Origin: Chryseobacterium endalhagicum
GTDB lineage: Bacteria > Bacteroidota > Bacteroidia > Flavobacteriales > Weeksellaceae
NCBI RefSeq assembly: GCF_016745235.1
Contig: NZ_JAELVM010000003.1
Coordinates: forward strand, 806,001-870,000
Direction: 5' to 3'
Length of the DNA: 64,000 nucleotides
How positions within the stretch are numbered: the first letter of the stretch is position 1; each line of letters starts with the position of its first letter. This document shows, piece after piece, positions 1-64,000 of this stretch. The position numbers were made by a program, and so were the translations under genes. The notes beneath the pieces were generated by a model. It did not search any database. It had not been told where the DNA came from and worked only from the letters and a program-made list of their open reading frames with translations.

Positions 1-312
1 ACTGTGTCCGAAGAGAATAGCATTGCTGATATTAAGCTTAATCAAAAGGTCATTCAGCAAATCGGCTTCCAATTCCATATAATTGACAGGTCTCTCATGG
101 GTCAGCATCGGCCCGGATTTTCCGTAGCCCAGTCTGTCATACACTAAAATATTACAGCCAGTGAGTTCAGACAATTTTACAGGCAGATCTCTCCAAAGCT
201 GTGTGCAGCCTAAAGAATCGTGCAGAAAAACAAGTACAGGTTTTCCTTCAAATGAGTTATTACAGGTGATATAAAGTTTCTGTTCCCTTACTTCAATTAT
301 TCGTTCTTCCAT
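1..312 (-). CDS. alpha/beta hydrolase, N-terminal part (cut by window edge)
   Basis: Begins at the ATG ending at 312 and runs off the left edge, leaving 104 codons. The visible part has the N-terminal layout of an alpha/beta hydrolase: strand VLVFLHDSLG with the oxyanion-hole region, LVYDRLGYGKSG, and ILFGHS exactly at the edge, which should be the first half of the nucleophile elbow G-H-S-x-G. Acid and histidine of the triad are outside the window. It lies 16 bp downstream of the nitronate monooxygenase-like gene and is probably co-transcribed with it. The substrate cannot be told. Confidence 0.85.
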   Translation of the reverse strand, partial: MEERIIEVREQKLYITCNNSFEGKPVLVFLHDSLGCTQLWRDLPVKLSELTGCNILVYDRLGYGKSGPMLTHERPVNYMELEADLLNDLLIKLNISNAILFGHS

Positions 313-328
313 TGATCTTTTCCTCTAT

Positions 329-1318
329 TTATAAAACCGGTGCTGTTGCTTCCTTAAACTCTTTGAGTAAATTGTTGAAAACAGTTTCTACAGGTAATAT
401 ATCATCAATTAAGGCGGAAACCTGCCCTATTTCCAGTTCGCCGTCTTCCATATCTCCTTCAAACATTCCGCGTTTGGCCCTTGCGCGACCCAGAGAAGCA
501 ATCAGAGCCTCTTTATTTCTTCCCGACTGGTATATCTCTTCCAGCTCGCCAAAGAACTTATTTTTAACCATTCTTACGGGTGCCAGCTCTTTTAAAGTAA
601 GATGAGTGTCGCCTTCATTAAGTTCGGTAATTTTCTTTTTCCAGTTTTCATGAGCACTTGCTTCAAGAGTGGCTGCAAAACGGGAACCGATCTGTACGCC
701 ATCTGCCCCTAGAATCATGGCTGCCTTCATCTGTGAGCCCAATGCAATTCCTCCTGCGGCAATCAGCGGTTTGGAAATATGTTTTTTCACATTCGGGATC
801 AGGCATAAAGTAGTAGTCTCGTCTCTTCCGTTGTGCCCTCCGGCTTCAAAGCCTTCGGCTACGACTGCATCTACTCCGGCTTCTTCACATTTTACAGCAA
901 ATTTGGTTGAAGAAACTACATGGGCTACTTTTATTCCTTCTTTCTGAAGGGTTTCCGTATAGGTTTTAGGGTTTCCTGCGGAGGTAAAAACAATCTTCAC
1001 GCCTTCTTCCAGGATAATCTGGATAATCTCTTCCAAATTGGGATACAGCATGGGAACATTCACGCCAAAAGGCTTATCCGTAGCCAATTTACATTTCTGT
1101 ATATTCTCCCTTAAGATGTCAGGATACATACTTCCTGCGCCTATCAGACCCAATCCGCCACAGTTGGAAACCGCCGAAGCCAGCTTCCATCCTGAGTGCC
1201 ATATCATTCCGGCTTGAATAACAGGGTATTGTATATTAAAAAGTTCGGTAATTCTATTTTGGCCAGCCTGAGCTTCCTGAAGCTTTTTAGCTGAATTGAA
1301 ATCTATAAAATTGCTCAT
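329..1318 (-). CDS. nitronate monooxygenase family FMN enzyme
   Basis: 329 residues forming a TIM-barrel flavoprotein of the nitronate monooxygenase (2-nitropropane dioxygenase)/FabK-like family. Visible motifs: PVIQAGM near residue 32, CGGLGLIGAG at 53-62, EGFEAGGHNG at 155-164 and the FMN phosphate-binding GADGVQIGSRF at 204-214. The family oxidises alkyl nitronates such as propionate-3-nitronate; some relatives are enoyl-ACP reductases or have other roles, so the substrate is uncertain. Cytoplasmic, no signal peptide. First gene of a likely two-gene unit with the hydrolase downstream. Confidence 0.85.
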   Translation of the reverse strand: MSNFIDFNSAKKLQEAQAGQNRITELFNIQYPVIQAGMIWHSGWKLASAVSNCGGLGLIGAGSMYPDILRENIQKCKLATDKPFGVNVPMLYPNLEEIIQIILEEGVKIVFTSAGNPKTYTETLQKEGIKVAHVVSSTKFAVKCEEAGVDAVVAEGFEAGGHNGRDETTTLCLIPNVKKHISKPLIAAGGIALGSQMKAAMILGADGVQIGSRFAATLEASAHENWKKKITELNEGDTHLTLKELAPVRMVKNKFFGELEEIYQSGRNKEALIASLGRARAKRGMFEGDMEDGELEIGQVSALIDDILPVETVFNNLLKEFKEATAPVL

Positions 1319-1732
1319 GCGTAAAAATAATAAAAACCTCGGTTTTCAAGAGGTAAAAAATAAATAAAATCACTGGAAGCTGTAAGTTTTGGGATGCGGG
1401 TTTTTGAAGGTTGCGAGTTGCTGGTTGCTAGTTGAGCCAATTGCTTCCAATATGTTTTACTTAAAAAGTTTTGGGGTGAGGGTGCGGGTTTCGAGATATC
1501 GAGTTATGTGTGGCAATTATGAGTCATTGATTCGAAATTGTTTACTCAAAAAACACTACTATTCTCAAACCCAAAAACCTGCAATCAGCAACTCGCAACT
1601 CATAGCCCGAAACTCATAACTCGCAACTTTCTAAAATCAGCAACCCGTACTCCGGAAACCCGAAACCCGCATTACTTTAGATTTATGATCTCAATATAAT
1701 TTTTTTAGAAAGATGATAAGTATTGAAATAAA
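1319..1732. repeat. intergenic region with inverted word-repeat element (family A)
   Basis: No gene. About 1392-1672 is built from short variants of words such as GCGGGTTTCGAG and GTTGCGAGTTGCTGG on the left arm and their complements (AACTCGCAAC, CCCGAAACCCGC) on the right arm, so a long imperfect hairpin can form. A central core at about 1515-1576 matches the reverse complement of the core at about 12527-12609, with shared pieces TTTTGGGTTTGAGA, TTTTGAGTAAA and GAAATCAAT-like words. Non-coding interspersed repeat. Confidence 0.7.
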
Positions 1733-1759
1733 AAAACCTTCAGAATTTCTGAAGGTTTT
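1733..1759 (-). terminator. Rho-independent terminator of the surA-like gene
   Basis: Inverted repeat AAAACCTTCAGA/TCTGAAGGTTTT directly after the stop of the minus-strand PPIase gene, followed on the minus strand by a T-run. Confidence 0.85.
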
Positions 1760-1763
1760 CTAT

Positions 1764-3128
1764 TTATTTTTTGATCGATTCTTTTTTCCAGTTGGCTTTG
1801 AAATTACAGGCATCGTAACGTCCGTCTATGGAGATAAAGGTTGTCGGTAGTTTAGAGTTGACAAACTTTTCAATCATTTCATTACGCTTTTTATTAAGCG
1901 CCATCTGCTTGATCCTGTTGTAATCCGTTTCCATTGTGATCTGGTGAGCAGGAATCACATCTTCCTGTTTGATGATCTTTACCACTTTTCTTTTATTGTC
2001 CTCATCTTCAAAAGGGGCGGTGATATCTCCTTTGTTCAAACCGGCTAATTCATAACTGATCGTTCCTGGAATACTTTCTCTTTCAATTTTATCAGAACCA
2101 TCTGCTCCTGCAATAATTCCTGCATTGAACTTTGTTCTTTTATCATCTGAAAATTTAAAAGCGGCATCTTTAAATGTCATTTTACCGGCAACAATAAGAC
2201 CTTTGATACTGTCCAGTTTTGCTTTTGCCGTTTTCATTTCATCATCTGTAGGAGTAGCTTTTAACAGGATATGTCTCGCATCATATACTTTCCCTGATTT
2301 TTTGATCAGCTGGATGATATGATATCCGAATTCAGATTCAATAGGTTCTGAGATTTCATTTTCCTGAAGGTTCATGGCAGCCGCTTCAAACGGTTTTACC
2401 ATCTGTCCTTTAAAAATATTCTTGTACAATCCTCCGTTTGCAGCAGATCCTTCATCTTCAGAATAAATTCTAGCCTGGCTTTCGAAGGTTTCTCCGCCTG
2501 CAATATCCTGCTTGATTTTCTTTAATCTTTTGATAAGATCTTCCTTGTGCGCTTCTGTAAGCTTAGGATACATCATGATCTGAGCTAAAGAAATCTCATC
2601 TTTCACTTCCGGAAGCTGCGATTTGTACAGGTTATAGAAATCGGTAACCTCATTGGGTGTTACGTCTGCTTTTTCAGTAATACGCTGATATTTTGCCTGC
2701 CCGTAGTATTGATCCACGTCTATCTTTTCGATAGCGTTTTTCATTTCAAATGCATTTCTGAATTTATAGGCAGTAAGCATAGTTTTTTCGTCCGGGAACT
2801 GGGAAAGTAACTGACGGTATTTCGCATTCGCCTGCTCTTTAATGGCAGCAGAACGGTTTTCAATTAATGTATCTTTTTTGGCTTCGTATACAAGAAGCTT
2901 GTTGCTGATCAGGTTTTCAAGGAAGTCACATTTATCAGTCTGTGAAGCTCCCTGTTGTTTGGCATAGTTCATCTGCTCATTCACATCAGATTCCAGAACA
3001 ATTTCATCCCCGATAACAGCAGCAATACCATCCACTAATTCTCCCGGTTTTAGCTGAGCATTCATGTTTGAAGAGAATATCATCATGAAAATCCCAAGAA
3101 GAAAAGTGATTTTTAGTTTATTTGTCAT
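1764..3128 (-). CDS. periplasmic peptidyl-prolyl isomerase, SurA-like
   Basis: 454 residues. An N-terminal signal peptide ends near NMNAQ (residue 25). It is followed by a SurA-type chaperone segment (GIAAVIGDEIVLESDVNEQ) and two parvulin domains, the first starting at about EISLAQIMM and containing GGLYKNIFKGQMV and ESEFGYHIIQLI, the second starting at YDARHILLKATP. SurA family proteins escort unfolded outer-membrane proteins through the periplasm. The C-terminal ~60 residues contain two cysteines and lie outside the recognised domains. Likely role: OMP chaperone; isomerase activity of each domain is inferred only. Confidence 0.88.
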   Translation of the reverse strand: MTNKLKITFLLGIFMMIFSSNMNAQLKPGELVDGIAAVIGDEIVLESDVNEQMNYAKQQGASQTDKCDFLENLISNKLLVYEAKKDTLIENRSAAIKEQANAKYRQLLSQFPDEKTMLTAYKFRNAFEMKNAIEKIDVDQYYGQAKYQRITEKADVTPNEVTDFYNLYKSQLPEVKDEISLAQIMMYPKLTEAHKEDLIKRLKKIKQDIAGGETFESQARIYSEDEGSAANGGLYKNIFKGQMVKPFEAAAMNLQENEISEPIESEFGYHIIQLIKKSGKVYDARHILLKATPTDDEMKTAKAKLDSIKGLIVAGKMTFKDAAFKFSDDKRTKFNAGIIAGADGSDKIERESIPGTISYELAGLNKGDITAPFEDEDNKRKVVKIIKQEDVIPAHQITMETDYNRIKQMALNKKRNEMIEKFVNSKLPTTFISIDGRYDACNFKANWKKESIKK

Positions 3129-3215
3129 TTTACTATTTTAAACAAGTTGCAAATTTAGAATTCTTAACGAATTACTCTAAATTTTTTATTATAAATATTT
3201 CTTAAAAAGACTTAT

Positions 3216-4139
3216 TTATTGCAGTTCAACATCGAATGTTGTTAATTCTTTAAATTGTCTTAATCTGCTGAACACATCAGATTCATTTACTTCTTCAATT
3301 CTTTCCGTTCCGAATTTCTCCACGGTGAAAGAAGCCATCGCAGAACCTACGATCAATGCAGACTTCATCGTCTCGAAATCAAACTTACCTTTTTTAGCAA
3401 GATAAGCGGCGAAACCTCCTGCAAAAGTATCTCCGGCTCCGGTAGGATCGAAAACATCTTCCAGCGGAAGCGCAGGGATAGCAAATACTTTATTGTCGTG
3501 GAAAAGTAAAGCTCCGTGCTCTCCTTTTTTGATGATCACATAGTCAGGACCCATGGTGTGGATCTTTTTAGCTGCTTTTACCAAGGAATATTCTCCGGAA
3601 AGCTGTCTGGCTTCTTCATCATTGATGGTGATTACATCGGTTTTAGCAATCATATCCATCAGGATGTCCAAAGCACAGTCCATCCAGAAATTCATCGTAT
3701 CAAGGATAACCAGTTTAGGACGGTTGTTCATTTTTTCCAGTACGGAAAGCTGAACGCCCGGGTGAAGGTTTCCAAGCAGAAGGATCTCTGCGTCCTGCAT
3801 AGAGTCAGGAATTTTCGGATCAAAGTTTTCTAAAACATTCACTTCTGTAGCCAAAGTATCTCTGGTATTCAGGTCATTATGGTATCTTCCGGACCAGAAG
3901 AACGTTTTTCCTTCTTTTACGATCTCAATTCCTTCAATATTTATATCTCTGTCTGTGAACATATCAAGGTGTTCCTGTGGGAAATCTCCTCCTACAACAG
4001 AAACAATACCAGATTTAACGCCCAAAATAGAAGAAGTGATCCCAATATAAGTGGCTGCACCTCCTAAAATTTTATCTGTTTTACCAAACGGCGTTTCGAT
4101 TGCATCGAATGCAACACTTCCTACAACTAAAAGTTTCAT
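3216..4139 (-). CDS. PfkB/ribokinase family sugar kinase
   Basis: 307 residues. The PfkB signature near the N terminus (LGGAATYIG, residues 25-33) and the C-terminal signature DPTGAGDTFAGG at 231-242, with the catalytic aspartate D237 and the GAGD anion hole, identify an ATP-dependent kinase of the ribokinase fold. TINDEEA near 171 is the usual mid-domain motif. Substrates in this family include ribose, adenosine, fructose and nucleosides, and nothing here fixes which. Upstream of gldD on the opposite side; no operon partner within 25 bp except gldD 28-76 bp upstream in the same direction. Confidence 0.85.
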   Translation of the reverse strand: MKLLVVGSVAFDAIETPFGKTDKILGGAATYIGITSSILGVKSGIVSVVGGDFPQEHLDMFTDRDINIEGIEIVKEGKTFFWSGRYHNDLNTRDTLATEVNVLENFDPKIPDSMQDAEILLLGNLHPGVQLSVLEKMNNRPKLVILDTMNFWMDCALDILMDMIAKTDVITINDEEARQLSGEYSLVKAAKKIHTMGPDYVIIKKGEHGALLFHDNKVFAIPALPLEDVFDPTGAGDTFAGGFAAYLAKKGKFDFETMKSALIVGSAMASFTVEKFGTERIEEVNESDVFSRLRQFKELTTFDVELQ

Positions 4140-4166
4140 ATATTTTTCAATGTATTTTAAAGTCTA

Positions 4167-4724
4167 TTATTTTTTCCATTCAAAAGTGTCCAGCATGTGT
4201 TTCATATCGTTTTTGATATAGTTCACCGCCGGGGCCAAAGAATCAGGTTTCGGCCTTGTGTTAAAGTATAAATAAGCAGTCACAAAGTGTTTTGTGCTGT
4301 CTGTAATGTAAAATTGAAGATTGGAAGCGCTCTGCCCCTTCAGTTCATAGAAATTTCCGTAGACTTTTTTGTCCGGATATTCAAATGATTTGGTATCTAT
4401 GGAGCTTGCCTTGATCGTGTGTTCATACACCATCTTTTCTGTTTCTTTGATATGATCTGCAAAATCATTCTGGATAGGGTAATACGTCACGAACAGCTTT
4501 GCTTTCATTTTCGGGTAGTTGATATAATACCAGCACGGCTTTTTAGCATCTGTAATCCTTGCAAAATCCGAATATTCAAAAGTATAGGCACAGCTGTTTT
4601 CAAATTTCTGATACCTTGGCTCCGGGTACTCAAGACGGAGTTCACCGGAAGGCTTGGGAACGTGGTCTTTCCCACAGGAAATTAAAAGCAGTGACACAAA
4701 AATAAAAATGACGTTTTTTATCAT
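4167..4724 (-). CDS. gldD: gliding motility lipoprotein GldD
   Basis: A 185-residue lipoprotein when started at the second Met (MIKNVIFIF, 4724), which gives a normal signal peptide ending at the lipobox LLISC; an extension to 4739 adds only five residues. Matches the GldD family along its length: PKPSGELRLEYPEP, CAYTFEYSDFA, CWYYINYPKMKAKLFVTYYP, VYGNFYELKGQSASNLQFYITDS and HFVTAYLYFNTRPKPDS. GldD is required for gliding and type 9 secretion in Flavobacterium johnsoniae, where the order mutY-ssb-gldE-gldD is known. Here mutY is directly upstream and ssb and gldE are not between them. Confidence 0.9.
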   Translation of the reverse strand: MIKNVIFIFVSLLLISCGKDHVPKPSGELRLEYPEPRYQKFENSCAYTFEYSDFARITDAKKPCWYYINYPKMKAKLFVTYYPIQNDFADHIKETEKMVYEHTIKASSIDTKSFEYPDKKVYGNFYELKGQSASNLQFYITDSTKHFVTAYLYFNTRPKPDSLAPAVNYIKNDMKHMLDTFEWKK

Positions 4725-4768
4725 TTTGCAAAAGTACAAATTAGATTTTAGATTTTGGGAGACAAATT

Positions 4769-5800
4769 TCAGTCTTTCAGTGAGTTTTGAATGTAGTTTT
4801 CCAAAGGCTTGGGAAAAGATTTGTCATGGGAGGCTTCAAAGTCTGTAATCATGTACTGATTCTGTACTATAAAGCTGTTCCAGACCGCTTCTGAATCCAC
4901 CTCAACATTTGAAATTTCAATGGTGAGATTCTTGTGGGTAAGCTTATGCGTAATTGTTTTCACATTTTTTATAAAGGGTTCCAGATCAGCAGAAATTGCC
5001 GGTGGAAATTCAAATAATTTCTTCCAGATAAAATCGTCTTTTCTCTGCCGGATCAAAAACTGTCCGTTTCTGTGCACAAAATAATACGTCAGAGCCAGGT
5101 CTTCCGTTTTTACTTTTTTCGTTTTTACCGGATATTCTGATATTTTTTCCATGGTAAAGGCCAGACAGTCATCATTAACGGGGCATTCACCGCAGAGAGG
5201 ATTTTTGGGTTTACAGATTTCAGAGCCCAGATCCATCATGGCCTGATTAAAATCGCCCACGTTTTCAGGCATAATCAAGGTTGCAAGCTGTGAAAAATAG
5301 GTAAAAGCCCTAGAATTGGAAATATCAAAATCATCGGCAAAAATACGGCTTAAAACACGGTAGAAATTCCCGTCCACAGCAGGCATTCTCCCTCCAAAGC
5401 AGATGCTTGAAACTGCAGCTGCGGTGTATTTTCCGATTCCTTTTAATTTTAAAATTTCTTCATACTCAGCAGGAAAACTACCCTGGTAGTCATTCATAAT
5501 CTGCTGTGAAGCTTTATGAATATTAATAGCTCTTGAATAATATCCAAGCCCTTTCCAATACAGTAAAACTTCATTTTCATCAGCTTCTGCCAATGTTTTT
5601 ACGTCCGGAAATCTTTTGATAAAGTTATTATAGTGATTCAGCCCCTGACTGATTCTTGTCTGCTGAAAAACAATTTCGCAGATCCAGATTTTATAAGGGT
5701 CTTTAGTCTGTCTGAATGGCAGATCTCTTGCATTTTTTCCGTACCAGCTGAGGAGTTTGTTTCCTATGTGTCTGAAGTTATCGTTTTCTATTTTTTCCAA
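4769..5800 (-). CDS. mutY: A/G-specific adenine DNA glycosylase
   Basis: 343 residues. Removes adenine mispaired with 8-oxoguanine. Visible: catalytic Glu42 in CEIVFQQTR, helix-hairpin-helix LKGIGKYTA at 119-127, catalytic Asp143 in AVDGNFYRV, the 4Fe-4S loop C196-x6-C203-x2-C206-x5-C212, and a C-terminal NUDIX-like 8-oxoG recognition domain (FLIRQRKDDFIWKKLFEFP). No ATG is in frame upstream before a stop, so the start appears to be the TTG at 5800. gldD follows 44 bp downstream. Confidence 0.95.
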   Translation of the reverse strand: MEKIENDNFRHIGNKLLSWYGKNARDLPFRQTKDPYKIWICEIVFQQTRISQGLNHYNNFIKRFPDVKTLAEADENEVLLYWKGLGYYSRAINIHKASQQIMNDYQGSFPAEYEEILKLKGIGKYTAAAVSSICFGGRMPAVDGNFYRVLSRIFADDFDISNSRAFTYFSQLATLIMPENVGDFNQAMMDLGSEICKPKNPLCGECPVNDDCLAFTMEKISEYPVKTKKVKTEDLALTYYFVHRNGQFLIRQRKDDFIWKKLFEFPPAISADLEPFIKNVKTITHKLTHKNLTIEISNVEVDSEAVWNSFIVQNQYMITDFEASHDKSFPKPLENYIQNSLKD

Positions 5801-5867
5801 AGGTTCTTCTTCATTATGGATGCTTCGTGAATTTACAGACGTTTAATTCTTCTCTGCAAAGATAAAA

Positions 5868-6341
5868 CTATTTATCCTTTTTCACGGAGTATACAGGCGC
5901 TGCTTTCAGCCATTCGTATTTTAGATTTCGTTCTGCGGCAATAAACCTGTAGCCGTCCAGCTTTTTAAGATAGAGATATATCGAATCATTTTTAAGCTTG
6001 AGTCTTTGCTGGGAAAGGAACATAAAAGGATAATCTGTCACAGAATCTCTCACTGTTTTCAGAACTTTTCCGGATCTTACTTTATACAGAAAGAATGTTT
6101 TGCCTCTTCCTTTTGAACTGTCTGCAAGCTTTACAGCAGAACTTGCGATGACCAGCTCGCTGCCGTCAAAGCATTCTTCTTCATTCATAACATAAGCTTT
6201 TCCCTCTTCGCGTTCGCCTTTAAAAAGATCCACCGAATAATGATCCGGTGCCTGGTATTTTTTTTCACATGCTGATAAAATAAAGAGCATGAACAGAGGC
6301 AGGAAAAAGACTGAACTTTTTTTGATCACATTAATTTTCAT
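5868..6341 (-). CDS. hypothetical lipoprotein
   Basis: 158 residues from the ATG at 6341 (MKINVIKKSS). An upstream in-frame ATG exists, but it would overlap the preceding terminator and hide the signal peptide. The hydrophobic segment ending FILSAC is a lipobox, so the mature protein should be membrane-anchored from its cysteine. The rest is charged and beta-rich, with YRFIAAERNLKYEWLKAAPVYS near the end. No family recognised. It lies downstream of tssC but behind a terminator. Confidence 0.7.
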   Translation of the reverse strand: MKINVIKKSSVFFLPLFMLFILSACEKKYQAPDHYSVDLFKGEREEGKAYVMNEEECFDGSELVIASSAVKLADSSKGRGKTFFLYKVRSGKVLKTVRDSVTDYPFMFLSQQRLKLKNDSIYLYLKKLDGYRFIAAERNLKYEWLKAAPVYSVKKDK

Positions 6342-6354
6342 ATGAATTGGCAGT

Positions 6355-6384
6355 AAAAAACCGATGTGAAATGCATCGGTTTTT
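6355..6384 (-). terminator. terminator after tssC
   Basis: Hairpin AAAACCGATG / CATCGGTTTT with a 7-nt loop, just after the tssC stop on the minus strand, followed by a T-run. It separates tssC from the lipoprotein gene downstream. Confidence 0.8.
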
Positions 6385-6406
6385 ATTATTAAAAGTTGGT
6401 ATATTA

Positions 6407-7768
6407 TTATTCCTGAGTATATTGTGCATCCCACTCGTTGCCATCATCTCCTTTGTGTCCGTCCAATTTGATAACGAAACTTTTAGTAGGAAAATAAGGA
6501 GTCATACGGATATCAAGCCATACTCTGTCTTTGTTTACTCTGTCCTGCTCGAAACGAACAATTTTGAATTTTTCAATCAATTTATCCGGACCTTTGATAT
6601 TGTCAAGGAAAGTAACGATCTGTCTTCTCAGATCATCTTCGTTCTTGGCATTCCAGTTTTCGAAAGCTCTTCTGTTCAGGAAGTCAAGTAAAACTTTAGT
6701 TACGTAGTCGAATACTCGTACTACAGAATAGGTCTGTAGACCGATGTTATCTCCTGTAAATAATGTTTTGGCAGAGAATGCCATGATCTTTCCATATTCG
6801 TTAACCATCGGAACCAGACCCATTTTTTCCAACTGAGAAATTTCACTTTTCTTCAATTCGAATTTTACAGCGTCTACTTCGTTGATGTTACCATGTTTTT
6901 TACCTGCTGCTACCTGAGACATCAGCGTTTTGTGGATTTTTCCGGCCAATGAAGTGGAAGGTGGAAGTTCTACATTTTCCTCTTCTCCTACTTCTTCAGC
7001 TTTTCCTCTTCCCACAAGCCAGTTACACGTCATGATCACGTTACTTCTGTGAAGCTCTCCACCTGTAAGATTAGCAGAGTGGAATAAATCTACCACGTCA
7101 TCCGGCTTATCAAGGTTAGCGAAATCGGTAACCATCATTACTTTATTCTCGTTACAGATTTTTGCCCATTTTTCGATGACTTTATTTGACCCTAAATATC
7201 CAGGTATAGCCAGGATAGAATAGTTGTCTCTCAGGTCTAAACGGTCATAGTAGTTCTTGAATTCTTCGGAAATAGCATCGATAAATAAAGGATTATCCAG
7301 ATCTGAAACCTGTTCAAGACTTGCATTCACGATGCTTACGTTATCCACTTTATCCAATTCTGTGTTTTTGTAGAATTGAGCTACAGTTCTGTAGTTAGTT
7401 TCCAGCAAACGAACGGAATCCAGTGTATTTTTTAAGTTGGTCTTTAAATTCTGATCGGCTGCCTGTGCTTTGGTTTTGCACGTATCAGCCATTTTATCTG
7501 CAGATTCACTTCCTTCCAAAAGACTTACCCAAAGGTTTATTTTCTGAAGAAGTTCTTTTCTTTCATCTGATTTATTATTGTCGTTCAGGAAAATTTCTTT
7601 CCTTGCTTTTCTCGTTGGGTTCATATTGGCGATACCGTCTACAACGGATTCAACAAAGCCAAAACCTCCCATTTTATTAAGCTCCGCAAGCGGGTTGCCT
7701 TTCGGCTGCCCTGCATGTTGCTGCTGACCCTGCTGTTGGCTTTCTTGTGCCTGTAATTTGCTATCCAT
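6407..7768 (-). CDS. tssC: T6SS contractile sheath large subunit TssC
   Basis: 453 residues. Recognised as the Bacteroidota-type (T6SS-iii) TssC/VipB large sheath subunit: the long alpha/beta core carries NPLFIDAISEEFKNYYDRLD, SILAIPGYLGSNKVIEKWA, TGGELHRSNVIMTCNWLVG and a C-terminal VRFEQDRVNKDRVWLDIRMTPYFP. The first ~25 residues are a glutamine-rich, low-complexity extension. With TssB it polymerises into the sheath that contracts to push the Hcp tube out of the cell. It starts 21 bp after the tssB stop, so the two form an operon ending at a clear terminator. Confidence 0.88.
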   Translation of the reverse strand: MDSKLQAQESQQQGQQQHAGQPKGNPLAELNKMGGFGFVESVVDGIANMNPTRKARKEIFLNDNNKSDERKELLQKINLWVSLLEGSESADKMADTCKTKAQAADQNLKTNLKNTLDSVRLLETNYRTVAQFYKNTELDKVDNVSIVNASLEQVSDLDNPLFIDAISEEFKNYYDRLDLRDNYSILAIPGYLGSNKVIEKWAKICNENKVMMVTDFANLDKPDDVVDLFHSANLTGGELHRSNVIMTCNWLVGRGKAEEVGEEENVELPPSTSLAGKIHKTLMSQVAAGKKHGNINEVDAVKFELKKSEISQLEKMGLVPMVNEYGKIMAFSAKTLFTGDNIGLQTYSVVRVFDYVTKVLLDFLNRRAFENWNAKNEDDLRRQIVTFLDNIKGPDKLIEKFKIVRFEQDRVNKDRVWLDIRMTPYFPTKSFVIKLDGHKGDDGNEWDAQYTQE

Positions 7769-7789
7769 GATTTGATTTAGTGTAAATAA

Positions 7790-8236
7790 TTATTTTTCAA
7801 GTTCTTGTGCCACATCTTTCAATACTTCGATGAAGGCAGCTCTCGTCTGCTCGTTCTCCAGCATATTACGCAGAATCTTATTGGTTTTCAATTGACGTAC
7901 GATTTTATTGTACTGCTCCTGTTCCATGCTAAGCTGCTGCAGATAATCTGATTTCTGAGTAAGGTTTTTGGGTGTGAAGTCTGCAAGATTCTGAAAACGG
8001 AATTCTTCTTCTACCACGCCTCCATCTTCTGTTTCGTGCTGTACGGCCACAGAAGGCTGGAAATGTCTGAAAACATCATCCACCGTCTTTAATCCTGTAA
8101 CGATTTCAGGGGTATAAGATTCTTCTGTAGTAAGCTGGCTTACGATCAGAGATTTGTTTTCCTGTATTTCCTGAATAGCTTCATTAGCGTCTACTTTTAC
8201 CTCGTTTCCGCCAACACCATAATTAAACATTGCCAT
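7790..8236 (-). CDS. tssB: T6SS contractile sheath small subunit TssB
   Basis: 149 residues from the ATG at 8236 (MAMFNYGVGG); the longer frame to 8365 adds an unconvincing Asn/Lys-rich leader. Small subunit of the Bacteroidota T6SS sheath: VKVDANEAIQEIQENKSLIV, then TVDDVFRHFQPSV matching the TssB segment that links to TssC, and a helical C terminus (LKTNKILRNMLENEQTRAAF). Partner of tssC immediately downstream. No other T6SS core gene is in the window. Confidence 0.82.
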   Translation of the reverse strand: MAMFNYGVGGNEVKVDANEAIQEIQENKSLIVSQLTTEESYTPEIVTGLKTVDDVFRHFQPSVAVQHETEDGGVVEEEFRFQNLADFTPKNLTQKSDYLQQLSMEQEQYNKIVRQLKTNKILRNMLENEQTRAAFIEVLKDVAQELEK

Positions 8237-8365
8237 ATTATTATTATTTTGAGATTTCTGATTTTGGTTTGGATCTGTCTTTGAGTAATTTACTGATGAA
8301 TCAAATAAATTACCAATCCAATGTTTAAATTTAAAAAAAAACTGTAACATACAAAATTTTGTCAA

Positions 8366-8722
8366 GATTTTTCTTGAAATATTTAAATTAACCCATATTA
8401 TATATATCGTAAAATCATGACTTTACGATGTCACTAAACTATGAAAAAATAAATAAACTTAAGCAGTCCGGATCAGAAATTAATATTATCCGGCTGGAAG
8501 CTGGAAAAGGGAGGCTGGAAGTTAACTATGGTAAGGGTTAAACCTTGCCATGCTCAGGCTACAAAACTGTTTGCAGTGCTGATTTTAGTTTCAACACCCT
8601 CCTTTTCCGGTTTCCTGATATCATTAAAAACAAAATATCTTATCCATGACTCCTATTAAAATAAGAATTCCTCCGGTGAGGGGAAAAAATATTCTTTATA
8701 TTTAAACAAAGTAAACAGAGTC
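8366..8722. other. divergent intergenic region with decayed repeat
   Basis: Separates tssB (minus) from the kinase-like gene (plus) and must hold both promoters. 8492-8525 carries GGCTGGAAG...GGCTGGAAGTTA, the right-end sequence of the ~162-bp family B element, followed by an imperfect palindrome at 8528-8551 (ATGGTAAGGGTT/AAACCTTGCCAT) and a possible decayed left end ending TTTCCTGAT near 8621. Confidence 0.55.
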
Positions 8723-9769
8723 ATGAAAGATGTAAAGATCGCGTTTAGAAAACCCATATATCCTGTTTCAGAAGCATTACAGCAGTATCTGGAAAAGCAT
8801 AACAGAACCACCAAGATTCAGTTTTTATATGAAGACCTGCTCAGGTTCAGCGACAGTGTGAGGATTCTTGATAAGGAGGGCAAAGATACTTTGTGGCTTG
8901 GTGTATTGTATTCTGAATATGAATTTAAAGAAATAGAAGCCAATTTAAACAAGATCTACACGCTTCTTCATTCTGATGGAGACGAAGCTACTCTGCCCTA
9001 TCTGAAAGTAGATACCATCGACTTCTGCACCTTTGGAAACTCCAAACCTTTCCGGATCCGGGTGAGGAATATTCTCAACGACAATCATACCAATTTTTAT
9101 ATTAAACAGGCCGATGCTTCCCGCATCTACGGACTGGAAATTGAAGACCTGCTTTCACCCAACCGGATTAACTTTCTGATTTACAAAAACACCCTGATTG
9201 AAGAGCATATCCTGGGAATTCCCGGTGATGTTTTTATTCAGAATCATTTGCACAAGTGTACGGAACTGGAGAAAGCACAGATTTCCAAGGAATTTGTAAA
9301 ATTCAATGAGCGCTGCCTTATTGGGCTGCTTGGTGATATGCGTTCTTATAATTATGTGATTATTCCTATTCACGATTTCGATCAGGTTATTTACAGAATC
9401 CGCCCCATAGATTTTGACCAGCAAAGTTATGAAGGCAATCTGAAAGTTTATCTTCCCCAGTATTTCAAAGAAAACAGCGTGATGGTGAATATGGTCCTGG
9501 AAAAACTGAAGCCCAATTCCATAGAACAGTATCGGAAAGAAGTCCGTTCCCAAATTGTAAAAAGAGTGACCAGCAGCAGAAGCAGATTCGATGAACTTAT
9601 TTCTATTATGAAAAAAGAAGATATTGCCCCGGAAGCCAATGTTACAGAGCTGAAAACAGCTTTGCAGAAACTCACCTACGACGTCAATTTCAAGTATTGC
9701 AAAACCATGGGAGATATTATAGAAACGGGAATAAATTTTGTTCTCCGGAATTATAAGAAAGCCTATTAA
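8723..9769 (+). CDS. unrecognised protein with kinase-like motifs beside tssBC
   Basis: 348 residues, no signal peptide or membrane segment. I do not recognise a named family. Motif order resembles atypical kinases (HipA/CotH/APH type): FYIKQAD with K128 as a candidate ATP-contacting lysine, GDMRSYN at 204-210 with D205 and N210 in the D-x4-N spacing of catalytic loops, and RPIDFDQ at 227-233 as a candidate DFG-equivalent metal site. The kinase reading is inference from these motifs only. The N-terminal ~100 residues look like a separate alpha/beta domain. It is transcribed divergently from tssB-tssC, so a T6SS-related role is possible. Confidence 0.6.
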   Translation: MKDVKIAFRKPIYPVSEALQQYLEKHNRTTKIQFLYEDLLRFSDSVRILDKEGKDTLWLGVLYSEYEFKEIEANLNKIYTLLHSDGDEATLPYLKVDTIDFCTFGNSKPFRIRVRNILNDNHTNFYIKQADASRIYGLEIEDLLSPNRINFLIYKNTLIEEHILGIPGDVFIQNHLHKCTELEKAQISKEFVKFNERCLIGLLGDMRSYNYVIIPIHDFDQVIYRIRPIDFDQQSYEGNLKVYLPQYFKENSVMVNMVLEKLKPNSIEQYRKEVRSQIVKRVTSSRSRFDELISIMKKEDIAPEANVTELKTALQKLTYDVNFKYCKTMGDIIETGINFVLRNYKKAY

Positions 9770-10230
9770 AAGAAAGCAAACTTGCTCAAAGGTGACGCAT
9801 TTTTTTGTGACTAAGCATCCAATAGCATTGTTGATGTGATAAGCGTAATTTCAACCAATAGCTTCATCAATGGCACAGCCATCTTCTTTGCTTTCCTCTG
9901 ATAAAGCGATTTGTTAGATAAGCTTTACGTATAATAATTCTGCATTTTTATATATGCAAAGCTTTTGTTGAATCCCGGGGGTTGTAACAGATGATAAAAT
10001 GTAAACTTCATTAAGGATTTAACGCAAAGTTTCATTATAATATTGCATATTTTAAGGTGGCAAAGACGGAATCAATTATCATTGATTTGATTAAGCAGAC
10101 GTATCATCCATTCGCTTCATCAGTAACGAAGTCGAACTCTTTGCATTCCTTTAAATTCAACATCGTCTAAAGTAAATCTTCGTCAAAAAAAATTATAAAA
10201 TTTACCCTGCAAAGTTTTCATAAATATACG
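9770..10230. other. long intergenic region, no gene seen
   Basis: About 460 AT-rich bases between two converging genes. No frame looks like a protein and no RNA family is recognised. CCAATAGC recurs (near 9829 and 9858) and pieces such as AACGCAAAG look like decayed interspersed repeat. Function unknown. Confidence 0.4.
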
Positions 10231-10256
10231 AAAAGGCTGTCCCTTTTGAGACAGCC
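10231..10256 (-). terminator. terminator of the first M13 peptidase gene
   Basis: Stem GGCTGTC/GACAGCC with an 8-nt loop, followed by TTTTCG on the minus strand, 31 bp after the stop of the minus-strand gene. Confidence 0.8.
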
Positions 10257-10286
10257 CCATTTCTTTTCTAACAATTTCCGGTGATT

Positions 10287-12383
10287 CTACCAGATTTTTA
10301 TCCTGTCCTGAGGAGCTTTGTACATTTTGTCTCCAGGTTTAATATCGAATGCCCTGCTAAATGCATCCTGATTTACCAGCGGACCGAATGCCCTGAACAC
10401 TCCCGGAGAGTGCGGGTCTGTCTTCACCTGGTTAATCATATACTGATCCGTTGATTTTGTTCTCCAAACCGTTGCCCAGCTCATAAAGAATCTCTGATCC
10501 TGCGTAAATCCGCTGATCTTCCCCGGATTTCCTTTGTCTTTTAAATACATCTGAAGAGCATCATAAGCCACTGCTACGCCACCAAGGTCTCCGATATTTT
10601 CACCGCTTGTGAATTTACCGTTCACAAAGCTTCCTTTTACCGGTTCGTAGGCGCTGTACTGGGCGGCTAGCTGGCCTACCTTGGCATCAAAGTTCTTACG
10701 GTCTGCATCCGTCCACCAGTTATTAAGATTTCCGTCTCCGTCAAAACGTGATCCGCTGTCATCAAATCCATGAGAGATTTCGTGACCGATTACAGCTCCG
10801 ATACCTCCGAAATTCACTGCAGCATCTGCTTTAGGGTTATAGAAAGGAGGCTGAAGGATCGCTGCAGGGAAAACAATTTCGTTGTTTGAACCGTTGTAGT
10901 AAGCATTTACCGTTTGCGGAGTCATTCCCCATTCTGTTTTGTCTACAGGCTTTCCAACTTTATCAAGGCTTTTCTGATACTGCCATGCAGCTACATTCTG
11001 AAGATTGGAATATAAAGTCGCTCCCTGTTTTGGAGATCCAACTTTTAACTTAGTATAATCTTTCCATTTATCCGGATAAGCGATCTTGACTGTAAATTTG
11101 GAAAGTTTCTCCTGAGCTTTAACTTTGGTTACCGCAGACATCCAGTCCATATCATTAATATGCTGCTTGAATGATTTTAAAAGGTAATCAATATAAGTTT
11201 CCATCTGGGATTTTGCTTCCGGGGTGAAATATTTTTCAACATATAATTTACCGAAAGCCTCACCAAGAACACCATTAACAAGAGTAAGTCCTCTTTTGTC
11301 CATCGGACGCTGCTCTTTCTGGCCCTGAAGATATTTGGAATAGAAATCAAATCTGATCTGCTCCAGATTATCATCCAGATTGCTGGCATTTCCGTTGATT
11401 AAATGATATTTTAAATAGTCTTTCAGCAGCGGAAGGTTCTTATCCGTGATGAACTGATCCATATTCTGATAATATTTCAGTTCCCCGATAATCACTCTGT
11501 CCGTATTCACACCTGCATCCTTCAGGTAATTTGCCAGATTGACATTTTTAACCAGCCCTGAAAGTTCAGTTACGTTTTTGGGATTGTATCTTAAATTGGC
11601 ATCTCTGTTCTGCTCCAGCGTCAGCAGGTAGTTGGCCAGCTGTTTTTCAAAATCCACGACATTTTGTGCAGCCTGTGCTGAATTTTTATGCCCCAGAACT
11701 CCAAATAATTTTCCTACATACGTCTGATATTCCGCTAATGTTTTGGTATTGGCATCATTTACTTTCTGATAGTAATCTCTTCCCAATCCAAGATCCGGGC
11801 CGCCAAGATACACTGTATTCATTTTAGAGTTCTTCATATCTGCACCTACTCTCCATCCGTAGAAAGAATTGTCGCCTAATTTCGTAGCTTCAAGGAGATA
11901 TTTCTGCAGATCATTAAGGTTTTTGATCGCTTCAATTTTGGCTAAATCTCCTTTGACAGGAGCCAGCCCATCAGCATTTCTTTTGTTCACATCCATGAAA
12001 GATGCATAAAGGTTCTGGATCTTCTGACCTTCTGAACCTTCAGAATAGGTTTCGGATAAAATGGTGTTCAGAATATCCAGTGAAGCATCATCCACATTCT
12101 CTCTCAACGCATTGAAAGAACCCCAGCTTGCTTTATCGGAAGGAATCTGGGTTGTTTTTACCCAATTCCCGTTCACATAGCTAAAAAAATCATCCTGCGG
12201 GCGTACATTTTTATCCATATAAGATAAATTGATCCCTTCCTCTTTTACTTCTTCTTTCATAGGCTCTGCAGCAGTTACGGTAGTTTCTGTTTTAGTTTCT
12301 GTACCTGCCGTTTTCGCCGTTCCGCATGAGTTTAAAAATACAACGCCGGAAAGAGCAAGTATCCCAATATTTAGCTTTTTCAT
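10287..12383 (-). CDS. M13 family zinc metallopeptidase, lipoprotein form
   Basis: 698 residues, a neprilysin/PepO-type endopeptidase. The signal peptide ends in a lipobox (VFLNSC), so the enzyme is likely envelope-anchored. The N-terminal M13 domain begins with DKNVRPQDDFFSYVNGNWVK. Zinc site: H534-E535-x2-H538 in VIGHEISHGFDD and E595 in GENIGDLGG. The C terminus APQDRIKIW is typical of the family, where the last tryptophan is conserved. A close paralogue lies directly upstream in the same orientation. It probably degrades oligopeptides in the periplasm. Confidence 0.93.
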   Translation of the reverse strand: MKKLNIGILALSGVVFLNSCGTAKTAGTETKTETTVTAAEPMKEEVKEEGINLSYMDKNVRPQDDFFSYVNGNWVKTTQIPSDKASWGSFNALRENVDDASLDILNTILSETYSEGSEGQKIQNLYASFMDVNKRNADGLAPVKGDLAKIEAIKNLNDLQKYLLEATKLGDNSFYGWRVGADMKNSKMNTVYLGGPDLGLGRDYYQKVNDANTKTLAEYQTYVGKLFGVLGHKNSAQAAQNVVDFEKQLANYLLTLEQNRDANLRYNPKNVTELSGLVKNVNLANYLKDAGVNTDRVIIGELKYYQNMDQFITDKNLPLLKDYLKYHLINGNASNLDDNLEQIRFDFYSKYLQGQKEQRPMDKRGLTLVNGVLGEAFGKLYVEKYFTPEAKSQMETYIDYLLKSFKQHINDMDWMSAVTKVKAQEKLSKFTVKIAYPDKWKDYTKLKVGSPKQGATLYSNLQNVAAWQYQKSLDKVGKPVDKTEWGMTPQTVNAYYNGSNNEIVFPAAILQPPFYNPKADAAVNFGGIGAVIGHEISHGFDDSGSRFDGDGNLNNWWTDADRKNFDAKVGQLAAQYSAYEPVKGSFVNGKFTSGENIGDLGGVAVAYDALQMYLKDKGNPGKISGFTQDQRFFMSWATVWRTKSTDQYMINQVKTDPHSPGVFRAFGPLVNQDAFSRAFDIKPGDKMYKAPQDRIKIW

Positions 12384-12725
12384 TAAAAATTATTTAGATT
12401 ATATCAAATATACAAACTTTGATGATAAGTGATTAATGATAATTGATAAAGAGTTTTCGAGGTGCGAGTTTCGGGGTTTTCGGGTTTTGAGTTTCGGGTT
12501 GCGGGTTTTGAAGTTGCGGGTTGCTAGTTTTGGGTTTGAGAGTATTTGGGGTTAGAGAATGGTAACGTTTTTGAGTAAAAAGCAATCTTGAAATCAATAG
12601 CTCATAACCCGAAACCCGAAACTCGCAGCCCGTAACTCGTAACTCGAAACTAGCAACTCCAAAACCAGCAACCCGAAACTCGAACCCCTCACCTGCAACC
12701 TAACATCTGCCACCTGCCACCTAAA
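12384..12725. repeat. intergenic inverted word-repeat element (family A, second copy)
   Basis: About 12452-12722 between the two M13 peptidase genes. The left arm is made of GTTTCGGGTT/GCGGGTT words, the right arm of AACCCGAAAC/CTCGAAAC words. The centre at about 12527-12609 (TTTTGGGTTTGAGAG ... TTTTTGAGTAAAA ... GAAATCAATAGCTCATAA) matches, in reverse complement, the centre of the element at 1392-1672. No coding content. Confidence 0.72.
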
Positions 12726-12755
12726 AAAACAAAAACCGCCCATTGCTGAGCGGTT
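12726..12755 (-). terminator. terminator of the second M13 peptidase gene
   Basis: Stem AACCGC/GCGGTT about 19 bp after the stop of the minus-strand gene, followed on that strand by TTTTTGTTTTTTT. Confidence 0.8.
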
Positions 12756-12773
12756 CGTTATTGTTACCGGATG

Positions 12774-14831
12774 TTACCAGATCTTGATTCTGTCTTCCGG
12801 AGTTTTGTATAGTTTGTCTCCTTGTTTTACGTCGAATGCTTTGTAGAAAGCGTCAACGTTGATAAGCGGACCAAAGCTTCTGAAATATCCCGGAGAATGC
12901 GGGTCAGTTTTCACCTGGTTGATCATATATTTTTCGCTGGATAAGGTTCTCCAAACGGTTGCCCAGCTCAGGAAGAATCTCTGATCCTGAGAGAATCCAC
13001 TGATTTTCCCTGGATTTCCTTTATCTTTCAGGTACATCTGAAGCGCATCGTAAGCGATATTTACCCCTCCTAAGTCAGCGATATTTTCACCGTTTGTGAA
13101 AGTACCGTTCACGAAAGTTCCTTTTACCGGCTCGTATTTGTCATATTGAGCGGCCAGGGCTTTTGTTGCTTTTTCGAAGTTGGCTTTATCTTCCGGAGTC
13201 CACCAGTCTACAAGGTTTCCGTCTGCATCAAACTGCGCTCCTGAATCATCAAATCCGTGGCTCATTTCGTGACCGATAACTGCACCGATTCCTCCGAAAT
13301 TCACAGCAGCATCAGCTTTAGGATTGAAGAAAGGCGGCTGAAGGATAGCAGCAGGGAATACAATCTCATTATTTACCGGATTGTAGTAAGCATTTACCGT
13401 CTGCGGCGTCATACCCCATTCTGTTTTGTCAACAGCTTTCCCGATTTTTGCAAGATCTTTGTTGTATTGCCATTCTGTGATATTCTGAAGGTTACCGTAT
13501 AGGCTTCCTCCTTTAGCTTCAGAAACAATATCCAGTTTTGAATAATCTTTCCATTTGTCCGGATAAGCTACTTTTACGGTAAACTTGTTCAGTTTGTTCA
13601 TTGCTTTTTCCTTCGTTGTAGAAGACATCCACGCCAGGTTATTGATGTGAACGGCGAAGCTTTTCTTTAAATAATCAATCAGTTCCACCATCTGAGCTTT
13701 AGCTTCAGCCGGGAAATATTTTTCAACGTATAGTTTTCCGAAAGCTTCCCCAAGGGTACCGTTGATCAACTCAAATCCTCTCTTGTTCAATGCTCTCTGC
13801 TCCTGCTGGCCTCTTAAATATTTACCATAGAAGGCAAATTTCGTGTTTCCAAGGTTTTCGCTCAGGTAAGAAGCACTTCCGTGGATCATGTGGAATTTCA
13901 AATAATCCTTAATCACAGGAAGATTCTGAGCATTCACTAATTTATCGAAATCTTTATAGTACCCGATTTCCCCGATGATCACTTTATCAGCGCTTACTCC
14001 AACTTTTTTAAGATAAGCAGGAATATCCACCCCTTTTACCAATGTTGAAAGTTCAGCCATTGTTCTTGGGTTGTACTGAAGCGTATTGTCACGGCTCTGC
14101 TCGTTCGTCAGATACGTTTTAGCAATGCTTTTTTCGTAATCAACGATTCCTTTAGCGGCAGCATCAGCATTTTTGTAGCCTAATTCTTTAAGCATAGAAG
14201 CTACATACTTCTGATATTCAGCAAGAGCCTCTGTATTTTTTTCGTTTACTTTCTGATAGTAATCTCTTCCTAATCCTAAAGAAGCATTTCCTAAGTAAAC
14301 GGCATTCATTTTAGAGTCTTTCAGATCTGCATCCACACCCCATCCGTAGAATGTATTTTCTCCGTCTTTGGTCACAGAAATCAGATAATTCTGAAGGTCT
14401 GCAAGATTTTTAATGGCATCAATTTTATTCAGGTTTTCCTGGATAGGCTTGATTCCATCAGCGTTTCTTTTCTGCATGTTCATATAAGTAGCATACAGAT
14501 CCTGGATCTTTTTACCCTCGCTTCCGTCAGCAAATTTATCTTTCAGAAGAGAGTTCAGAATAGTCATTGAGTTGTTGTCTGTATCTTCAGCCAGTTTATT
14601 GAAACTTCCCCAAGTTGGCTTATCGGAAGGAATTTTGGCTGTTTTCATCCAGGTTCCGCTTACGTAATTGTAAAAGTCATCCTGTGGACGTACAGAAGTA
14701 TCCATAAGGCTAATATCCAAGCCTTTATCTGTGCTGTTAACTGCTGTTTTCACGGCTTTAGCCTGTCCGTTCACTGTATTCAGCGAGCAAACTCCTGCCA
14801 ATAAAAACAAAGAAAGCGTTAGTTTTTTCAT
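12774..14831 (-). CDS. M13 family zinc metallopeptidase, secreted form
   Basis: 685 residues, paralogue of the gene downstream: the last 168 residues align without gaps. Zinc ligands and catalytic Glu: H521-E522-x2-H525 in VIGHEMSHGFDD, plus E582 in GENIADLGG. The N terminus is a standard signal peptide ending near NGQA; its only cysteine is not in a lipobox, so this copy should be soluble in the periplasm or secreted, unlike its lipoprotein neighbour. The repeat-filled 390-bp gap and the terminator suggest separate transcription. Confidence 0.93.
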   Translation of the reverse strand: MKKLTLSLFLLAGVCSLNTVNGQAKAVKTAVNSTDKGLDISLMDTSVRPQDDFYNYVSGTWMKTAKIPSDKPTWGSFNKLAEDTDNNSMTILNSLLKDKFADGSEGKKIQDLYATYMNMQKRNADGIKPIQENLNKIDAIKNLADLQNYLISVTKDGENTFYGWGVDADLKDSKMNAVYLGNASLGLGRDYYQKVNEKNTEALAEYQKYVASMLKELGYKNADAAAKGIVDYEKSIAKTYLTNEQSRDNTLQYNPRTMAELSTLVKGVDIPAYLKKVGVSADKVIIGEIGYYKDFDKLVNAQNLPVIKDYLKFHMIHGSASYLSENLGNTKFAFYGKYLRGQQEQRALNKRGFELINGTLGEAFGKLYVEKYFPAEAKAQMVELIDYLKKSFAVHINNLAWMSSTTKEKAMNKLNKFTVKVAYPDKWKDYSKLDIVSEAKGGSLYGNLQNITEWQYNKDLAKIGKAVDKTEWGMTPQTVNAYYNPVNNEIVFPAAILQPPFFNPKADAAVNFGGIGAVIGHEMSHGFDDSGAQFDADGNLVDWWTPEDKANFEKATKALAAQYDKYEPVKGTFVNGTFTNGENIADLGGVNIAYDALQMYLKDKGNPGKISGFSQDQRFFLSWATVWRTLSSEKYMINQVKTDPHSPGYFRSFGPLINVDAFYKAFDVKQGDKLYKTPEDRIKIW

Positions 14832-14946
14832 TATGATAGCAATTTTTTGTTATATGTCTGTCTTTTTTAGAATTTGTTACGATTCTTTTTAATAAAAATT
14901 CAACAGGTCTCAATATGGATTGTATTAAACCTTAATAGTTAAAAAT

Positions 14947-16197
14947 TTATTCTGAAATTAATAATCCCACCAGATCCTGGATGATCTTCTGTGAAACAAA
15001 ATTCATGAAATCAAGCCGGTCTAAATGAGGCATGTACAACTTTGAGGTAACTTCCCTGTCTTTGATCCTGATGGTATAGAAAACGGTTCCCACTTCTTTT
15101 CCGTCCTCTCCTTTTCCCGGACCTGCCACGCCTGTTGTGGAAAGGGAAATATCGGTGTCAAACAGTTTCTGGCAGCCAAGCGCCATTTCAGCGGCAACCT
15201 GCTCGCTTACCACAGTAAACTGATCTACTGTATCTTTGGAAACCTTTAAAATCTCAATTTTCTTTTCGGTAGCATACGGCACGATCCCGCCGAGAAAGTA
15301 TTGGGAACTTCCGGAATTGGATGTGATCATTTTTGCGAGCTCACCACCCGTACAGCTTTCTGCTGTTGAAATCGTAAGTTTTCTCTCGATAAGAAGTTCT
15401 GCCAGTATTTTTTCTATTTTGTCCTCAGTCACGGCAATGACATGACCTTCCACAAGGGGAAGAAGTTTCCGGATCTCATCCTCAGCCTGCTGTTTCAAAG
15501 CCTCTTCGTTATCTCCTGATGCTGTAATCCTCAGCTTTACACGGGTTCCAACAGGCAGATAAGACAACGCCATATTTTCAGGCAGGGCCAGTTCCCATTC
15601 TTCAATAGTGTCTGCAAGGATACTCTCAGGAATTCCCACTACAGAAACTATTCTTGTGTGGATATAATAAAGGTTGAATTTTTCTTTTAAATAAGGAACA
15701 ATCTGATCTCTGATCAACGGTTTCACTTCATAAGGAACGCCGGGAAGACTGAAAGATAATTTTCCGGCCTGCTCCATCATCATACAGGGTGCAGTTCCGA
15801 AATGGTTCTGAAAAACGGTAGATTTTGTAGGTACGAAAGCCTGTTCTTTATTCCTTTCAAGAATATCGATGCGGCCCCGCTTTTCCATATAATTTTTAAG
15901 GTGATTGAATGTGACCTTATCCAGCGCAATTTCGTCATTGAAATATTCTGCCAGCGCTTTTTTGGTTTTGTCATCCCTTGTCGGACCCAGGCCTCCTGTT
16001 GTAATCACCAGGTCACCCAGCTCAAAAGCAGCTTTTAAAGTAGTTTTAATGGTATCAATCTCATCAGATATTGTGAAGATCTGTGTAACCTGTATGCCAA
16101 TATTTTTAAGCTCGGTAGCTATAAAATTGGAATTGGTATCAACCGTGTTTCCGGAAAGAATTTCATCACCTATAGTAATGAGAACAGCTTTTTCCAT
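14947..16197 (-). CDS. cinA: CinA family nicotinamide-nucleotide amidohydrolase
   Basis: 416 residues. N-terminal MoCF-type domain (ITIGDEILSGNTVDTNSNFI, then VITTGGLGPTRDDKT) joined to a C-terminal CinA/PncC amidase domain (STAESCTGGELAKMI from about 276, TTGVAGPGKGEDGKEVGTV). The family deamidates nicotinamide mononucleotide in NAD salvage and in some members hydrolyses ADP-ribose; the old name is competence/damage-inducible protein. Length is normal and all motifs are present. Single gene. Confidence 0.94.
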   Translation of the reverse strand: MEKAVLITIGDEILSGNTVDTNSNFIATELKNIGIQVTQIFTISDEIDTIKTTLKAAFELGDLVITTGGLGPTRDDKTKKALAEYFNDEIALDKVTFNHLKNYMEKRGRIDILERNKEQAFVPTKSTVFQNHFGTAPCMMMEQAGKLSFSLPGVPYEVKPLIRDQIVPYLKEKFNLYYIHTRIVSVVGIPESILADTIEEWELALPENMALSYLPVGTRVKLRITASGDNEEALKQQAEDEIRKLLPLVEGHVIAVTEDKIEKILAELLIERKLTISTAESCTGGELAKMITSNSGSSQYFLGGIVPYATEKKIEILKVSKDTVDQFTVVSEQVAAEMALGCQKLFDTDISLSTTGVAGPGKGEDGKEVGTVFYTIRIKDREVTSKLYMPHLDRLDFMNFVSQKIIQDLVGLLISE

Positions 16198-16278
16198 ATC
16201 GTAATTCTTGAAAAAAAATCTTCTGCAAAGGACGGTAAAAAAGGTGAATGGGCAAAATAGGTTAGAGGCGAAAAAGAG

Positions 16279-16314
16279 AAAGGGCCAAATCGCTATTCCG
16301 CTCTTTTGCCCTTT
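16279..16314 (-). terminator. probable terminator of the lipocalin gene
   Basis: Stem AAAGGGC/GCCCTTT with a large 22-nt loop, 10 bp after the lipocalin stop on the minus strand. The loop length makes it less certain than others here. Confidence 0.55.
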
Positions 16315-16324
16315 TGTTGTAAAA

Positions 16325-16867
16325 TTACTGGTTATGCTTCACCCAAATAAGCTCATCCGTCTTATAACCAAGCTTTTTTGCTTTTTCAAGGAATCTTTGT
16401 CTGATACTTTCGGGGATGGTTGTCGTACGGGAAAGGATCCAGAGGTATTTTAAACTGCTTCCGGCCACCAGTGCATACTGGTAATCTTCATCAATATCAA
16501 TCACGTTGTAGCCGGCCCATACCGGTTTAAAGAATGAGACTTTCAGGCGGGCTTCAGTTTTATCTTTTACAAACCTGGCTTCCCCAATCGCTTCTTTCCA
16601 TTCCTTTTTAACGTAATTATAGCCTTTGTTGCTGACACGGATGGAACCGTTTGGATTTTCTGAATATTCAGCGGTGACGTTGTCCATATTTCTTTCGAAT
16701 CTGTAATCGAAACGGGCAATTTCGTACCACCTTCCCAAATATTTTTTAGCATCAAAATTACTGACTGCTTTTGCTCCTTTTGGAATACCTGCTGAACAGG
16801 AATGATACAGAATCAGGCCTAAAACACCTAATGTAACCGGAACAGCAATTTTCTGAAAAGTCTTCAT
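16325..16867 (-). CDS. blc: lipocalin Blc-type lipoprotein
   Basis: 180 residues. Signal sequence with a lipobox-like ILYHSC; then the lipocalin signature YLGRWYEIARFDYRFER (G-x-W motif) at about 45-61, GYNYVKKEWKEAIGEARF, and FFKPVWAGYNVIDID typical of bacterial lipocalin Blc. The family binds lysophospholipids or fatty acids in the outer membrane. Monocistronic. Confidence 0.9.
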   Translation of the reverse strand: MKTFQKIAVPVTLGVLGLILYHSCSAGIPKGAKAVSNFDAKKYLGRWYEIARFDYRFERNMDNVTAEYSENPNGSIRVSNKGYNYVKKEWKEAIGEARFVKDKTEARLKVSFFKPVWAGYNVIDIDEDYQYALVAGSSLKYLWILSRTTTIPESIRQRFLEKAKKLGYKTDELIWVKHNQ

Positions 16868-16940
16868 AATGGAATATTTTGCGTGATTGCCATGAAAACT
16901 TCAAAAATAATGCCTTTAAGATGTTAAGGAACAATAAATT

Positions 16941-17675
16941 CTAGGAAAAGACCTTCAGGAAATTGTCCTTAAAGCTGCCTGAAACTTCAATCTCCGTATC
17001 ATCTGAAAGCATTACGGTTCCGCTTTTATGGTAAGATTTTACAAAACCTGCATTGATGATATGGGAACGGTGAACCCTTACAAAAGGATTTTCGAGAAGA
17101 TCATCAAAATGCTTCAGGAATCGGCAAACCATTTTCTTTGAGCCATCGGTAAGATAAACCTGGGTAAAGTTTCCATCTGCCTGCAGCCTTAAAATATCCT
17201 CTGTTTTCACCACATCAAACCCCTGAAGTGTAGGCAGAATGAGCTGCTGTTTTTCGGGTTTTAACTTTAAATTTTCGAGGAGAATTTTATTACGGTTAAG
17301 TTCTTCTTTTTTTTCAAGGCTTTCCGCTACTTTATTAACCGCCAGAATAAGTTCCTGGATATCTATCGGCTTTAAAATATAATAACTGGCAGATTTATTA
17401 AGCGCCTGCAGTGAATATTGGGAAAATGCGGTGATAAAAATAGTTTCGTAGGAAAACTCCTTAGTTGCTTCCAGCACATCAAATGCATTTCCGAACGGCA
17501 TTTCCACATCCAGAAATACCAGTTGCGGCTGTTCTTCAGCGATCAGAGGAACGGCTTCTTTGATATTTTCCGCCTCGCCTACAATTTCTATCTGCGGGCA
17601 GTATTTGGTGAGATAATTCCTAAGGACTTCTCTTGCAATGAGCTCATCGTCTACGATTACGGATTTTATTTTCAT
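16941..17675 (-). CDS. LytTR family response regulator
   Basis: 244 residues. The receiver domain has D9/D10 (VIVDDE), phospho-acceptor D56 (LVFLDVEMP), and K102-like ILKPID. The C-terminal LytTR DNA-binding domain from about 140 shows LRLQADGNFTQVYLTDG and PFVRVHRSHIINAGFV. LytTR proteins bind paired ~9-bp direct repeats two helical turns apart. It is the last gene of an operon with a TPR histidine kinase (first) and a small secreted protein (middle), so the kinase is its likely partner. Confidence 0.93.
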   Translation of the reverse strand: MKIKSVIVDDELIAREVLRNYLTKYCPQIEIVGEAENIKEAVPLIAEEQPQLVFLDVEMPFGNAFDVLEATKEFSYETIFITAFSQYSLQALNKSASYYILKPIDIQELILAVNKVAESLEKKEELNRNKILLENLKLKPEKQQLILPTLQGFDVVKTEDILRLQADGNFTQVYLTDGSKKMVCRFLKHFDDLLENPFVRVHRSHIINAGFVKSYHKSGTVMLSDDTEIEVSGSFKDNFLKVFS

Positions 17676-17692
17676 TTTAAGGGATTAGGTTT

Positions 17693-17719
17693 TAGGGATT
17701 AGGGATTAGGGATTAGGGA
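17693..17719. repeat. short 7-bp tandem repeat (TAGGGAT)n
   Basis: About 3.9 copies of TAGGGAT in the 53-bp gap between the LytTR regulator and the secreted protein gene. Simple repeat, non-coding. Confidence 0.85.
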
Positions 17720-17728
17720 AAGGAAATG

Positions 17729-18448
17729 TTATTGGTATTTTCCGTTTTTGAATTTCAGGATGTTGTATGAGGTATGTGATACTTCATTTTGTTTGCAGTC
17801 TCCGTTTTTTTCTTCGTTTTTTGTATTGACGGATATGGTTTTGATCTTTAAATCTGTAAAATTATTGGTTTTTGTTTTATCCATCATGATTACGGAATTT
17901 TCGTCATTAAACTCCCCGTTGCATCGGGTATCCCATTCTCCGCCATGGGTATTTAATTCTAAATTATTTAAAACTTTTTTAATCCCGGCTCCAGCAGGAT
18001 AATACAGCGAAATGACTTCTGATGAATAAGGATTGGGCTGGCTTCCGTTTCTGACACTTATTTTCACTCCAAATGCCCTGATTCCATTGCTGATATGGTA
18101 TAAACCCGTATCTATCGTAATTTCCTGAAGCATTACCGCATCGGAAGTGATTTCATGAGGATCGAAATACTGGTTTTTAATTCCTCCGTTTTCATCTGTA
18201 ATGACAATATAATTCCTGAATACAAAAAAGCCGTCCCCATCTTTTTCCTGCACGACAGGAATAACGGCAATATAGGAATCCTGTTCGTTCGGCATTTTCT
18301 TTTCGGTAGAGAACTCTTCTTTGATATTCGTTTTATCCAGTTTCAGATGTTTCACTATATTTTCATAGCGGACACTGTTGATTTCCTGTCCGTGCACTGT
18401 TGCTGTGAATATCACAAACCAGATGAATATATATTTCTTCATTTCCAT
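17729..18448 (-). CDS. hypothetical secreted protein between kinase and regulator
   Basis: 239 residues; signal peptide ends near TVHGQ. No family recognised. The mature part is acidic and beta-rich, with YIAVIPVVQEKDGDGFFVF, a pair of cysteines in DTRCNGEF and GDCKQNE that could form a disulfide, and no membrane segment. It starts 4 bp after the stop of the TPR histidine kinase and is followed by the LytTR regulator, so it is embedded in the two-component operon. That position suggests, but does not prove, a periplasmic accessory or a target of the system. Confidence 0.7.
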   Translation of the reverse strand: MEMKKYIFIWFVIFTATVHGQEINSVRYENIVKHLKLDKTNIKEEFSTEKKMPNEQDSYIAVIPVVQEKDGDGFFVFRNYIVITDENGGIKNQYFDPHEITSDAVMLQEITIDTGLYHISNGIRAFGVKISVRNGSQPNPYSSEVISLYYPAGAGIKKVLNNLELNTHGGEWDTRCNGEFNDENSVIMMDKTKTNNFTDLKIKTISVNTKNEEKNGDCKQNEVSHTSYNILKFKNGKYQ

Positions 18449-18452
18449 GCTA

Positions 18453-20234
18453 TTAAGCCAGATTGATTTTTATATGAACTAAAACGCCGCTGCTGCCTTC
18501 CTTATCCTTGATGGAACAGGTGATGTCTTTTTTATACAGCTCATTCAGCAGCCTGATTCTTTCTACCGTATTTTTCATCCCGCGTCCTTCTCTTGTCTTC
18601 TGGTGCTCGGTCTTTTGCTTTTTACTTTCTTCAATCCCGATGCCATTGTCTTCAATGGTGATTTTTAAATACTGGTCTTCTTTTTCAAAACTTAATTTCA
18701 AAAATCCTTTATCATTTCTGTAGCGCAGCCCGTGCCAGACGGCATTTTCAAGGAACGGCTGAATGAGCATTCCGGGAACTTTCAGGCTCTGCATATTCAG
18801 GCTTTCGTCTACCTCAATTTCGTAATCGAATTTATCGGCAAAACGTGTTTTTTCAAGGGCAAGATAATTCTGAAGCAGATCCAGCTCCTGCTGGAACGGA
18901 ATAAAATCCTCGGCAGAATTTTCCATTACACCTCGCATCAGCTTTGAGAATTTCGTCAGGTACTGGTTGGCTTCCAGCTCGTTATTCGTCGCAATAAAAT
19001 GATTCACACTGTTTAAACTGTTGAAGATAAAATGCGGGTTCATTTCACGTCTCAGCGATTGCAGGGCGATTTTTTTATTTTTAATCTGAACTTTTTTCAG
19101 GGTTCTGAAAATAAAGATGATCAAACCGGTCAGCAGGATCAGAACTCCGATCAGGCTGTAATTAAATACACTTTTCTTGCGGATCAGCTCGTCTTTAAGC
19201 CCTTTTTCTTTTTCAAGCTGTGAGATTCTCTGTTCAGTATCTTCAAGTATTTTATTGTCTACAAGGCTTCTGTCCTTTGAAACCAGATCAGGAAGTTTCC
19301 CCAGAAAATCCCGGTACAATGTCACAGAAGCATTGGTATTTCCCGATATATTGTAAAGGCTGTCCAGTCTTTTTACACTTTTCTGCGCTTCCAGGGTATG
19401 TCCTTTTTCAAGGGCAATTCCGTATGCATTTTTAAGTAAGACCACCGCTTCCTCAGGATCATTTTTCTTAATATAAATATCGGCCAGCTCCTGAATCTGA
19501 TTGACTTTTTCCTGTGAATTCTCTTTCACAAAATCTTCTTTCAGGACTTTCTTTTTGGCTTCAATGGCTTTTTCAAAATTCCTGTTTTCAACATAGAAAT
19601 TGGTCAGCTTCTGATTGATCTCCAATGCCTGCTGCGGTGCTTCTTTTTTAGACAGAACATACGCGTTGTTCAGGTTTTCTTCCGCTTTGGGAATATTATT
19701 CTGCTGGATATTCACATCAGCCAGCTGACTGTAATTTTCGGCCAGATCGCCTTTATCCTTTTCTTTAAGATTGAGTTTAATATTATCCTGGATGGCTTCC
19801 GCTCTCTGTTCAGGTGTCGGAGAAGAAAGTCTGGCAGCATCATTGGTATTCACGGCCTTGCTTTTTTCACTGTAGCTCATCTCGGCGGCCATGCTGTAAT
19901 TGCTGATCGCCGGAGTTATTTTGTTCTGTTTTTCCTGGGACTGGGCAATTTTCCGGGTAACGGATTCCAGATTTTTTTTATCATTGAGATTTTTGTAAAT
20001 CGTTCTGGCCTTCACCAAAAACTCTTCACTTTTGGCATAATTCCCTTGATTGTAATAATCACCGGCAATTCCCACATAGCTGTCGGCCACGCCTTTATTA
20101 TCATTATTGTCTACCGCTTTTTTCAGCCTGGCTGTAGATTTATAAGCCTTGGTAACCCGCGTAGAATCCTGTGCCTGACAGAAATTTCCTGCAGCCAGAA
20201 TGAAGATAAAAAGTATTTTAAAAACTATATTCAC
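18453..20234 (-). CDS. TPR-containing sensor histidine kinase, LytS/His_kinase type
   Basis: 593 residues: signal peptide (ending near GNFCQAQ), several tetratricopeptide repeats over about 30-320, one transmembrane helix at about 357-377 (LIGVLILLTGLIIFIF), the His_kinase domain with phospho-acceptor H401 in REMNPHFIFNSLNS, and a HATPase domain (ENAVWHGLRYRN, IEDNGIGIEESK, GRGMKNTVERI). This is the sensor class paired with LytTR regulators. The TPRs are on the periplasmic side. First gene of a three-gene operon ending in the regulator. A 21-bp-spaced CACCAAGT pair lies 57 bp upstream. Confidence 0.93.
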   Translation of the reverse strand: MNIVFKILFIFILAAGNFCQAQDSTRVTKAYKSTARLKKAVDNNDNKGVADSYVGIAGDYYNQGNYAKSEEFLVKARTIYKNLNDKKNLESVTRKIAQSQEKQNKITPAISNYSMAAEMSYSEKSKAVNTNDAARLSSPTPEQRAEAIQDNIKLNLKEKDKGDLAENYSQLADVNIQQNNIPKAEENLNNAYVLSKKEAPQQALEINQKLTNFYVENRNFEKAIEAKKKVLKEDFVKENSQEKVNQIQELADIYIKKNDPEEAVVLLKNAYGIALEKGHTLEAQKSVKRLDSLYNISGNTNASVTLYRDFLGKLPDLVSKDRSLVDNKILEDTEQRISQLEKEKGLKDELIRKKSVFNYSLIGVLILLTGLIIFIFRTLKKVQIKNKKIALQSLRREMNPHFIFNSLNSVNHFIATNNELEANQYLTKFSKLMRGVMENSAEDFIPFQQELDLLQNYLALEKTRFADKFDYEIEVDESLNMQSLKVPGMLIQPFLENAVWHGLRYRNDKGFLKLSFEKEDQYLKITIEDNGIGIEESKKQKTEHQKTREGRGMKNTVERIRLLNELYKKDITCSIKDKEGSSGVLVHIKINLA

Positions 20235-20253
20235 GGATTTCAGATCTTTAATG

Positions 20254-20261
20254 CAAAGTAA
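20254..20261 (-). promoter_or_regulatory. candidate -7 box of the histidine kinase operon
   Basis: Minus-strand TTACTTTG approximates TAnnTTTG and sits 20 nt before the kinase start. The CACCAAGT pair lies 30 bp further upstream. Prediction only. Confidence 0.45.
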
Positions 20262-20291
20262 CTAAAACTTTATGTATCTGATCCTATTCTC

Positions 20292-20320
20292 CACCAAGTC
20301 AAAACTCTGTTTCACCAAGT
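20292..20320. promoter_or_regulatory. paired CACCAAGT site near the kinase operon
   Basis: Exact CACCAAGT at 20292-20299 and 20313-20320, 21 bp apart start to start. Same pair and spacing as at 22601-22629 and 23428-23456. Relative to the kinase gene (minus) the orientation is reversed compared with the other two sites. Proposed binding site for the LytTR regulator encoded in this operon. Confidence 0.7.
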
Positions 20321-20385
20321 TTGATTGAAATATAGGGTACTGTAATTTTTTTTAACCAGTTTGGGACAAGAAGTTAAGAGGAAAA

Positions 20386-20546
20386 GGCTGGAAGATGGAA
20401 GCTAGAGGCTGGAGGTTACTACACACAATAATATTAAATAGCTGCCTTTAAATTTATAGAAGTAGATTCAAAAATTAATAAACCGCGATATATCTCTGTC
20501 TTCGGGCTTCAATAACTTCCCTCTTCCAGCTTCAAACTTCCTGACC
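20386..20546 (-). repeat. family B ~162-bp interspersed element, full copy
   Basis: 161 bp. In reverse complement it begins GGTCAGGAAGTTTGAAG and ends CTTCCATCTTCCAGCC, and aligns end to end with 43439-43602, including interior words (ATATCG, CTACTTC, CTATTTAATA). The two ends are imperfect inverted repeats of about 35 bp, so the whole can fold into a hairpin. No coding capacity. Confidence 0.85.
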
Positions 20547-20678
20547 CTATTATACAAACGAAAATGCATTATTCCGAACTCAGGTTAATGAGTAAAAATC
20601 ATTCTGATTTTTAAGCCGGGGTTTTAAAAGTTTGATAAAGGGGATTTATTATATACCACTGAAGCGTGAGTCTTTTGC

Positions 20679-20686
20679 TATCTTTG
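20679..20686 (+). promoter_or_regulatory. -7 promoter box of the amidohydrolase gene
   Basis: TATCTTTG fits TAnnTTTG exactly, 21 bp before the ATG at 20708, implying a leader of about 15 nt. Confidence 0.65.
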
Positions 20687-20707
20687 TCTGGTACTTACAT
20701 TAAAATC

Positions 20708-22462
20708 ATGAATAAAAAACTCCGAATTATACTTGTAGCTTTATTTTATGCAGGTAGTTTTAATGCACAGATCTACATTCAGAATGTAACGGTTGCGGAT
20801 GTTATCCATAAAAAGATGATTCCGGGCCAGACTGTTATCATGAATGGCAAAACCATTACAGCAGTAAAACCCAGCAAGCAGGTTAAAATCCCTCAGAACT
20901 CCCATGTCATTAATGGTGAAGGTAAATACCTGATTCCCGGGATGACGGATGCGCACGTTCACTTTTTTCAGAGCGGAGGCTTGTATACCAGACCGGATGC
21001 CCTTGATCTCAGAAAGCATGTTCCTTACGAAAAAGAGATCAGCTGGAGCCATAATCATATGGAAGGTCTTATGCAGCGTTATCTTAAAATGGGGATTACT
21101 TCGGTCATTGATCCGGGAGCGACCTATAATTTGCTGAAACTTAGAGATTCCCTGAAAGTCAATGAGCGTCTGCCTTCAGTGTATATGTCCGGACCGCTGA
21201 TTACCACATACGAACCGGAAGTTTTTAAAAATCTCAATAAAAATGAACCTTTCAGGCTGCTTACATCCATTGATGATGCCAAAAAGCTGGTACAGGAACA
21301 GATTCCCTACAAACCTGACTTTATCAAAGTATGGTATATCATCACGGGAGATCCTGCTAAAAAGAAAGAACAGACGAAGAAGCTGGAACCAACCATAAAA
21401 GCTGTTATTGATGAAGCCCACAGAAATAATTTAAAAGTAGCCGTTCATGCTACAGAACGCTTTACGGCAGAAACCGCAGTACTCAACGGTGCTGATTTTC
21501 TGGTTCATAATATAGAAGATGAGATCATTTCTGATGATTTTGTAAAGCTTTTAAAATCAAAAAAAGTCATTGTAAGCCCTACCCTCACGGTCATGGATAA
21601 TTATTATGATACCTATGGACAAAAGAAAGTCTACAATACTTACGAACTGGAAAATTCCGATCCTGAAAGCATCGGCTCTATGTACGACCTGAAGCATCTT
21701 ACGCAAACCTCAGATTCTGTGGTGCTCAATAAGTTTAAAGCAAGATTCAATACCCCTCAAACAAAAGCTTATATTTCAAAAATGGATTCTATCCGGAAAG
21801 TCAATCTCAAAAAACTGGCTGACGGAGGGGTAATGCTTGCTGCAGGTACCGATGCCGGAAATATCGGAACTCAGCATGCTTCATCTTTCATTGCGGAACT
21901 TAAAGCCATGAAAGAAAGTGGGATGAACGAATGGCAGGTCCTTCAGTCAGCGACCATCATTCCTGCAAAGATCCTTAATAAAGAAAACGAGTACGGCAGC
22001 ATAGAAGCAGGTAAAACCGCCGATTTTGTATTACTGAATGCTAATCCGGTTGATCAGCTGGATAATCTTACAAAAATCGATCTGGTGATGAAAAACGGGT
22101 TGCCTGTAGATCTGGCAAAAATTGTAAACGTCACACCGGAATCTCTGGCCCAGCAGCAGCTTAATGCGTACAACGCAAGAAATATTGATGCTTTTCTGGA
22201 ACCTTATGCCGAGGATGTGGAGATGTATTTATTCCCTTCAAAGCTGATCAGCAAAGGAAAAGAGGCTATGAGAAAAACCTATTCCGCTATGTTTGAAAAA
22301 TATCCTGATCTGCACTGCGAGCTTAAACAGAGGATCGTGAATCTTAATTCTGTTATTGATAAGGAAAGTGTTTCCGGAATGAGACCGGGTATGAAAACCG
22401 AAGCAACGGCTATCTATGAGATTAAAAATGATAAAATTTCAAAGGTTTACTTTTTATATTAA
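20708..22462 (+). CDS. secreted amidohydrolase fused to an NTF2/SnoaL-like domain
   Basis: 584 residues from the ATG at 20708, chosen because it gives a proper signal peptide (ending near FNAQ) and sits just after a promoter. Amidohydrolase fold: HxH (H83, H85) in GMTDAHVHFF, candidate metal-bridging lysine in DFIKVWY, metal histidines in VAVHATE and FLVHNIEDE, and the catalytic aspartate in AAGTDAGN. The last ~120 residues (LNAYNARNIDAFLEPYAEDV onward) look like a SnoaL/NTF2-like domain, an uncommon attachment. Likely an imidazolonepropionase/prolidase-like hydrolase in the periplasm; substrate unknown. Confidence 0.87.
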   Translation: MNKKLRIILVALFYAGSFNAQIYIQNVTVADVIHKKMIPGQTVIMNGKTITAVKPSKQVKIPQNSHVINGEGKYLIPGMTDAHVHFFQSGGLYTRPDALDLRKHVPYEKEISWSHNHMEGLMQRYLKMGITSVIDPGATYNLLKLRDSLKVNERLPSVYMSGPLITTYEPEVFKNLNKNEPFRLLTSIDDAKKLVQEQIPYKPDFIKVWYIITGDPAKKKEQTKKLEPTIKAVIDEAHRNNLKVAVHATERFTAETAVLNGADFLVHNIEDEIISDDFVKLLKSKKVIVSPTLTVMDNYYDTYGQKKVYNTYELENSDPESIGSMYDLKHLTQTSDSVVLNKFKARFNTPQTKAYISKMDSIRKVNLKKLADGGVMLAAGTDAGNIGTQHASSFIAELKAMKESGMNEWQVLQSATIIPAKILNKENEYGSIEAGKTADFVLLNANPVDQLDNLTKIDLVMKNGLPVDLAKIVNVTPESLAQQQLNAYNARNIDAFLEPYAEDVEMYLFPSKLISKGKEAMRKTYSAMFEKYPDLHCELKQRIVNLNSVIDKESVSGMRPGMKTEATAIYEIKNDKISKVYFLY

Positions 22463-22493
22463 AATGTGACTGGAGGCTGGAAGTTACTGCCGG

Positions 22494-22528
22494 AAACCAT
22501 GTCAAGGTTTTGAACCTTGACATGGTTT
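22494..22528. repeat. perfect 16-bp-arm palindrome
   Basis: AAACCATGTCAAGGTT, 3-nt centre, exact reverse complement. Preceded at 22467-22487 by GGAGGCTGGAAGTTACT, the right-end sequence of family B. A similar but imperfect pairing occurs at 8492-8551. Confidence 0.85.
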
Positions 22529-22560
22529 GTTGATAAAAAAAGCCTATTCAAAAAGCTTGA

Positions 22561-22593
22561 AAAGACGATTCTCACGGGGATCGTCTTTTTTTT
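22561..22593 (+). terminator. terminator downstream of the amidohydrolase gene
   Basis: Stem AAAGACGAT/ATCGTCTTT followed by eight or more T residues; separated from the gene by a repeat palindrome. Confidence 0.85.
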
Positions 22594-22600
22594 GACCATC

Positions 22601-22665
22601 CACCAAGTGAAAAGCTCATTTCACCAAGTCTCTTTATTTCGGGTTCCGGATCGCAGTAATTTTAC
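22601..22665 (+). promoter_or_regulatory. paired CACCAAGT site and -7 box before the SIMPL gene
   Basis: CACCAAGT at 22601-22608 and 22622-22629 (21-bp period). The second copy ends 27 bp before TAATTTTAC at 22657-22665, a TAnnTTTG-like -7 box, and 59 bp before the ATG. The same arrangement recurs before the DUF4139 gene. Confidence 0.75.
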
Positions 22666-22688
22666 ATCAGAATTTAAAACAGAAAATT

Positions 22689-23363
22689 ATGAAATTAAGA
22701 CATTTTTTATTAATCGGGATCTTTACACTGGGAAGTTTTGCGAATGCACAGGAAGTAAAGAAAAATGCAATTGAAGTTACAGGAATGGCAGAAATGGAAG
22801 TGGAACCGGATGAGATCATCTTCAGCATCGGCATCAAAGCTGATAACAAGAATGAACTGGCAGACAATGAAAAGAAGCTGTTCGAAACGTTGAAGAACGG
22901 AGGTGTTAAAAACGAAGACATCAAATTCAAATCCATGTACCAGAACATATATGCTAAAAACGGAAAGTTCACGAAGAGCTACCAATTTAAAGCCAATACA
23001 AAAGCGAACATCAGCAAAATATTTGAAGACCTGAACCAGAAATGGGTAAGCAACCTGAATGTAGCTGAAGTGAAAAACACTAAAATAGCAGATTTCAGAA
23101 AAACGATTAAGATCAATGCTTTAAAAGCAGCAAAAGAAAAGGCAGATTACCTGTTGGAAAGTATGGGTAAAAAAACCGGAGCTCCTCTGGAAATCATCGA
23201 AATTGAAGATTATACCAGCGATATGGTTCTACCCGTAGCCTATAAAAGCAGTGTGAGAAATATGCAGCTGGAAGCAGCAGATGCCGCGGTAGATTTTTCT
23301 TTTGACAATATTGAGAATATCAAGCTGAAATACAGCATTAAAACAAGGTACGAAATCCTTTAA
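22689..23363 (+). CDS. SIMPL domain (DUF541) secreted protein
   Basis: 224 residues; signal peptide ends near SFANAQ. The SIMPL/DUF541 domain covers most of the rest: AIEVTGMAEMEVEPDEIIFSI at the start, KNGGVKNEDIKFKSM, and ALKAAKEKADYLLESMGKK near the end of the domain. Family members are periplasmic or surface proteins linked to stress tolerance and oligomeric assemblies; the exact function is unclear. Single gene with its own promoter and a terminator, sharing a paired CACCAAGT site with the next gene. Confidence 0.9.
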   Translation: MKLRHFLLIGIFTLGSFANAQEVKKNAIEVTGMAEMEVEPDEIIFSIGIKADNKNELADNEKKLFETLKNGGVKNEDIKFKSMYQNIYAKNGKFTKSYQFKANTKANISKIFEDLNQKWVSNLNVAEVKNTKIADFRKTIKINALKAAKEKADYLLESMGKKTGAPLEIIEIEDYTSDMVLPVAYKSSVRNMQLEAADAAVDFSFDNIENIKLKYSIKTRYEIL

Positions 23364-23380
23364 AATTAACAGATTTAAGA

Positions 23381-23406
23381 CAGTCCGAAAGGGCTGTTTT
23401 TTTGTT
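23381..23406 (+). terminator. terminator of the SIMPL gene
   Basis: Stem ACAGTCC/GGGCTGT with GAAA loop (one G-T wobble) followed by a T-run, 18 bp after the stop. Confidence 0.8.
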
Positions 23407-23427
23407 TTTCAACCTGCTTTTTCAACT

Positions 23428-23492
23428 CACCAAGTGAAAGGCCTGTTTCACCAAGTCTCCCGGTTTTGAGCCTTAAATACTGATAATTTTAC
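23428..23492 (+). promoter_or_regulatory. paired CACCAAGT site and -7 box before the DUF4139 gene
   Basis: CACCAAGT at 23428-23435 and 23449-23456 (21-bp period). The second copy ends 27 bp before TAATTTTAC at 23484-23492 and 60 bp before the ATG at 23517, the same geometry as before the SIMPL gene. Confidence 0.75.
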
Positions 23493-23516
23493 TTCAGGAA
23501 TTTAAAATAATATACT

Positions 23517-25121
23517 ATGAAACGCTATTTAATACTACTCATTGCATTTTCTGTTTCATTTTTAAAAGCACAGGAAATAAAAAAAGAAATTGATATAAAG
23601 CAGGCTACCGTATACCTGCAGGGAGCCAAAGTTTTCGGAAGCACCAATATCAGCCTTCAGAAAGGAAAAAATAGGGTGAGAATCATCAATCTTCCGAACA
23701 ATCTGGACGAAAATACCTACAAGATCAATCTTGAAAAAAATACTACGCTTCTTTCTGTGACGCCACAGAGCAACTTCCTGAAAAGTGACGAATTATCTGA
23801 AGGAGAAAAGAAACTGGATGATGAAAGAAAAAAATTACAGCGCCAGGCCAGTCTCCTGAACATTCAGATCAAAAATCTGACGGGTGAGCAGAATATCATC
23901 AATGATAATTTAAAGATTTCCACCAATGATAAATCTACTCCGCAGGAACAGCTGATCAAACTGACTGAATTCTACAGAAAAAGAATGCTGGAAATTGACA
24001 ACCAGGTTTTTGTACTGAATGAGCAGAAATCTGTTTTGGATGAAAGCATTGCCAAAATCAATAAGCAGTCCGCGGAAGAGCAGACGAACAAAAATACCAA
24101 CAGAAAAGAGCTTCTTCTGGAAATCCTTGCAGATTATGAAACGAACCTGAACTTAGGCGTAAGCTATATTGTTTCTGATGCGGGATGGATTCCATCTTAC
24201 GACCTGCGTGCAGAATCTGTAAAAAAACCTCTTGAAATGGTTTACAAGGGAAAAATCTATCAGAAAACCGGTCAGGACTGGAAAAATGTAAAACTGTTTG
24301 TGTCAACGTACAGACCTTCTTACAACCAGAACAGACCTATTCTGTCTCCGCTTTATGTAGCTGAATATACGGCTTACAACGCACAGGCTGAAACGGCCAA
24401 TTACAAATTAAAAGCAGCAGCCAAGGAAGTTAATTCTTACCAGATGAGAGATGAGGTCGCGGTGGCAGCACCAAGCCAGATTCCTGTAGCAACAGTTTCG
24501 GACAGCCAGATGAATGTGATTTATGAACTCAATTATAATCAGACCATCTTAAGCCAGGAAAAAGAACAGTACGTTATTCTTGACAAAAAACAGATTGAAG
24601 CTACCTACAAATACCACACAGTTCCAAAACTGAATAACCAGGTATTCCTGATGGCCTTCATCAAAAACTGGCAGAATCTGAACCTGATTTCCGGAGAAGC
24701 CAATATTTATTTTGAAGATAATTATATCGGAAAAACAGATATCACCACCCATTATGTAAAGGATGAATTCCCGATTTCTCTGGGTGTGGACGAAAGAATT
24801 ACGGTGAAAAGAATCAAGCTGGAAGATAAAACTTCGCAAAAAACACTGAACAGCAATAAATGGGAAACAGAATCCTATCAGATCAGCATCAGAAACAATA
24901 CGAAGGAAAGCATTGAACTGGAAATCCTTGATCAGCTTCCGATCAGCGAAAATTCTAAAATTCAGGTTAAAGCCCTGGAAATTGGAAACGGAAGTTTTGA
25001 TGAGAAAACGGGCAGCATTCTTTGGAACAGAAATATCGGCAGCGGAAGCTCGGACAAAATTAATTTCTCCTACGAAGTGAAGTATCCGAAAGAAATGCAG
25101 ATTCAATATTACAGCAGATAA
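23517..25121 (+). CDS. DUF4140/DUF4139 (mucoidy inhibitor MuiA-like) protein
   Basis: 534 residues. Signal peptide ending near FLKAQ; N-terminal DUF4140-type beta domain (IDIKQATVYLQGAKVFGSTN); a long coiled coil around 85-185 (KKLDDERKKLQRQASLLNI); then the DUF4139 domain from about SYIVSDAGWIPSYDLRAE to the C-terminal SFDEKTGSILWNRNIGS. Family members are conserved, secreted or envelope proteins of unknown biochemistry, sometimes called mucoidy inhibitors. Followed 18 bp later by the VWA gene, so the two form an operon under the paired CACCAAGT site. Confidence 0.88.
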   Translation: MKRYLILLIAFSVSFLKAQEIKKEIDIKQATVYLQGAKVFGSTNISLQKGKNRVRIINLPNNLDENTYKINLEKNTTLLSVTPQSNFLKSDELSEGEKKLDDERKKLQRQASLLNIQIKNLTGEQNIINDNLKISTNDKSTPQEQLIKLTEFYRKRMLEIDNQVFVLNEQKSVLDESIAKINKQSAEEQTNKNTNRKELLLEILADYETNLNLGVSYIVSDAGWIPSYDLRAESVKKPLEMVYKGKIYQKTGQDWKNVKLFVSTYRPSYNQNRPILSPLYVAEYTAYNAQAETANYKLKAAAKEVNSYQMRDEVAVAAPSQIPVATVSDSQMNVIYELNYNQTILSQEKEQYVILDKKQIEATYKYHTVPKLNNQVFLMAFIKNWQNLNLISGEANIYFEDNYIGKTDITTHYVKDEFPISLGVDERITVKRIKLEDKTSQKTLNSNKWETESYQISIRNNTKESIELEILDQLPISENSKIQVKALEIGNGSFDEKTGSILWNRNIGSGSSDKINFSYEVKYPKEMQIQYYSR

Positions 25122-25139
25122 CCAATAAAAAAATATATT

Positions 25140-26333
25140 ATGACAACTTTAAAAATCTTATCAATGGCCGCAGGTGTAGCGTTTTTAAGCTCCGGCAGTT
25201 TATCAGGCATACGCTGTTCGGACAGTAATAAAACGAACAGAGCAACACAGCTACAGAATGCTTCCATAGCCCCAACAGTAACCGCGGGAAAAGACAATAA
25301 AATTCAGGTCGCCCTTCTTCTGGATACCTCCAACAGCATGGACGGGCTCATCGATCAGGCGAAATCCAGACTATGGAATATTGTGAATACACTAACCACT
25401 TTAAAATACAACGGCCAGGCTCCACAGGTAGAAATTGCTCTTTATGAATACGGAAATGACGGGATCCGTGATGAAAATTACATCCGGCAGGTAACACCGC
25501 TTACCCAGGATCTGGATCTGGTTTCCGAGAAACTGTTTTCTTTAAGGACCAACGGTGGAAATGAATATTGTGGGGCCGTGATCCGCGATGCGGCAGCCAA
25601 TCTGAACTGGGACGGCAACGAAAAAAGCATGAAACTTATCTACATCGCCGGAAATGAATCATTTGACCAAGGAAAAATAGATTATAAGGATGTGATTTTA
25701 AAAGCAAAAAATAAAAACATCTATACAAACACTATTTTCTGTGGAAGCAGAGAGGAAGGAACCCAAACCTTCTGGCAAAACGGAGCCACCGTAGGAGGCG
25801 GTAAATATTTCAATATCGACAGCGACAGGAAGGTGATCTACATTGAAACACCATATGATGTAAGAATCTCAGAATGCAACGCCAAACTGAATAATACCTA
25901 CATCTACTATGGAAGTCATGGCTCTGAATACAAGCTTAAGCAAGCCGCGCAGGACAAAAATGCTGAAGTGCAGTCGGTATCAAATTATGTGGAACGAACC
26001 GTTGCCAAGTCCAAAAAGAACGCCTATAAAAATGATCACTGGGATCTGGTAGACAAAGCTGAAAAAGATGCCGGTTTTATTGCCACCGTTAAGGATGATG
26101 CGCTTCCCGCCGAACTGAAAGGCAAAAGCAAAGAGGAACTTAAAAAAGTGGTTGCTGTAAAATCTGCGGAACGTGGAAAAATCCAGAAAGAGATTGAAGA
26201 ACTGTCCAGAAAACGCCAGGAATATATTGATGCTGAGATGAAAAAACGAGGCGGCGCAGATTCTGATGATCTTGGAAAAGCCATTCAAAGGTCTATCATA
26301 GATCAGGCGAAAAAAAACGGGTACACCAACTAA
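25140..26333 (+). CDS. von Willebrand factor A domain protein, secreted
   Basis: 397 residues. The N terminus is hydrophobic (ILSMAAGVAFLSSGSLSGIRC) and could be a signal or lipoprotein peptide, although the lipobox is poor. VWA domain from about 55: MIDAS motif DTSNSM (D-x-S-x-S) in VALLLDTSNSMDGL, with LRTNGGNEYCGAVI supplying the MIDAS threonine/asparagine region. The C-terminal third is lysine-rich and helical (KSKEELKKVVAVKSAERGKI). VWA proteins bind metal and mediate protein contacts. Second gene of the DUF4139 operon, closed by a strong terminator. Confidence 0.85.
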   Translation: MTTLKILSMAAGVAFLSSGSLSGIRCSDSNKTNRATQLQNASIAPTVTAGKDNKIQVALLLDTSNSMDGLIDQAKSRLWNIVNTLTTLKYNGQAPQVEIALYEYGNDGIRDENYIRQVTPLTQDLDLVSEKLFSLRTNGGNEYCGAVIRDAAANLNWDGNEKSMKLIYIAGNESFDQGKIDYKDVILKAKNKNIYTNTIFCGSREEGTQTFWQNGATVGGGKYFNIDSDRKVIYIETPYDVRISECNAKLNNTYIYYGSHGSEYKLKQAAQDKNAEVQSVSNYVERTVAKSKKNAYKNDHWDLVDKAEKDAGFIATVKDDALPAELKGKSKEELKKVVAVKSAERGKIQKEIEELSRKRQEYIDAEMKKRGGADSDDLGKAIQRSIIDQAKKNGYTN

Positions 26334-26338
26334 AACAG

Positions 26339-26369
26339 ATGCCGGCCAGAAAATGAGCCGGCATTTTTT
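26339..26369 (+). terminator. terminator of the DUF4139-VWA operon
   Basis: Stem ATGCCGGC/GCCGGCAT followed by TTTTTT. The T-run meets the end of the convergent C1q-like gene. Confidence 0.9.
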
Positions 26370-27048
26370 ATTTTATCTGATAAATTGAAAAAAATGACGA
26401 GCCGCTACCCAGCAGTTCCAACGACAGCAGGCTGGTCTTGGCTCCAAAAAACATCTGATCCCCGGCCTCCAATGCCACTATTGTCTGTGTATTTCTTGTA
26501 GGAGGTGAAACATTGATTCCCAAAACACTTACATTAAGGTAACTTTCATCTGCAATCAATTCAGGAGAGCTGCTCCCTCTTTTTACAAAGATTCCTACTC
26601 CGAAATCCCCTGCAGAGAGAAGGGAAGATCCTTTCAGCTGGACGTATACCTCGTATATTCCTTTCCGTGGGGCCGTGAATATACTGTTTACCATATTGAA
26701 ATCGTTATTTTCATCAATCTTTTCCTGATCAAATGATACTTTCAGCCAATTTGAGAGTAAGACAACAGATAGTAAAACAGTCCCGCCGCTTACGGAGCCG
26801 GAAACATATGACCTTCCTGAATTCAATACCTGATCTCTTGAAATGGTCTGAACATAACCACCGTTGGTTTTCACAAGGATGGAGTCACCACAGGAATCGC
26901 CTTCACATTTTTCTACTTCCCGTACACGGAGGTTACCATTGACATCTAACATAGCCTTCGGATCATTAGTATTAATACCAACCTGAGACCATAGATCTCC
27001 TCCCGATAACAAAAGAAATAGGATTAGAATAAATTTTATTGTTTTCAT
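26368..27048 (-). CDS. secreted protein with C-terminal C1q-like domain
   Basis: 226 residues. Signal peptide ends near GDLWSQ, then VGINTNDPKAMLDVNGNLRV, a motif common in flavobacterial surface proteins that resemble tail-fibre adhesins. The C-terminal ~130 residues have the beta-strand pattern of a C1q/TNF-like domain, for example IFTAPRKGIYEVYVQLKG and IVALEAGDQMFFGAK. Two cysteines in KCEGDSCGDS could form a small loop. Likely a surface-exposed, possibly trimeric, binding protein. Convergent with the VWA operon. Confidence 0.78.
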   Translation of the reverse strand: MKTIKFILILFLLLSGGDLWSQVGINTNDPKAMLDVNGNLRVREVEKCEGDSCGDSILVKTNGGYVQTISRDQVLNSGRSYVSGSVSGGTVLLSVVLLSNWLKVSFDQEKIDENNDFNMVNSIFTAPRKGIYEVYVQLKGSSLLSAGDFGVGIFVKRGSSSPELIADESYLNVSVLGINVSPPTRNTQTIVALEAGDQMFFGAKTSLLSLELLGSGSSFFSIYQIK

Positions 27049-27261
27049 GATTGTCGATTTAGCATAACAAATTTATGTTTTCCCAACACAGAAAAACCAC
27101 TTTACTCCACTGCGAAGTGATTTATTAACTACGGCTAAATGATTTCTTAACATAGGTTAATAACCAATCAAAAAAAACTTTTAGCATCATATTTATCCTA
27201 GCCTTGGATCAAGAAACTTAAATAATATTTATAACTTCGAAATTATAAAAACACAATTTAA

Positions 27262-27840
27262 ATGAAATACAATGAATTTATAGAAACTTATTTTGATCAA
27301 AATAAGTTTTTAAACGACCGCGATAAAGAAAAGCTAACGGAAATGGTTCAGATTATTAATTATCCCGCAAATAAAATCATCATGCACAGAGGTGAGCCTA
27401 TGAAACAGGTGGGGATCGTAGCTGAGGGCCTGATAAGAGCCTATGACAAAAACAATAAGACCGTCTGGCTTTTCTCAGAAAACAGTACATACGGATCCAT
27501 GGAAACTCTAACCCTTAATCGCCCTTCATCATTAACTTTTGAAACGCTGGAGGAAACTTCCCTATTCATGTTCAATTATAATGATCTCGAGAATACCATC
27601 AGGGATTATCCCAATATTACGGCTCTCCTGTTAGCGCTCTGGAAAAAAACGGCAATGGATATTTATGTTAAATTCTACTCTTTTTTGCATCTTACTCCTG
27701 AAAAAAGATACCTCCAGCTGCTTCAGCAAAATTCGAAGCTTATCCTCCGGGTAAAATCCAAGGATCTGGCTACCTATCTTGGAATGCACCCTGTCTCGCT
27801 GAGCAGGCTGAAAAAAAGATATTTTATACAAAATAAATAA
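27262..27840 (+). CDS. Crp/Fnr family transcriptional regulator
   Basis: 192 residues. N-terminal cyclic nucleotide-binding fold (VQIINYPANKIIMHRGEPMKQVGIVAEGLIRAY, ENSTYGSMETL) and a short C-terminal helix-turn-helix (SKDLATYLGMHPVSLSRLKKR). It belongs to the compact Crp-like group frequent in Bacteroidota, which lacks the classical cAMP-contact residues, so the ligand is unknown. Stands alone in front of the convergent FAD oxidoreductase gene. Confidence 0.88.
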   Translation: MKYNEFIETYFDQNKFLNDRDKEKLTEMVQIINYPANKIIMHRGEPMKQVGIVAEGLIRAYDKNNKTVWLFSENSTYGSMETLTLNRPSSLTFETLEETSLFMFNYNDLENTIRDYPNITALLLALWKKTAMDIYVKFYSFLHLTPEKRYLQLLQQNSKLILRVKSKDLATYLGMHPVSLSRLKKRYFIQNK

Positions 27841-27873
27841 CTGTATCCTGATCATCCAAGATTTGAATATAAT

Positions 27874-29079
27874 TTATCGGTTAAATTTGAAATATTTTGA
27901 GAGCGAATGTTTTTTGTTTTTCATAAACTGAGAAGCCATTTCCATTCCCGTGACGGAAAATGTAATTCCGTTTCCTCCGAAACCCAGTACGAAATAGGAA
28001 TTCTTAAACTTTTTATGTTCCCCGATATAAGGCAGACCGTCTTTCGTCTCCCCGAACGTTCCGGCCCAGACAAAATCTGTGTAAAAATGATAATCGGGTT
28101 TTATTTTTTTCAGGTTTTTTAATATTTCTTTCTCTTTTTTATTGAGAAGGGCATCCCGTTTTTCAGCATTATAAAAATCTTCGTCTCCCCCGCCGATCAG
28201 AAGTCTTCCGTCATCTGTGGTACGCATATAGATATAGGGGTCATCTGTATTCCAAACCAGTGTACTGGTGATATTTTTGAATTTATCATCATCAATTTCT
28301 GAAACGATGGCATAGGTGCTTTTTAAATCTACAAAATTTTCTTTCAGGAGGGTTTTACTTTCATAACCGATGCAGTAGATCACTTTTGTAGCTTTTATCT
28401 GAAAACCGCTGTCAACCGTCACCAGATTAAAACCTTTATGATACTCCACTTTTTTCATTTCGGTTTTATCAAATATTTTCAGTCCTTTTTTTGCATTGTG
28501 CTCCAGTAATTCATGGGCAAATTTAAAAGCATCAATACTGGCTCCCTGTCTGGAAAGAATTCCTCCGTACGTATTTTCAAAGCCAAACTGCCTGATAATC
28601 TGGTCCGCTTCGAGCCACTTTACATCAAACCCTGCGTCTTTTCTGGCTTTATATTCCTTTTTAAGCCAATTCACATCTTTCTTTTTTGAAGCGAAATACA
28701 AAGATTTCTTCCGTTTAAAACCTGCATCAGATCTGATCTGTTTTGAAAGTTTTTCAAGAATATCTATGGCATCAGAACAGGCTTTATAGCTTTGAACGGC
28801 TCCTTTTTCGCCAATCATATCAGTGAGTTCAAAAAGGGGTACATCTATTTCGTATTGCAGCATGGATGTTGTGGCAGAAGTGCTTCCATTACAGATCTCG
28901 CGCTTATCGATAAGGACTGTTTTATAGCCGTCACTGATCATCTGATGAGCAATAAGACTTCCTGTAATGCCTCCGCCAATAATCAGAACATCGCATGATT
29001 CATCAGATTTCAGGGATGGGTAAGAAAATGTAAGTCCGTTTTTCAGCAACCAGAAAGGTTCGTTTGATTTTAAATCCAT
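27874..29079 (-). CDS. FAD-dependent oxidoreductase, DadA/glycine oxidase type
   Basis: 401 residues. Rossmann dinucleotide motif CDVLIIGGGITGSLIAHQM at about 28-46 with VLIDKRE as the ribose-binding acidic end; the D-amino acid oxidase-like fold continues through TYGGILSRQGASIDAFKFAHELL and ends with DGLPYIGEHKKFKNSYFVLGFGGNG, a typical FAD C-terminal segment. Some close relatives carry a Rieske domain at the C terminus; none is present here. Substrate is probably an amine or amino acid. Monocistronic, divergent from the STAS gene. Confidence 0.87.
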   Translation of the reverse strand: MDLKSNEPFWLLKNGLTFSYPSLKSDESCDVLIIGGGITGSLIAHQMISDGYKTVLIDKREICNGSTSATTSMLQYEIDVPLFELTDMIGEKGAVQSYKACSDAIDILEKLSKQIRSDAGFKRKKSLYFASKKKDVNWLKKEYKARKDAGFDVKWLEADQIIRQFGFENTYGGILSRQGASIDAFKFAHELLEHNAKKGLKIFDKTEMKKVEYHKGFNLVTVDSGFQIKATKVIYCIGYESKTLLKENFVDLKSTYAIVSEIDDDKFKNITSTLVWNTDDPYIYMRTTDDGRLLIGGGDEDFYNAEKRDALLNKKEKEILKNLKKIKPDYHFYTDFVWAGTFGETKDGLPYIGEHKKFKNSYFVLGFGGNGITFSVTGMEMASQFMKNKKHSLSKYFKFNR

Positions 29080-29195
29080 AATTGAATATTATATTAGAAA
29101 ATGTACCACATGTGTGTTTTTTAACTATTTATTATCAATTTATGGTGCAATTATTGTACCCAGTTTTAAAATCCAACCACCTAAAAAAAAATAAT

Positions 29196-29576
29196 ATGAT
29201 AACGATTATTCCAGAAGCTCCGGAAAATGTTGCAGCATTCAGTGCAAACGGAGAAGTGACTAAAGAAGATTTTGAAAATCTTGTAATTCCTCATGTAAAA
29301 GAGAAAGTGGAGGAGTTTGGTGAGCTGAATTACCTCCTTTATTTAGATACCGATCTGGATAATTTTACCATGGGAGCATGGCTTCAAGATGCATTTTTAG
29401 GATTGAAAAATCTTACAAAATGGAACAGAGCAGCCATCGTTACAGATAAAGAAGGGGTACAGAACTTCACCGATATTTTCAGTGTCCTGATGCCGGGAGA
29501 ATTCAAATCTTTTCCCAAAGAAAATCTATACAATGCCCTTTACTGGTGTAAAAACGGTAATGAGGTAGAAGTGTGA
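29196..29576 (+). CDS. STAS/SEC14 (SpoIIAA-like) domain protein
   Basis: 126 residues from the ATG at 29196 (MITIIPEAPENVAAFSANGE); an earlier in-frame ATG would add 38 residues lacking domain character and sits in the divergent promoter region. SpoIIAA-like STAS/SEC14 fold: EKVEEFGELNYLLYLDTDLD and AIVTDKEGVQNFTDIF. Function of the family is poorly known; cytoplasmic. Confidence 0.8.
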   Translation: MITIIPEAPENVAAFSANGEVTKEDFENLVIPHVKEKVEEFGELNYLLYLDTDLDNFTMGAWLQDAFLGLKNLTKWNRAAIVTDKEGVQNFTDIFSVLMPGEFKSFPKENLYNALYWCKNGNEVEV

Positions 29577-29784
29577 TGCTACGCTGAACGTAACGGGTAT
29601 GGGATTCGTGTTTGAGGGATTTAATCCAGAAGAGAGTTGCTGGTTGACAGTTGCTGGTTGGCCGTAATTACGACAAATATTTTAGTAGCCGGCATGTCTT
29701 GCATCTTGATTCTTGATTCTTGATTCTTGTTTCTTAATTCTATCATCCACCATTAGTATTTCCACCCTCAGCTGTAATATAATA
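29577..29784. repeat. repeat-rich intergenic region with (CTTGATT)n
   Basis: No gene. Family A-like words GTTGCTGGTTGACAGTTGCTGG at about 29636-29660 (split here by position rather than quoted further) and five tandem 7-bp units, CTTGATT x3 then CTTGTTT and CTTAATT, at 29705-29739. Confidence 0.65.
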
Positions 29785-29825
29785 AAAAAGAGACTTTGTC
29801 CATCCATTGAACAAAGTCTCTTTTT
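29785..29825. terminator. strong bidirectional terminator
   Basis: Perfect 15-bp stem AAAAAGAGACTTTGT/ACAAAGTCTCTTTTT with an 11-nt loop between the plus-strand STAS gene and the minus-strand MFS gene; can serve both. Confidence 0.9.
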
Positions 29826-29903
29826 GTATGTATCCGTTGATTGGTCAAGCAGGAATCAGCAAATTGCTTTGATGAAATAGCTGCTTTAATTTATATTCCT
29901 TTC

Positions 29904-31106
29904 TTATTTATCACAAGGCACACATTCCACAGAAGCGTCCTCATTTTCCGGAGATTCTTTACCGTAAAGATATCTGTATCTCAAGCTTATGGCAAGGCCA
30001 ATGAATGTCATTCCTACGCCTACCAGTGACGGATATTTGAAAGAAAGACCATATTCCAAAGGAATTCCACCCAGGAAAGCCCCCATCGCATTGGCTATAT
30101 TAAAAGCAGCCTGCATAAATGCAGCGGCCATCATTTCACTCTTAGGAGCTGCTTTCATCATCATAATATTAATAGGTGCCGCAACGGACATCGATAATGC
30201 TCCACAGATAAAGGTCAGCACCAGCGCCATATTTTTATGTTCAGCAAGAAAAAATACGCCTGCCAGAGAGATCATCATTAAAAAGATCAGCAACGCACAT
30301 GTTTTTTCAGGTCCCAGCCTGTCAGAAATAAATCCCCCGGCAAGATTTCCTACCACCATTCCGGCTCCGGCAAGGATCATTACATACGCCATCTGATTGC
30401 TTTGAATGCCTGCTACTATGGTCATTAACGGGGTAATGTAACTGAACCATGTGAAAAGCCCTCCAAATCCGATTGCCGTAATTCCCAATACCAGCCATGA
30501 CTGCTTGTTTTTAAGAAATTTCAGCTCTTCAAGGAAATGGGTATCCTGATTCGATTCTATAGCAGGAAGCCATAATTTCAGGAATAATATGGCGAAAAGT
30601 CCGATCAGGGCTACAATAGCAAAATAAATCCTCCAGTGATATACATGCCCGATGTAGGTTACCAGCGGAACCATCAGCAGGTTTGCGACCGTAAGCCCCG
30701 TAAACATCAGGGATATGTAAAGTGCCTCCTTCCCTTTTCCGGCCATTCTGGATGCTACCACTGTTCCTACCCCGAAAAATGCTCCATGGGGAAGCCCGGA
30801 CATAAATCTCATGATCAGCATGCTCGTGTAATCTGGCATCACTGCAGAAAGTCCGTTAAATAAAGTGAAGAGGATCATTAAAACCATCAGCACTTTTTTA
30901 GGAGGAAATTTCACAGAATATCCGATCAGGATCGGAGCCCCGATAACCACGCCCATCGCATAGGCGGAGATCAAGTGTCCAGCTTCAGGAATGGTAATTT
31001 TTAACGTATTTGCAATATCGGGAAGCAGTCCCATTACGGTAAATTCCGTGGTTCCGATTCCCAAACCGCCTATGGCCAGCGGTATTATTCTTTTATCAAT
31101 CTTCAT
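29904..31106 (-). CDS. MFS efflux transporter, DHA1/AraJ-like
   Basis: 400 residues from the ATG at 31106 (MKIDKRIIPLAIGG), preferred over 31139 because helix 1 follows at once. Twelve hydrophobic segments can be counted. The first helix motif GTTEFTVMGLLPDIA and the loop 2-3 region are typical of the DHA1 drug/sugar efflux branch (AraJ/YdhP type). Inner-membrane proton antiporter, substrate unknown. Divergent from an AraC-type regulator, a common pairing for inducible efflux. Confidence 0.87.
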   Translation of the reverse strand: MKIDKRIIPLAIGGLGIGTTEFTVMGLLPDIANTLKITIPEAGHLISAYAMGVVIGAPILIGYSVKFPPKKVLMVLMILFTLFNGLSAVMPDYTSMLIMRFMSGLPHGAFFGVGTVVASRMAGKGKEALYISLMFTGLTVANLLMVPLVTYIGHVYHWRIYFAIVALIGLFAILFLKLWLPAIESNQDTHFLEELKFLKNKQSWLVLGITAIGFGGLFTWFSYITPLMTIVAGIQSNQMAYVMILAGAGMVVGNLAGGFISDRLGPEKTCALLIFLMMISLAGVFFLAEHKNMALVLTFICGALSMSVAAPINIMMMKAAPKSEMMAAAFMQAAFNIANAMGAFLGGIPLEYGLSFKYPSLVGVGMTFIGLAISLRYRYLYGKESPENEDASVECVPCDK

Positions 31107-31299
31107 GATCAGTAAAACTTTTTTCGAATTAATATTCAATGGTTTTTCAAGAAAATCCGGGATGATGCTCCATCTTTATTTTGAAAGTGCAAAAATCGTA
31201 AGAAATATCGGGTATTACTTCTCTTTAAATGATAAAAATTTGCTCTCTATTAACCTTTTTATGTAATTTTAAAATCAGAAACAATCAAATCAGAACAAG

Positions 31300-32160
31300 A
31301 TGAAAATTCAGAAGGAAGTCATAGAGTTTGAAAAAGGAAAATCTTTCAAGCTTTTCTCGCCGTCTTTAAAGAACTGTTTTTTCTGGCATCACCACCCTGA
31401 AATAGAGCTGGTGTACGTGGAAGCTGTGAACGGTATCCGCCATGTTGGAAGGGATATTTCAGGCTTTACGGAAAGCGATCTTCTTCTGATAGGCTCCAAT
31501 GTGCCTCATCTGAATTTCGATTACGGCATCCAGACGGAATGCAGGCAGATGGTTCTGCAGATGCGGGAAAATTTTCTTCAGGACATTATCCTTCCCGTTC
31601 CGGAATTTGAAAATATTAAAAAGCTTCTCGAACGGTCTTATCTGGGCCTTTCTTTTTCAGGAGAAACGAAAAAACTGGTGGTCAGAAAAATGAATGAAAT
31701 CATGGATAAAAATTCTTTTGACGCCCTGATGGGACTTATTGAAATCCTACAAACCCTTGCTGCCTCAGAAGAAGTGAAAGAACTGAATAAGGAAGATACC
31801 CGGATAAAATGGTTTCTGAATGATAAAATCAGAATGGGAACGATCTATGATTATATCCATGAGAATTACGATAAAAAGCCGAACGTTAATGAAATTGCGA
31901 AGATGGTAAGCCTGAGCACTCCCGCTTTCTGCCGGTATTTTAAAAAACAGACGAATATGACGTTTACGGAATTTGTGAATAACTACCGAATCAATCAGGC
32001 GAAAATCTTTCTTTTGAAGGATTATTCTGTCACGGAGGTTTGTTTTCAGGTGGGTTTTGAGAGTCTGTCTTATTTTAATAAACTGTTCAGGCAGCATACG
32101 GGTGAAACGCCTTCTGAATTCAGGAAAAAGCATTTGAAGAATATTGAAATGGGTGGTTAG
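31300..32160 (+). CDS. AraC family transcriptional regulator
   Basis: 286 residues. N-terminal cupin-like sensing domain (FFWHHHPEIELVYVE, with a His cluster; SDLLLIGSNVPHLNF) and C-terminal double helix-turn-helix from about 185 (NVNEIAKMVSLSTPAFCRYFKKQ; CFQVGFESLSYFNKLFRQHTGETPSEFRK, given in part). It reads away from the MFS transporter gene and probably controls it through the 193-bp shared promoter region. Confidence 0.9.
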   Translation: MKIQKEVIEFEKGKSFKLFSPSLKNCFFWHHHPEIELVYVEAVNGIRHVGRDISGFTESDLLLIGSNVPHLNFDYGIQTECRQMVLQMRENFLQDIILPVPEFENIKKLLERSYLGLSFSGETKKLVVRKMNEIMDKNSFDALMGLIEILQTLAASEEVKELNKEDTRIKWFLNDKIRMGTIYDYIHENYDKKPNVNEIAKMVSLSTPAFCRYFKKQTNMTFTEFVNNYRINQAKIFLLKDYSVTEVCFQVGFESLSYFNKLFRQHTGETPSEFRKKHLKNIEMGG

Positions 32161-32186
32161 AATTTTTTATTGAGTTTTTTTTAACC

Positions 32187-32282
32187 ACGGATTGCACGGA
32201 TTTGCACAGATGATTGCATTTTAGGTTTTGGCTGAAGCCTTGATGATGTTTACTATTTTGAAAATGGGCTAAAGCCCATTGC
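32187..32282. repeat. intergenic direct and palindromic repeats
   Basis: CGGATTGCA / CGGATTTGCA tandem words at 32187-32216, then palindromes TTGGCTGAAGCC near 32229 and ATGGGCTAAAGCCCAT at 32264-32279. Both palindromes share GGCTRAAGCC. Non-coding; resemble dispersed repeats. Confidence 0.6.
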
Positions 32283-32301
32283 TATTGAATTTAATGGATT
32301 G

Positions 32302-32493
32302 ATTTAATCATTTAATCATTTAATCATTTAATCATTTAATCATTTAATCATTTAATCATTTAATCATTTAATCATTTAATCATTTAATCATTTAATCATT
32401 TAATCATTTAATCATTTAATCATTTAATCTTTTAATCATTTAATCATTTAATCTTTTAATCTTTTAATCTTTTAATCTTTTAATCTTTTAATC
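32302..32493. repeat. 24-copy tandem repeat of an 8-bp unit
   Basis: Exactly 24 units of 8 bp with no insertion or deletion: ATTTAATC x16, TTTTAATC x1, ATTTAATC x2, TTTTAATC x5. Only the first base of the unit varies (A or T). It lies between the 3' ends of the convergent AraC-type gene and lipA. Confidence 0.97.
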
Positions 32494-32500
32494 AAACAAT

Positions 32501-32524
32501 AAAACCGCTCTTTGGAGCGGTTTT
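32501..32524 (-). terminator. terminator of lipA
   Basis: AAAACCGCTC/GAGCGGTTTT stem with a 4-nt loop, 6 bp after the lipA stop; the symmetric A/T flanks allow use in both directions. Confidence 0.88.
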
Positions 32525-32530
32525 ATTGTT

Positions 32531-33397
32531 TTAGTGTATATGTTTTTCAGCGTGGTAAGAGCTTCGTACCAATGGTGAGCTTTCCACATGTCTGAAACCT
32601 AAGCTTCTTGCAAAATCTCCGAGTTCATCAAACTCTTCGGGCGTGATGAATTTTTTTACCGGCAGATGTTTTTTGGTAGGCTGAAGATATTGTCCAAGGG
32701 TGATTACATCCACATTGGCATTTCTGATGTCTTCAATGGTTTGGAACACCTCATCTTTAGTTTCACCTAAACCTAGCATTACTCCGGTTTTTGTTCTTCT
32801 CTGGCCGGCTTCTTTTAAGTATCTCAATACCTCTAAGCTTCGCTCGTATTTAGCCTGGATTCTTACTTCTCTGGTCAGACGTTTTACCGTTTCCATATTG
32901 TGAGAGATCACTTCCGGAGCTACGGCTACCAAACGGTCAAGGTGTTTTGTAAGCCCCTGAAAGTCCGGAATCAACGTTTCCATAGTGGTTCCCGGAGATA
33001 TTCTTCTTACGGCATTTACGGTTTCACCCCAAAGGATTGAACCCATATCTTTTAGGTCATCACGGTCTACAGAGGTAAGAACAGCATGCTTGATCTTCAT
33101 TAATTTGATAGAACGCGCCACTTTTTCAGGCTCATCCCAGTTCACATCAAGCGGTTTTCCTGTTTTTACACCGCAGAATCCGCAGCTTCTGGTACAGATA
33201 TTTCCTAAGATCATGAACGTGGCCGTTCCTTCTCCCCAGCATTCTCCCATATTCGGACAGCTTCCGCTCTGGCATATGGTATTTAATTTATATTTGTCCA
33301 CCAAAGTCCTAAGCTCTCTGTAATTTTTTCCGGTAGGAAGTTTTACACGGATCCACTTTGGTTTTTGAACGGTAGTATCTTGCACTAAATTTTCCAT
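32531..33397 (-). CDS. lipA: lipoyl synthase
   Basis: 288 residues. Radical-SAM enzyme inserting two sulfurs into protein-bound octanoyl groups. Auxiliary cluster cysteines C42-x4-C47-x5-C53 ([12 protein letters not shown]) and the radical-SAM CxxxCxxC at C68, C72, C75 (CTRSCGFC) are all present, as is the C-terminal [12 protein letters not shown] with the serine that ligates the auxiliary cluster. Normal length for the family. Monocistronic with its own terminator. Confidence 0.97.
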
Positions 33398-33489
33398 CTC
33401 TAAAATTGAAGTTCAAAGTTAAGGAATTTTTAATGGAAACCATCTAATGGAAAAATTGATGGAACAGATAATCTTCAATAATGATTTTA

Positions 33490-33562
33490 ATGAGGTCAGG
33501 AAGTCTGAAGCTGGAAGAGGGAAGTTATTAAGGTCCCGAGCACAGGCAACACAGTTTTATTA
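33490..33562 (+). repeat. truncated family B element
   Basis: Begins GGTCAGGAAGTCTGAAGC and continues AAGAGGGAAGTTATT, matching the left end of the full copies, then jumps to GGCAACACAGTTTTATTAA, resembling right-interior sequence. Probably an internal deletion derivative. Confidence 0.6.
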
Positions 33563-33609
33563 ATCTGATTCAAAATATAATTGTAATTTTAAATGATCAA
33601 ATTGACGTC

Positions 33610-34242
33610 ATGAAAAAGATCCTCCTTGCCCTATCCGTTGTTTTTACTACCTTTTGCTATGCCCAGAAAGAATTTCAGCCGGCCGGATCTGAAGTGATAG
33701 AAACTGTGGAAGGAGATCTCGATGGTGATAAAATTCCTGAAAAAGTTATCATTTACAACACCAAAGATGAAGGGGAACTGGGTAAGGTTCGTGAAATTCA
33801 GATTCTGAAAAAAAGCGGTGGAACGTGGAAGATTCTTGCTAAATCCCGAAATGCGATACTGGAAAGTGCAGGCGGCGGCATGATGGGCGATCCTTATCAG
33901 GGAACCACTATTGAAAAGGGGATCCTGAATATTACCCAGGCCGGTGGCAGCAGCTGGAAATGGGGCTATACGGACAAATACAGGTTTCAGAACGGACGTT
34001 TTGAGCTTATCGGACATTCTTCAGAGAACGGAAGACCCGGAGATTATTGGACGGAAGTGGATTTTAACCTTTCCACCGGGCAGATCAACTATAAAAAAGA
34101 AGTAGAAAACACTAAAGAATATGGCCAATCCAAGCAGGAAGTCTATATTAAAAAGGGGTTAAAGATTGATCTTCAGAACAGGCATCAGGAGAAACAGAGG
34201 AAATTTATTCTTCCTAAGACGAAAGAGGATATTTATTTGTGA
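33610..34242 (+). CDS. hypothetical secreted protein with an FG-GAP/EF-like motif
   Basis: 210 residues; signal peptide ends near FCYAQ. Early GDLDGDKIPEKVIIY resembles the calcium-binding loop of VCBS/FG-GAP proteins. A glycine-rich patch ESAGGGMMGDPYQGT and WKWGYTDKYRFQNGRFELIG follow. No named family recognised. Likely envelope or extracellular. No operon partner. Confidence 0.7.
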   Translation: MKKILLALSVVFTTFCYAQKEFQPAGSEVIETVEGDLDGDKIPEKVIIYNTKDEGELGKVREIQILKKSGGTWKILAKSRNAILESAGGGMMGDPYQGTTIEKGILNITQAGGSSWKWGYTDKYRFQNGRFELIGHSSENGRPGDYWTEVDFNLSTGQINYKKEVENTKEYGQSKQEVYIKKGLKIDLQNRHQEKQRKFILPKTKEDIYL

Positions 34243-34470
34243 GAATTTTGAACCGTTAAGATTGTTTAAGTTTTTAAGAATAGTAAGGATGAGCTTCGCT
34301 TTAAGTTTAAAAGCCATTCAAAAGCTACCGGGATTCTTATCGCATTAACCTTAGTTGAATTACTAGTCTCGAAACACGAAACCCGCATCCCGAAACACAA
34401 TGAACTCATCTGAAATCTGGCCTCTGAAGTCTAAAATCCTGGTTCTTGATTCTTGGCTCTGATCTCAAAC
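34243..34470. other. intergenic region with decayed repeats
   Basis: No gene. CGAAACACGAAACCCGCATCC around 34367-34390 is family A-like and TTCTTGATTCTTGGCTC near 34443 is like the 7-bp CTTGATT words at 29705. Shorter and more decayed than the other copies. Confidence 0.5.
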
Positions 34471-35031
34471 CTAATTATCATCAAAATCATTATTTTTCAG
34501 CAGCTCTGCAAGGACTTTCTTGGCCCGCATTACCCTTACTTTGGTATTGGCAACGGAAATTCCCAGTTCTTCTGCAATTTCTTTAATGCTCTTTTCTTCA
34601 AAAAATCTTAATCTGAGAATATCCTGGTAATTGGCATCCAGTGATTCAATGGTTTTAATGATCTTTTTCTGTTCTTCATCGGAGATCATAAGTTCTTCCG
34701 GAGACTTTGCAAACTGGTTTTTCACTTCATCAAGGTTCTCCGTAGGGTCCTGATTTTCCCGGCTTCTTTTTCTCCAGAAATCAATTACCGTATTTTGGGC
34801 AATGGTCAATATCCATGTTTTAAACTGAAAGTGCGGATCATACATATCGAGCTTCGACAGCACTTTGGAAAAAACATTCACCGTGATTTCATCTGCATCA
34901 TTTTCGTCTTTCACTTTTTTCATCACAAAAGCAAAAACATCCACCCAAAAAACATTGATGAGTCTGGTCTGGGCCTTCTGGTCCTTTTCTTTTGCCTTTT
35001 GAATAAGCAGGAATAGCTGTTCGTCGTTCAT
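34471..35031 (-). CDS. ECF-type RNA polymerase sigma factor
   Basis: 186 residues from the ATG at 35031 (MNDEQLFLL); 35040 is an alternative three codons earlier. Sigma-70 region 2 (ADEITVNVFSKVLSKLD, FKTWILTIAQNTVIDFWRK) and region 4 (LDANYQDILRLRFFEEKSIKEIAEELGISVANTKVRV, in part) are clear. No anti-sigma gene is adjacent within this window. Regulon unknown. Confidence 0.9.
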   Translation of the reverse strand: MNDEQLFLLIQKAKEKDQKAQTRLINVFWVDVFAFVMKKVKDENDADEITVNVFSKVLSKLDMYDPHFQFKTWILTIAQNTVIDFWRKRSRENQDPTENLDEVKNQFAKSPEELMISDEEQKKIIKTIESLDANYQDILRLRFFEEKSIKEIAEELGISVANTKVRVMRAKKVLAELLKNNDFDDN

Positions 35032-35185
35032 TATTAACAAATATAAATGATTTGGATGAAAATTGCAAAGGGGTTAAATGGTTAAAAGGCGAAACTGCAA
35101 TGATCCATCAGGAAATCCGTTTCTCAGGTATTAAAGACCCTGTGAAAGCTATTTTACACTTTTGCCGTTCTGCCGTTCTGCCTTT

Positions 35186-35218
35186 TTGCCCTTCATACTC
35201 CTGAATTTACTATCTTTG
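35186..35218 (+). promoter_or_regulatory. promoter of tyrS
   Basis: TTG at 35186-35188 and an exact -7 box TATCTTTG at 35211-35218, 29 bp before the tyrS ATG. Fits the Bacteroidota -33/-7 promoter type. Confidence 0.65.
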
Positions 35219-35246
35219 CACCATTAAATTTTAAAGAAAACAGAGA

Positions 35247-36542
35247 ATGAATTCCTTTATAGAAGAACTGAAATGGCGTGGTCTTTTTGCCGATATGATG
35301 CCGGGAACCGATGAACAACTGAATAAAGAGGTAACTACTGCATATATTGGTTTCGACCCGACTGCTGATTCTTTGCATATCGGAAGTCTTATCCAGATCA
35401 AAATCCTGGCACACTTCCAGCAGCATGGCCACAAGCCTATTGCATTGGTAGGCGGTGCTACGGGAATGATTGGTGATCCTTCAGGAAAATCTGCGGAAAG
35501 AAACCTGCTGGACGAAGCCACCCTTCTTCATTATGTAGACTGTTTAAAGAACCAACTTTCAAGATTCCTGAATTTTGAAGACAATGGTCCTAATAAAGCG
35601 GAATTAGTGAACAATTACGACTGGATGAAGAATATTTCTTTCCTTGATTTTGCCAAAAATGTAGGAAAAAATATCACCGTAAATTATATGATGGCTAAAG
35701 ATTCCGTGAAAAAGAGATTTTCCGGAGACGGCGGTGCAGACGGGATGAGTTTTACGGAATTCACGTACCAGCTTATTCAGGGATATGATTTCCTTCACCT
35801 GTATCAGAATAACAATGTGAAACTGCAGATGGGAGGTTCTGACCAATGGGGAAATATCACCACGGGAACTGAACTGATCCGTAGAAAGGCTCAGGGAGAA
35901 GCATTTGCATTAACGGTTCCATTGATCACCAAAGCTGACGGTTCCAAGTTCGGAAAATCCGAAAGCGGTGAAAATTACTGGCTGGACAAAAAGAAGACAT
36001 CTCCTTATAAATTCTACCAGTTCTGGCTGAATGCTACAGATGAAGATGCTGAAAGGTTCATTAAATTCTATACTTTCATCGGAAAAGAAGAAATTGAAGC
36101 TTTAATTGAAGAACATAAAACCGCTCCTCATGAGAGAAAACTTCAGAAGAGACTGGCGGAGGAAGTAACGGTTTGGGTACATGGAAGAGAAGAGTATGAA
36201 AAAGCACTGAAAGCTTCTGAAATCCTTTTCGGACGTTCTACAGCTGAAGATCTGGTAAGCCTTGATGAGGACACTTTCCTTGAGGTTTTTGACGGTGTTC
36301 CACAGAAAGAGCTTCCAAAGGCTGATGTTCTGGGAGTAAATATTGTAGACCTTCTTTCCGAAAAATCAGGTTTTTTGAAATCTAAAAGTGAGGCACAGAG
36401 AGAGATCAAAGGAAATGCAATTTCTGTGAACAAGAATAAAGTAAACGACACGTATACCGCGAATGAAAACGACCTGATTGACAGTAAATTTTTACTGCTT
36501 CAAAAGGGTAAAAAGAGTTATTTCATCGTAAAAGTTCAATAA
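35247..36542 (+). CDS. tyrS: tyrosyl-tRNA synthetase
   Basis: 431 residues. Class I synthetase: HIGH-like HIGS in [11 protein letters not shown] at about 46, tyrosine-pocket segment [25 protein letters not shown] (in part), and KMSKS-like KFGKS at about 231. An S4-like RNA-binding domain follows at the C terminus ([21 protein letters not shown]). Standard length. Followed by a strong terminator. Confidence 0.97.
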
Positions 36543-36565
36543 GATACTTCATATATAATCATATC

Positions 36566-36594
36566 AAAAGGCTGTTTTTTTTAAACAGCCTTTT
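36566..36594 (+). terminator. terminator of tyrS
   Basis: AAAAGGCTGTTT/AAACAGCCTTTT stem plus T-run, 24 bp after the stop. Confidence 0.9.
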
Positions 36595-36777
36595 TGATTT
36601 CGTAAAAATTTAAAATAAAAACCGTGGAATGACTCACGGCCTTTGTAGAGAGAGTTATCATTTTAAAGTTTTGATAATCTTCATTATTCACTTCAAAATT
36701 GACATGAAAAAACTATTATAAAAATTACATATGTTTAGTGTTTGGTGAGTTTTTCCTTTTGTTTGATGGGTATCTGT

Positions 36778-37284
36778 TTAAAATTTATATGAAATCCCGG
36801 CTTTCCCTCCTGATGCTACACTTCCACCTCCTACTTCCACATTCACTGCGAAATGATCTGTGAAATAATAACGGCCGCCAATCTGGCCGGCAAAGCCTAC
36901 ACCTGAAGAGTCTCCGTCTAAATAATCATAATCCGAGTCTCTGTATTGGTAAGAAAAAGAATTATAGGCTAAGGTAACTCCTGCGTATACATCAAATTTA
37001 TTCGGAATTTTAAGCAGGGTATTGAAATGGTAGTTTCCGTTCACTCCTACTCCGAACCATCTTCCTTTGATATCGCCAGAATATTTTTCGGTAGCAAAAC
37101 TTCCTTCAATCCCTACGGTAATATCTTTGTGAACTCCATAATCCAGTCCCGCATAAACAGGCATTCCCCATCCGTTAGCAAGTCCGATCCCTGCGTTGAT
37201 CTGAGCGTCACCTTTTTGTACCCTCTGGGCATTCATAATTCCAAAAAAGGAAAATAAGCCCAGTAAAAAGATCTTTTTTTTCAT
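36778..37284 (-). CDS. outer membrane beta-barrel protein
   Basis: 168 residues; signal peptide ends near GIMNAQ. Repeated amphipathic strands (DAQINAGIGLANGWGMPVYA, VGVNGNYHFNTLL, FAVNVEVGGGS) and a C-terminal strand ending in phenylalanine (AGISYKF) are characteristic of small 8-strand OMP_b-brl porins. Function unknown. Monocistronic. Confidence 0.83.
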   Translation of the reverse strand: MKKKIFLLGLFSFFGIMNAQRVQKGDAQINAGIGLANGWGMPVYAGLDYGVHKDITVGIEGSFATEKYSGDIKGRWFGVGVNGNYHFNTLLKIPNKFDVYAGVTLAYNSFSYQYRDSDYDYLDGDSSGVGFAGQIGGRYYFTDHFAVNVEVGGGSVASGGKAGISYKF

Positions 37285-37475
37285 TCTATATATTTTAAGT
37301 TTTAATGTTGTTTGCTTTTGTGTGTGTTAAGACTTCTGCAAAGCTATCGGCGGAAGAGGTGGAAAACAATCCTTGAAAAGCTGTAATTTTTTCTACTGAT
37401 TTTTAGGTATTTTTAATCATTGTATTTTTAACTAAATTCAGCCTTTTACAAATAAAAAATCATCAAACTAAAGAG

Positions 37476-39473
37476 ATGAAGAGAATAATGTTTTTTCTAT
37501 GCATTCTGACGGCTTTTGTACTAAAGGCACAGGAGCTGGTTCCGCTTAATGAGAAAAAATATACAGACAGTTTACAGACGACTGCGGATAACCAGAGAAA
37601 CAGCGGCCTTTCCAGGGCTGATGCTTACTTTTTATTGTCCAGTTATTACCGGAATTTTGATCCTGCATCAAGCCGGAAGTATCTGGATAATGGAAAAGCA
37701 CTTATGGGTAAAGATCCTTTCACTGCTGCTAAGTATTTTTATTATGAAGGGCAGTATTATACGGATCAGGATAAAGAAAAAGCAATTTCATACTACCAGA
37801 ACGCCATTCAGGCATTTTCAAAACTAAAGTCCAAAGAGTCTGATTTCTATCTGGCTTTGTGCTGGTACAACTACGGTATAGCGAAAAAGAACACAGAAGG
37901 TTATCCCTACTTAATAAAAACCATGCTTGAGAAAAGCATCCCGATAGCTGAAAAACATGGCGAAACCAAGGTATTGGGGTTTCTGTATACGCAGCTTGCC
38001 CTGATGCTTACGTATAATGCAGAATTTGAAAAAGCAGGCAATTATAACACAAAAGCCCTTCAGGTTCTGGAGAAAACAGCACCTCAATCTCCCGAGATGT
38101 TTTTTACCTACCTTAATATGACCAGCAATTATTGCTATCAGGTAAAGGCAGACATGGGAAAAAAGTTTCTGGATAAAGCAGAAAAAATGATTTCCCCTTA
38201 TCCCGATTCTTCTTCAAATGCATCTTTCTACTATAATAAAACGCTTTATTTTGTAAGTAAGCAGGAGCATGATCAAGCATTGCAGGCTATAGATAAGGGA
38301 CTGTTCTACACTAAAAAATTCAGGATGAAACTGATGATGCAGATGTTCTATTTCCATAAATATGATATCTTCAAAAAACAGAAAAAATTTACTGAAGCCA
38401 AAAATTTACTGGAAGATATCCTTGCAGAAAAGACCCTGGCAACAGATCTCAATAATAAAAAAATAATGTATCAGCATCTTTCCGACATCAATGAAATCCT
38501 GGGAGATCCTGTACAGGCTTTGGTATGGCAGAAAAAGTATTCCAAACTGAATGACAGCTTAAATGCGGAAAACATCAAGCTGGAGATCAATAAGATTGAA
38601 AGAAAATACAATACCTCCGAAAAGGAGAAAAAAATAGCCTTCCTGAATTCGGAAAAGAACCAGAAGGAAATGGAGGTCAATAAGAAAAATTATTATTTGT
38701 GGGTATTAAGCCTTGTTCTCTTATTGATCATTATTCTCTTAATCTTCCTTTTCGTTATTTACAGAAATAATAAAAAACTGTCCGAACAGAAAGAGATCAA
38801 CCTTCAGCAGAAAATAGAAGATATTAAACAGAAAGAGGAACTCACTTTAACGAAAGCGATTCTGGAAGGTGAAGAAAAAGAAAGAGAACGTATTGCAAAG
38901 GATCTTCATGACGGTCTTGGAGGAATGCTGGCCGGCGTTAAAATTAATTTTTCCACCTGGTCATCTGCCCATCTGGAAGCAAAGAAACATGGAGATTTTT
39001 ACAAAATCTTAGATCAGCTTGACCTTTCAATCGCTGAACTGAGACATGTTGCGAGAAATCTGATGCCGGAATCCCTGCTGAATTTCGGTCTTGAAACGGC
39101 TTTACATGATCTGTGCGAATTTTACATCCGGAAAGATCTGGACATTTATTTCCAGCCCATTAATATTGAAAAGAAACTTCCTCTTACGATTCAGCTTAAT
39201 ATTTACAGGATTGTACAGGAACTGCTGGCCAATGCGGTGAAACATTCCGGAGCAAGTAACATTCTGCTGCAATGTTCTCAGTCCGGAGAAAATTTCCTGA
39301 TCACCATAGAAGATAATGGTAAAGGATTCAATAAAGAACGCCAGGAACCGGTAAAGGGCATGGGCTTTTTAAATTTAAAAAACAGGGTGAACTACCTGAA
39401 AGGAAAAATAGAAATACACTCAGACCCTCAGGGAACAACTATTAACATTGAACTCAGTACACATGGTGAATGA
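37476..39473 (+). CDS. TPR-containing sensor histidine kinase, NarL-partner (HisKA_3) type
   Basis: 665 residues: signal peptide (ends near LKAQ), tetratricopeptide-like repeats over about 60-400, one transmembrane helix at about 410-430 (LWVLSLVLLLIIILLIFLFV), a coiled segment, HisKA_3 box with H478 in ERIAKDLHDGLGG, and a HATPase domain (QELLANAVKHSGAS, IEDNGKGF, GMGFLNLKNRV). The reading frame overlaps the NarL-type response regulator that follows by 11 bp, so the two are translationally coupled partners. The signal sensed is unknown. Confidence 0.93.
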   Translation: MKRIMFFLCILTAFVLKAQELVPLNEKKYTDSLQTTADNQRNSGLSRADAYFLLSSYYRNFDPASSRKYLDNGKALMGKDPFTAAKYFYYEGQYYTDQDKEKAISYYQNAIQAFSKLKSKESDFYLALCWYNYGIAKKNTEGYPYLIKTMLEKSIPIAEKHGETKVLGFLYTQLALMLTYNAEFEKAGNYNTKALQVLEKTAPQSPEMFFTYLNMTSNYCYQVKADMGKKFLDKAEKMISPYPDSSSNASFYYNKTLYFVSKQEHDQALQAIDKGLFYTKKFRMKLMMQMFYFHKYDIFKKQKKFTEAKNLLEDILAEKTLATDLNNKKIMYQHLSDINEILGDPVQALVWQKKYSKLNDSLNAENIKLEINKIERKYNTSEKEKKIAFLNSEKNQKEMEVNKKNYYLWVLSLVLLLIIILLIFLFVIYRNNKKLSEQKEINLQQKIEDIKQKEELTLTKAILEGEEKERERIAKDLHDGLGGMLAGVKINFSTWSSAHLEAKKHGDFYKILDQLDLSIAELRHVARNLMPESLLNFGLETALHDLCEFYIRKDLDIYFQPINIEKKLPLTIQLNIYRIVQELLANAVKHSGASNILLQCSQSGENFLITIEDNGKGFNKERQEPVKGMGFLNLKNRVNYLKGKIEIHSDPQGTTINIELSTHGE

Positions 39474-40101
39474 AAAAATAAATATCGTTATTGTAGATGA
39501 TCACCCTATCGTTATCGAAGGGCTTAAAATGATGCTGAAAAGCCAGCCTTTTTTTAATATTTCCGAAAGCTTTACGTCCGGTTCAGAGATCCTAAGTTTC
39601 ATCCGTACCCATGAAGTGGATATTATCCTTCTGGACATTACCCTGCCGGATGCCAATGGAACAGAACTCTGTCGTGAAATTAAAAAGATATCACCCCAAA
39701 CCTCGGTGATCATGTTCAGCAACCGCTCGGAGCGAAGCATTATCATGCAGGCTATACAGAACGGAGCCAGCGGTTATCTTCTGAAAAATACGTCTATAGA
39801 TGAACTGGTCGTGTGCATCAAAGGGGCACTTTCCGGGAATATTGTATTTTGTAATGAAACCAAGCAGATCATCAGCAGACCGTCTCAGAACGACCACCCT
39901 ATACCAAGGCTTACCAAAAGGGAAAAACAGATCCTTCAGATGGTTGCGCAGGGGAAAACGAGTGCTATGATTGCGGAAGAACTGTTTCTCAGCCCTCTGA
40001 CTGTGGACACCCACCGAAAGAACCTATTGCAGAAATTTAAAGCCAAGAATTCCACTGAGCTGATCAACCGCGCTGTCCAGCAGCATCTGCTTGAAGAATA
40101 A
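39463..40101 (+). CDS. NarL/FixJ family response regulator
   Basis: 212 residues from the ATG at 39463 (MVNEKINIVIVDDHP), which fits the receiver better than 39448. Receiver: DD in VIVDDHP, phospho-acceptor Asp in VDIILLDITLPDANG, and GASGYLLKNTS with the conserved lysine. C-terminal LuxR-type helix-turn-helix: LTKREKQILQMVAQGKTSAM and LSPLTVDTHRKNLLQKF. Cognate partner of the overlapping kinase gene. Confidence 0.94.
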   Translation: MVNEKINIVIVDDHPIVIEGLKMMLKSQPFFNISESFTSGSEILSFIRTHEVDIILLDITLPDANGTELCREIKKISPQTSVIMFSNRSERSIIMQAIQNGASGYLLKNTSIDELVVCIKGALSGNIVFCNETKQIISRPSQNDHPIPRLTKREKQILQMVAQGKTSAMIAEELFLSPLTVDTHRKNLLQKFKAKNSTELINRAVQQHLLEE

Positions 40102-40124
40102 ATTGACAAAGATTACAATAAAAA

Positions 40125-40146
40125 AAACCGCTTTTTAAAGCGGTTT
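40125..40146. terminator. bidirectional terminator
   Basis: AAACCGCTTT/AAAGCGGTTT hairpin between the response regulator (plus) and the lipoprotein gene (minus), 22-24 bp from each stop, with A/T runs on both sides. Confidence 0.88.
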
Positions 40147-40167
40147 TGATATATATGAGTATATATT

Positions 40168-40590
40168 TTATAATTCCAGGAAGCTGTAATCAATAGAAGC
40201 TACCAGAGGACCTGCTCCTTTTTTCTTCTGTGTTCTTACGATTTCTCCGTCTATCCAAAGATTAACGACCAATTCTGAATCGGCATCCGGAAGATCTGCT
40301 TTCGCATCAAGATTCAACTGAGCCTGGCTGGAATTAACGAAAAACTCTCCGCTCGTCCAGGTTGTCCCTACAGGATCGAAAATATCAGTTTTAGCTGTTC
40401 CTACCTGCGTTACAATAGCTTTAATAACACCTCCGGTAGTTGTTTTCACTTCAAACTGAACAACGTGATCTGTAAATTCCTCATCATCATCATCCTTTTT
40501 ACAAGAATTAACCACAGTAATTACAGAAAATAACAGAACGAATAAAAAAGAAAGTCTAAGTAAACTTTTTGATTTGTAAAATTGCTTCAT
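40168..40590 (-). CDS. hypothetical lipoprotein
   Basis: 140 residues. Signal peptide with lipobox VVNSC, then an acidic KKDDDDEEF stretch typical of flavobacterial surface lipoprotein leaders. The mature domain is a small beta-rich fold (HVVQFEVKTTTGGVIKAIVT, ELVVNLWIDGEIVRTQ). No named family recognised. Monocistronic. Confidence 0.75.
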   Translation of the reverse strand: MKQFYKSKSLLRLSFLFVLLFSVITVVNSCKKDDDDEEFTDHVVQFEVKTTTGGVIKAIVTQVGTAKTDIFDPVGTTWTSGEFFVNSSQAQLNLDAKADLPDADSELVVNLWIDGEIVRTQKKKGAGPLVASIDYSFLEL

Positions 40591-40803
40591 TTCTCCAAAT
40601 AGATTTTTAATGTTTCAAATATAAGTTTTTTATTAATATAAAAATAACTTTTATGAAAAATTTCCAATAAAGATTTCCAATTAATATCAAATCAGCAAAA
40701 ACAATATTTTCAGGATCAGTCCGTATTGGAACGTGTAAACAGCTTCATCACAAAGACAAAAATCAGCACCGATTTTGGAGTGTTTTCAATGTAATTTATT
40801 AAT

Positions 40804-40811
40804 TATATTTG
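40804..40811 (+). promoter_or_regulatory. -7 box directly before the esterase start
   Basis: TATATTTG fits TAnnTTTG and ends only 4 bp before the ATG at 40816, which implies a leaderless or nearly leaderless mRNA. Confidence 0.55.
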
Positions 40812-40815
40812 CTGT

Positions 40816-41454
40816 ATGAATTTAGATTATATAGTAAGAGAACCGGAACATATCACCCCAAATACCACAGTCCTTTTCATGCTTCATGGCTATGGCAGCA
40901 ACGAACAGGATCTTTTCAGCTTCAGGGAAACCCTTCCTGCCGACTGGCTTATCGTAAGCTTCAGGGCACCCAGAGATACCCAGTTTGAAGGTTATTCATG
41001 GTTTGATATTGACTTTAATAATGCTGAGAATTTCATTGATCTTCCACAGGCTAAAGAATCATTGAACGGAGTGCTGGAAAGCATCCTGAAAATCGTTAAT
41101 CATTATGGACTTACCGAAGGCAAGGTGCATTTATGCGGCTTCAGCCAGGGTGGAATATTATGCTATGCGCTGGCATTGAAACATCCGGATATGTTTAATT
41201 ATGTAGCGTGCCTGAGCAGCTATCCTGAAGAAAAGCTTCTGGATGATATTGTAAAAGACAAAAAGAAACTGGAAAGACTTCGTTTTTTCATATCACACGG
41301 AACAGATGATGCAGTGATCCCTATGGAATGGGGAAGAAAAGCGGCAGACCTTCTTTATGACCTGAGCTGCTATTTTACTTTCAGGGAATACATGAGCGGG
41401 CATGGAGTGAATCAGAAGAATTATATGGATCTTATGGATTTCTTTTCAAAATAA
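40816..41454 (+). CDS. phospholipase/carboxylesterase family esterase
   Basis: 212 residues, single alpha/beta-hydrolase domain. Oxyanion region FMLHGYGSNEQDLF, nucleophile elbow LCGFSQGGIL (G-x-S-x-G), acid D in ISHGTDDAVIPMEWG and histidine in MSGHGVN complete the triad. Family: carboxylesterase/acyl-protein thioesterase-like serine hydrolases; cytoplasmic. Substrate unknown. Confidence 0.9.
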   Translation: MNLDYIVREPEHITPNTTVLFMLHGYGSNEQDLFSFRETLPADWLIVSFRAPRDTQFEGYSWFDIDFNNAENFIDLPQAKESLNGVLESILKIVNHYGLTEGKVHLCGFSQGGILCYALALKHPDMFNYVACLSSYPEEKLLDDIVKDKKKLERLRFFISHGTDDAVIPMEWGRKAADLLYDLSCYFTFREYMSGHGVNQKNYMDLMDFFSK

Positions 41455-41571
41455 CCCACGAATTATAATAATTTAATCAAAACACCCATCTTCATTGAAG
41501 TTTATATAAACATTCCTGTATTTGGAATGTTTTTTTATTGACATTAGGGATTATTTCACTAAATTCAGTAA

Positions 41572-42900
41572 ATGAAAGTAAAGCTTTTTCTTCTGGTATT
41601 GTTCCTTAGCATTTTTCTCAGTGCCCAGAACTCTTTTGAGCTCATTAATACAAAAAAAGCAGTGATTCCTTTTAAGCTTATCAACAATCTTATTTTCATC
41701 CCGATCACTGTAAATGGTGCAGAACTGACTTTTATGCTGGATACCGGAGTGGCGGAAACCATTCTTTTCAGCCTGGACAATAAGGAAGTGAAGCTGCAGA
41801 ACATAGAAAAGATAAAATTTTCAGGGCTTGGAGGTAATTTAAGTATTGACGGTTTTAAATCTGACCGTAACATAGCCAAGATCGGTGATAACGTCATCAA
41901 TTCATCAATGCTTCTGTATATTGTTGTTGATGAAGAATTCAACATTTCATCCCACATCGGAATTCCTGTAAACGGGGTAATAGGATATCATTTTTTTAAG
42001 AATCATCCCATTTCAATAGATTATACATCCAAAAAATTAACCATTTATCAGGACGAGAAAACATTTAAAAAGAAAATCCGGAAGTTTGATGTACTGCCAA
42101 TGAGCATAGAAAAAGACAAACCTTACCTCTATGCCGACATCGAAATGACCAACGAAAAAAGAAGCTCAAAACTGCTGATAGATCTTGGAAACAGCGATGC
42201 GATATGGCTCTTCCCTACCCTTATCAAAGATTTTGTCTACAACCGGCCGAATATTGATGATTATCTGGGCCGGGGATTCAATGGGGATATTTTTGGTAAA
42301 AGAAGCAGAATTCACAACTTTTATCTCAATGATTTTAAATTTGAAAAACCTCTTACCTCCATGCCTGATGAGTATTCCATCCAGCATGTTACGCTTGTAA
42401 AAGACAGAAAGGGCTCTGTGGGCGGAGAAATAATGCGCAGGTTTTCTATAGTTTTCGATTATCCGGGAGAAAAACTATATTTGAAGAAGAACAGGAATTT
42501 CAATGATCCTTTTCATTTTAATATGAGCGGACTGGATTTTAAGCAGGACGGATTGGAATGGCAGCAGGACCGGGTAAAAATTGAGCCCAAACAGCTATCA
42601 CCCACTTCTTTTGGCACTGAAATTTCCATGGGAAATAATTTTCAGTATAAATTTACACTAAAACCCATCTTTTCCGTAGCCGGAGTCCGTAAAGACTCAC
42701 CTGCATTTAATGCCGGGCTGAAAAAAGATGACCGCATCATTACCATCAACGGAAGCCGGACCTCGGACATGACCATGGAAAAAATCCTGGAAATCATGAA
42801 ATCTGATGAAGGAAGAAATATCACCATGGTGGTCATGAGAAAGGACAAAGAAATGACCTTTAGTTTTGTACTGGAAGATCCTATACCTTATCGAGAATAG
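41572..42900 (+). CDS. secreted retropepsin-like aspartyl protease with PDZ domain
   Basis: 442 residues; signal peptide ends near LSAQ. Aspartyl protease motif FMLDTGVAETILFSL (D-T-G) and a second loop LLIDLGNSDAIWLFP, which could be the partner half in DLGNS form. A C-terminal PDZ domain (SVAGVRKDSPAFNAGLKKDD, IITINGSR) follows. Probably a periplasmic protease of the PDZ-aspartyl type; activity not tested by sequence beyond the DTG motif. The next gene starts 3 bp later. Confidence 0.87.
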   Translation: MKVKLFLLVLFLSIFLSAQNSFELINTKKAVIPFKLINNLIFIPITVNGAELTFMLDTGVAETILFSLDNKEVKLQNIEKIKFSGLGGNLSIDGFKSDRNIAKIGDNVINSSMLLYIVVDEEFNISSHIGIPVNGVIGYHFFKNHPISIDYTSKKLTIYQDEKTFKKKIRKFDVLPMSIEKDKPYLYADIEMTNEKRSSKLLIDLGNSDAIWLFPTLIKDFVYNRPNIDDYLGRGFNGDIFGKRSRIHNFYLNDFKFEKPLTSMPDEYSIQHVTLVKDRKGSVGGEIMRRFSIVFDYPGEKLYLKKNRNFNDPFHFNMSGLDFKQDGLEWQQDRVKIEPKQLSPTSFGTEISMGNNFQYKFTLKPIFSVAGVRKDSPAFNAGLKKDDRIITINGSRTSDMTMEKILEIMKSDEGRNITMVVMRKDKEMTFSFVLEDPIPYRE

Positions 42901-42903
42901 CCT

Positions 42904-43431
42904 ATGAAAACAGAAGAAAGCACAATAGATAAAATAAGAACCCGGCCGAGATTCAAGATGTTTACCCATCTTACGAAAGAAGAATATGCTGAAAATCTGA
43001 AAAAATATCTCGCCGATCATAAAGAAGAATTTTCCGGAAATATCAACAAAGAAGTAGCCACCATCTGGGTTCAGACAGAATACGATAATTACTGGAAGCC
43101 CAGATTATCTTTACGGGTAGAAATTGAAGATGACGAAACGGCTATCCGGGGAATATTCGGGCCGAGTTCTGCGGTCTGGACATTTTTTATGTTCCTGTAT
43201 TTTTCGTTTTCCATTCTCTGGATGACGTTTTTCACGATGTACTATGTAGAAAAGCAGATAAAAAGCGCTGAGTTCCCGTGGGCCCTGAGCGCTTCATTCG
43301 TTATGATATTCTTTATCCTTCTTACTTATGCGGCAGCCAGATTCGGGCAGCACAAGGGCAAGGAAGAGATGCTTAAGCTGAGAAGATTTGCCGAAGAATC
43401 TACATTACAGTTTGAAAAGAAAATTAATTAA
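42904..43431 (+). CDS. hypothetical membrane protein
   Basis: 175 residues. A soluble N-terminal half (HLTKEEYAENLKKYLADHKE, IWVQTEYDNYWKPRLSLRV) and two transmembrane helices (about 86-108, FFMFLYFSFSILWMTFF, and 118-138, FVMIFFILLTYAA). No named family recognised. It starts 3 bp after the aspartyl protease gene, so co-expressed with it. Its stop lies 8 bp from a family B repeat. Confidence 0.75.
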   Translation: MKTEESTIDKIRTRPRFKMFTHLTKEEYAENLKKYLADHKEEFSGNINKEVATIWVQTEYDNYWKPRLSLRVEIEDDETAIRGIFGPSSAVWTFFMFLYFSFSILWMTFFTMYYVEKQIKSAEFPWALSASFVMIFFILLTYAAARFGQHKGKEEMLKLRRFAEESTLQFEKKIN

Positions 43432-43438
43432 GTAATAC

Positions 43439-43602
43439 GGTCAGGAAGTTTGAGGTCCGAAGATGGAAGTTATTGATGCCCAAAAGCAGCATTGTCATAT
43501 CGTTTTAATATTTCCAACCTACTTCAAGGAATAATTTTAAGGTAACTATTTAATAGTGTTGCCTAACAGTAACTTCCAGCCTCCCGCTTCCATCTTCCAG
43601 CC
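43439..43602 (+). repeat. family B ~162-bp interspersed element, full copy
   Basis: 164 bp, opposite in orientation to 20386-20546 and alignable end to end with it. Begins GGTCAGGAAGTTTGAGG, ends CTTCCATCTTCCAGCC; the inverted ends can pair over about 35 bp. It fills almost the whole gap between two convergent stop codons (43431 and 43607), so it may also work as a terminator. Confidence 0.85.
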
Positions 43603-43606
43603 AGAA

Positions 43607-44644
43607 TTAATTAGCAGGAATTTCAGCCGGCTTTTCAGTCTGGGCCGGTACAGCCATAGCTTTAGCCGTTTTAATGGAATCTGCTACTTTTTCCCTGTTA
43701 TCCTGTTCTTTGATCATTTTATCAACATGAGATTCCAGAAGCTTGGTCATTTCTTCCACAGAAATATTGTTCGCATTAGGGTCTTCCAGAAGTTTTCTCC
43801 AGGGTTTTCTTCCACCCCATTTATAATCCCCGAACACCATCACAGGCGTTCCTTTCGCTTTGGTTGTTGCACCTCCGGGATTCAGGATCCAGGTGTCAGC
43901 ATAAGAATACAGCCACTGGGCATCTTTCATCAGCAAACGTAAACATGAGTGTGAGGCCGGATATCCCGGAAGATCATACTGGTGCCATCCGATACCGCCA
44001 ATATTATGGATATTGAAATTATACGGAAGTTTCCACTCGCTGCTCACTGTAGAGATGGACAGCTTCTTTTTCCAGTTGGCAAACGTAAGTCCACGTGTGG
44101 TCTGCGCTGCTTTTTTACCCATACTCGTCGGGCCCCATTTCACAAGGCTCCCGTTGGAATAAACCCCGTAAGCCTGTATTGGATAGGAAAAAATCACAAA
44201 TTTCTTCACGCCGCTTAATATGTCAAGCTGCATCGGAAACGGTGAATAAGACATCAGTGTGGTATCTATTTTGGCAGGAACCACCAAAGTATCAGAATTC
44301 CATTTATTCTTGGAATCCAGTCTGTTCAGAGCAAGGATAGCATAGCGCTCCTTCTCATTGTATTTCTTGCTGAATTCTGCATATACGGAATCTCTCAGCT
44401 TTTTATCTTTTGGAAGGACAAACGCGTTATAAAAACCGGTTTCCTGCATGGCAGGCGGCACAGATTCCTTTTGCACCACAGAATCTTTCTTGATAGAATC
44501 TTTTTCTACCGCCGGAGTTTCTGATGAAGAAACGGTATCTTTTAAAGTATCGCTTATTTTTTCAATTTCTTTTTTACATGAAACCAGCATTGCAGCGCAA
44601 AAACCGGCATATAAAAGTATTTTTTTCACAGATATGTTTTTCAT
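43607..44644 (-). CDS. L,D-transpeptidase (YkuD) lipoprotein
   Basis: 345 residues. Lipobox AMLVSC, then a Ser/Thr/Glu-rich linker (about 30-65). The YkuD catalytic motif is GYPASHSCLRLLMKDAQWLY, with His, Cys and Arg in H-x-C-x-R order; KFVIFSYPIQAYGVYSNG is the N-terminal part of the fold. These enzymes cross-link peptidoglycan or attach proteins to it. The last ~60 residues are charged and alanine/proline-rich. Convergent with the 175-residue membrane protein gene. Confidence 0.88.
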   Translation of the reverse strand: MKNISVKKILLYAGFCAAMLVSCKKEIEKISDTLKDTVSSSETPAVEKDSIKKDSVVQKESVPPAMQETGFYNAFVLPKDKKLRDSVYAEFSKKYNEKERYAILALNRLDSKNKWNSDTLVVPAKIDTTLMSYSPFPMQLDILSGVKKFVIFSYPIQAYGVYSNGSLVKWGPTSMGKKAAQTTRGLTFANWKKKLSISTVSSEWKLPYNFNIHNIGGIGWHQYDLPGYPASHSCLRLLMKDAQWLYSYADTWILNPGGATTKAKGTPVMVFGDYKWGGRKPWRKLLEDPNANNISVEEMTKLLESHVDKMIKEQDNREKVADSIKTAKAMAVPAQTEKPAEIPAN

Positions 44645-44723
44645 AAATAAATCAGGTCATCTAGTTTGGCTACCCAGTGCAAATATCAGACCTAAAACTG
44701 AACAAAAAAAGAGCTTGTGAAAA

Positions 44724-44743
44724 ATACCGTAAAAAAACGGTAT
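44724..44743 (-). terminator. terminator of the LuxR-type gene
   Basis: ATACCGT/ACGGTAT stem with a 6-nt loop and T-run on the minus strand, 15 bp after the stop. Confidence 0.8.
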
Positions 44744-44757
44744 GGATGTAAATGATT

Positions 44758-45516
44758 TTAAAGCAGTTTATTGGTTTGAGCATACGCAAGTGCTTCTGCT
44801 ATGTTGTTTACTCCAATTTTTTCAAAAAGTTTTTTGCGGTGAAATTTTACGGTATCTGCCGAAATAAATAATTTTTCTGCAATTTCATTAATCGTCAGTC
44901 CGCTGGCGTAAAGACTCAGGATTTCAGACTCCCTCTGCGAAAGTTTTATTTTTTCATCTTTCAACCATTTTCCGGCTTCAGGATCAAATTTCCAGACATC
45001 ATCGGAACCTTCCCGGCTGATCACAATATTTCCGGCAGAAGTACTGTTGGAAAGCGAAACAATACACAGTGCCTTCCAGATCTGCCCTTCCTCGGTAAGG
45101 AACATAGGGGTAAGTTTATGATTGACCAGCACCATATTCTTTTTGCCGTTGATCAAATTGAAATCATAAGAAATGGAATACAGCTTCCGTTCCTCCACAG
45201 GAATTTTATCATAAAAATTAAACCCTGCTTCATTGATTTTGATCAGCAGTTCCACGTCTTCGGGCTTTACATTCTGAAAATAAAAAGCATAGCCCATCTC
45301 TTTCACTTCTTCCGAGGTTTTCCCACATAGAAAAAGAGGATTGTCCGACACATAATCGAATTCTCTGGTCTGATAATCTATTACATACAGACTTTGGTAG
45401 GTAAGCCTTGAAAACGCTTTCACCGTTTCAAGATATTCCGCGGTCTGGCTGCGGTTGATGTCAGCATCGCTGCGGACATCATTTTTATCGTTAAAAAATC
45501 TGTTAATTTCTTCCAT
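44758..45516 (-). CDS. LuxR-type transcriptional regulator with PAS-like N-terminus
   Basis: 252 residues. The N-terminal ~180 residues resemble a PAS-type sensor (SLYVIDYQTREFDYVSDNPL). A LuxR-type helix-turn-helix ends the protein: KLSQRESEILSLYASGLTIN and ISADTVKFHRKKLFEKIG. No receiver aspartate and no partner kinase, so it may sense a ligand directly. Two CTACAC-AAAA-GTGTAG dyads lie 27-80 bp upstream, between it and the divergent gene at 45678, suggesting autoregulation. Confidence 0.88.
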   Translation of the reverse strand: MEEINRFFNDKNDVRSDADINRSQTAEYLETVKAFSRLTYQSLYVIDYQTREFDYVSDNPLFLCGKTSEEVKEMGYAFYFQNVKPEDVELLIKINEAGFNFYDKIPVEERKLYSISYDFNLINGKKNMVLVNHKLTPMFLTEEGQIWKALCIVSLSNSTSAGNIVISREGSDDVWKFDPEAGKWLKDEKIKLSQRESEILSLYASGLTINEIAEKLFISADTVKFHRKKLFEKIGVNNIAEALAYAQTNKLL

Positions 45517-45542
45517 ATACTATTGATCAATCAACAAAACAG

Positions 45543-45558
45543 CTACCCAAAAGTGTAG
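45543..45558. promoter_or_regulatory. dyad operator 1 upstream of the LuxR-type gene
   Basis: CTACCC-AAAA-GTGTAG, one mismatch from a perfect dyad. Centre 38 bp from operator 2. Confidence 0.6.
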
Positions 45559-45580
45559 TATTTCTCATCCATCAGCAAAT

Positions 45581-45596
45581 CTACACAAAAGTGTAG
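45581..45596. promoter_or_regulatory. dyad operator 2 upstream of the LuxR-type gene
   Basis: Perfect dyad CTACAC-AAAA-GTGTAG. It ends 22 bp before the -7 box at 45619, a position suited to activating the plus-strand gene. Confidence 0.65.
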
Positions 45597-45618
45597 TGGC
45601 TATCAAAATACCGTGATT

Positions 45619-45626
45619 TATTTTTG
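45619..45626 (+). promoter_or_regulatory. -7 box of the 125-residue secreted protein gene
   Basis: TATTTTTG fits TAnnTTTG, 51 bp before the ATG at 45678 and just downstream of the two dyads. Confidence 0.55.
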
Positions 45627-45677
45627 TTAAAAATAATTATAATTCTGCATCATAAAAACAAATCAGATCGTTAAAAA

Positions 45678-46055
45678 ATGAAAAACCTTTATTTTTATTC
45701 ACTATTGATCGCCGGTGCAGCATTTATTCTTACCTCTTTTCAGATTACCCGGGGCAGACATATCTACCGCAACCAGTGGAATATCCCCTCCCATAAAAGT
45801 TTAAGCATAAAAAATTCAGCAAAAGAAAGTCTTGAAGTGGTTTTATACAATCCTTCACAGACCGATTTTCTTCAATACAGAATCAATAACCATGAAATAA
45901 AGGAGCTGCCCAAAAACGATTCGGTCTACGTTACAATAAATTTCGCCCATGAAGTTTTTATCGTAAATAACTCAACCCATGCGGGTGCATTCAGACTGAA
46001 GATATTAAAAAACAAAGGCCGGATTAAAGCAGCCCTTAAAGATCAGCAATTTTAA
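45678..46055 (+). CDS. hypothetical secreted protein
   Basis: 125 residues; hydrophobic leader of about 22 residues (IAGAAFILTSFQITRG) that could be a signal peptide or anchor. The mature part is basic and beta-rich (SLEVVLYNPSQTDFLQYRIN, HEVFIVNNSTHAGAFRLKIL). No family recognised. It faces the LuxR-type gene across two dyads and is its best candidate target. Confidence 0.68.
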   Translation: MKNLYFYSLLIAGAAFILTSFQITRGRHIYRNQWNIPSHKSLSIKNSAKESLEVVLYNPSQTDFLQYRINNHEIKELPKNDSVYVTINFAHEVFIVNNSTHAGAFRLKILKNKGRIKAALKDQQF

Positions 46056-46119
46056 TCATAGAATTAATTTTTGCAAAAAAATCACACAAACTGAGCGAAG
46101 CATCATACGCTGATCTTAT

Positions 46120-46152
46120 AATTACTGTCTTTTCGGGCAGTAATTTTTTTTT
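46120..46152 (+). terminator. terminator of the 125-residue protein gene
   Basis: Stem ATTACTG/CAGTAAT with a 10-nt loop followed by at least eight T residues, 65 bp after the stop. Confidence 0.82.
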
Positions 46153-46412
46153 ACACAAGGTTTGAGTTTAGGATTTGAGAGTAGTAGCCCTTGAGGGTTT
46201 GAGAGTGGAGCGTTTTAGAGTTTGGGGTGCGAATCCCGGAAATATTGAAAGAAACGGCAAATAACTGGAGGCTGAGGCTCCCGAAGCCACCAGTATCATT
46301 ATCTATCGTCTGATATCTGACATCCAGAATCTTGATTCTGAACTCTGAAAATTCACCATTCACTGTGGAGCAAAATTCACCATTGACAATTTCCTATCTA
46401 AAATCTCTATTC
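46153..46412. other. intergenic region with decayed repeats
   Basis: No gene. Words such as GTTTGAGAGTAGTAG / GTTTGAGAGTGGAG repeat near 46170-46210, CAGAATCTTGATTCTGAACTC near 46325, and AAATTCACCATT occurs twice at about 46346 and 46373. Looks like remnants of family A and CTTGATT-type repeats. Confidence 0.5.
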
Positions 46413-47243
46413 TCATTCATGCGAGCCAACCCACTTCAACGTTCCATTTTTATCAAAACGGTAAGCATCCTGATACCAGGAAGCTCCTCCTCTGCATCCG
46501 GTGTACAGCACTTTATTTATTTTGTCTACAGCCACATCGCAAAGGCATGAGCATTCGGACTTTGAGTAATCCGGTTCTTTGAACAGATTAAACCGCTTTG
46601 TTTTCGGGTTATAAAGGTAGATGGTAAACATACTGTAAACACCCATTCCTGCATCCGGAATGGTGAAAGCAAGATCATCGTATCCGTCAAAATTATAATC
46701 TTCAATAATGCTTTGCTGGACCGGATCAGGTCTGTCCGGAAAAGGAAGTTCTGCATTCATCTTCCTCCCATCGGGATATTCAATCAGCAGTTTGTTATTA
46801 TAAAAATGATTAAAAGAGATCATAGCACCATACAGCAGGTATTTGTCATCGCCATCCGGATCTCCTTCTTCTTCCACAAGCTCAAGGTTGAAATGTCTGA
46901 AACCTGTTGCTCTCAGATAAGAAGCATCTACAATAAAGTTTCCCATTTGCAGCAGTTTATAGGTTCCGTTAAATTTCCCGTTAACCATTTCATCCCAGGC
47001 AAAATAATGTTTGGCAGGCTGATCCGGGCCTCCTGAAATAGTATCCAGCCTGTAGCTTTTAACTCTTAACGGAATAATATCTTTCTTCCCTTCATACTGT
47101 ACAAAGGCCCCTTTTCCGCCATTTCCGTAATACAGTTTCAGCCTGAACTCTTTTTCTGCATCAACAGATTTTAAAGTAATGGGCTGGGCATGCAGAAAAG
47201 TCCCGAAAATAGCAGCTACAAAGAGGAGAAAAAGTTTTTTCAT
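46413..47243 (-). CDS. hypothetical secreted protein, XAC2610-like C-terminus
   Basis: 276 residues; signal peptide ends near FLHAQ. A beta-rich N-terminal half (EFRLKLYYGNGGKGAFVQYE) is followed by IIEDYNFDGYDDLAFTIPDAG, an FG-GAP/XAC2610-type loop, and YIYLYN-like strands. Cysteines cluster in KSECSCLCDVAV and YTGCRGGASW and may form disulfides. XAC2610-like proteins include immunity factors against lysozyme-like T6SS effectors in Xanthomonas, but this link here is weak. Followed downstream by a lipoprotein gene on the other side of 14 bp. Confidence 0.65.
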   Translation of the reverse strand: MKKLFLLFVAAIFGTFLHAQPITLKSVDAEKEFRLKLYYGNGGKGAFVQYEGKKDIIPLRVKSYRLDTISGGPDQPAKHYFAWDEMVNGKFNGTYKLLQMGNFIVDASYLRATGFRHFNLELVEEEGDPDGDDKYLLYGAMISFNHFYNNKLLIEYPDGRKMNAELPFPDRPDPVQQSIIEDYNFDGYDDLAFTIPDAGMGVYSMFTIYLYNPKTKRFNLFKEPDYSKSECSCLCDVAVDKINKVLYTGCRGGASWYQDAYRFDKNGTLKWVGSHE

Positions 47244-47257
47244 GGTTATCTTACGTT

Positions 47258-47833
47258 TTATGGTTTTATATTTTTTATGGATACTCTTAGAAAATAATCG
47301 GAGCCGGGTTCATTTTCATCTTTTACTTTAAGGATGTACCATGTTGTTTCTATCTGCTTTTCATTTTGGATATTCTGAAGGATCTCATATTTTCCATTAT
47401 GAAATTTACGGACATTATCGGGCGTGATATCTTTGAAATCCCTTCTGTCTTTCAGCAGGTCATTGTATTCTTTTATGGTTAAATAAGCGGAAAACTCAAC
47501 CATACTGAGCTTTTTAGCCGGATCCACATAAAAATCTACAATATTTCTTTTTTTGATTTTTAAATTTCTGAACAGGAACATTCCTTCTGTTACGTATTCC
47601 GGCAATATCCTGTAAATTTTATAAGGTATTATTTTTCCATCAACTGTTTTCTCCGTGGGTATCTGATAGTATTTTTCAACCTTGGATAACAGATGGTCCG
47701 GATCTTCTTTGAATGTTATTTTATCCAGATCGAAAGCACCATATGACGGACCAATAAATTCGGGATTCTCCTGTCCGCTGCAGGACATGAAAAGAAAAGC
47801 AAACATCAATAATAGTAGAAATCTTTTTGTCAT
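47258..47833 (-). CDS. hypothetical lipoprotein
   Basis: 191 residues; lipobox FLFMSC after an N-terminal hydrophobic stretch. The mature protein is charged, with IYRILPEYVTEGMFLFRNLK and EFSAYLTIKEYNDLLKD. No family recognised. It reads into the 276-residue protein gene, 14 bp downstream, so the two are probably co-transcribed. Upstream is the four-helix membrane protein gene 11 bp away. Confidence 0.68.
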   Translation of the reverse strand: MTKRFLLLLMFAFLFMSCSGQENPEFIGPSYGAFDLDKITFKEDPDHLLSKVEKYYQIPTEKTVDGKIIPYKIYRILPEYVTEGMFLFRNLKIKKRNIVDFYVDPAKKLSMVEFSAYLTIKEYNDLLKDRRDFKDITPDNVRKFHNGKYEILQNIQNEKQIETTWYILKVKDENEPGSDYFLRVSIKNIKP

Positions 47834-47844
47834 GGTTCAATATA

Positions 47845-48264
47845 CTATTTAAACAGAGAAATAAATTTATAATAGTAAAAAGTCCAGATAAGAAACCACG
47901 GTACATCAGCAATCAGAAAGAAAACCACAGTCTCTTTATCTATATTCCCACCGGAGATTCCTGCCAAAAAACATCCCGCCAAAAGTACCGGAAGAGCAAA
48001 CCAGCACAATCCCCTTTTTATATTTCCCCGGAACCCTTTTAAAAGAGAAAAAAGACTGCTGATGGAAACCAGACTCAAAGACAAAACCCAGAACAATACA
48101 ATGCCATACGCCAGACCGCTCATATCACAATTTCTGGGAGGACTGCCATCCTGTACGGGAATTTTGGTCGCTGCCAGATAAGTAATCAAAATGATCATTG
48201 AAATAACGGCAGCCATAAACCATGTTTTAAGGATGGAAAGCAGAATAAATTTTCTCTGTGACAT
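47845..48264 (-). CDS. hypothetical four-helix membrane protein
   Basis: 139 residues with four hydrophobic segments (ILKTWFMAAVISMIILITYL, LAYGIVLFWVLSLSLVSISSL, LCWFALPVLLAGCFLAG and a C-terminal ADVPWFLIWTFYYY). No family recognised. First of a likely three-gene run with the lipoprotein and the secreted protein downstream. Confidence 0.68.
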   Translation of the reverse strand: MSQRKFILLSILKTWFMAAVISMIILITYLAATKIPVQDGSPPRNCDMSGLAYGIVLFWVLSLSLVSISSLFSLLKGFRGNIKRGLCWFALPVLLAGCFLAGISGGNIDKETVVFFLIADVPWFLIWTFYYYKFISLFK

Positions 48265-48445
48265 TGAATCTCTTTATGCGTTTCACTAATGTAGCAATAA
48301 ACCATGAATAAATCATTTGACAGGACAGGTTATCTGAGCAAAAACAGCAGTAAAATATAAATACACGGCCACACCCTTGAAAAACTGAACCCGTGTTTAA
48401 CGAAATTTTCCTACAGACATACAACATACAGTGGAAACTTTTATC

Positions 48446-48453
48446 TAGATTTG
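48446..48453 (+). promoter_or_regulatory. -7 box of the racemase gene
   Basis: TAGATTTG fits TAnnTTTG exactly, 23 bp before the ATG at 48477. Confidence 0.6.
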
Positions 48454-48476
48454 CCTTGAATCAATAACAGAATTTT

Positions 48477-49157
48477 ATGAAAAAAGTAGGATTGGTAGGA
48501 GGAATAAGCTGGGTATCCACCCTGGATTATTATCAATTCATTAATGAAGGCGTTAATGCCAGGCTGGGTGGACTGAATGCCGCTGAATGCATGATCTATT
48601 CTTTAAATTTCAATGACGTTCAGGCCAAAGGCTGGGTGAATTCCTTTGATTTACTGCTCAACGCCTGCCAACACCTGAAAAACAGCGGTGTGGACAGCAT
48701 TGTCCTGTGTGCCAATACCGCTCATCTCTTTGCAGACGAACTTGAGGATAAGGTACAACTTCCAATCATCCACATTGGGACTGAAACGGCAAAAGCAATA
48801 CAGAAAGCAGGGCTTACAAAAGTTGGATTAATCGGAACCAAGTTTACGATGGAAATGGATTTTTATAAAAATAAGCTGGAAGAATACGGCCTGGAAGTAC
48901 TGGTTCCGGACAGTCAGGAAACTAGGGATTATATCCAGCATACCGTAAAAGATGAACTTGGCGTGGGATTCATTAATCCTGAGACTAAAACCCGCTATAT
49001 TTCCATTGTAGGAGATCTTATAAGCCGCGGCGCAGAATGTATTATTCTCGGCTGTACAGAAATTCCTATGCTGATCAGCCAGGATGATTTCAGCATTCCG
49101 GTTTTTGATACAACGAAAATACATTGTGAGGCCATTGTGGACTATATTGTTTTATAA
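48477..49157 (+). CDS. aspartate/glutamate racemase family protein
   Basis: 226 residues. Cofactor-independent racemase fold with GLVGGISWVSTLDYYQFIN at the N terminus and the two catalytic cysteines: C78 in IVLCANTAHLFADEL and a second in IILGCTEIPMLI near residue 192. Probably an aspartate racemase-like enzyme; substrate preference is not decided by the motifs. Monocistronic. Confidence 0.9.
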   Translation: MKKVGLVGGISWVSTLDYYQFINEGVNARLGGLNAAECMIYSLNFNDVQAKGWVNSFDLLLNACQHLKNSGVDSIVLCANTAHLFADELEDKVQLPIIHIGTETAKAIQKAGLTKVGLIGTKFTMEMDFYKNKLEEYGLEVLVPDSQETRDYIQHTVKDELGVGFINPETKTRYISIVGDLISRGAECIILGCTEIPMLISQDDFSIPVFDTTKIHCEAIVDYIVL

Positions 49158-49602
49158 ATACTGATGAACTTTTAACTTTAGCTATCCCCAGCCCCAGAAA
49201 TGAAAAATTAAATGATTTATCACTGTTCTTTTACCTTGAAGCAAAAGAACCAAAAGTTCAAGACCTGGAAACTTCCGCTAAAAATAAATCCTGTTCTCTA
49301 AAAACTCTAAAACTTGCGCGGATGTATTGTTGCTTTTTCGTTTCAATTTCCGTCCCGCGCCTCGGACAGTAGAATTTTTTTAACGTTCGCAGCATTTATT
49401 TTCTTAACGCTCCATTTTCCGAAGTCGATTTTATCATAGTGTCAATATCAATCTTTGTAAAATCTGAACAGAAGGTATATTTAAATAACGAAACCTTATA
49501 GGTTTTAAAAACCTATAAGGTTTGATTGTGTATTATTTTTTTGATTTTTGCACCTTATCCGGTAAAATTTATCCTTAGGTCGTGGATAGACATACAAACA
49601 AA
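49158..49602. other. long intergenic region with palindromes and decayed repeats
   Basis: No gene seen. A near-palindrome around 49226-49262 (TTCTTTTACCTTGAAGC / CAAAAGAACC ... GTTCAAG) and a perfect palindrome at 49491-49523 (AAACCTTATAGGTTTT, one-base centre, exact reverse complement). The stretch between, to about 49440, looks like an interspersed non-coding repeat rather than a gene. Confidence 0.5.
49491..49523. repeat. perfect palindrome, 16-bp arms
   Basis: AAACCTTATAGGTTTT, 1-nt centre, exact reverse complement arm. Same overall shape (AACCT...AGGTT) as the palindrome at 22494-22528. Confidence 0.85.
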
Positions 49603-49630
49603 AATCCCTTTCAATTGCTTGAAAGGGATT
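49603..49630 (-). terminator. terminator of the tRNA-Asp cluster
   Basis: AATCCCTTTCA/TGAAAGGGATT hairpin plus a T-run on the minus strand, 10 bp after the last tRNA. Confidence 0.85.
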
Positions 49631-49640
49631 AAAGATCTTG

Positions 49641-49714
49641 CGATCCGGACGGGACTCGAACCCGCGACCTCCGCCGTGACAGGGCGGCATTCTAACCAGC
49701 TGAACTACCGGATC
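49641..49714 (-). tRNA. tRNA-Asp(GTC)
   Basis: 74-nt cloverleaf with acceptor GATCCGG/CCGGATC, D-arm GTTCAGCTGGTTAGAAT, anticodon loop CTGTCAC with GTC, T-arm GGGTTCGAGTCCC and discriminator G; CCA not encoded. Last of four tandem identical genes. Confidence 0.97.
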
Positions 49715-49746
49715 AATTTTTTTAAAGTAAATTGAGAAAACTTCTG

Positions 49747-49820
49747 CGATCCGGACGGGACTCGAACCCGCGACCTCCGCCGTGACAGGGCGGCATTCTA
49801 ACCAGCTGAACTACCGGATC
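49747..49820 (-). tRNA. tRNA-Asp(GTC)
   Basis: Identical to the other three copies over 74 nt; separated by a 32-nt spacer from the copy downstream. Confidence 0.97.
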
Positions 49821-49853
49821 AATTTTTTTAAAAAGAAATTGAGAAAACTTCTG

Positions 49854-49927
49854 CGATCCGGACGGGACTCGAACCCGCGACCTCCGCCGTGACAGGGCGG
49901 CATTCTAACCAGCTGAACTACCGGATC
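49854..49927 (-). tRNA. tRNA-Asp(GTC)
   Basis: Identical to the other copies; flanking spacers are near-identical AT-rich sequence. Confidence 0.97.
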
Positions 49928-49962
49928 TAATTTTTTTTTTAAAGTAAATTGAAAAACTTTTG

Positions 49963-50036
49963 CGATCCGGACGGGACTCGAACCCGCGACCTCCGCCGTG
50001 ACAGGGCGGCATTCTAACCAGCTGAACTACCGGATC
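49963..50036 (-). tRNA. tRNA-Asp(GTC)
   Basis: First (promoter-proximal) copy of the four; upstream DNA up to 50100 carries TTG and TTCTTTATC-like elements and is the likely promoter region. Confidence 0.97.
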
Positions 50037-50127
50037 ATTTTCTGTTGTGATAAAGAACTACGTTTCTTTTTTGTGATTGCAAAATTACACCTTTTTTCGT
50101 TATCTGCAAATTATTTGCAAATAAAAA

Positions 50128-50147
50128 GCCTTCCAAAAACGGAAGGC
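50128..50147 (-). terminator. terminator of trxA
   Basis: GCCTTCC/GGAAGGC stem followed by TTTTTAT on the minus strand, 21 bp after the trxA stop. Confidence 0.88.
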
Positions 50148-50168
50148 ATTCATTATCAAAGTTATTTT

Positions 50169-50486
50169 TTACAAGTGCGCGCTTAATTTTTCAGCGATAA
50201 TCTCCTTTGGAGTTACACCTACTAATTTATCAACCACTTCACCGTTCTTAAAAATCAGAACTGTAGGGATATTTCTGATGCCATACTGCATAGAGATTTC
50301 CTGATTGTTGTCTACATCAACTTTTCCTACCACTGCTTTTCCTTCAAAATCTGATGCTACTTCTTCGATGATTGGTCCTAAAGTTCTGCATGGTCCGCAC
50401 CATACTGCCCAGAAGTCTACCAATACCGGCTTGTCTGATTTTAAAACCGTGTCCTGAAATGAGCTGTCTGTAATTTCTAAAGCCAT
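50169..50486 (-). CDS. trxA: thioredoxin
   Basis: 105 residues from the ATG at 50486 (MALEITDSSF); the frame extends to 50528 but the added 14 residues are polar and not thioredoxin-like. Active site W-C30-G-P-C33 in FWAVWCGPCRTLGP; cis-proline in RNIPTVLIFKNG. Classical cytoplasmic disulfide reductase. Downstream of the cysteine desulfurase gene on the same strand with an 85-bp gap and its own terminator. Confidence 0.97.
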   Translation of the reverse strand: MALEITDSSFQDTVLKSDKPVLVDFWAVWCGPCRTLGPIIEEVASDFEGKAVVGKVDVDNNQEISMQYGIRNIPTVLIFKNGEVVDKLVGVTPKEIIAEKLSAHL

Positions 50487-50571
50487 TTTGTTTCTTTTAT
50501 TTAAATTAATATTATATTCTTGTTTCAATCCTTAATTGGATATTCAAAATTACGCTTTTTAAGCGATAAGA

Positions 50572-51747
50572 CTATCTATGCTCAACATTTGTTTTTTCTA
50601 TAGCAAAGTCCTTTGAAATTTCTGCCAAAGCCTCTGCCAGCGCATCGATTTCTTCTTTTGTCGTCATATGGCTGAAAGAAATACGCAATGGCGTACAATG
50701 ATCCATCTCATCCTCAGAAAGAACCATCATCATTACCATAGAAGGTTTTGATGCTCCTGAAGAGCATGCACTTCCCTGAGATATTGCAATTCCCTTCATA
50801 TCCAGCTGAAGCCCGATCAACGGGTTTTTATACGGCAGCAATGCACTTAACACCGTGTAAAGGCTGTTTTCCTTCTCGGCACTTCTTCCATTGAATTTAA
50901 TCCCCGGAATCACTGCAGAAAGTCTTTCTATCGTATAATCTTTGATCTCCTGCATATGGCGGGTGTATTCTTCCATATGATTTAAAGAAAGTTCCAGAGC
51001 TTTACCAAGCCCTACGATACCGCTTACATTCTCAGTTCCGGCTCTTAAGCTTCTTTCCTGAGGTCCTCCGGTAATGATTCCCTTCATTCCTGTGGCTTTT
51101 CTGATGAAAGCGAAGCCTACACCTTTCGGACCATGAAACTTGTGGCCGCTGCATGATGCAAAATCTACTTTAATATCTGAAAAATCCAGATTCATGTGAG
51201 CCATAGTCTGAACAGTATCCGAATGGAAAAGAGCGTTATTTTCTTTGCATAATTCAGCAATTTTCCTGATATCTGCTATATTTCCGATTTCGTTATTGGC
51301 ATGCATTAAGCTTACCAGTGTTTTTTTATCCGAAGCTTTTAATAATTCTTCCAGTTTATTCAGGTCGATATCTCCTTTTTCATTAGGACGAATATAGGCT
51401 ACTTCTACCCCTTTTCGTGCCTTCATATCCAGAATACTCTCTGAAACACATTTATGCTCAAGCGGTGAACTGATGATTCTTTCTACGCCAAGGTGTTCTA
51501 CACTGGATTTAATGATCATGTTGTTCGATTCTGTTCCGCACGAAGTAAAGATAATCTCCGCAGGCGTTACGTGAAGATAATCTGCCACCTGTCTTCTCAC
51601 ATTTTCTATAAGGATTTTTGCTTCCTGTCCGAAACTGTGGGTAGAAGAAGGGTTTCCGAAATTCATTTTCATAGTTCCCACCATGGCATCTATTACTTCT
51701 TCTGAAAGCGGAGTTGTAGCAGCGTTATCTAAATATATTTTGTTCAT
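50572..51747 (-). CDS. cysteine desulfurase, NifS/IscS type
   Basis: 391 residues. PLP enzyme releasing sulfur from cysteine. Visible: N-terminal IYLDNAATTPLSEEV, the PLP lysine K203 in CSGHKFHGPKG, and a catalytic cysteine near 326 in SQGSACSSGASKPS; HSDTVQ carries the PLP-ring aspartate. No isc/suf scaffold gene adjacent, so its role (Fe-S, tRNA thiolation or other) is open. Last of the seven-gene run from UbiA. Confidence 0.95.
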   Translation of the reverse strand: MNKIYLDNAATTPLSEEVIDAMVGTMKMNFGNPSSTHSFGQEAKILIENVRRQVADYLHVTPAEIIFTSCGTESNNMIIKSSVEHLGVERIISSPLEHKCVSESILDMKARKGVEVAYIRPNEKGDIDLNKLEELLKASDKKTLVSLMHANNEIGNIADIRKIAELCKENNALFHSDTVQTMAHMNLDFSDIKVDFASCSGHKFHGPKGVGFAFIRKATGMKGIITGGPQERSLRAGTENVSGIVGLGKALELSLNHMEEYTRHMQEIKDYTIERLSAVIPGIKFNGRSAEKENSLYTVLSALLPYKNPLIGLQLDMKGIAISQGSACSSGASKPSMVMMMVLSEDEMDHCTPLRISFSHMTTKEEIDALAEALAEISKDFAIEKTNVEHR

Positions 51748-51749
51748 TT

Positions 51750-52214
51750 TTATTTTGAGTATTTTAATTCTACTGAGGTAAACTGATAATCCGAAGGAAC
51801 GGCAACCATAAACCAGGGATTTGAAATCACCTGAATTTCCATGCCGCCCGAAGGAGTTTCAGGAACCTCTACGTATAGGATATTGTTTTTTACGAAAGTA
51901 TTTTTAACGGTATTAATTCTGTGGCTTCCCGATCTGAACATGCCCATATGATACAAAACCACTTTTTTGTTTTTGGGAAATTTCGGGTAGTTGATAGAAG
52001 GCTCTTTACCCACTTCAATAAGACCGAAACTACCTTTGATGACATCCCGGAATTCCTGTTCATTCTTTACAATCTTGAATCCGGATTGATCCGGGCCGCC
52101 CTGTGCCTCGGAAACCAGAAGTTCTGAGCTTTCCTGCATACCTGGTGATTTTTGAGACGGCGTCGCTGCACAGCTCATTATGATTGCAGTACATAAAATA
52201 AGCAGTCTGTTCAT
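51750..52214 (-). CDS. PrcB-like lipoprotein
   Basis: 154 residues from the ATG at 52214 (MNRLLILC); 52235 is an earlier but poorer start. Lipobox IIMSC. The mature C-terminal half matches the protease-complex PrcB_C pattern: VVLYHMGMFRSGSHRINTVK, ILYVEVPETPSGG and PWFMVAVP. PrcB-type domains accompany PrtP-like proteases in Treponema; whether one exists here is unknown. Two bases separate it from the cysteine desulfurase. Confidence 0.72.
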   Translation of the reverse strand: MNRLLILCTAIIMSCAATPSQKSPGMQESSELLVSEAQGGPDQSGFKIVKNEQEFRDVIKGSFGLIEVGKEPSINYPKFPKNKKVVLYHMGMFRSGSHRINTVKNTFVKNNILYVEVPETPSGGMEIQVISNPWFMVAVPSDYQFTSVELKYSK

Positions 52215-52237
52215 TTTTACATTTTTACCTCCCAAAA

Positions 52238-52825
52238 TTAGTGAAAAAATTGGTAATGACCTTCATTTGCCCATTTCAGCATCTGGCGGTCTCCGGAAGT
52301 ATCTCCGAAAGCAATTATTTTATCGTATTTAGAGTCGTGTATTTCAGCTTTTATTCTTACCAGTTTTTCTTTTCCATTGCAGTTTTTTCCGATGAAATTC
52401 CCTGTAAAGATGCCGTTTTTAAACTCTGCACGGGTAGAAACCAGCTGCATTTTCAGTTCTTCCGCAAAAGGTTTCACCCAGATATCAAGCGAAGCGGTAA
52501 CCAATAAACTCTGTGTATTATCCCTATCGATATTTTTAATAAAGTCAAGAGCGTTTTCCCGTACAATTTTCGGGTAATGGTGCTCGAAAAACAGTTTGGA
52601 TTTCATTTCTATCTTTTCCTGGCTCTGCCCTTTGAGAATAGATCCTATAAAGCTTTTCTTCACTTTTTCCGTTTCGGCAAGCTTCAGTTTCAATAAAATA
52701 AAGAGAGGAACATGTCTTAAAAATTGTATCCGGAATTTGGTAGAATCGTAGAATTTAAGATACATGAACATGGTATCCTTATACGTTATGGTTCCGTCAA
52801 AATCAAAACAATACAACTTTTTCAT
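52238..52825 (-). CDS. HAD-IB family phosphatase
   Basis: 195 residues. Motif I CFDFDGTITYKD (D-x-D-G-T), motif II TAS in LLVTASLDIWV, motif III lysine in GKEKLVRIK, and motif IV FGDTSGDRQML all present: an active HAD-IB (phosphoserine phosphatase-like) hydrolase. It lies in one run with DprE1/DprE2 and UbiA-like genes, where a phosphatase acting on polyprenyl-phosphoryl-5-phosphoribose is required; this enzyme may fill that role, which mycobacteria assign to a different, PAP2-type protein (Rv3807c). Confidence 0.88.
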   Translation of the reverse strand: MKKLYCFDFDGTITYKDTMFMYLKFYDSTKFRIQFLRHVPLFILLKLKLAETEKVKKSFIGSILKGQSQEKIEMKSKLFFEHHYPKIVRENALDFIKNIDRDNTQSLLVTASLDIWVKPFAEELKMQLVSTRAEFKNGIFTGNFIGKNCNGKEKLVRIKAEIHDSKYDKIIAFGDTSGDRQMLKWANEGHYQFFH

Positions 52826-52848
52826 AAATCTATGGCTTAAGGTAAATT

Positions 52849-53457
52849 TTATGAGTTATTGATTAAAGCGTTCGATAACCCGGCAATCAAAAATAAGCAA
52901 ATTATTAAAAACAAAATCATAGATAAATTTTGAAAAACAAATTCTCCGGTGGTTAATCTATTTACTTCAACATTTCCTTCCTTTCTTTTTATTTTTTCCA
53001 CTAATTTTCTCACTTCCCTGAATTCGAAATCATCTAAAGCATAGGTTCTGATTTTTTTGCCGTTTTTCAGTATAATGAATGTTTCAAAAATAGTATAAAC
53101 AGTTTTCTGCTTCTCAAATCCTTTCGAATATTTTACAGGTCTTGGTATCTGTTTGAATCCCATAATATCTTCAAGCGAAATCTTTCTTGAAAAAGGTAAA
53201 AACTGGTAGGAAACAATCAGGTCATTGTGGGTTATTTTAATGACCTGAGTCTTTAGAAAATAGAACAATGAGCCTAACGCAAACAGTAAAAATCCAGAAT
53301 CAATAATATAAAGCGCAATTTTCGAATCTGTATCTGAATGTTGTTCCAGAGAGCTGTAACTCAAAACAATCATTAAACTGAAGAAAATAAATCCCAGAAA
53401 AAAAACGAAAAGATTAATTGAAAAAGAATTGGACTTATATATGATTTTATCTTTCAA
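52849..53457 (-). CDS. hypothetical membrane protein, PH-like
   Basis: 202 residues. Two N-terminal transmembrane helices (LFVFFLGFIFFSLMIVL, YIIDSGFLLFALGSLFYFL), a beta-rich cytosolic middle resembling bacterial PH domains (VIKITHNDLIVSYQFLPFSR, FIILKNGKKIRTYALDD) and one C-terminal helix. No named family recognised. Sits 7 bp after the DprE2-like gene, between it and the HAD phosphatase gene. Confidence 0.72.
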   Translation of the reverse strand: MKDKIIYKSNSFSINLFVFFLGFIFFSLMIVLSYSSLEQHSDTDSKIALYIIDSGFLLFALGSLFYFLKTQVIKITHNDLIVSYQFLPFSRKISLEDIMGFKQIPRPVKYSKGFEKQKTVYTIFETFIILKNGKKIRTYALDDFEFREVRKLVEKIKRKEGNVEVNRLTTGEFVFQNLSMILFLIICLFLIAGLSNALINNS

Positions 53458-53464
53458 AATAACG

Positions 53465-54190
53465 CTAAAGCTTTAATTTCTTGAATATAAATTCAGGTAT
53501 ATTTCTGATAATCATCATAATAATACTCCAAACCGGCAAAACATAGGCTACATTCTTCTGCTTTTTGAAGGCTTTGTAAATGCAGGCCGCAGCTTGTTTA
53601 GGTGTAGCCGTCAGTTTGGGATTCAATGGCAGTCCTTCCGTCATTTTTGTGGCCATAAAACCCGGTTTAACGGTAAGAACATGTACTTTCTTCTCAAAAA
53701 GATAGTTTCTGAGCCCGCTAAGATAAGCTGTAAAAGCCGCTTTTGCGCTCCCATAGATAAAATTACTCTGTCTTCCACGATCTCCGGCTACGGATGAAAG
53801 CCCGATAATGGTTCCAGATCTTCTGCTTTCAAACTTCTGAGCAAAATAGTTCATCACCGGAATCAGCTTTGAATAATTGATATTAATGATCTTTTCCGTA
53901 TTCCTGTTGTCATAAAGACCTTCCTCGGTTCCGTCTCCCAAATACCCTACGGCACAAAATAATATGTGCGAACTGACATGATCAAAGGTAGTATAATCAA
54001 TTTCTTTCATCAGATCAATCTCTATCACCTCGGATTGCTGCAGAAATTTGACATCAATATGCCTTGCAAATCTTTCGGTAGTCTCCTTACTCGAAGTGAA
54101 AAGATAAATTTTTTCAAACTTTTCTCCTTCCTGGAGCGCCTTTTCCACAAAAGCCTGCGCCACTTCAGACGTACTTCCCAGAACTATCAT
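53465..54190 (-). CDS. SDR reductase, DprE2-like
   Basis: 241 residues. Short-chain reductase: cofactor motif VLGSTSEVAQAF, NYSKLIPVMNYFA, catalytic serine in IIGLSSVAGDRGR and Y-x3-K in FIYGSAKAAF. The C terminus IMMIIRNIPEFIFKKLKL closely resembles that of mycobacterial DprE2, which reduces polyprenyl-phospho-2-keto-ribose to the arabinose form using NADH. It overlaps the DprE1-like gene by one base, supporting the pairing. Confidence 0.87.
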   Translation of the reverse strand: MIVLGSTSEVAQAFVEKALQEGEKFEKIYLFTSSKETTERFARHIDVKFLQQSEVIEIDLMKEIDYTTFDHVSSHILFCAVGYLGDGTEEGLYDNRNTEKIININYSKLIPVMNYFAQKFESRRSGTIIGLSSVAGDRGRQSNFIYGSAKAAFTAYLSGLRNYLFEKKVHVLTVKPGFMATKMTEGLPLNPKLTATPKQAAACIYKAFKKQKNVAYVLPVWSIIMMIIRNIPEFIFKKLKL

Positions 54191-55509
54191 TATGAATTGT
54201 TGTTTATGATTCTTTTGTGCTGTAATGACACAAATTTTGAACTTTGAATATTTTTCAGGTAATTCGTGAGCGAAGATCTACTCATGCTGTCTTTGGTAAG
54301 ATAGATCCTTCCTCCGAACTGCTGTACAATATCATCGAGTTTTTTCACGAGTTTTTCCAGTTTTGAATTCACTTTAAAATCAAGGGCGAGCGTATAGCCT
54401 TCAAAAGGAAATGAATTGTAAGCTTCCGGATTATTCTTTCCGAAGAGCTTTAAAACAGCTAAAAACGACCCGTTCCCGCTTGCAGCAATGGTTTCCAGAA
54501 TCTGCTTCATGCCTTCTCTTCCCGTTTCTTTCGGAATAACCATCTGATACTGGATAAAACCGGATTTTCCGTAGATCTTATTCCAATCTGTAATGGCATC
54601 CAGCGGATAGAAAAAGGTTTCATAATCAATGAAGGATTTCACTTCTTTTCTGGCCTGCTTTTTATAATACAGAAGATTGAAGATCTTTACGGTGAGCGCA
54701 TTCAGAACAAATCCCGGAAAATAAAACGGAACGGTAGGCTGCAGTTTTTTCTTTAATCTTAAAGGCTGTCTGGCCAGATTTTGCGGAAGTTCGTGCTGAA
54801 AAGCGTGTTCCCCTCTCATTAAAATGCTTCTTCCCAGATTTTTTCCTTTCTGAAGACAGTCGATCCACGCTACGGTATACGTCCAGTTTTCGCTTTCTTC
54901 AAAGAGCCTGAATATCTCATCCAGATTCTCTGCTTTAATGCTTTCCTGGCGGATGTAAGCAGATTCTATATTTTTAAGCTTGAATTTTACGGTAAGAATA
55001 ATTCCTGTAAGCCCCATTCCTCCGATGGTCGCCCAGAATTTATCTGGATTTTCCTCTCTTGAACAGGTGATGATCTCCCCATTTTCAGTCATTAATTTAA
55101 AATCAATAACATATTCTGAGAAGCAGCCTTCTGCATGATGGTTTTTTCCGTGAACATCTGAAGCAATGGCTCCGCCTACGGAAATAAATTTGGTCCCGGG
55201 AGTCACATACAGAAAGTAGCCCTGCGGAACTGAAATTTCAAGTATATCTGAAAGCAGTACGCCGGATTCACATTCTATTACCCCGTTGAGACGGTCAAAA
55301 CTGATGAATTTATTTAATTTTTTGGTGGAAAATATGGTCTCTCCCAGTGAAGCATCTCCATAGCATCTTCCGTTTCCCCTTGCAATGACTTCATTATGAC
55401 CGAGTACAAACTCCTTTATTTTTTTGAAGCTGTCCTCGGATCTCATTTCTTTTTCTACGACCGGGAAATTACCCCAATTGGTCACTTTCTGTGTGAAATT
55501 CGGCTTCAT
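54190..55509 (-). CDS. FAD oxidoreductase, DprE1-like
   Basis: 439 residues of the VAO/PCMH flavoprotein family. FAD-binding ARGNGRCYGD at 43-52 and VGGAIASDVHGKNHH at 111-125, GMGLTGIILTV, and a C-terminal half with GSFLAVLKLFGKNNPEA and LTKDSMSR (K406, matching catalytic K418 of Mycobacterium DprE1). Close fit to DprE1, which oxidises the 2'-OH of polyprenyl-phosphoribose. At the position of the benzothiazinone-reactive Cys387 (GWNICVDF) this protein has Ala375 (GYTLALDF). Overlaps both neighbours. Confidence 0.88.
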   Translation of the reverse strand: MKPNFTQKVTNWGNFPVVEKEMRSEDSFKKIKEFVLGHNEVIARGNGRCYGDASLGETIFSTKKLNKFISFDRLNGVIECESGVLLSDILEISVPQGYFLYVTPGTKFISVGGAIASDVHGKNHHAEGCFSEYVIDFKLMTENGEIITCSREENPDKFWATIGGMGLTGIILTVKFKLKNIESAYIRQESIKAENLDEIFRLFEESENWTYTVAWIDCLQKGKNLGRSILMRGEHAFQHELPQNLARQPLRLKKKLQPTVPFYFPGFVLNALTVKIFNLLYYKKQARKEVKSFIDYETFFYPLDAITDWNKIYGKSGFIQYQMVIPKETGREGMKQILETIAASGNGSFLAVLKLFGKNNPEAYNSFPFEGYTLALDFKVNSKLEKLVKKLDDIVQQFGGRIYLTKDSMSRSSLTNYLKNIQSSKFVSLQHKRIINNNS

Positions 55510-56393
55510 TTTTTAAAGTAAATCTGAATTAAAAATGCGGCGACCCATAACACTAAGGTTATCTGAATATACCTGTCTCTGTAAACTATTTTCGTAGGAG
55601 ACTCCGTTCTGTTGTACACTAAAGTCTGCTGCAGATATCTTAAAAATGCAAAAACAACGAATATCACGGTATAAAAAACCCTTTCATGAAATCTTGCCTG
55701 TACTTCGGGAGACAGGGTAAACATCAGGTAACAGACAATCGCCAGCGTCACTGAAATGGAAAGGGCAATATCTGCAAACTGTACGTTATAGCCATCCAGC
55801 GCTTTTCTTGTTTTCCCGGAAACCTGAGCATTAATGAGTTCTCCCCTTCTTTTTCCGATCGCGAGGACAAGGGCGAGTACAAATGTCAGCAGGATCGCCC
55901 ACTGCGAAATACCAATCCCCGTAATATAACCACCGGCCAGAACTCTGAGTACAAAACCTAATGCGATAATGAATATATCAATAATGGGAACATGCTTCAG
56001 CTTGAAAGTATAAGCGAGATTGATCACAATATACAAGCCTATGATGGTTGCAAACTTCCATAAAGATTCCTGAAAATAGATCTGGGCAAGAAATACAAGA
56101 GCCAGATCGGCAATAACAAGCCCTGTGAGAATTCCAACAGCTTTTGATTTTGAAATAGCGCCACTGGCAAGCGGCCGTCTTCTTTTTTCGGGATGCTTCC
56201 GGTCTGCCTCAATATCATTATAATCGTTAAGGATATAAACAACACTGGCGGCAAGGGAAAAAATAATGAAAGCAAAGACACTTTTGGTCAGTAAGTCTAT
56301 GTTTGTAATGTTTCCGGAAAAAAACAGAGGGACGAAAACAAACAGGTTTTTCACCCATTGCTCCACACGGAGGAGTTTAAGATATTTCTTCAT
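55506..56393 (-). CDS. UbiA-type prenyltransferase, polyprenyl-phosphate phosphoribosyltransferase-like
   Basis: 295 residues with about nine transmembrane helices. UbiA motif NDYNDIEAD at 56-64 (N-D-x2-D-x3-D) and a second region YTFKLKHVPIIDIFIIALGF. The N-terminal LLRVEQWVKNLFVFVPLFF and the HPEKRRRPLASGAI stretch match the decaprenyl-phosphate phosphoribosyltransferase (DPPR synthase, Rv3806c) branch rather than quinone or heme UbiA enzymes. It would attach phosphoribose from PRPP to polyprenyl phosphate. First gene of the run; the next gene overlaps it by 4 bp. Confidence 0.85.
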   Translation of the reverse strand: MKKYLKLLRVEQWVKNLFVFVPLFFSGNITNIDLLTKSVFAFIIFSLAASVVYILNDYNDIEADRKHPEKRRRPLASGAISKSKAVGILTGLVIADLALVFLAQIYFQESLWKFATIIGLYIVINLAYTFKLKHVPIIDIFIIALGFVLRVLAGGYITGIGISQWAILLTFVLALVLAIGKRRGELINAQVSGKTRKALDGYNVQFADIALSISVTLAIVCYLMFTLSPEVQARFHERVFYTVIFVVFAFLRYLQQTLVYNRTESPTKIVYRDRYIQITLVLWVAAFLIQIYFKK

Positions 56394-56455
56394 TTATGCT
56401 ATTTCGGTTACAAAAATAGTGAATTCAAAATTCAAAACATAAAAATACAAAAAAA

Positions 56456-56470
56456 ACCGCCGGGGCGGTC
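56456..56470 (-). terminator. terminator of the OmpA-like gene
   Basis: ACCGCC/GGCGGT stem with a 3-nt loop, 32 bp after the stop on the minus strand, followed by TTTTTTTT. Confidence 0.85.
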
Positions 56471-56501
56471 TTTTACGAAAATATTTATATAATTAAATTA
56501 A

Positions 56502-57191
56502 TTACTGCCCTTGTTTGGCTTCATTAATCATTTTTTCATTCGCGGTAATAGCAAATTCCACTCTTCTGTTTTTAGCTCTTCCTTCGTCTGTATCGTTGGT
56601 AGCCACCGGCATAGATTCACCTTCACCTTTTGTAAACATTCTGCTTGATGCAATTCCTTTACCGGACAAATAAGCTTTTACAGCATCTGCTCTTCTCTGA
56701 GAAAGAGAAAGGTTGTAAGAATCTGCACCTTTGCTGTCTGTATGACCGTAGATGTTGATATTGGTATCCGGGTTATCAGCAAGAACCTGAGCTAATTTAT
56801 TAAGGTTGGTCTGAGCAACAGAAGTAAGGTTTGAAGAGTCAAACGCAAAGTTTACGATGCTTTCGTTCATGGTAATCTTAATACCGTCCCCTACTCTTTC
56901 TACTTCAGCACCTGGTAAAGTTTCTTTGATCTGCTTAGCCTGCTTATCCATTTTGTTACCGATTACGTTACCTGCAACACCACCGATAATACCTCCCAAT
57001 ACTGCTCCTAAAGCTGAGTTTTTACCACTTCCTACATTATTCCCCAAAATACCTCCAATTACAGCACCTGATGCAACCCCTACGGCTGTACCTCTCTGCT
57101 GGTGGTTAGAATTCTGAACAGCCTCACAGCTTGTTAATAATAATGCGGATGATAAGAAAAGAGCTCCTATATATGTTTTAGTAAATTTCAT
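56502..57191 (-). CDS. OmpA family lipoprotein with glycine zipper
   Basis: 229 residues. Lipobox LLLTSC; a glycine-zipper region of about 35-85 (GTAVGVASGAVIGGILGNNV, VLGGIIGGVAGNVIG) and a C-terminal OmpA domain (NINIYGHTDSKGADSYNLSL, LSQRRADAVKAYL, GRAKNRRVEFAI) that binds peptidoglycan. Likely tethers the outer membrane to the wall. Separate transcript with its own terminator. Confidence 0.93.
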   Translation of the reverse strand: MKFTKTYIGALFLSSALLLTSCEAVQNSNHQQRGTAVGVASGAVIGGILGNNVGSGKNSALGAVLGGIIGGVAGNVIGNKMDKQAKQIKETLPGAEVERVGDGIKITMNESIVNFAFDSSNLTSVAQTNLNKLAQVLADNPDTNINIYGHTDSKGADSYNLSLSQRRADAVKAYLSGKGIASSRMFTKGEGESMPVATNDTDEGRAKNRRVEFAITANEKMINEAKQGQ

Positions 57192-57216
57192 TTTTTTGAT
57201 CTTTTATGTTGATAAA

Positions 57217-57708
57217 TTATTTCATTCCTGTTCTCTGGAAGTTGTAAACCACCTGTACTGTGCTTCCGTCGAAAGGAACATTCTGTACAAGGGAAAACTG
57301 ATCCGTAGACTGGTTGGTAATCGTCAGGGTATATCCTGCCAGATTTTGCTTGGCTTTAGTACCTGCAGCAATTTTCTTAAACATGAAGGTATTGCCGTCC
57401 TTTACTTCGAATTTAATAGGCTGGGTAACGCTTGGGCACGCTCCACCGCCGTTTAAGGTGTATGCACCTGTGTAGTTATTTGGAATTAATCTCCAATGGC
57501 TTCCTACAAAACACTGAGCGTCTGCTCCTTCATCAAAAGGCTTGATTTTAAGTCCTTTTTCATAATCTATACTGGTAATCTGCCAGTCACCTTTTAATTT
57601 AAGGTATTCAACTCTCTGATTTTGTGAATTTTCTGCATTTTTCACTGAGGAACAAGACACTGCAAAAAGAGATGTTCCAATCAATCCTGCAAGTAGTAAC
57701 TTTTTCAT
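57217..57708 (-). CDS. lipocalin-like lipoprotein
   Basis: 163 residues. Lipobox LFAVSC. The mature part starts with a beta-strand LKLKGDWQITSIDYEKGLKI that fits the GxW-type start of small lipocalin-like domains, and continues with WRLIPNNYTGAYTLNGGGAC and FSLVQNVPFDGSTVQVVYNF. Cysteines in AQCFVGSHW and GACPSV may form a disulfide. Function unknown. It reads towards the OmpA gene, 25 bp away, and may share its transcript. Confidence 0.8.
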   Translation of the reverse strand: MKKLLLAGLIGTSLFAVSCSSVKNAENSQNQRVEYLKLKGDWQITSIDYEKGLKIKPFDEGADAQCFVGSHWRLIPNNYTGAYTLNGGGACPSVTQPIKFEVKDGNTFMFKKIAAGTKAKQNLAGYTLTITNQSTDQFSLVQNVPFDGSTVQVVYNFQRTGMK

Positions 57709-57778
57709 TATGTTGTTTATTATTTTGTTATTTATAAAGCTACAAAAAACCGTGCCAAATTGAATTATAAAAATAAAA

Positions 57779-57801
57779 AAAGTCCGAAAATTTCGGACTT
57801 T
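57779..57801 (-). terminator. terminator of the S8 peptidase gene
   Basis: AAAGTCCGAAA/TTTCGGACTTT hairpin with a 1-nt centre, flanked by T-rich DNA on the minus strand, 33 bp after the stop. Confidence 0.85.
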
Positions 57802-57833
57802 AAATGGTTTCTCCTTCTATACAGGAAGATAAA

Positions 57834-59516
57834 TTATTTTTTAACAGCCTTTTTTACGGATTTCGCAGGCTTCTTGCTTACCGAAGATTTCCCTTTGTAA
57901 AAGTTGGTATACGCATATTCTGCTGCTTTCTGAAGATCTATAACGCCTCCAGCCTGAGAATAGTCTGGGAATTTGTTTTCAGCGCTCAGATTGCTGCTTT
58001 TTACCAATGCTTCAATGATCTGATCAGGCTTCAGTTCTGGCATATAGGCTAATAATACAGCCGCTGCTCCCGCTACAACCGGTGATGCCATAGAAGTCCC
58101 CTGAAGGTATTTATATTCGTTTTTAGGAACTGTAGAGTAGATTTGTTCTCCCGGTGCAAAAACGTTCACCATTTTCTTGTTGTAATTGGAGAAGCTTGCT
58201 CTTAGGTCGCTATTTCTGTTTGTGCTTGCCCCTACAACCAATACGTTGTTTACGAACGGTTTTTCGTCTGCCACATTTTTAAAGTTCGTAGGGAAAGCAA
58301 GGTGCTCGGCTACGTCTTCATTTTCATTACCAGCTGCTTTTACGAGAAGAACGCCTTTGTCTTCAGCATATTTGAAAGCATCCCAAACCACATTTTTCCC
58401 TGGTGATACAGGTTTCCCGAAGCTCATGTTAAGGATCTTCGCTCCGTTATCTACGGCATATCTGATGGCATTGGCAACGTCTTTATCTCTCTCGTCTCCG
58501 TTTGGAACAGTTCTTACAGACATAATTTTAGCTACTTTTGAAGCTACCCCGTACTGTATTTCTTTTCCCTGCGGAAGACCGGCAATAATTCCAGCTACGT
58601 GAGTTCCGTGCTCTGCATCAGGACCTTCATAGTCGTTGTTTCCGTAGCTTTTTTCAGAATAGTCATCGTAGTTATCGCCTACAATTTCTTTTCTCGGATC
58701 ATAGCTCAGATCATACTGCTTAGCTTGTGGCGCAAAGTGATCAATAGCTTCTTTCATCTGCTCTTTCATGATTTTTTCAAATTCAACAGCAGATTTACCC
58801 TGGAATTCAGGATTTGTTGAAACCTGGCCCAGAACCTGAAGCGCAATCGCATCATCCTGTGCTGTAGAAGGTTTAATTCCTTCCAGTGTAGCTGCAGTAA
58901 CAGGCTTGCCTCCCAACAGTTTTACCATATTAGGAATAAGACTGTTGATTTTTGTATAAGTCTGAAAGCCCTGTTTTGCTTCTGCACTTTTAGCAGTAAA
59001 AAGCTCTTTAGCCTTCATATACATCGCAAATTCTTCCGGCATTTTAGACTGATTTGCTTTGTTTTTTGTAGAATCATCCCCTTCGAAAACAGGCTTATAT
59101 TTAGCAACAACTCTGGTTACTTCCATATTGTCGATATCAATATCTCCGTTTTTCCCACCGATAAAATTCCAGCCGTGTACGTCATCGATGTATCCGTTTC
59201 CATCATCATCTTTTCCATTTCCAGGAACTTCATTAGGATTTGACCATACATTTTTCACAAGACCCGGGTGGTCTACCTGAACTCCGCTGTCTAAAACTCC
59301 TACTACAACCGTTTTAGGCTTAAGACCTTTAGATTCTAAATATTTATAAGCGTTTGCCGTATTGACTCCGTATACTTTTGATGTTGAAAAATCTTTATGA
59401 TACCAAGTCATCAGATCTTTATCTTCTTTTGGATCAATGCTCTTCGCCTGAGATTCCTGAGCGTAAGAGAAGCTAAAACCTGCCAGAAAAACAGCAGCTA
59501 ATAATACCTTTTTCAT
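57834..59516 (-). CDS. S8 family serine peptidase (subtilase)
   Basis: 560 residues; signal peptide ends near FSYAQ. Catalytic triad: D76 in VVGVLDSGVQVDHPGL, His in EHGTHVAGIIAG near 304, Ser475 in GTSMASPVVAGA. The gap between Asp and His is more than 200 residues, far longer than the ~30 of simple subtilisins, so an extra helical domain is inserted. The C terminus is lysine-rich (KSSVSKKPAKSVKKAVKK). Likely secreted or periplasmic protease. Confidence 0.94.
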   Translation of the reverse strand: MKKVLLAAVFLAGFSFSYAQESQAKSIDPKEDKDLMTWYHKDFSTSKVYGVNTANAYKYLESKGLKPKTVVVGVLDSGVQVDHPGLVKNVWSNPNEVPGNGKDDDGNGYIDDVHGWNFIGGKNGDIDIDNMEVTRVVAKYKPVFEGDDSTKNKANQSKMPEEFAMYMKAKELFTAKSAEAKQGFQTYTKINSLIPNMVKLLGGKPVTAATLEGIKPSTAQDDAIALQVLGQVSTNPEFQGKSAVEFEKIMKEQMKEAIDHFAPQAKQYDLSYDPRKEIVGDNYDDYSEKSYGNNDYEGPDAEHGTHVAGIIAGLPQGKEIQYGVASKVAKIMSVRTVPNGDERDKDVANAIRYAVDNGAKILNMSFGKPVSPGKNVVWDAFKYAEDKGVLLVKAAGNENEDVAEHLAFPTNFKNVADEKPFVNNVLVVGASTNRNSDLRASFSNYNKKMVNVFAPGEQIYSTVPKNEYKYLQGTSMASPVVAGAAAVLLAYMPELKPDQIIEALVKSSNLSAENKFPDYSQAGGVIDLQKAAEYAYTNFYKGKSSVSKKPAKSVKKAVKK

Positions 59517-59541
59517 ATGTTGATAATTATTTTTACCTTAA

Positions 59542-60159
59542 TTAAAGTTTGATACTTTTTATATAAGTCAGAGATTCAGGGCCTTTGTTACAAATCAGGT
59601 CCAAAACTGATAAATCTTTCAAAAATCCAAGTTTATCAGAGAAGGTCTGGTAATAGTCTTCCATCTGAAATTCAGAAGGAATTTTGGCTGAAAATTTCTC
59701 TCTGAAACTGATACTTTCCGGATTTTTGATATATTCTTCATTCAAAGACTGTGCCTTTTCTGTTTTAAGAATCTGCTGAATAATTTCCAGGCCTTTAAGG
59801 TTGAAATCAAGAAGAAATTTCTCTTCCAGCTCAAATATTTTCCTGAGCTTATCTTCATAATATTCAAAATAAGGCGAGCTCTGATAAGCGGTCTTGATGG
59901 ATTTCCAGTGCAGATTTCTCCAGTCTTCACGGTAGGAGATCTCAATATCTTTGTATTCTCTTTTACCGTTATGATTGATCGGAATGATCAAAGAAAGCTT
60001 CCCGTTGGCTCCATAGATGTTGGCTCTGTTTCTATAGGTCTGCTTCGGAAAGTTTTCAAACTGTTCAAATATAATCTCGTTTTCAGGATTTAAAAACACT
60101 GAAAACCATGAAACCGGAGGCATATAAAATACCGGCAATAATACATTCGTCATATTCAT
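59542..60159 (-). CDS. WbqC family protein
   Basis: 205 residues from the ATG at 60159 (MNMTNVLLPVFYMPPV); the frame extends to 60189 but the added residues are not conserved-looking, and 60153 is also possible. WbqC-like features: YMPPVSWFSVFLNPEN, FENFPKQTYRNRANIYGANG and DWRNLHWKSIKTAYQSSPYF. The family is linked to glycan or O-antigen gene clusters in some bacteria, with no defined chemistry. Downstream of lepB, 65 bp away. Confidence 0.85.
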   Translation of the reverse strand: MNMTNVLLPVFYMPPVSWFSVFLNPENEIIFEQFENFPKQTYRNRANIYGANGKLSLIIPINHNGKREYKDIEISYREDWRNLHWKSIKTAYQSSPYFEYYEDKLRKIFELEEKFLLDFNLKGLEIIQQILKTEKAQSLNEEYIKNPESISFREKFSAKIPSEFQMEDYYQTFSDKLGFLKDLSVLDLICNKGPESLTYIKSIKL

Positions 60160-60224
60160 GATACAAAAATGAAGTATTTTTTCAAACACTTCATTCTATT
60201 TTAAATTTTTTAATTCAATAATAA

Positions 60225-61865
60225 CTATTCTTCCGTTTTGTTCTTTCTGAACAATTTCACGAAATACTCCCATCCGAAGAAAAGGATAAGAATCATGGCA
60301 GCAATCCACCAGTATGAAGTTTTATTGGCTTCTCCTGTGTTTGTTGCTTTAAACATTCTGTCCCAACGGATCTTGAACGGCGCCTGATAAGAAGAGCTGC
60401 TGTCTGAGAAAGCTCCCTGAAGACTCATCCATGTGAACATCGGTTTTCCAACGATATTTTCTTCCGGAACCACACCAAAGAATCTTGCATCCAATGAAGC
60501 ATCTCTGTTATCCCCAACCATCATATAATAATCCTGCTGAATGGTATACTGAGCCGCTTCTTTACCATTGATGAAGATCTTTCCGTTCTTTTTCTCAAGG
60601 CTGTTGTGCTCATACTCGGAAATAATCCACTGATACATTGGAAGGGTCTCGTTATTGATCGCTACTACATCACCTTTTTTAGGGATTTTAAGCGGTCCAT
60701 ACCAATCCTGGTTCCAGGGTTTGTTGATCGGATAAATGGATTGTGTAGTGTCTATTTTTGTTTTGGCTTCGTCTCTGTAATATACCGCGGCTTCACCTTT
60801 TGGAGTGATATCCTCCTTCATGTCGATAACCTGAGGAAGTTCTTTGATTTCCTTAGCTGTTTTATCAGTCAGTCCCTGGAAAGCATACATATATCCTTTA
60901 TCACTCTGAATTTCCTGTACAGGTAAGAATCCATAGGTGTTATATAATGCAGGAATATCCAGTTGGCTCCCTGTATTCACGATATATCTGTGCTGTACTT
61001 CCTGATCTCCTAAAACCGTTTCAGGTTTTCCGTTAACAAAAAGTCTTCCAGCTCTCATTTCGAAAGTATCTCCGGCTACAGCCACACATCTTTTTACATA
61101 AGGATCTTTTCTGTCGATCGCTGTATGCACGGAATCTCTTGGATAGTTGAAAACCACCACATCATTTTTCTGCGGCTTGCTGAACTGAAAAATTCTTGTA
61201 TAAGGAAGTTTTACGGCATCCACATAAGATTTCGCATCATCTTTAGGGTTACCTTTCTGTCCTGTATCCATAATGGTTCCCTGAAGGAATGGAATGGCCA
61301 CAGGGCGCATCGGCATTCTGTATCCGTAGCTCCATTTGTTCACGAAAAGGAAGTCACCTACCAGCAATGTTCTTTCCATGGATCCTGTAGGAATCCCGAA
61401 AGGCTGGGTTACAAATACGTGGATGATAGTGGCAAAAACCACAGCAAAGGTAATAGACCCAATGAATGTATCTTTCTTTTTTGATTCTTTTTCTTCGTCT
61501 GTAATGAAAAGATCATTCGCGTTTTCATCTTCTATTTCTACGTCTTTAGAATAGTTTACCGTAGCCATATAAATGAAAGGCAGAATCACCGTAAGAAGCT
61601 GGTTCTGGAAAAGGCTCTTTCCGAATTTCTTCATTAAATAAATATGAAACACAGACATCATAATAGGCCCCACTATCGGAAGATAGGACAGGATAGCCCA
61701 CCATTTCGGATGCTTGGTCTCCTTTAAAATAATAAAGTAATTATAGAAAGGGATGAATGCAAATAAGGGACTATACCCCATTTTTTTGAACAGCTTCCAG
61801 GTGGAAATTCCCATCAGTACAGACAGAATGAGAACATATACTGTATAAGTTAAAAAATAATTCAT
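60225..61865 (-). CDS. lepB: signal peptidase I
   Basis: 546 residues, clearly longer than typical signal peptidases (about 200-320). Catalytic Ser162 in FGIPTGSMERTLLVGDFLF and Lys258 in DPYVKRCVAVAGDTF; box E YYMMVGDNRDASLDARFFG. Several N-terminal transmembrane segments precede the catalytic serine and a C-terminal helix (WWIAAMILILFFGWEYFV) follows, a Bacteroidota form. It releases secreted proteins at the inner membrane. Between dapB and wbqC on the minus strand. Confidence 0.95.
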   Translation of the reverse strand: MNYFLTYTVYVLILSVLMGISTWKLFKKMGYSPLFAFIPFYNYFIILKETKHPKWWAILSYLPIVGPIMMSVFHIYLMKKFGKSLFQNQLLTVILPFIYMATVNYSKDVEIEDENANDLFITDEEKESKKKDTFIGSITFAVVFATIIHVFVTQPFGIPTGSMERTLLVGDFLFVNKWSYGYRMPMRPVAIPFLQGTIMDTGQKGNPKDDAKSYVDAVKLPYTRIFQFSKPQKNDVVVFNYPRDSVHTAIDRKDPYVKRCVAVAGDTFEMRAGRLFVNGKPETVLGDQEVQHRYIVNTGSQLDIPALYNTYGFLPVQEIQSDKGYMYAFQGLTDKTAKEIKELPQVIDMKEDITPKGEAAVYYRDEAKTKIDTTQSIYPINKPWNQDWYGPLKIPKKGDVVAINNETLPMYQWIISEYEHNSLEKKNGKIFINGKEAAQYTIQQDYYMMVGDNRDASLDARFFGVVPEENIVGKPMFTWMSLQGAFSDSSSSYQAPFKIRWDRMFKATNTGEANKTSYWWIAAMILILFFGWEYFVKLFRKNKTEE

Positions 61866-61992
61866 AATTTTTCTGTGCCTATTCTAAATATATAAATGAT
61901 GAGTAATAAATGATTACAGCGCTCTGCTATTCATAATTTACTATTCATCATTTTGTTTTTATTGGTATGCAATTTAAAGAATTTGTTACAAA

Positions 61993-62694
61993 TTAAAGCC
62001 CCAAAACGTCTTTCATTGTAAAATTTCCTTTTTTATCCCTGATCCATTCTGCAGCCACTACAGCTCCGAGTGCAAACCCGTTTCTGTTGAAAGCCGTATG
62101 TTTGATCTCAATTTCATCCACCTCGCTTTTATAAAACACGCTGTGGGTGCCGGGAACCTCATCTTCGCGGACCGCAAAAATTCCAAGCTGATCACTTTGT
62201 GTTTCTTCCAGTTTCCAGGCGTTAAATTTAGGATTGTTTTTGATGATTCCTTCCGCGATGGAAATTGCAGTACCGCTGGGAGCATCTTTTTTGTGAACGT
62301 GATGAATTTCTTCCAATTGGCAGGAATATTCATCTACATTTTTCATGATTTCGGCTACTTTTTCGTTCAGGGCAAAAAATAAATTTACCCCTAAACTGAA
62401 ATTTGATCCGTATAGAAACGCTGCATCATGATCTACAGCCATTTTTTCCACCTCTTCTTTTTTCTCCAGCCAGCCTGTGGTTCCACAGATCACGGGAATT
62501 TTATTCTCAAGACAGGCTTTGATATTGTCAAATGCCGCTTCAGGCAGTGAAAATTCGATAGCTACATCCGGATTGTTAAGATTTTCAGCAGTTGGAGTTT
62601 CTTTCAGCCGTGCCACGATTTCATGACCTCTCTTCTGTGCGATCTCGTCAATGATCTTCCCCATTTTACCGTATCCAACTAATGCTATTCTCAT
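61993..62694 (-). CDS. dapB: 4-hydroxy-tetrahydrodipicolinate reductase
   Basis: 233 residues. N-terminal nucleotide-binding start RIALVGYGKMGKII and the DapB signature EIHHVHKKDAPSGTA at about 137. VICGTTGW covers the NAD(P) loop. Reduces the DapA product on the way to diaminopimelate and lysine. Gene order parB - DUF5683 - dapB - lepB is typical of Bacteroidota. Confidence 0.96.
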   Translation of the reverse strand: MRIALVGYGKMGKIIDEIAQKRGHEIVARLKETPTAENLNNPDVAIEFSLPEAAFDNIKACLENKIPVICGTTGWLEKKEEVEKMAVDHDAAFLYGSNFSLGVNLFFALNEKVAEIMKNVDEYSCQLEEIHHVHKKDAPSGTAISIAEGIIKNNPKFNAWKLEETQSDQLGIFAVREDEVPGTHSVFYKSEVDEIEIKHTAFNRNGFALGAVVAAEWIRDKKGNFTMKDVLGL

Positions 62695-62761
62695 GTGGTA
62701 TATTTTATGATGATCTCATGACCCTTAAGGTTTCTGATGATCTTTTATTTAAAATTCGTTT

Positions 62762-63427
62762 TTAAAATCTGTAACTTAAACTTAAACCTGTTTTCGGTGT
62801 GGAAAACCCGTACTGATCCTGGATTACCGTAGGATTGAAGGTAAGATCCGGGTCATGGCGGCTTTCATACAGATGGGCATCAACCACGGCATCCACAATA
62901 TTCAGAATGTAGATCAGGCCTGTGATGGCTATTGCATAGTCTCTCTGTCTTTTTGACCGGTCCTGGGCATTACCCAAAGCCACTTTATCCAGCCACGGAT
63001 GGGTATCTACGAATTCATTGGGTGTTCCGTTCAGTTTGGCAATATAATATTCCCTGTATTTTCTGTACTGGTTGTTGCTCCATATCGCATAACCCACTCC
63101 GGCCCCTACAGCGCCCCAAACAATAGGAATTTTAATATACTTTTTATTGTAATACTGTCCCAAACCCGGAAATACGGCAGAGTACAATCCTGCTCTTGTC
63201 GGATTAAGCTTGATGGTTTTTTTCGTAGGCCCGTTTGCGTTTTCAAGATCTTCAATAAGCTTGGCTTCAGTCTTCGCTGGTTTTACAGATTTTACGGGCT
63301 GCTGGGTCACGATGGCTACCGTACTGTCCTTTGGAAGAGGCCCTACACGAACCGTGTCGCCCGGGGTTACCTGCGAATACATGAAAGCAAAAGTGCACAG
63401 AAAAAATGTGAAAAATATTTTCTTCAT
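62762..63427 (-). CDS. DUF5683 domain protein
   Basis: 221 residues; signal peptide ends near FMYSQ. Low-complexity stretch around 30-65, then a DUF5683-like membrane region (AGLYSAVFPGLGQYYNKKYI, IVWGAVGAGVGYAIWS, YAIAITGLIYILNIVDAVVD). Function unknown, but consistently found behind parB in this phylum. Its ATG overlaps the parB stop by one base (TAATG), so it is translationally coupled. Confidence 0.85.
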   Translation of the reverse strand: MKKIFFTFFLCTFAFMYSQVTPGDTVRVGPLPKDSTVAIVTQQPVKSVKPAKTEAKLIEDLENANGPTKKTIKLNPTRAGLYSAVFPGLGQYYNKKYIKIPIVWGAVGAGVGYAIWSNNQYRKYREYYIAKLNGTPNEFVDTHPWLDKVALGNAQDRSKRQRDYAIAITGLIYILNIVDAVVDAHLYESRHDPDLTFNPTVIQDQYGFSTPKTGLSLSYRF

Positions 63428-64000
63428 TATTTAATATGGGATAAAATATACTCCAGCTCTTCTTCATTTTTGAAGTCCAGGACTATTTTACCTTTTTTAC
63501 CGTTTCCGGAGGTTTTGATCTCAACTTTTACGTCTAAAATATCAGCGATCGTTTTCTGGGCTCTTTTATAATTATTGGAAAGCTCAGCATTTACTTTTTT
63601 CGCTGCCGATGATTTAGGATTCTTCAATGCAGTGGCAGCCTGTTCGGCCTGGCGTACATTAAGTTTTTCTTTAATGATCAGATCAAATAAAATCTGCTGA
63701 TGCTCTTCACTTTCAAGACTGATGATAGCTCTCCCGTGTCCCGCAGAAATCTCACCGCTTCGGATGGCGTTCTGGATATCCGGGTTCAGTCTTAGCAATC
63801 TGATCGAGTTGGTAATGGTACTTCTGTCCTTCCCTACTCTCTGGCTCAGGTTTTCCTGGGTAAGCCCGATCTCATCCAAAAGTCTCTGATACGTCAAAGC
63901 AATCTCAATAGCATCAAGATCTTCTCTCTGAATATTTTCAACAAGAGCCATTTCAAGCAGCTCCTGATCGTTTACTAAACGGATATAGGCAGGAATCGTC
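63427..64000 (-). CDS. parB: chromosome partition protein ParB, C-terminal part (cut by window edge)
   Basis: The frame is open to the right edge, so the start lies outside; codons before 63951 read TIPAYIRLVNDQELLEMALV, normal ParB sequence. Visible: ALVENIQREDLDAIEIALTY (CTPase/Box II region), helix-turn-helix TQENLSQRVGKDRSTITNSI, GEISAGHGRAI, and the C-terminal dimerisation segment ending KNEEELEYILSHIK. With ParA it segregates replicated origins; parS sites were not seen here. Part of the parB-DUF5683-dapB-lepB block. Confidence 0.95.
   Translation of the reverse strand, partial: TIPAYIRLVNDQELLEMALVENIQREDLDAIEIALTYQRLLDEIGLTQENLSQRVGKDRSTITNSIRLLRLNPDIQNAIRSGEISAGHGRAIISLESEEHQQILFDLIIKEKLNVRQAEQAATALKNPKSSAAKKVNAELSNNYKRAQKTIADILDVKVEIKTSGNGKKGKIVLDFKNEEELEYILSHIK

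What the first reader, a model, noticed from the sequence alone, without database searches (positions are those of the whole stretch)
17000..25121. Predicted LytTR regulon: three exact CACCAAGT pairs with 21-bp spacing
The 8-mer CACCAAGT occurs twice, 21 bp apart start to start, at 20292-20320, 22601-22629 and 23428-23456. Before the SIMPL and DUF4139 genes the geometry is the same to the base: 27 bp from the second copy to TAATTTTAC, and 59-60 bp to the ATG. LytTR regulators are known to bind paired ~9-bp direct repeats with ~12-bp spacers, i.e. a 21-bp period, and a LytTR regulator operon lies next to the first pair. I found no other CACCAAGT pair in the window. Seen: sites and spacing. Known: LytTR binding geometry. 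Inferred: that this regulator binds them and controls its own operon, SIMPL, DUF4139 and VWA.
Basis: partly seen in the sequence, partly recalled or inferred. Interest (0 to 1): 0.82.

Follow-up and report, generated by a model that had tools for sequence, protein, structure and literature searches.

The report
Predicted LytTR regulator operator sites
Three identical paired DNA sites in a Chryseobacterium genome are very probably the binding sites of the neighbouring two-component regulator, and the same sites mark the same little-studied genes in the relatives examined, which gives a clean way to find out what those genes are for.

Summary
Three CACCAAGT-N13-CACCAAGT pairs lie where stated; the whole genome has no other pair with up to 2 mismatches.

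In 80 relatives' loci the pair lies 36-59 bp before the kinase gene (79/79 usable), before SIMPL (75/75) and before DUF4139 (41/42; in the 42nd another gene lies between). A sigma-A-like -7 box follows at 27-28 bp on the target side and 29-30 bp on the kinase side. Of 173 Chryseobacterium genomes, 165 have the kinase and all 165 a pair; 7 of the 8 without it have none, and the eighth's match looks like chance. Outside the genus 5 of 147 genomes have a kinase orthologue: four keep the pair, the fifth has a different half-site at the same 21-bp period and box distance.

Refinements: the kinase site points away from the kinase gene; the amidohydrolase is probably not a target; VWA is controlled as a downstream gene. 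Binding, and the direction of control, are untested. It is a new member of the LytS/LytTR (BtsR/YpdB-like) class.

The parts
20292..20320 (+). Pair 1: site of the kinase operon (- strand gene), 57 bp upstream of its GTG; orientation opposite to the gene
   Evidence: equivalent site 36-59 bp before the kinase in 79 of 79 usable relatives' loci
20254..20261 (-). -7-like box TTACTTTG of the kinase operon, 30 bp from pair 1
   Evidence: TTACTTTG (37) or TATCTTTG (42) at 29-30 bp in 79 of 79 relatives
18453..20234 (-). TPR-containing sensor histidine kinase (His_kinase PF06580, HATPase_c)
   Evidence: orthologues in 165 of 173 genus genomes
17729..18448 (-). PA3715 family protein between kinase and regulator; an optional member of the operon
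   Evidence: NCBIfam NF052451, E 6.5e-64; not found by tblastn in many of the 80 loci
16941..17675 (-). LytTR response regulator (receiver PF00072 + LytTR PF04397), the proposed binder
   Evidence: nearest NCBIfam model is BtsR, below that model's cut-off
22601..22629 (+). Pair 2: site of the SIMPL gene, 59 bp before its ATG
   Evidence: equivalent in 75 of 75 relatives' loci within 330 bp, 73 within 80 bp
22657..22665 (+). TAATTTTAC, -7-like box of SIMPL, 27 bp after pair 2
   Evidence: box at 27-28 bp in 71 of 71 SIMPL sites
22689..23363 (+). SIMPL (DUF541) secreted protein, target
   Evidence: PF04402 E 2.2e-19
23428..23456 (+). Pair 3: site of DUF4139-VWA, 60 bp before the ATG
   Evidence: equivalent in 41 of 42 relatives' loci at 55-63 bp
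23484..23492 (+). TAATTTTAC, -7-like box of DUF4139, 27 bp after pair 3
   Evidence: box at 27-28 bp in 39 of 40 DUF4139 sites
23517..25121 (+). DUF4140/DUF4139 protein (MuiA family), target
   Evidence: TIGR02231
25140..26333 (+). VWA-domain protein 18 bp downstream of DUF4139, target through the operon
   Evidence: in the 80 relatives' loci directly after DUF4139 in 26, after SIMPL in 14, own site in 16, other 7, not found 17

Best explanation
The three pairs are operators of the LytTR response regulator encoded at 16941-17675. The TPR kinase (18453-20234) senses an unknown, probably periplasmic, signal and phosphorylates the regulator. Two regulator molecules then bind the two half-sites (TTCACCAAGT core, period 21 bp = two helical turns) on one face of the DNA just upstream of a sigma-A promoter with a weak -7 box, and help RNA polymerase start. 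Targets are SIMPL, DUF4139-VWA and the kinase operon itself (feedback). Shown here: the sites, their conservation, the fixed distance to a -7-like box, co-occurrence with the kinase, and the same geometry with a changed half-site in a distant orthologue. Inferred: that this regulator is the binder (about 0.85), that it activates rather than represses (about 0.7), and that the regulon acts on the cell envelope (about 0.6, from apparent signal peptides and family names).
For: Only three pairs in the genome at up to 2 mismatches, all within 3.2 kb of each other beside the regulator operon. Conserved at kinase 79/79, SIMPL 75/75, DUF4139 41/42. Half-sites and box are conserved while the spacer varies. 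Box at 27-28 bp in 71/71 SIMPL, 39/40 DUF4139, 16/16 VWA, 5/5 other sites; at 29-30 bp on the kinase side 79/79. Kinase and pair co-occur: 165 both, 0 kinase only, 1 pair only, 7 neither of 173. Outside the genus 4 of 5 genomes with a kinase orthologue have a well-flanked pair, 0 of 142 others. Targets that moved far from the kinase keep the pair (G004, G030). G184: diverged half-site, same period, boxes at 28 bp on both sides.
Against: No binding or expression data. Kinase-less genus genomes lack SIMPL (0/8) and VWA (0/8) too, and 5 of 8 lack any DUF4139 match, so site and kinase are inherited as one module and co-occurrence alone does not prove binding; related genomes are not independent. 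The genome has 20 LytTR domains. The kinase site has the opposite orientation to the target sites. G247 has no recognisable pair before its kinase. Outside the genus the bare pair is no commoner than the reversed control (10 against 11 of 147 genomes); the flanks and the kinase make the difference. The LytTR domain is not more conserved in the genus than the receiver (66/100 against 78/120 invariant positions).
Confidence: 0.84

Rival explanations
1. The pairs are real operators, but another protein binds them: one of the other LytTR regulators of the genome, or a dimeric HTH factor that reads the internal inverted repeat GTGAAA-N6-TTTCAC.
For: 20 LytTR domains in the genome. The conserved inner GAAA...TTT bases form an inverted repeat with CAC/GTG.
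Against: The pair follows this kinase in the genus and beyond and sits before this kinase in 79/79 loci. The 8-mers are direct repeats and their outer flanks are not symmetric. In G184 the half-site changes but the 21-bp direct-repeat period and the box distance stay.
Confidence: 0.12
2. The regulator binds the pairs as a repressor, or has different signs at the kinase promoter (flipped site) and at the target promoters.
For: The site orientation relative to the gene differs between kinase and targets; no expression data.
Against: Sites end about 40 bp upstream of the inferred start (27-28 bp before a box that lies at -12 to -5 in F. psychrophilum, PMC9723704, passages), leaving the promoter free; the -7 boxes of SIMPL and DUF4139 depart from TAnnTTTG at the last base. 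LytTR proteins with repeats at a like position (HdrR) activate (PMC6193735, passages).
Confidence: 0.2
3. The similarity is only recent duplication of a promoter region inside one gene cluster, or chance, without a regulatory role.
For: All three lie within 3.2 kb.
Against: Spacers vary while half-sites and box stay; pairs far from the kinase stand before the same kinds of genes; only these three in 4.93 Mb at up to 2 mismatches.
Confidence: 0.01

Closest known systems
BtsS/BtsR (YehU/YehT) of E. coli
   Same: LytS-type kinase with LytTR regulator; BtsR is the best NCBIfam match of the regulator (E 1.5e-29). The BtsR oligonucleotide of PMC4847170 holds ACCGCTTA-N13-ACCACTCA, the same 8+13 = 21-bp period and the same ACC start (passages).
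   Different: Score 103 bits against the BtsR cut-off of 246. Half-site CACCAAGT, TPR sensor kinase, other target genes.
YpdA/YpdB of E. coli
   Same: Direct repeat of a 10-mer, GGCATTTCAT, cooperative binding of two regulator molecules (passages of PMC4847170); 21-bp period as I read it from the oligonucleotide there.
   Different: Other half-site, other kinase type and targets; no sequence test against YpdB was made here.
LytTR Regulatory Systems (LRS; HdrRM, BrsRM and relatives)
   Same: Autoregulatory repeats such as ACCACTTAC-12 bp-ACCACTTGC close upstream of the promoter (passages of PMC6193735); read as 9-mers the SIMPL site is ACCAAGTGA-12 bp-ACCAAGTCT.
   Different: LRS pair a LytTR protein with an inhibitory membrane protein (my recollection of that paper's definition), not a receiver domain and kinase. 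The paper's Bacteroides LRS-like operons have 11-bp repeats 11 bp apart, a 22-bp period.

Membership tests
LytS/LytTR two-component systems | Response regulator with receiver and LytTR DNA-binding domain | tested here: met
   PF00072 and PF04397 over their cut-offs
LytS/LytTR two-component systems | Adjacent kinase of the His_kinase (PF06580) type | tested here: met
   PF06580 E 1.8e-21
LytS/LytTR two-component systems | Operator of two 9-11 nt repeats separated by 11-13 nt (PMC4847170) | tested here: met
   8-mer + 13, 9-mer + 12 or 10-mer + 11, period 21 in 206 same-strand pairs at up to 1 mismatch, next spacing 7
LytS/LytTR two-component systems | Regulator binds the repeats and controls transcription | not testable with these tools
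   needs gel shift, footprint, ChIP or expression in a deletion
BtsR equivalog (NCBIfam NF008677) | Score at or above the curated cut-off (246 bits) | tested here: not met
   103.1 bits
LytTR Regulatory Systems (LRS) | LytTR regulator with a membrane inhibitor instead of receiver and kinase (definition recalled) | tested here: not met
   receiver domain and kinase present

The most novel reading that the evidence does not exclude
In this branch of Bacteroidota LytTR systems share one positional code: a regulator-specific half-site repeated at exactly 21 bp, then about 27-29 bp to a TAnnTTTG-type box, with the kinase's own (often two-way) promoter as anchor. If so, the regulons of the roughly 20 LytTR proteins per genome could be read from sequence. 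Support: this system, the diverged orthologue in G184, and one paralogous system in 4 of 4 orthologues looked at. Against: a blind scan of 23 kinase upstream regions shows at best a weak excess at 21 bp.
Probability: 0.33. Interest if true: 0.68.

Novelty: new member of a known kind. Interest (0 to 1): 0.55.

Why it matters
LytTR regulons of flavobacteria look hardly charted in the papers I could search: LytTR with Chryseobacterium gave 7 papers (6 listed), with Flavobacter- and 'binding site' 1, with Bacteroidetes, 'direct repeat' and 'histidine kinase' 2; from titles and abstract starts none describes such a regulon (open-licence library only, texts not read). This locus is an unusually sharp case: few sites per genome, exact spacing, a short predicted target list. 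It also ties a SIMPL protein, a MuiA-like DUF4139 protein and a VWA protein, for which I found no assigned function, to one sensor kinase, so that finding the signal would say what they are for.

Tried and rejected
Rejected: the divergent amidohydrolase (20666-22462) as a target of pair 1. Where it starts within 100 bp of the kinase site, 0 of 19 loci have a TAnnTTT[GA] box 24-31 bp on that side; the window has none in the first 45 bp, and the gene starts about 345-390 bp away.

Rejected: G107 as a kinase-less genome with a true site. Its single match has one mismatch and 2 of 5 flank positions. The reversed control pattern matches in 8 of 173 genus genomes at the same stringency.

Led nowhere: the regulator against solved structures gave mainly receiver-domain entries in the 60 of 92 rows shown. 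Papers on DUF4139/MuiA and on SIMPL/YggE/DUF541 gave no usable function (listings only). The search for LytTR, SIMPL, DUF4139 was swamped by words beginning with 'simpl'.

Weak: a blind scan of 23 kinase upstream regions (those recognised by a motif in 55 fetched stretches) for 10-mer repeats at 8/10 gave 10 at 21 bp against 1-8 at other spacings; at 9/10 no excess (2 at 21 bp, equalled at three other spacings). An earlier scan that also asked for a TAnnTTTG box gave 14 overlapping matches at 21 bp against at most 7 elsewhere, of which at least one lies far from any kinase. In one paralogue group (L218, L242, L249, L253) an alignment made without reference to spacing scores 30 of 40 at 21 bp against at most 25 elsewhere; but the group was chosen after the scan and three of its repeats were first picked by eye.

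Dropped rows: L086 (kinase match starts at residue 50) is not in the kinase counts; genes whose match began after residue 20 were left out, which removed no SIMPL row. G184's repeat was found by eye, then measured; 27 of 5000 simulated sequences reach a 10/10 repeat at 21 bp. The named loci and the numbered genomes overlap in species, so they are not independent sets.
Full report
OBSERVATION. The three pairs are exact and at the stated places; CACCAAGT does not occur in the window outside them. In the whole 4.93-Mb genome they are the only pairs with up to 2 mismatches; the 20 matches at 3 mismatches are fewer than the 29 of the reversed control. TAATTTTA starts 27 bp after pairs 2 and 3, and TTACTTTG 30 bp from pair 1 on the kinase side.

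PROTEINS. Kinase: TPRs, His_kinase PF06580, HATPase_c. Regulator: receiver plus LytTR. Targets: SIMPL (PF04402), DUF4140/DUF4139 and VWA. NCBIfam puts the DUF4139 protein in the MuiA family and the small operon protein in the PA3715 family. The window is from Chryseobacterium or very near it: the 80 best loci for the kinase are all titled Chryseobacterium.

CONSERVATION. In these 80 loci (1.68 Mb) same-strand copies at up to 1 mismatch lie 21 bp apart 206 times, next 7 times; the reversed motif reaches 2. Pairs at up to 2 mismatches number 211, all on the strand opposite to the kinase gene. They lie 36-59 bp before the kinase in 79 of 79 usable loci, within 330 bp before SIMPL in 75 of 75 (73 within 80 bp) and 55-63 bp before DUF4139 in 41 of 42. 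In the exception, L069, a rhodanese gene lies between site and DUF4139. VWA follows DUF4139 directly in 26 loci and SIMPL directly in 14, has its own site in 16 (in none of these was DUF4139 found), is arranged otherwise in 7 and was not found in 17. Of the 7, L080 has a site 349 bp upstream; the others were not resolved.

FOOTPRINT. Aligned on the site, the consensus is TTCACCAAGTGAAA-N6-TTTCACCAAGT with a variable centre, and, downstream, TAATTTTAC. A TAnnTTT[GA] box starts 27-28 bp after the site in 71/71 SIMPL, 39/40 DUF4139, 16/16 VWA and 5/5 other sites. On the kinase side TTACTTTG (37) or TATCTTTG (42) starts at 29-30 bp in 79/79; the background of TAnnTTT[GA] is 0.0016 per position. 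If the half-site is taken as the 10-mer TTCACCAAGT, both sides are 27-28 bp. In F. psychrophilum the sigma-A box lies at -12 to -5 (PMC9723704, passages); carried over, the sites span about -68 to -40, an activator's place. That step is inference.

TWO-WAY SITE. The kinase site has a box 24-31 bp on its far side too in 33 of 79 loci; in 24 loci it is TAAGTTTG at 28 bp. In L140 the gene behind it is a 321-aa protein that by eye resembles the SIMPL-domain proteins found behind other sites in L110, L137, L151 and L158 (Pfam E 1e-7 to 1e-10). In G240, G289 and G290 both sides of the kinase site carry a box at 27-30 bp. The window has none on the far side, so here pair 1 most likely serves the kinase operon alone. 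The genus also has sites before a 191-200 aa protein without a Pfam match over its cut-off (L092, L158).

CO-OCCURRENCE. Genus, 173 genomes: pair at up to 1 mismatch in 166, kinase at E <= 1e-60 in 165. All 165 have a pair; of the 8 without the kinase only G107 has one, poorly flanked. Fisher p is 1e-11, overstated because the genomes are related. Outside the genus, 147 genomes: kinase orthologues (E < 1e-100) in G240, G247, G289, G290 and G184. Bare pairs occur in 10 of 147 genomes and reversed controls in 11, so the bare count is no more than chance; but pairs with all 5 flank positions occur in G240, G247, G289 and G290 and in none of the other 6.

LIMIT AND ITS ANSWER. Kinase-less genus genomes also lack SIMPL (0/8) and VWA (0/8), and have at most a DUF4139 homologue of 30-31% identity (3/8): the module comes and goes as a whole. 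What separates regulation from mere linkage is that targets far from the kinase keep the pair: in G004 SIMPL-VWA and a SIMPL-domain gene are about 2.0 Mb from the kinase in contig coordinates (about 1.4 Mb the other way round if circular), in G030 SIMPL is 209 kb away, in G075 DUF4139 is 19 kb away, each with pairs at both places. Against: in G247 the pair stands at DUF4139 on another contig, but none is recognisable before the kinase.

DIVERGED ORTHOLOGUE. G184 has the kinase at 44% and the regulator at 64% identity and no CACCAAGT pair. Between its kinase and its divergent VWA gene AATGGGTAAA stands twice, exactly 21 bp apart, with TTACTTTA 28 bp away on the kinase side and TAGCTTTG 28 bp away on the VWA side. 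In the same orientation the Chryseobacterium half-site is ACTTGGTGAA; 7 of 10 positions agree (counted by hand). A 10/10 repeat at 21 bp arose in 27 of 5000 simulations. The geometry is kept while the letters have drifted, as expected if a LytTR dimer reads the site.

OTHER LytTR SYSTEMS. The genome has 20 LytTR domains. A blind scan of 23 kinase upstream regions shows at best a weak excess at 21 bp. One group (L218 and orthologues L242, L249, L253) has a repeat near TTNRTCGRAA at 21 bp with a TAnnTTTG box at 27-29 bp in 4 of 4; 21 bp is the best spacing in a spacing-blind alignment (30 of 40, next 25). This is a lead towards a general code, not proof.

COMPARISON. LytTR operators are described as two repeats of 9-11 nt separated by 11-13 nt (PMC4847170, passages); the BtsR oligonucleotide there holds ACCGCTTA-N13-ACCACTCA. 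LRS repeats read ACCACTTAC-12 bp-ACCACTTGC near the -35, and HdrR activates through them (PMC6193735, passages). The sites here fit that class in length, period and ACC core. Repeats before LytTR operons were already predicted in Bacteroides; a regulon of this kind in Chryseobacterium was not seen in the listings.

VERDICT. A real, strongly conserved regulatory element, very probably the operator of the adjacent LytTR regulator: a new member of a known kind, with an unusually complete prediction of targets and geometry.

Noticed in passing
window 17680-17719: Tandem heptamer AGGGATT, 5.7 copies, between the PA3715-family gene and the LytTR regulator gene, inside the presumed operon.
   Followed up: no
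window 20385-20415 (also words at 8492-8513, 22473-22475 and, reversed, 43573-43594): AGGCTGG-type short repeats in intergenic DNA, one of them between pair 1 and the amidohydrolase gene.
   Followed up: partly
L218, L242, L249, L253: A paralogous LytTR kinase has its own 21-bp pair (near TTNRTCGRAA) with a TAnnTTTG box 27-29 bp on.
   Followed up: partly
L110, L137, L151, L158, L092, L069: Extra genes behind the same site in relatives: SIMPL-domain proteins of 308-321 aa, a 191-200 aa protein without a Pfam match over cut-off, and a rhodanese-domain gene.
   Followed up: partly
L176 (G247): Kinase orthologue without a recognisable pair before it although the DUF4139 gene of the same genome has one.
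   Followed up: partly
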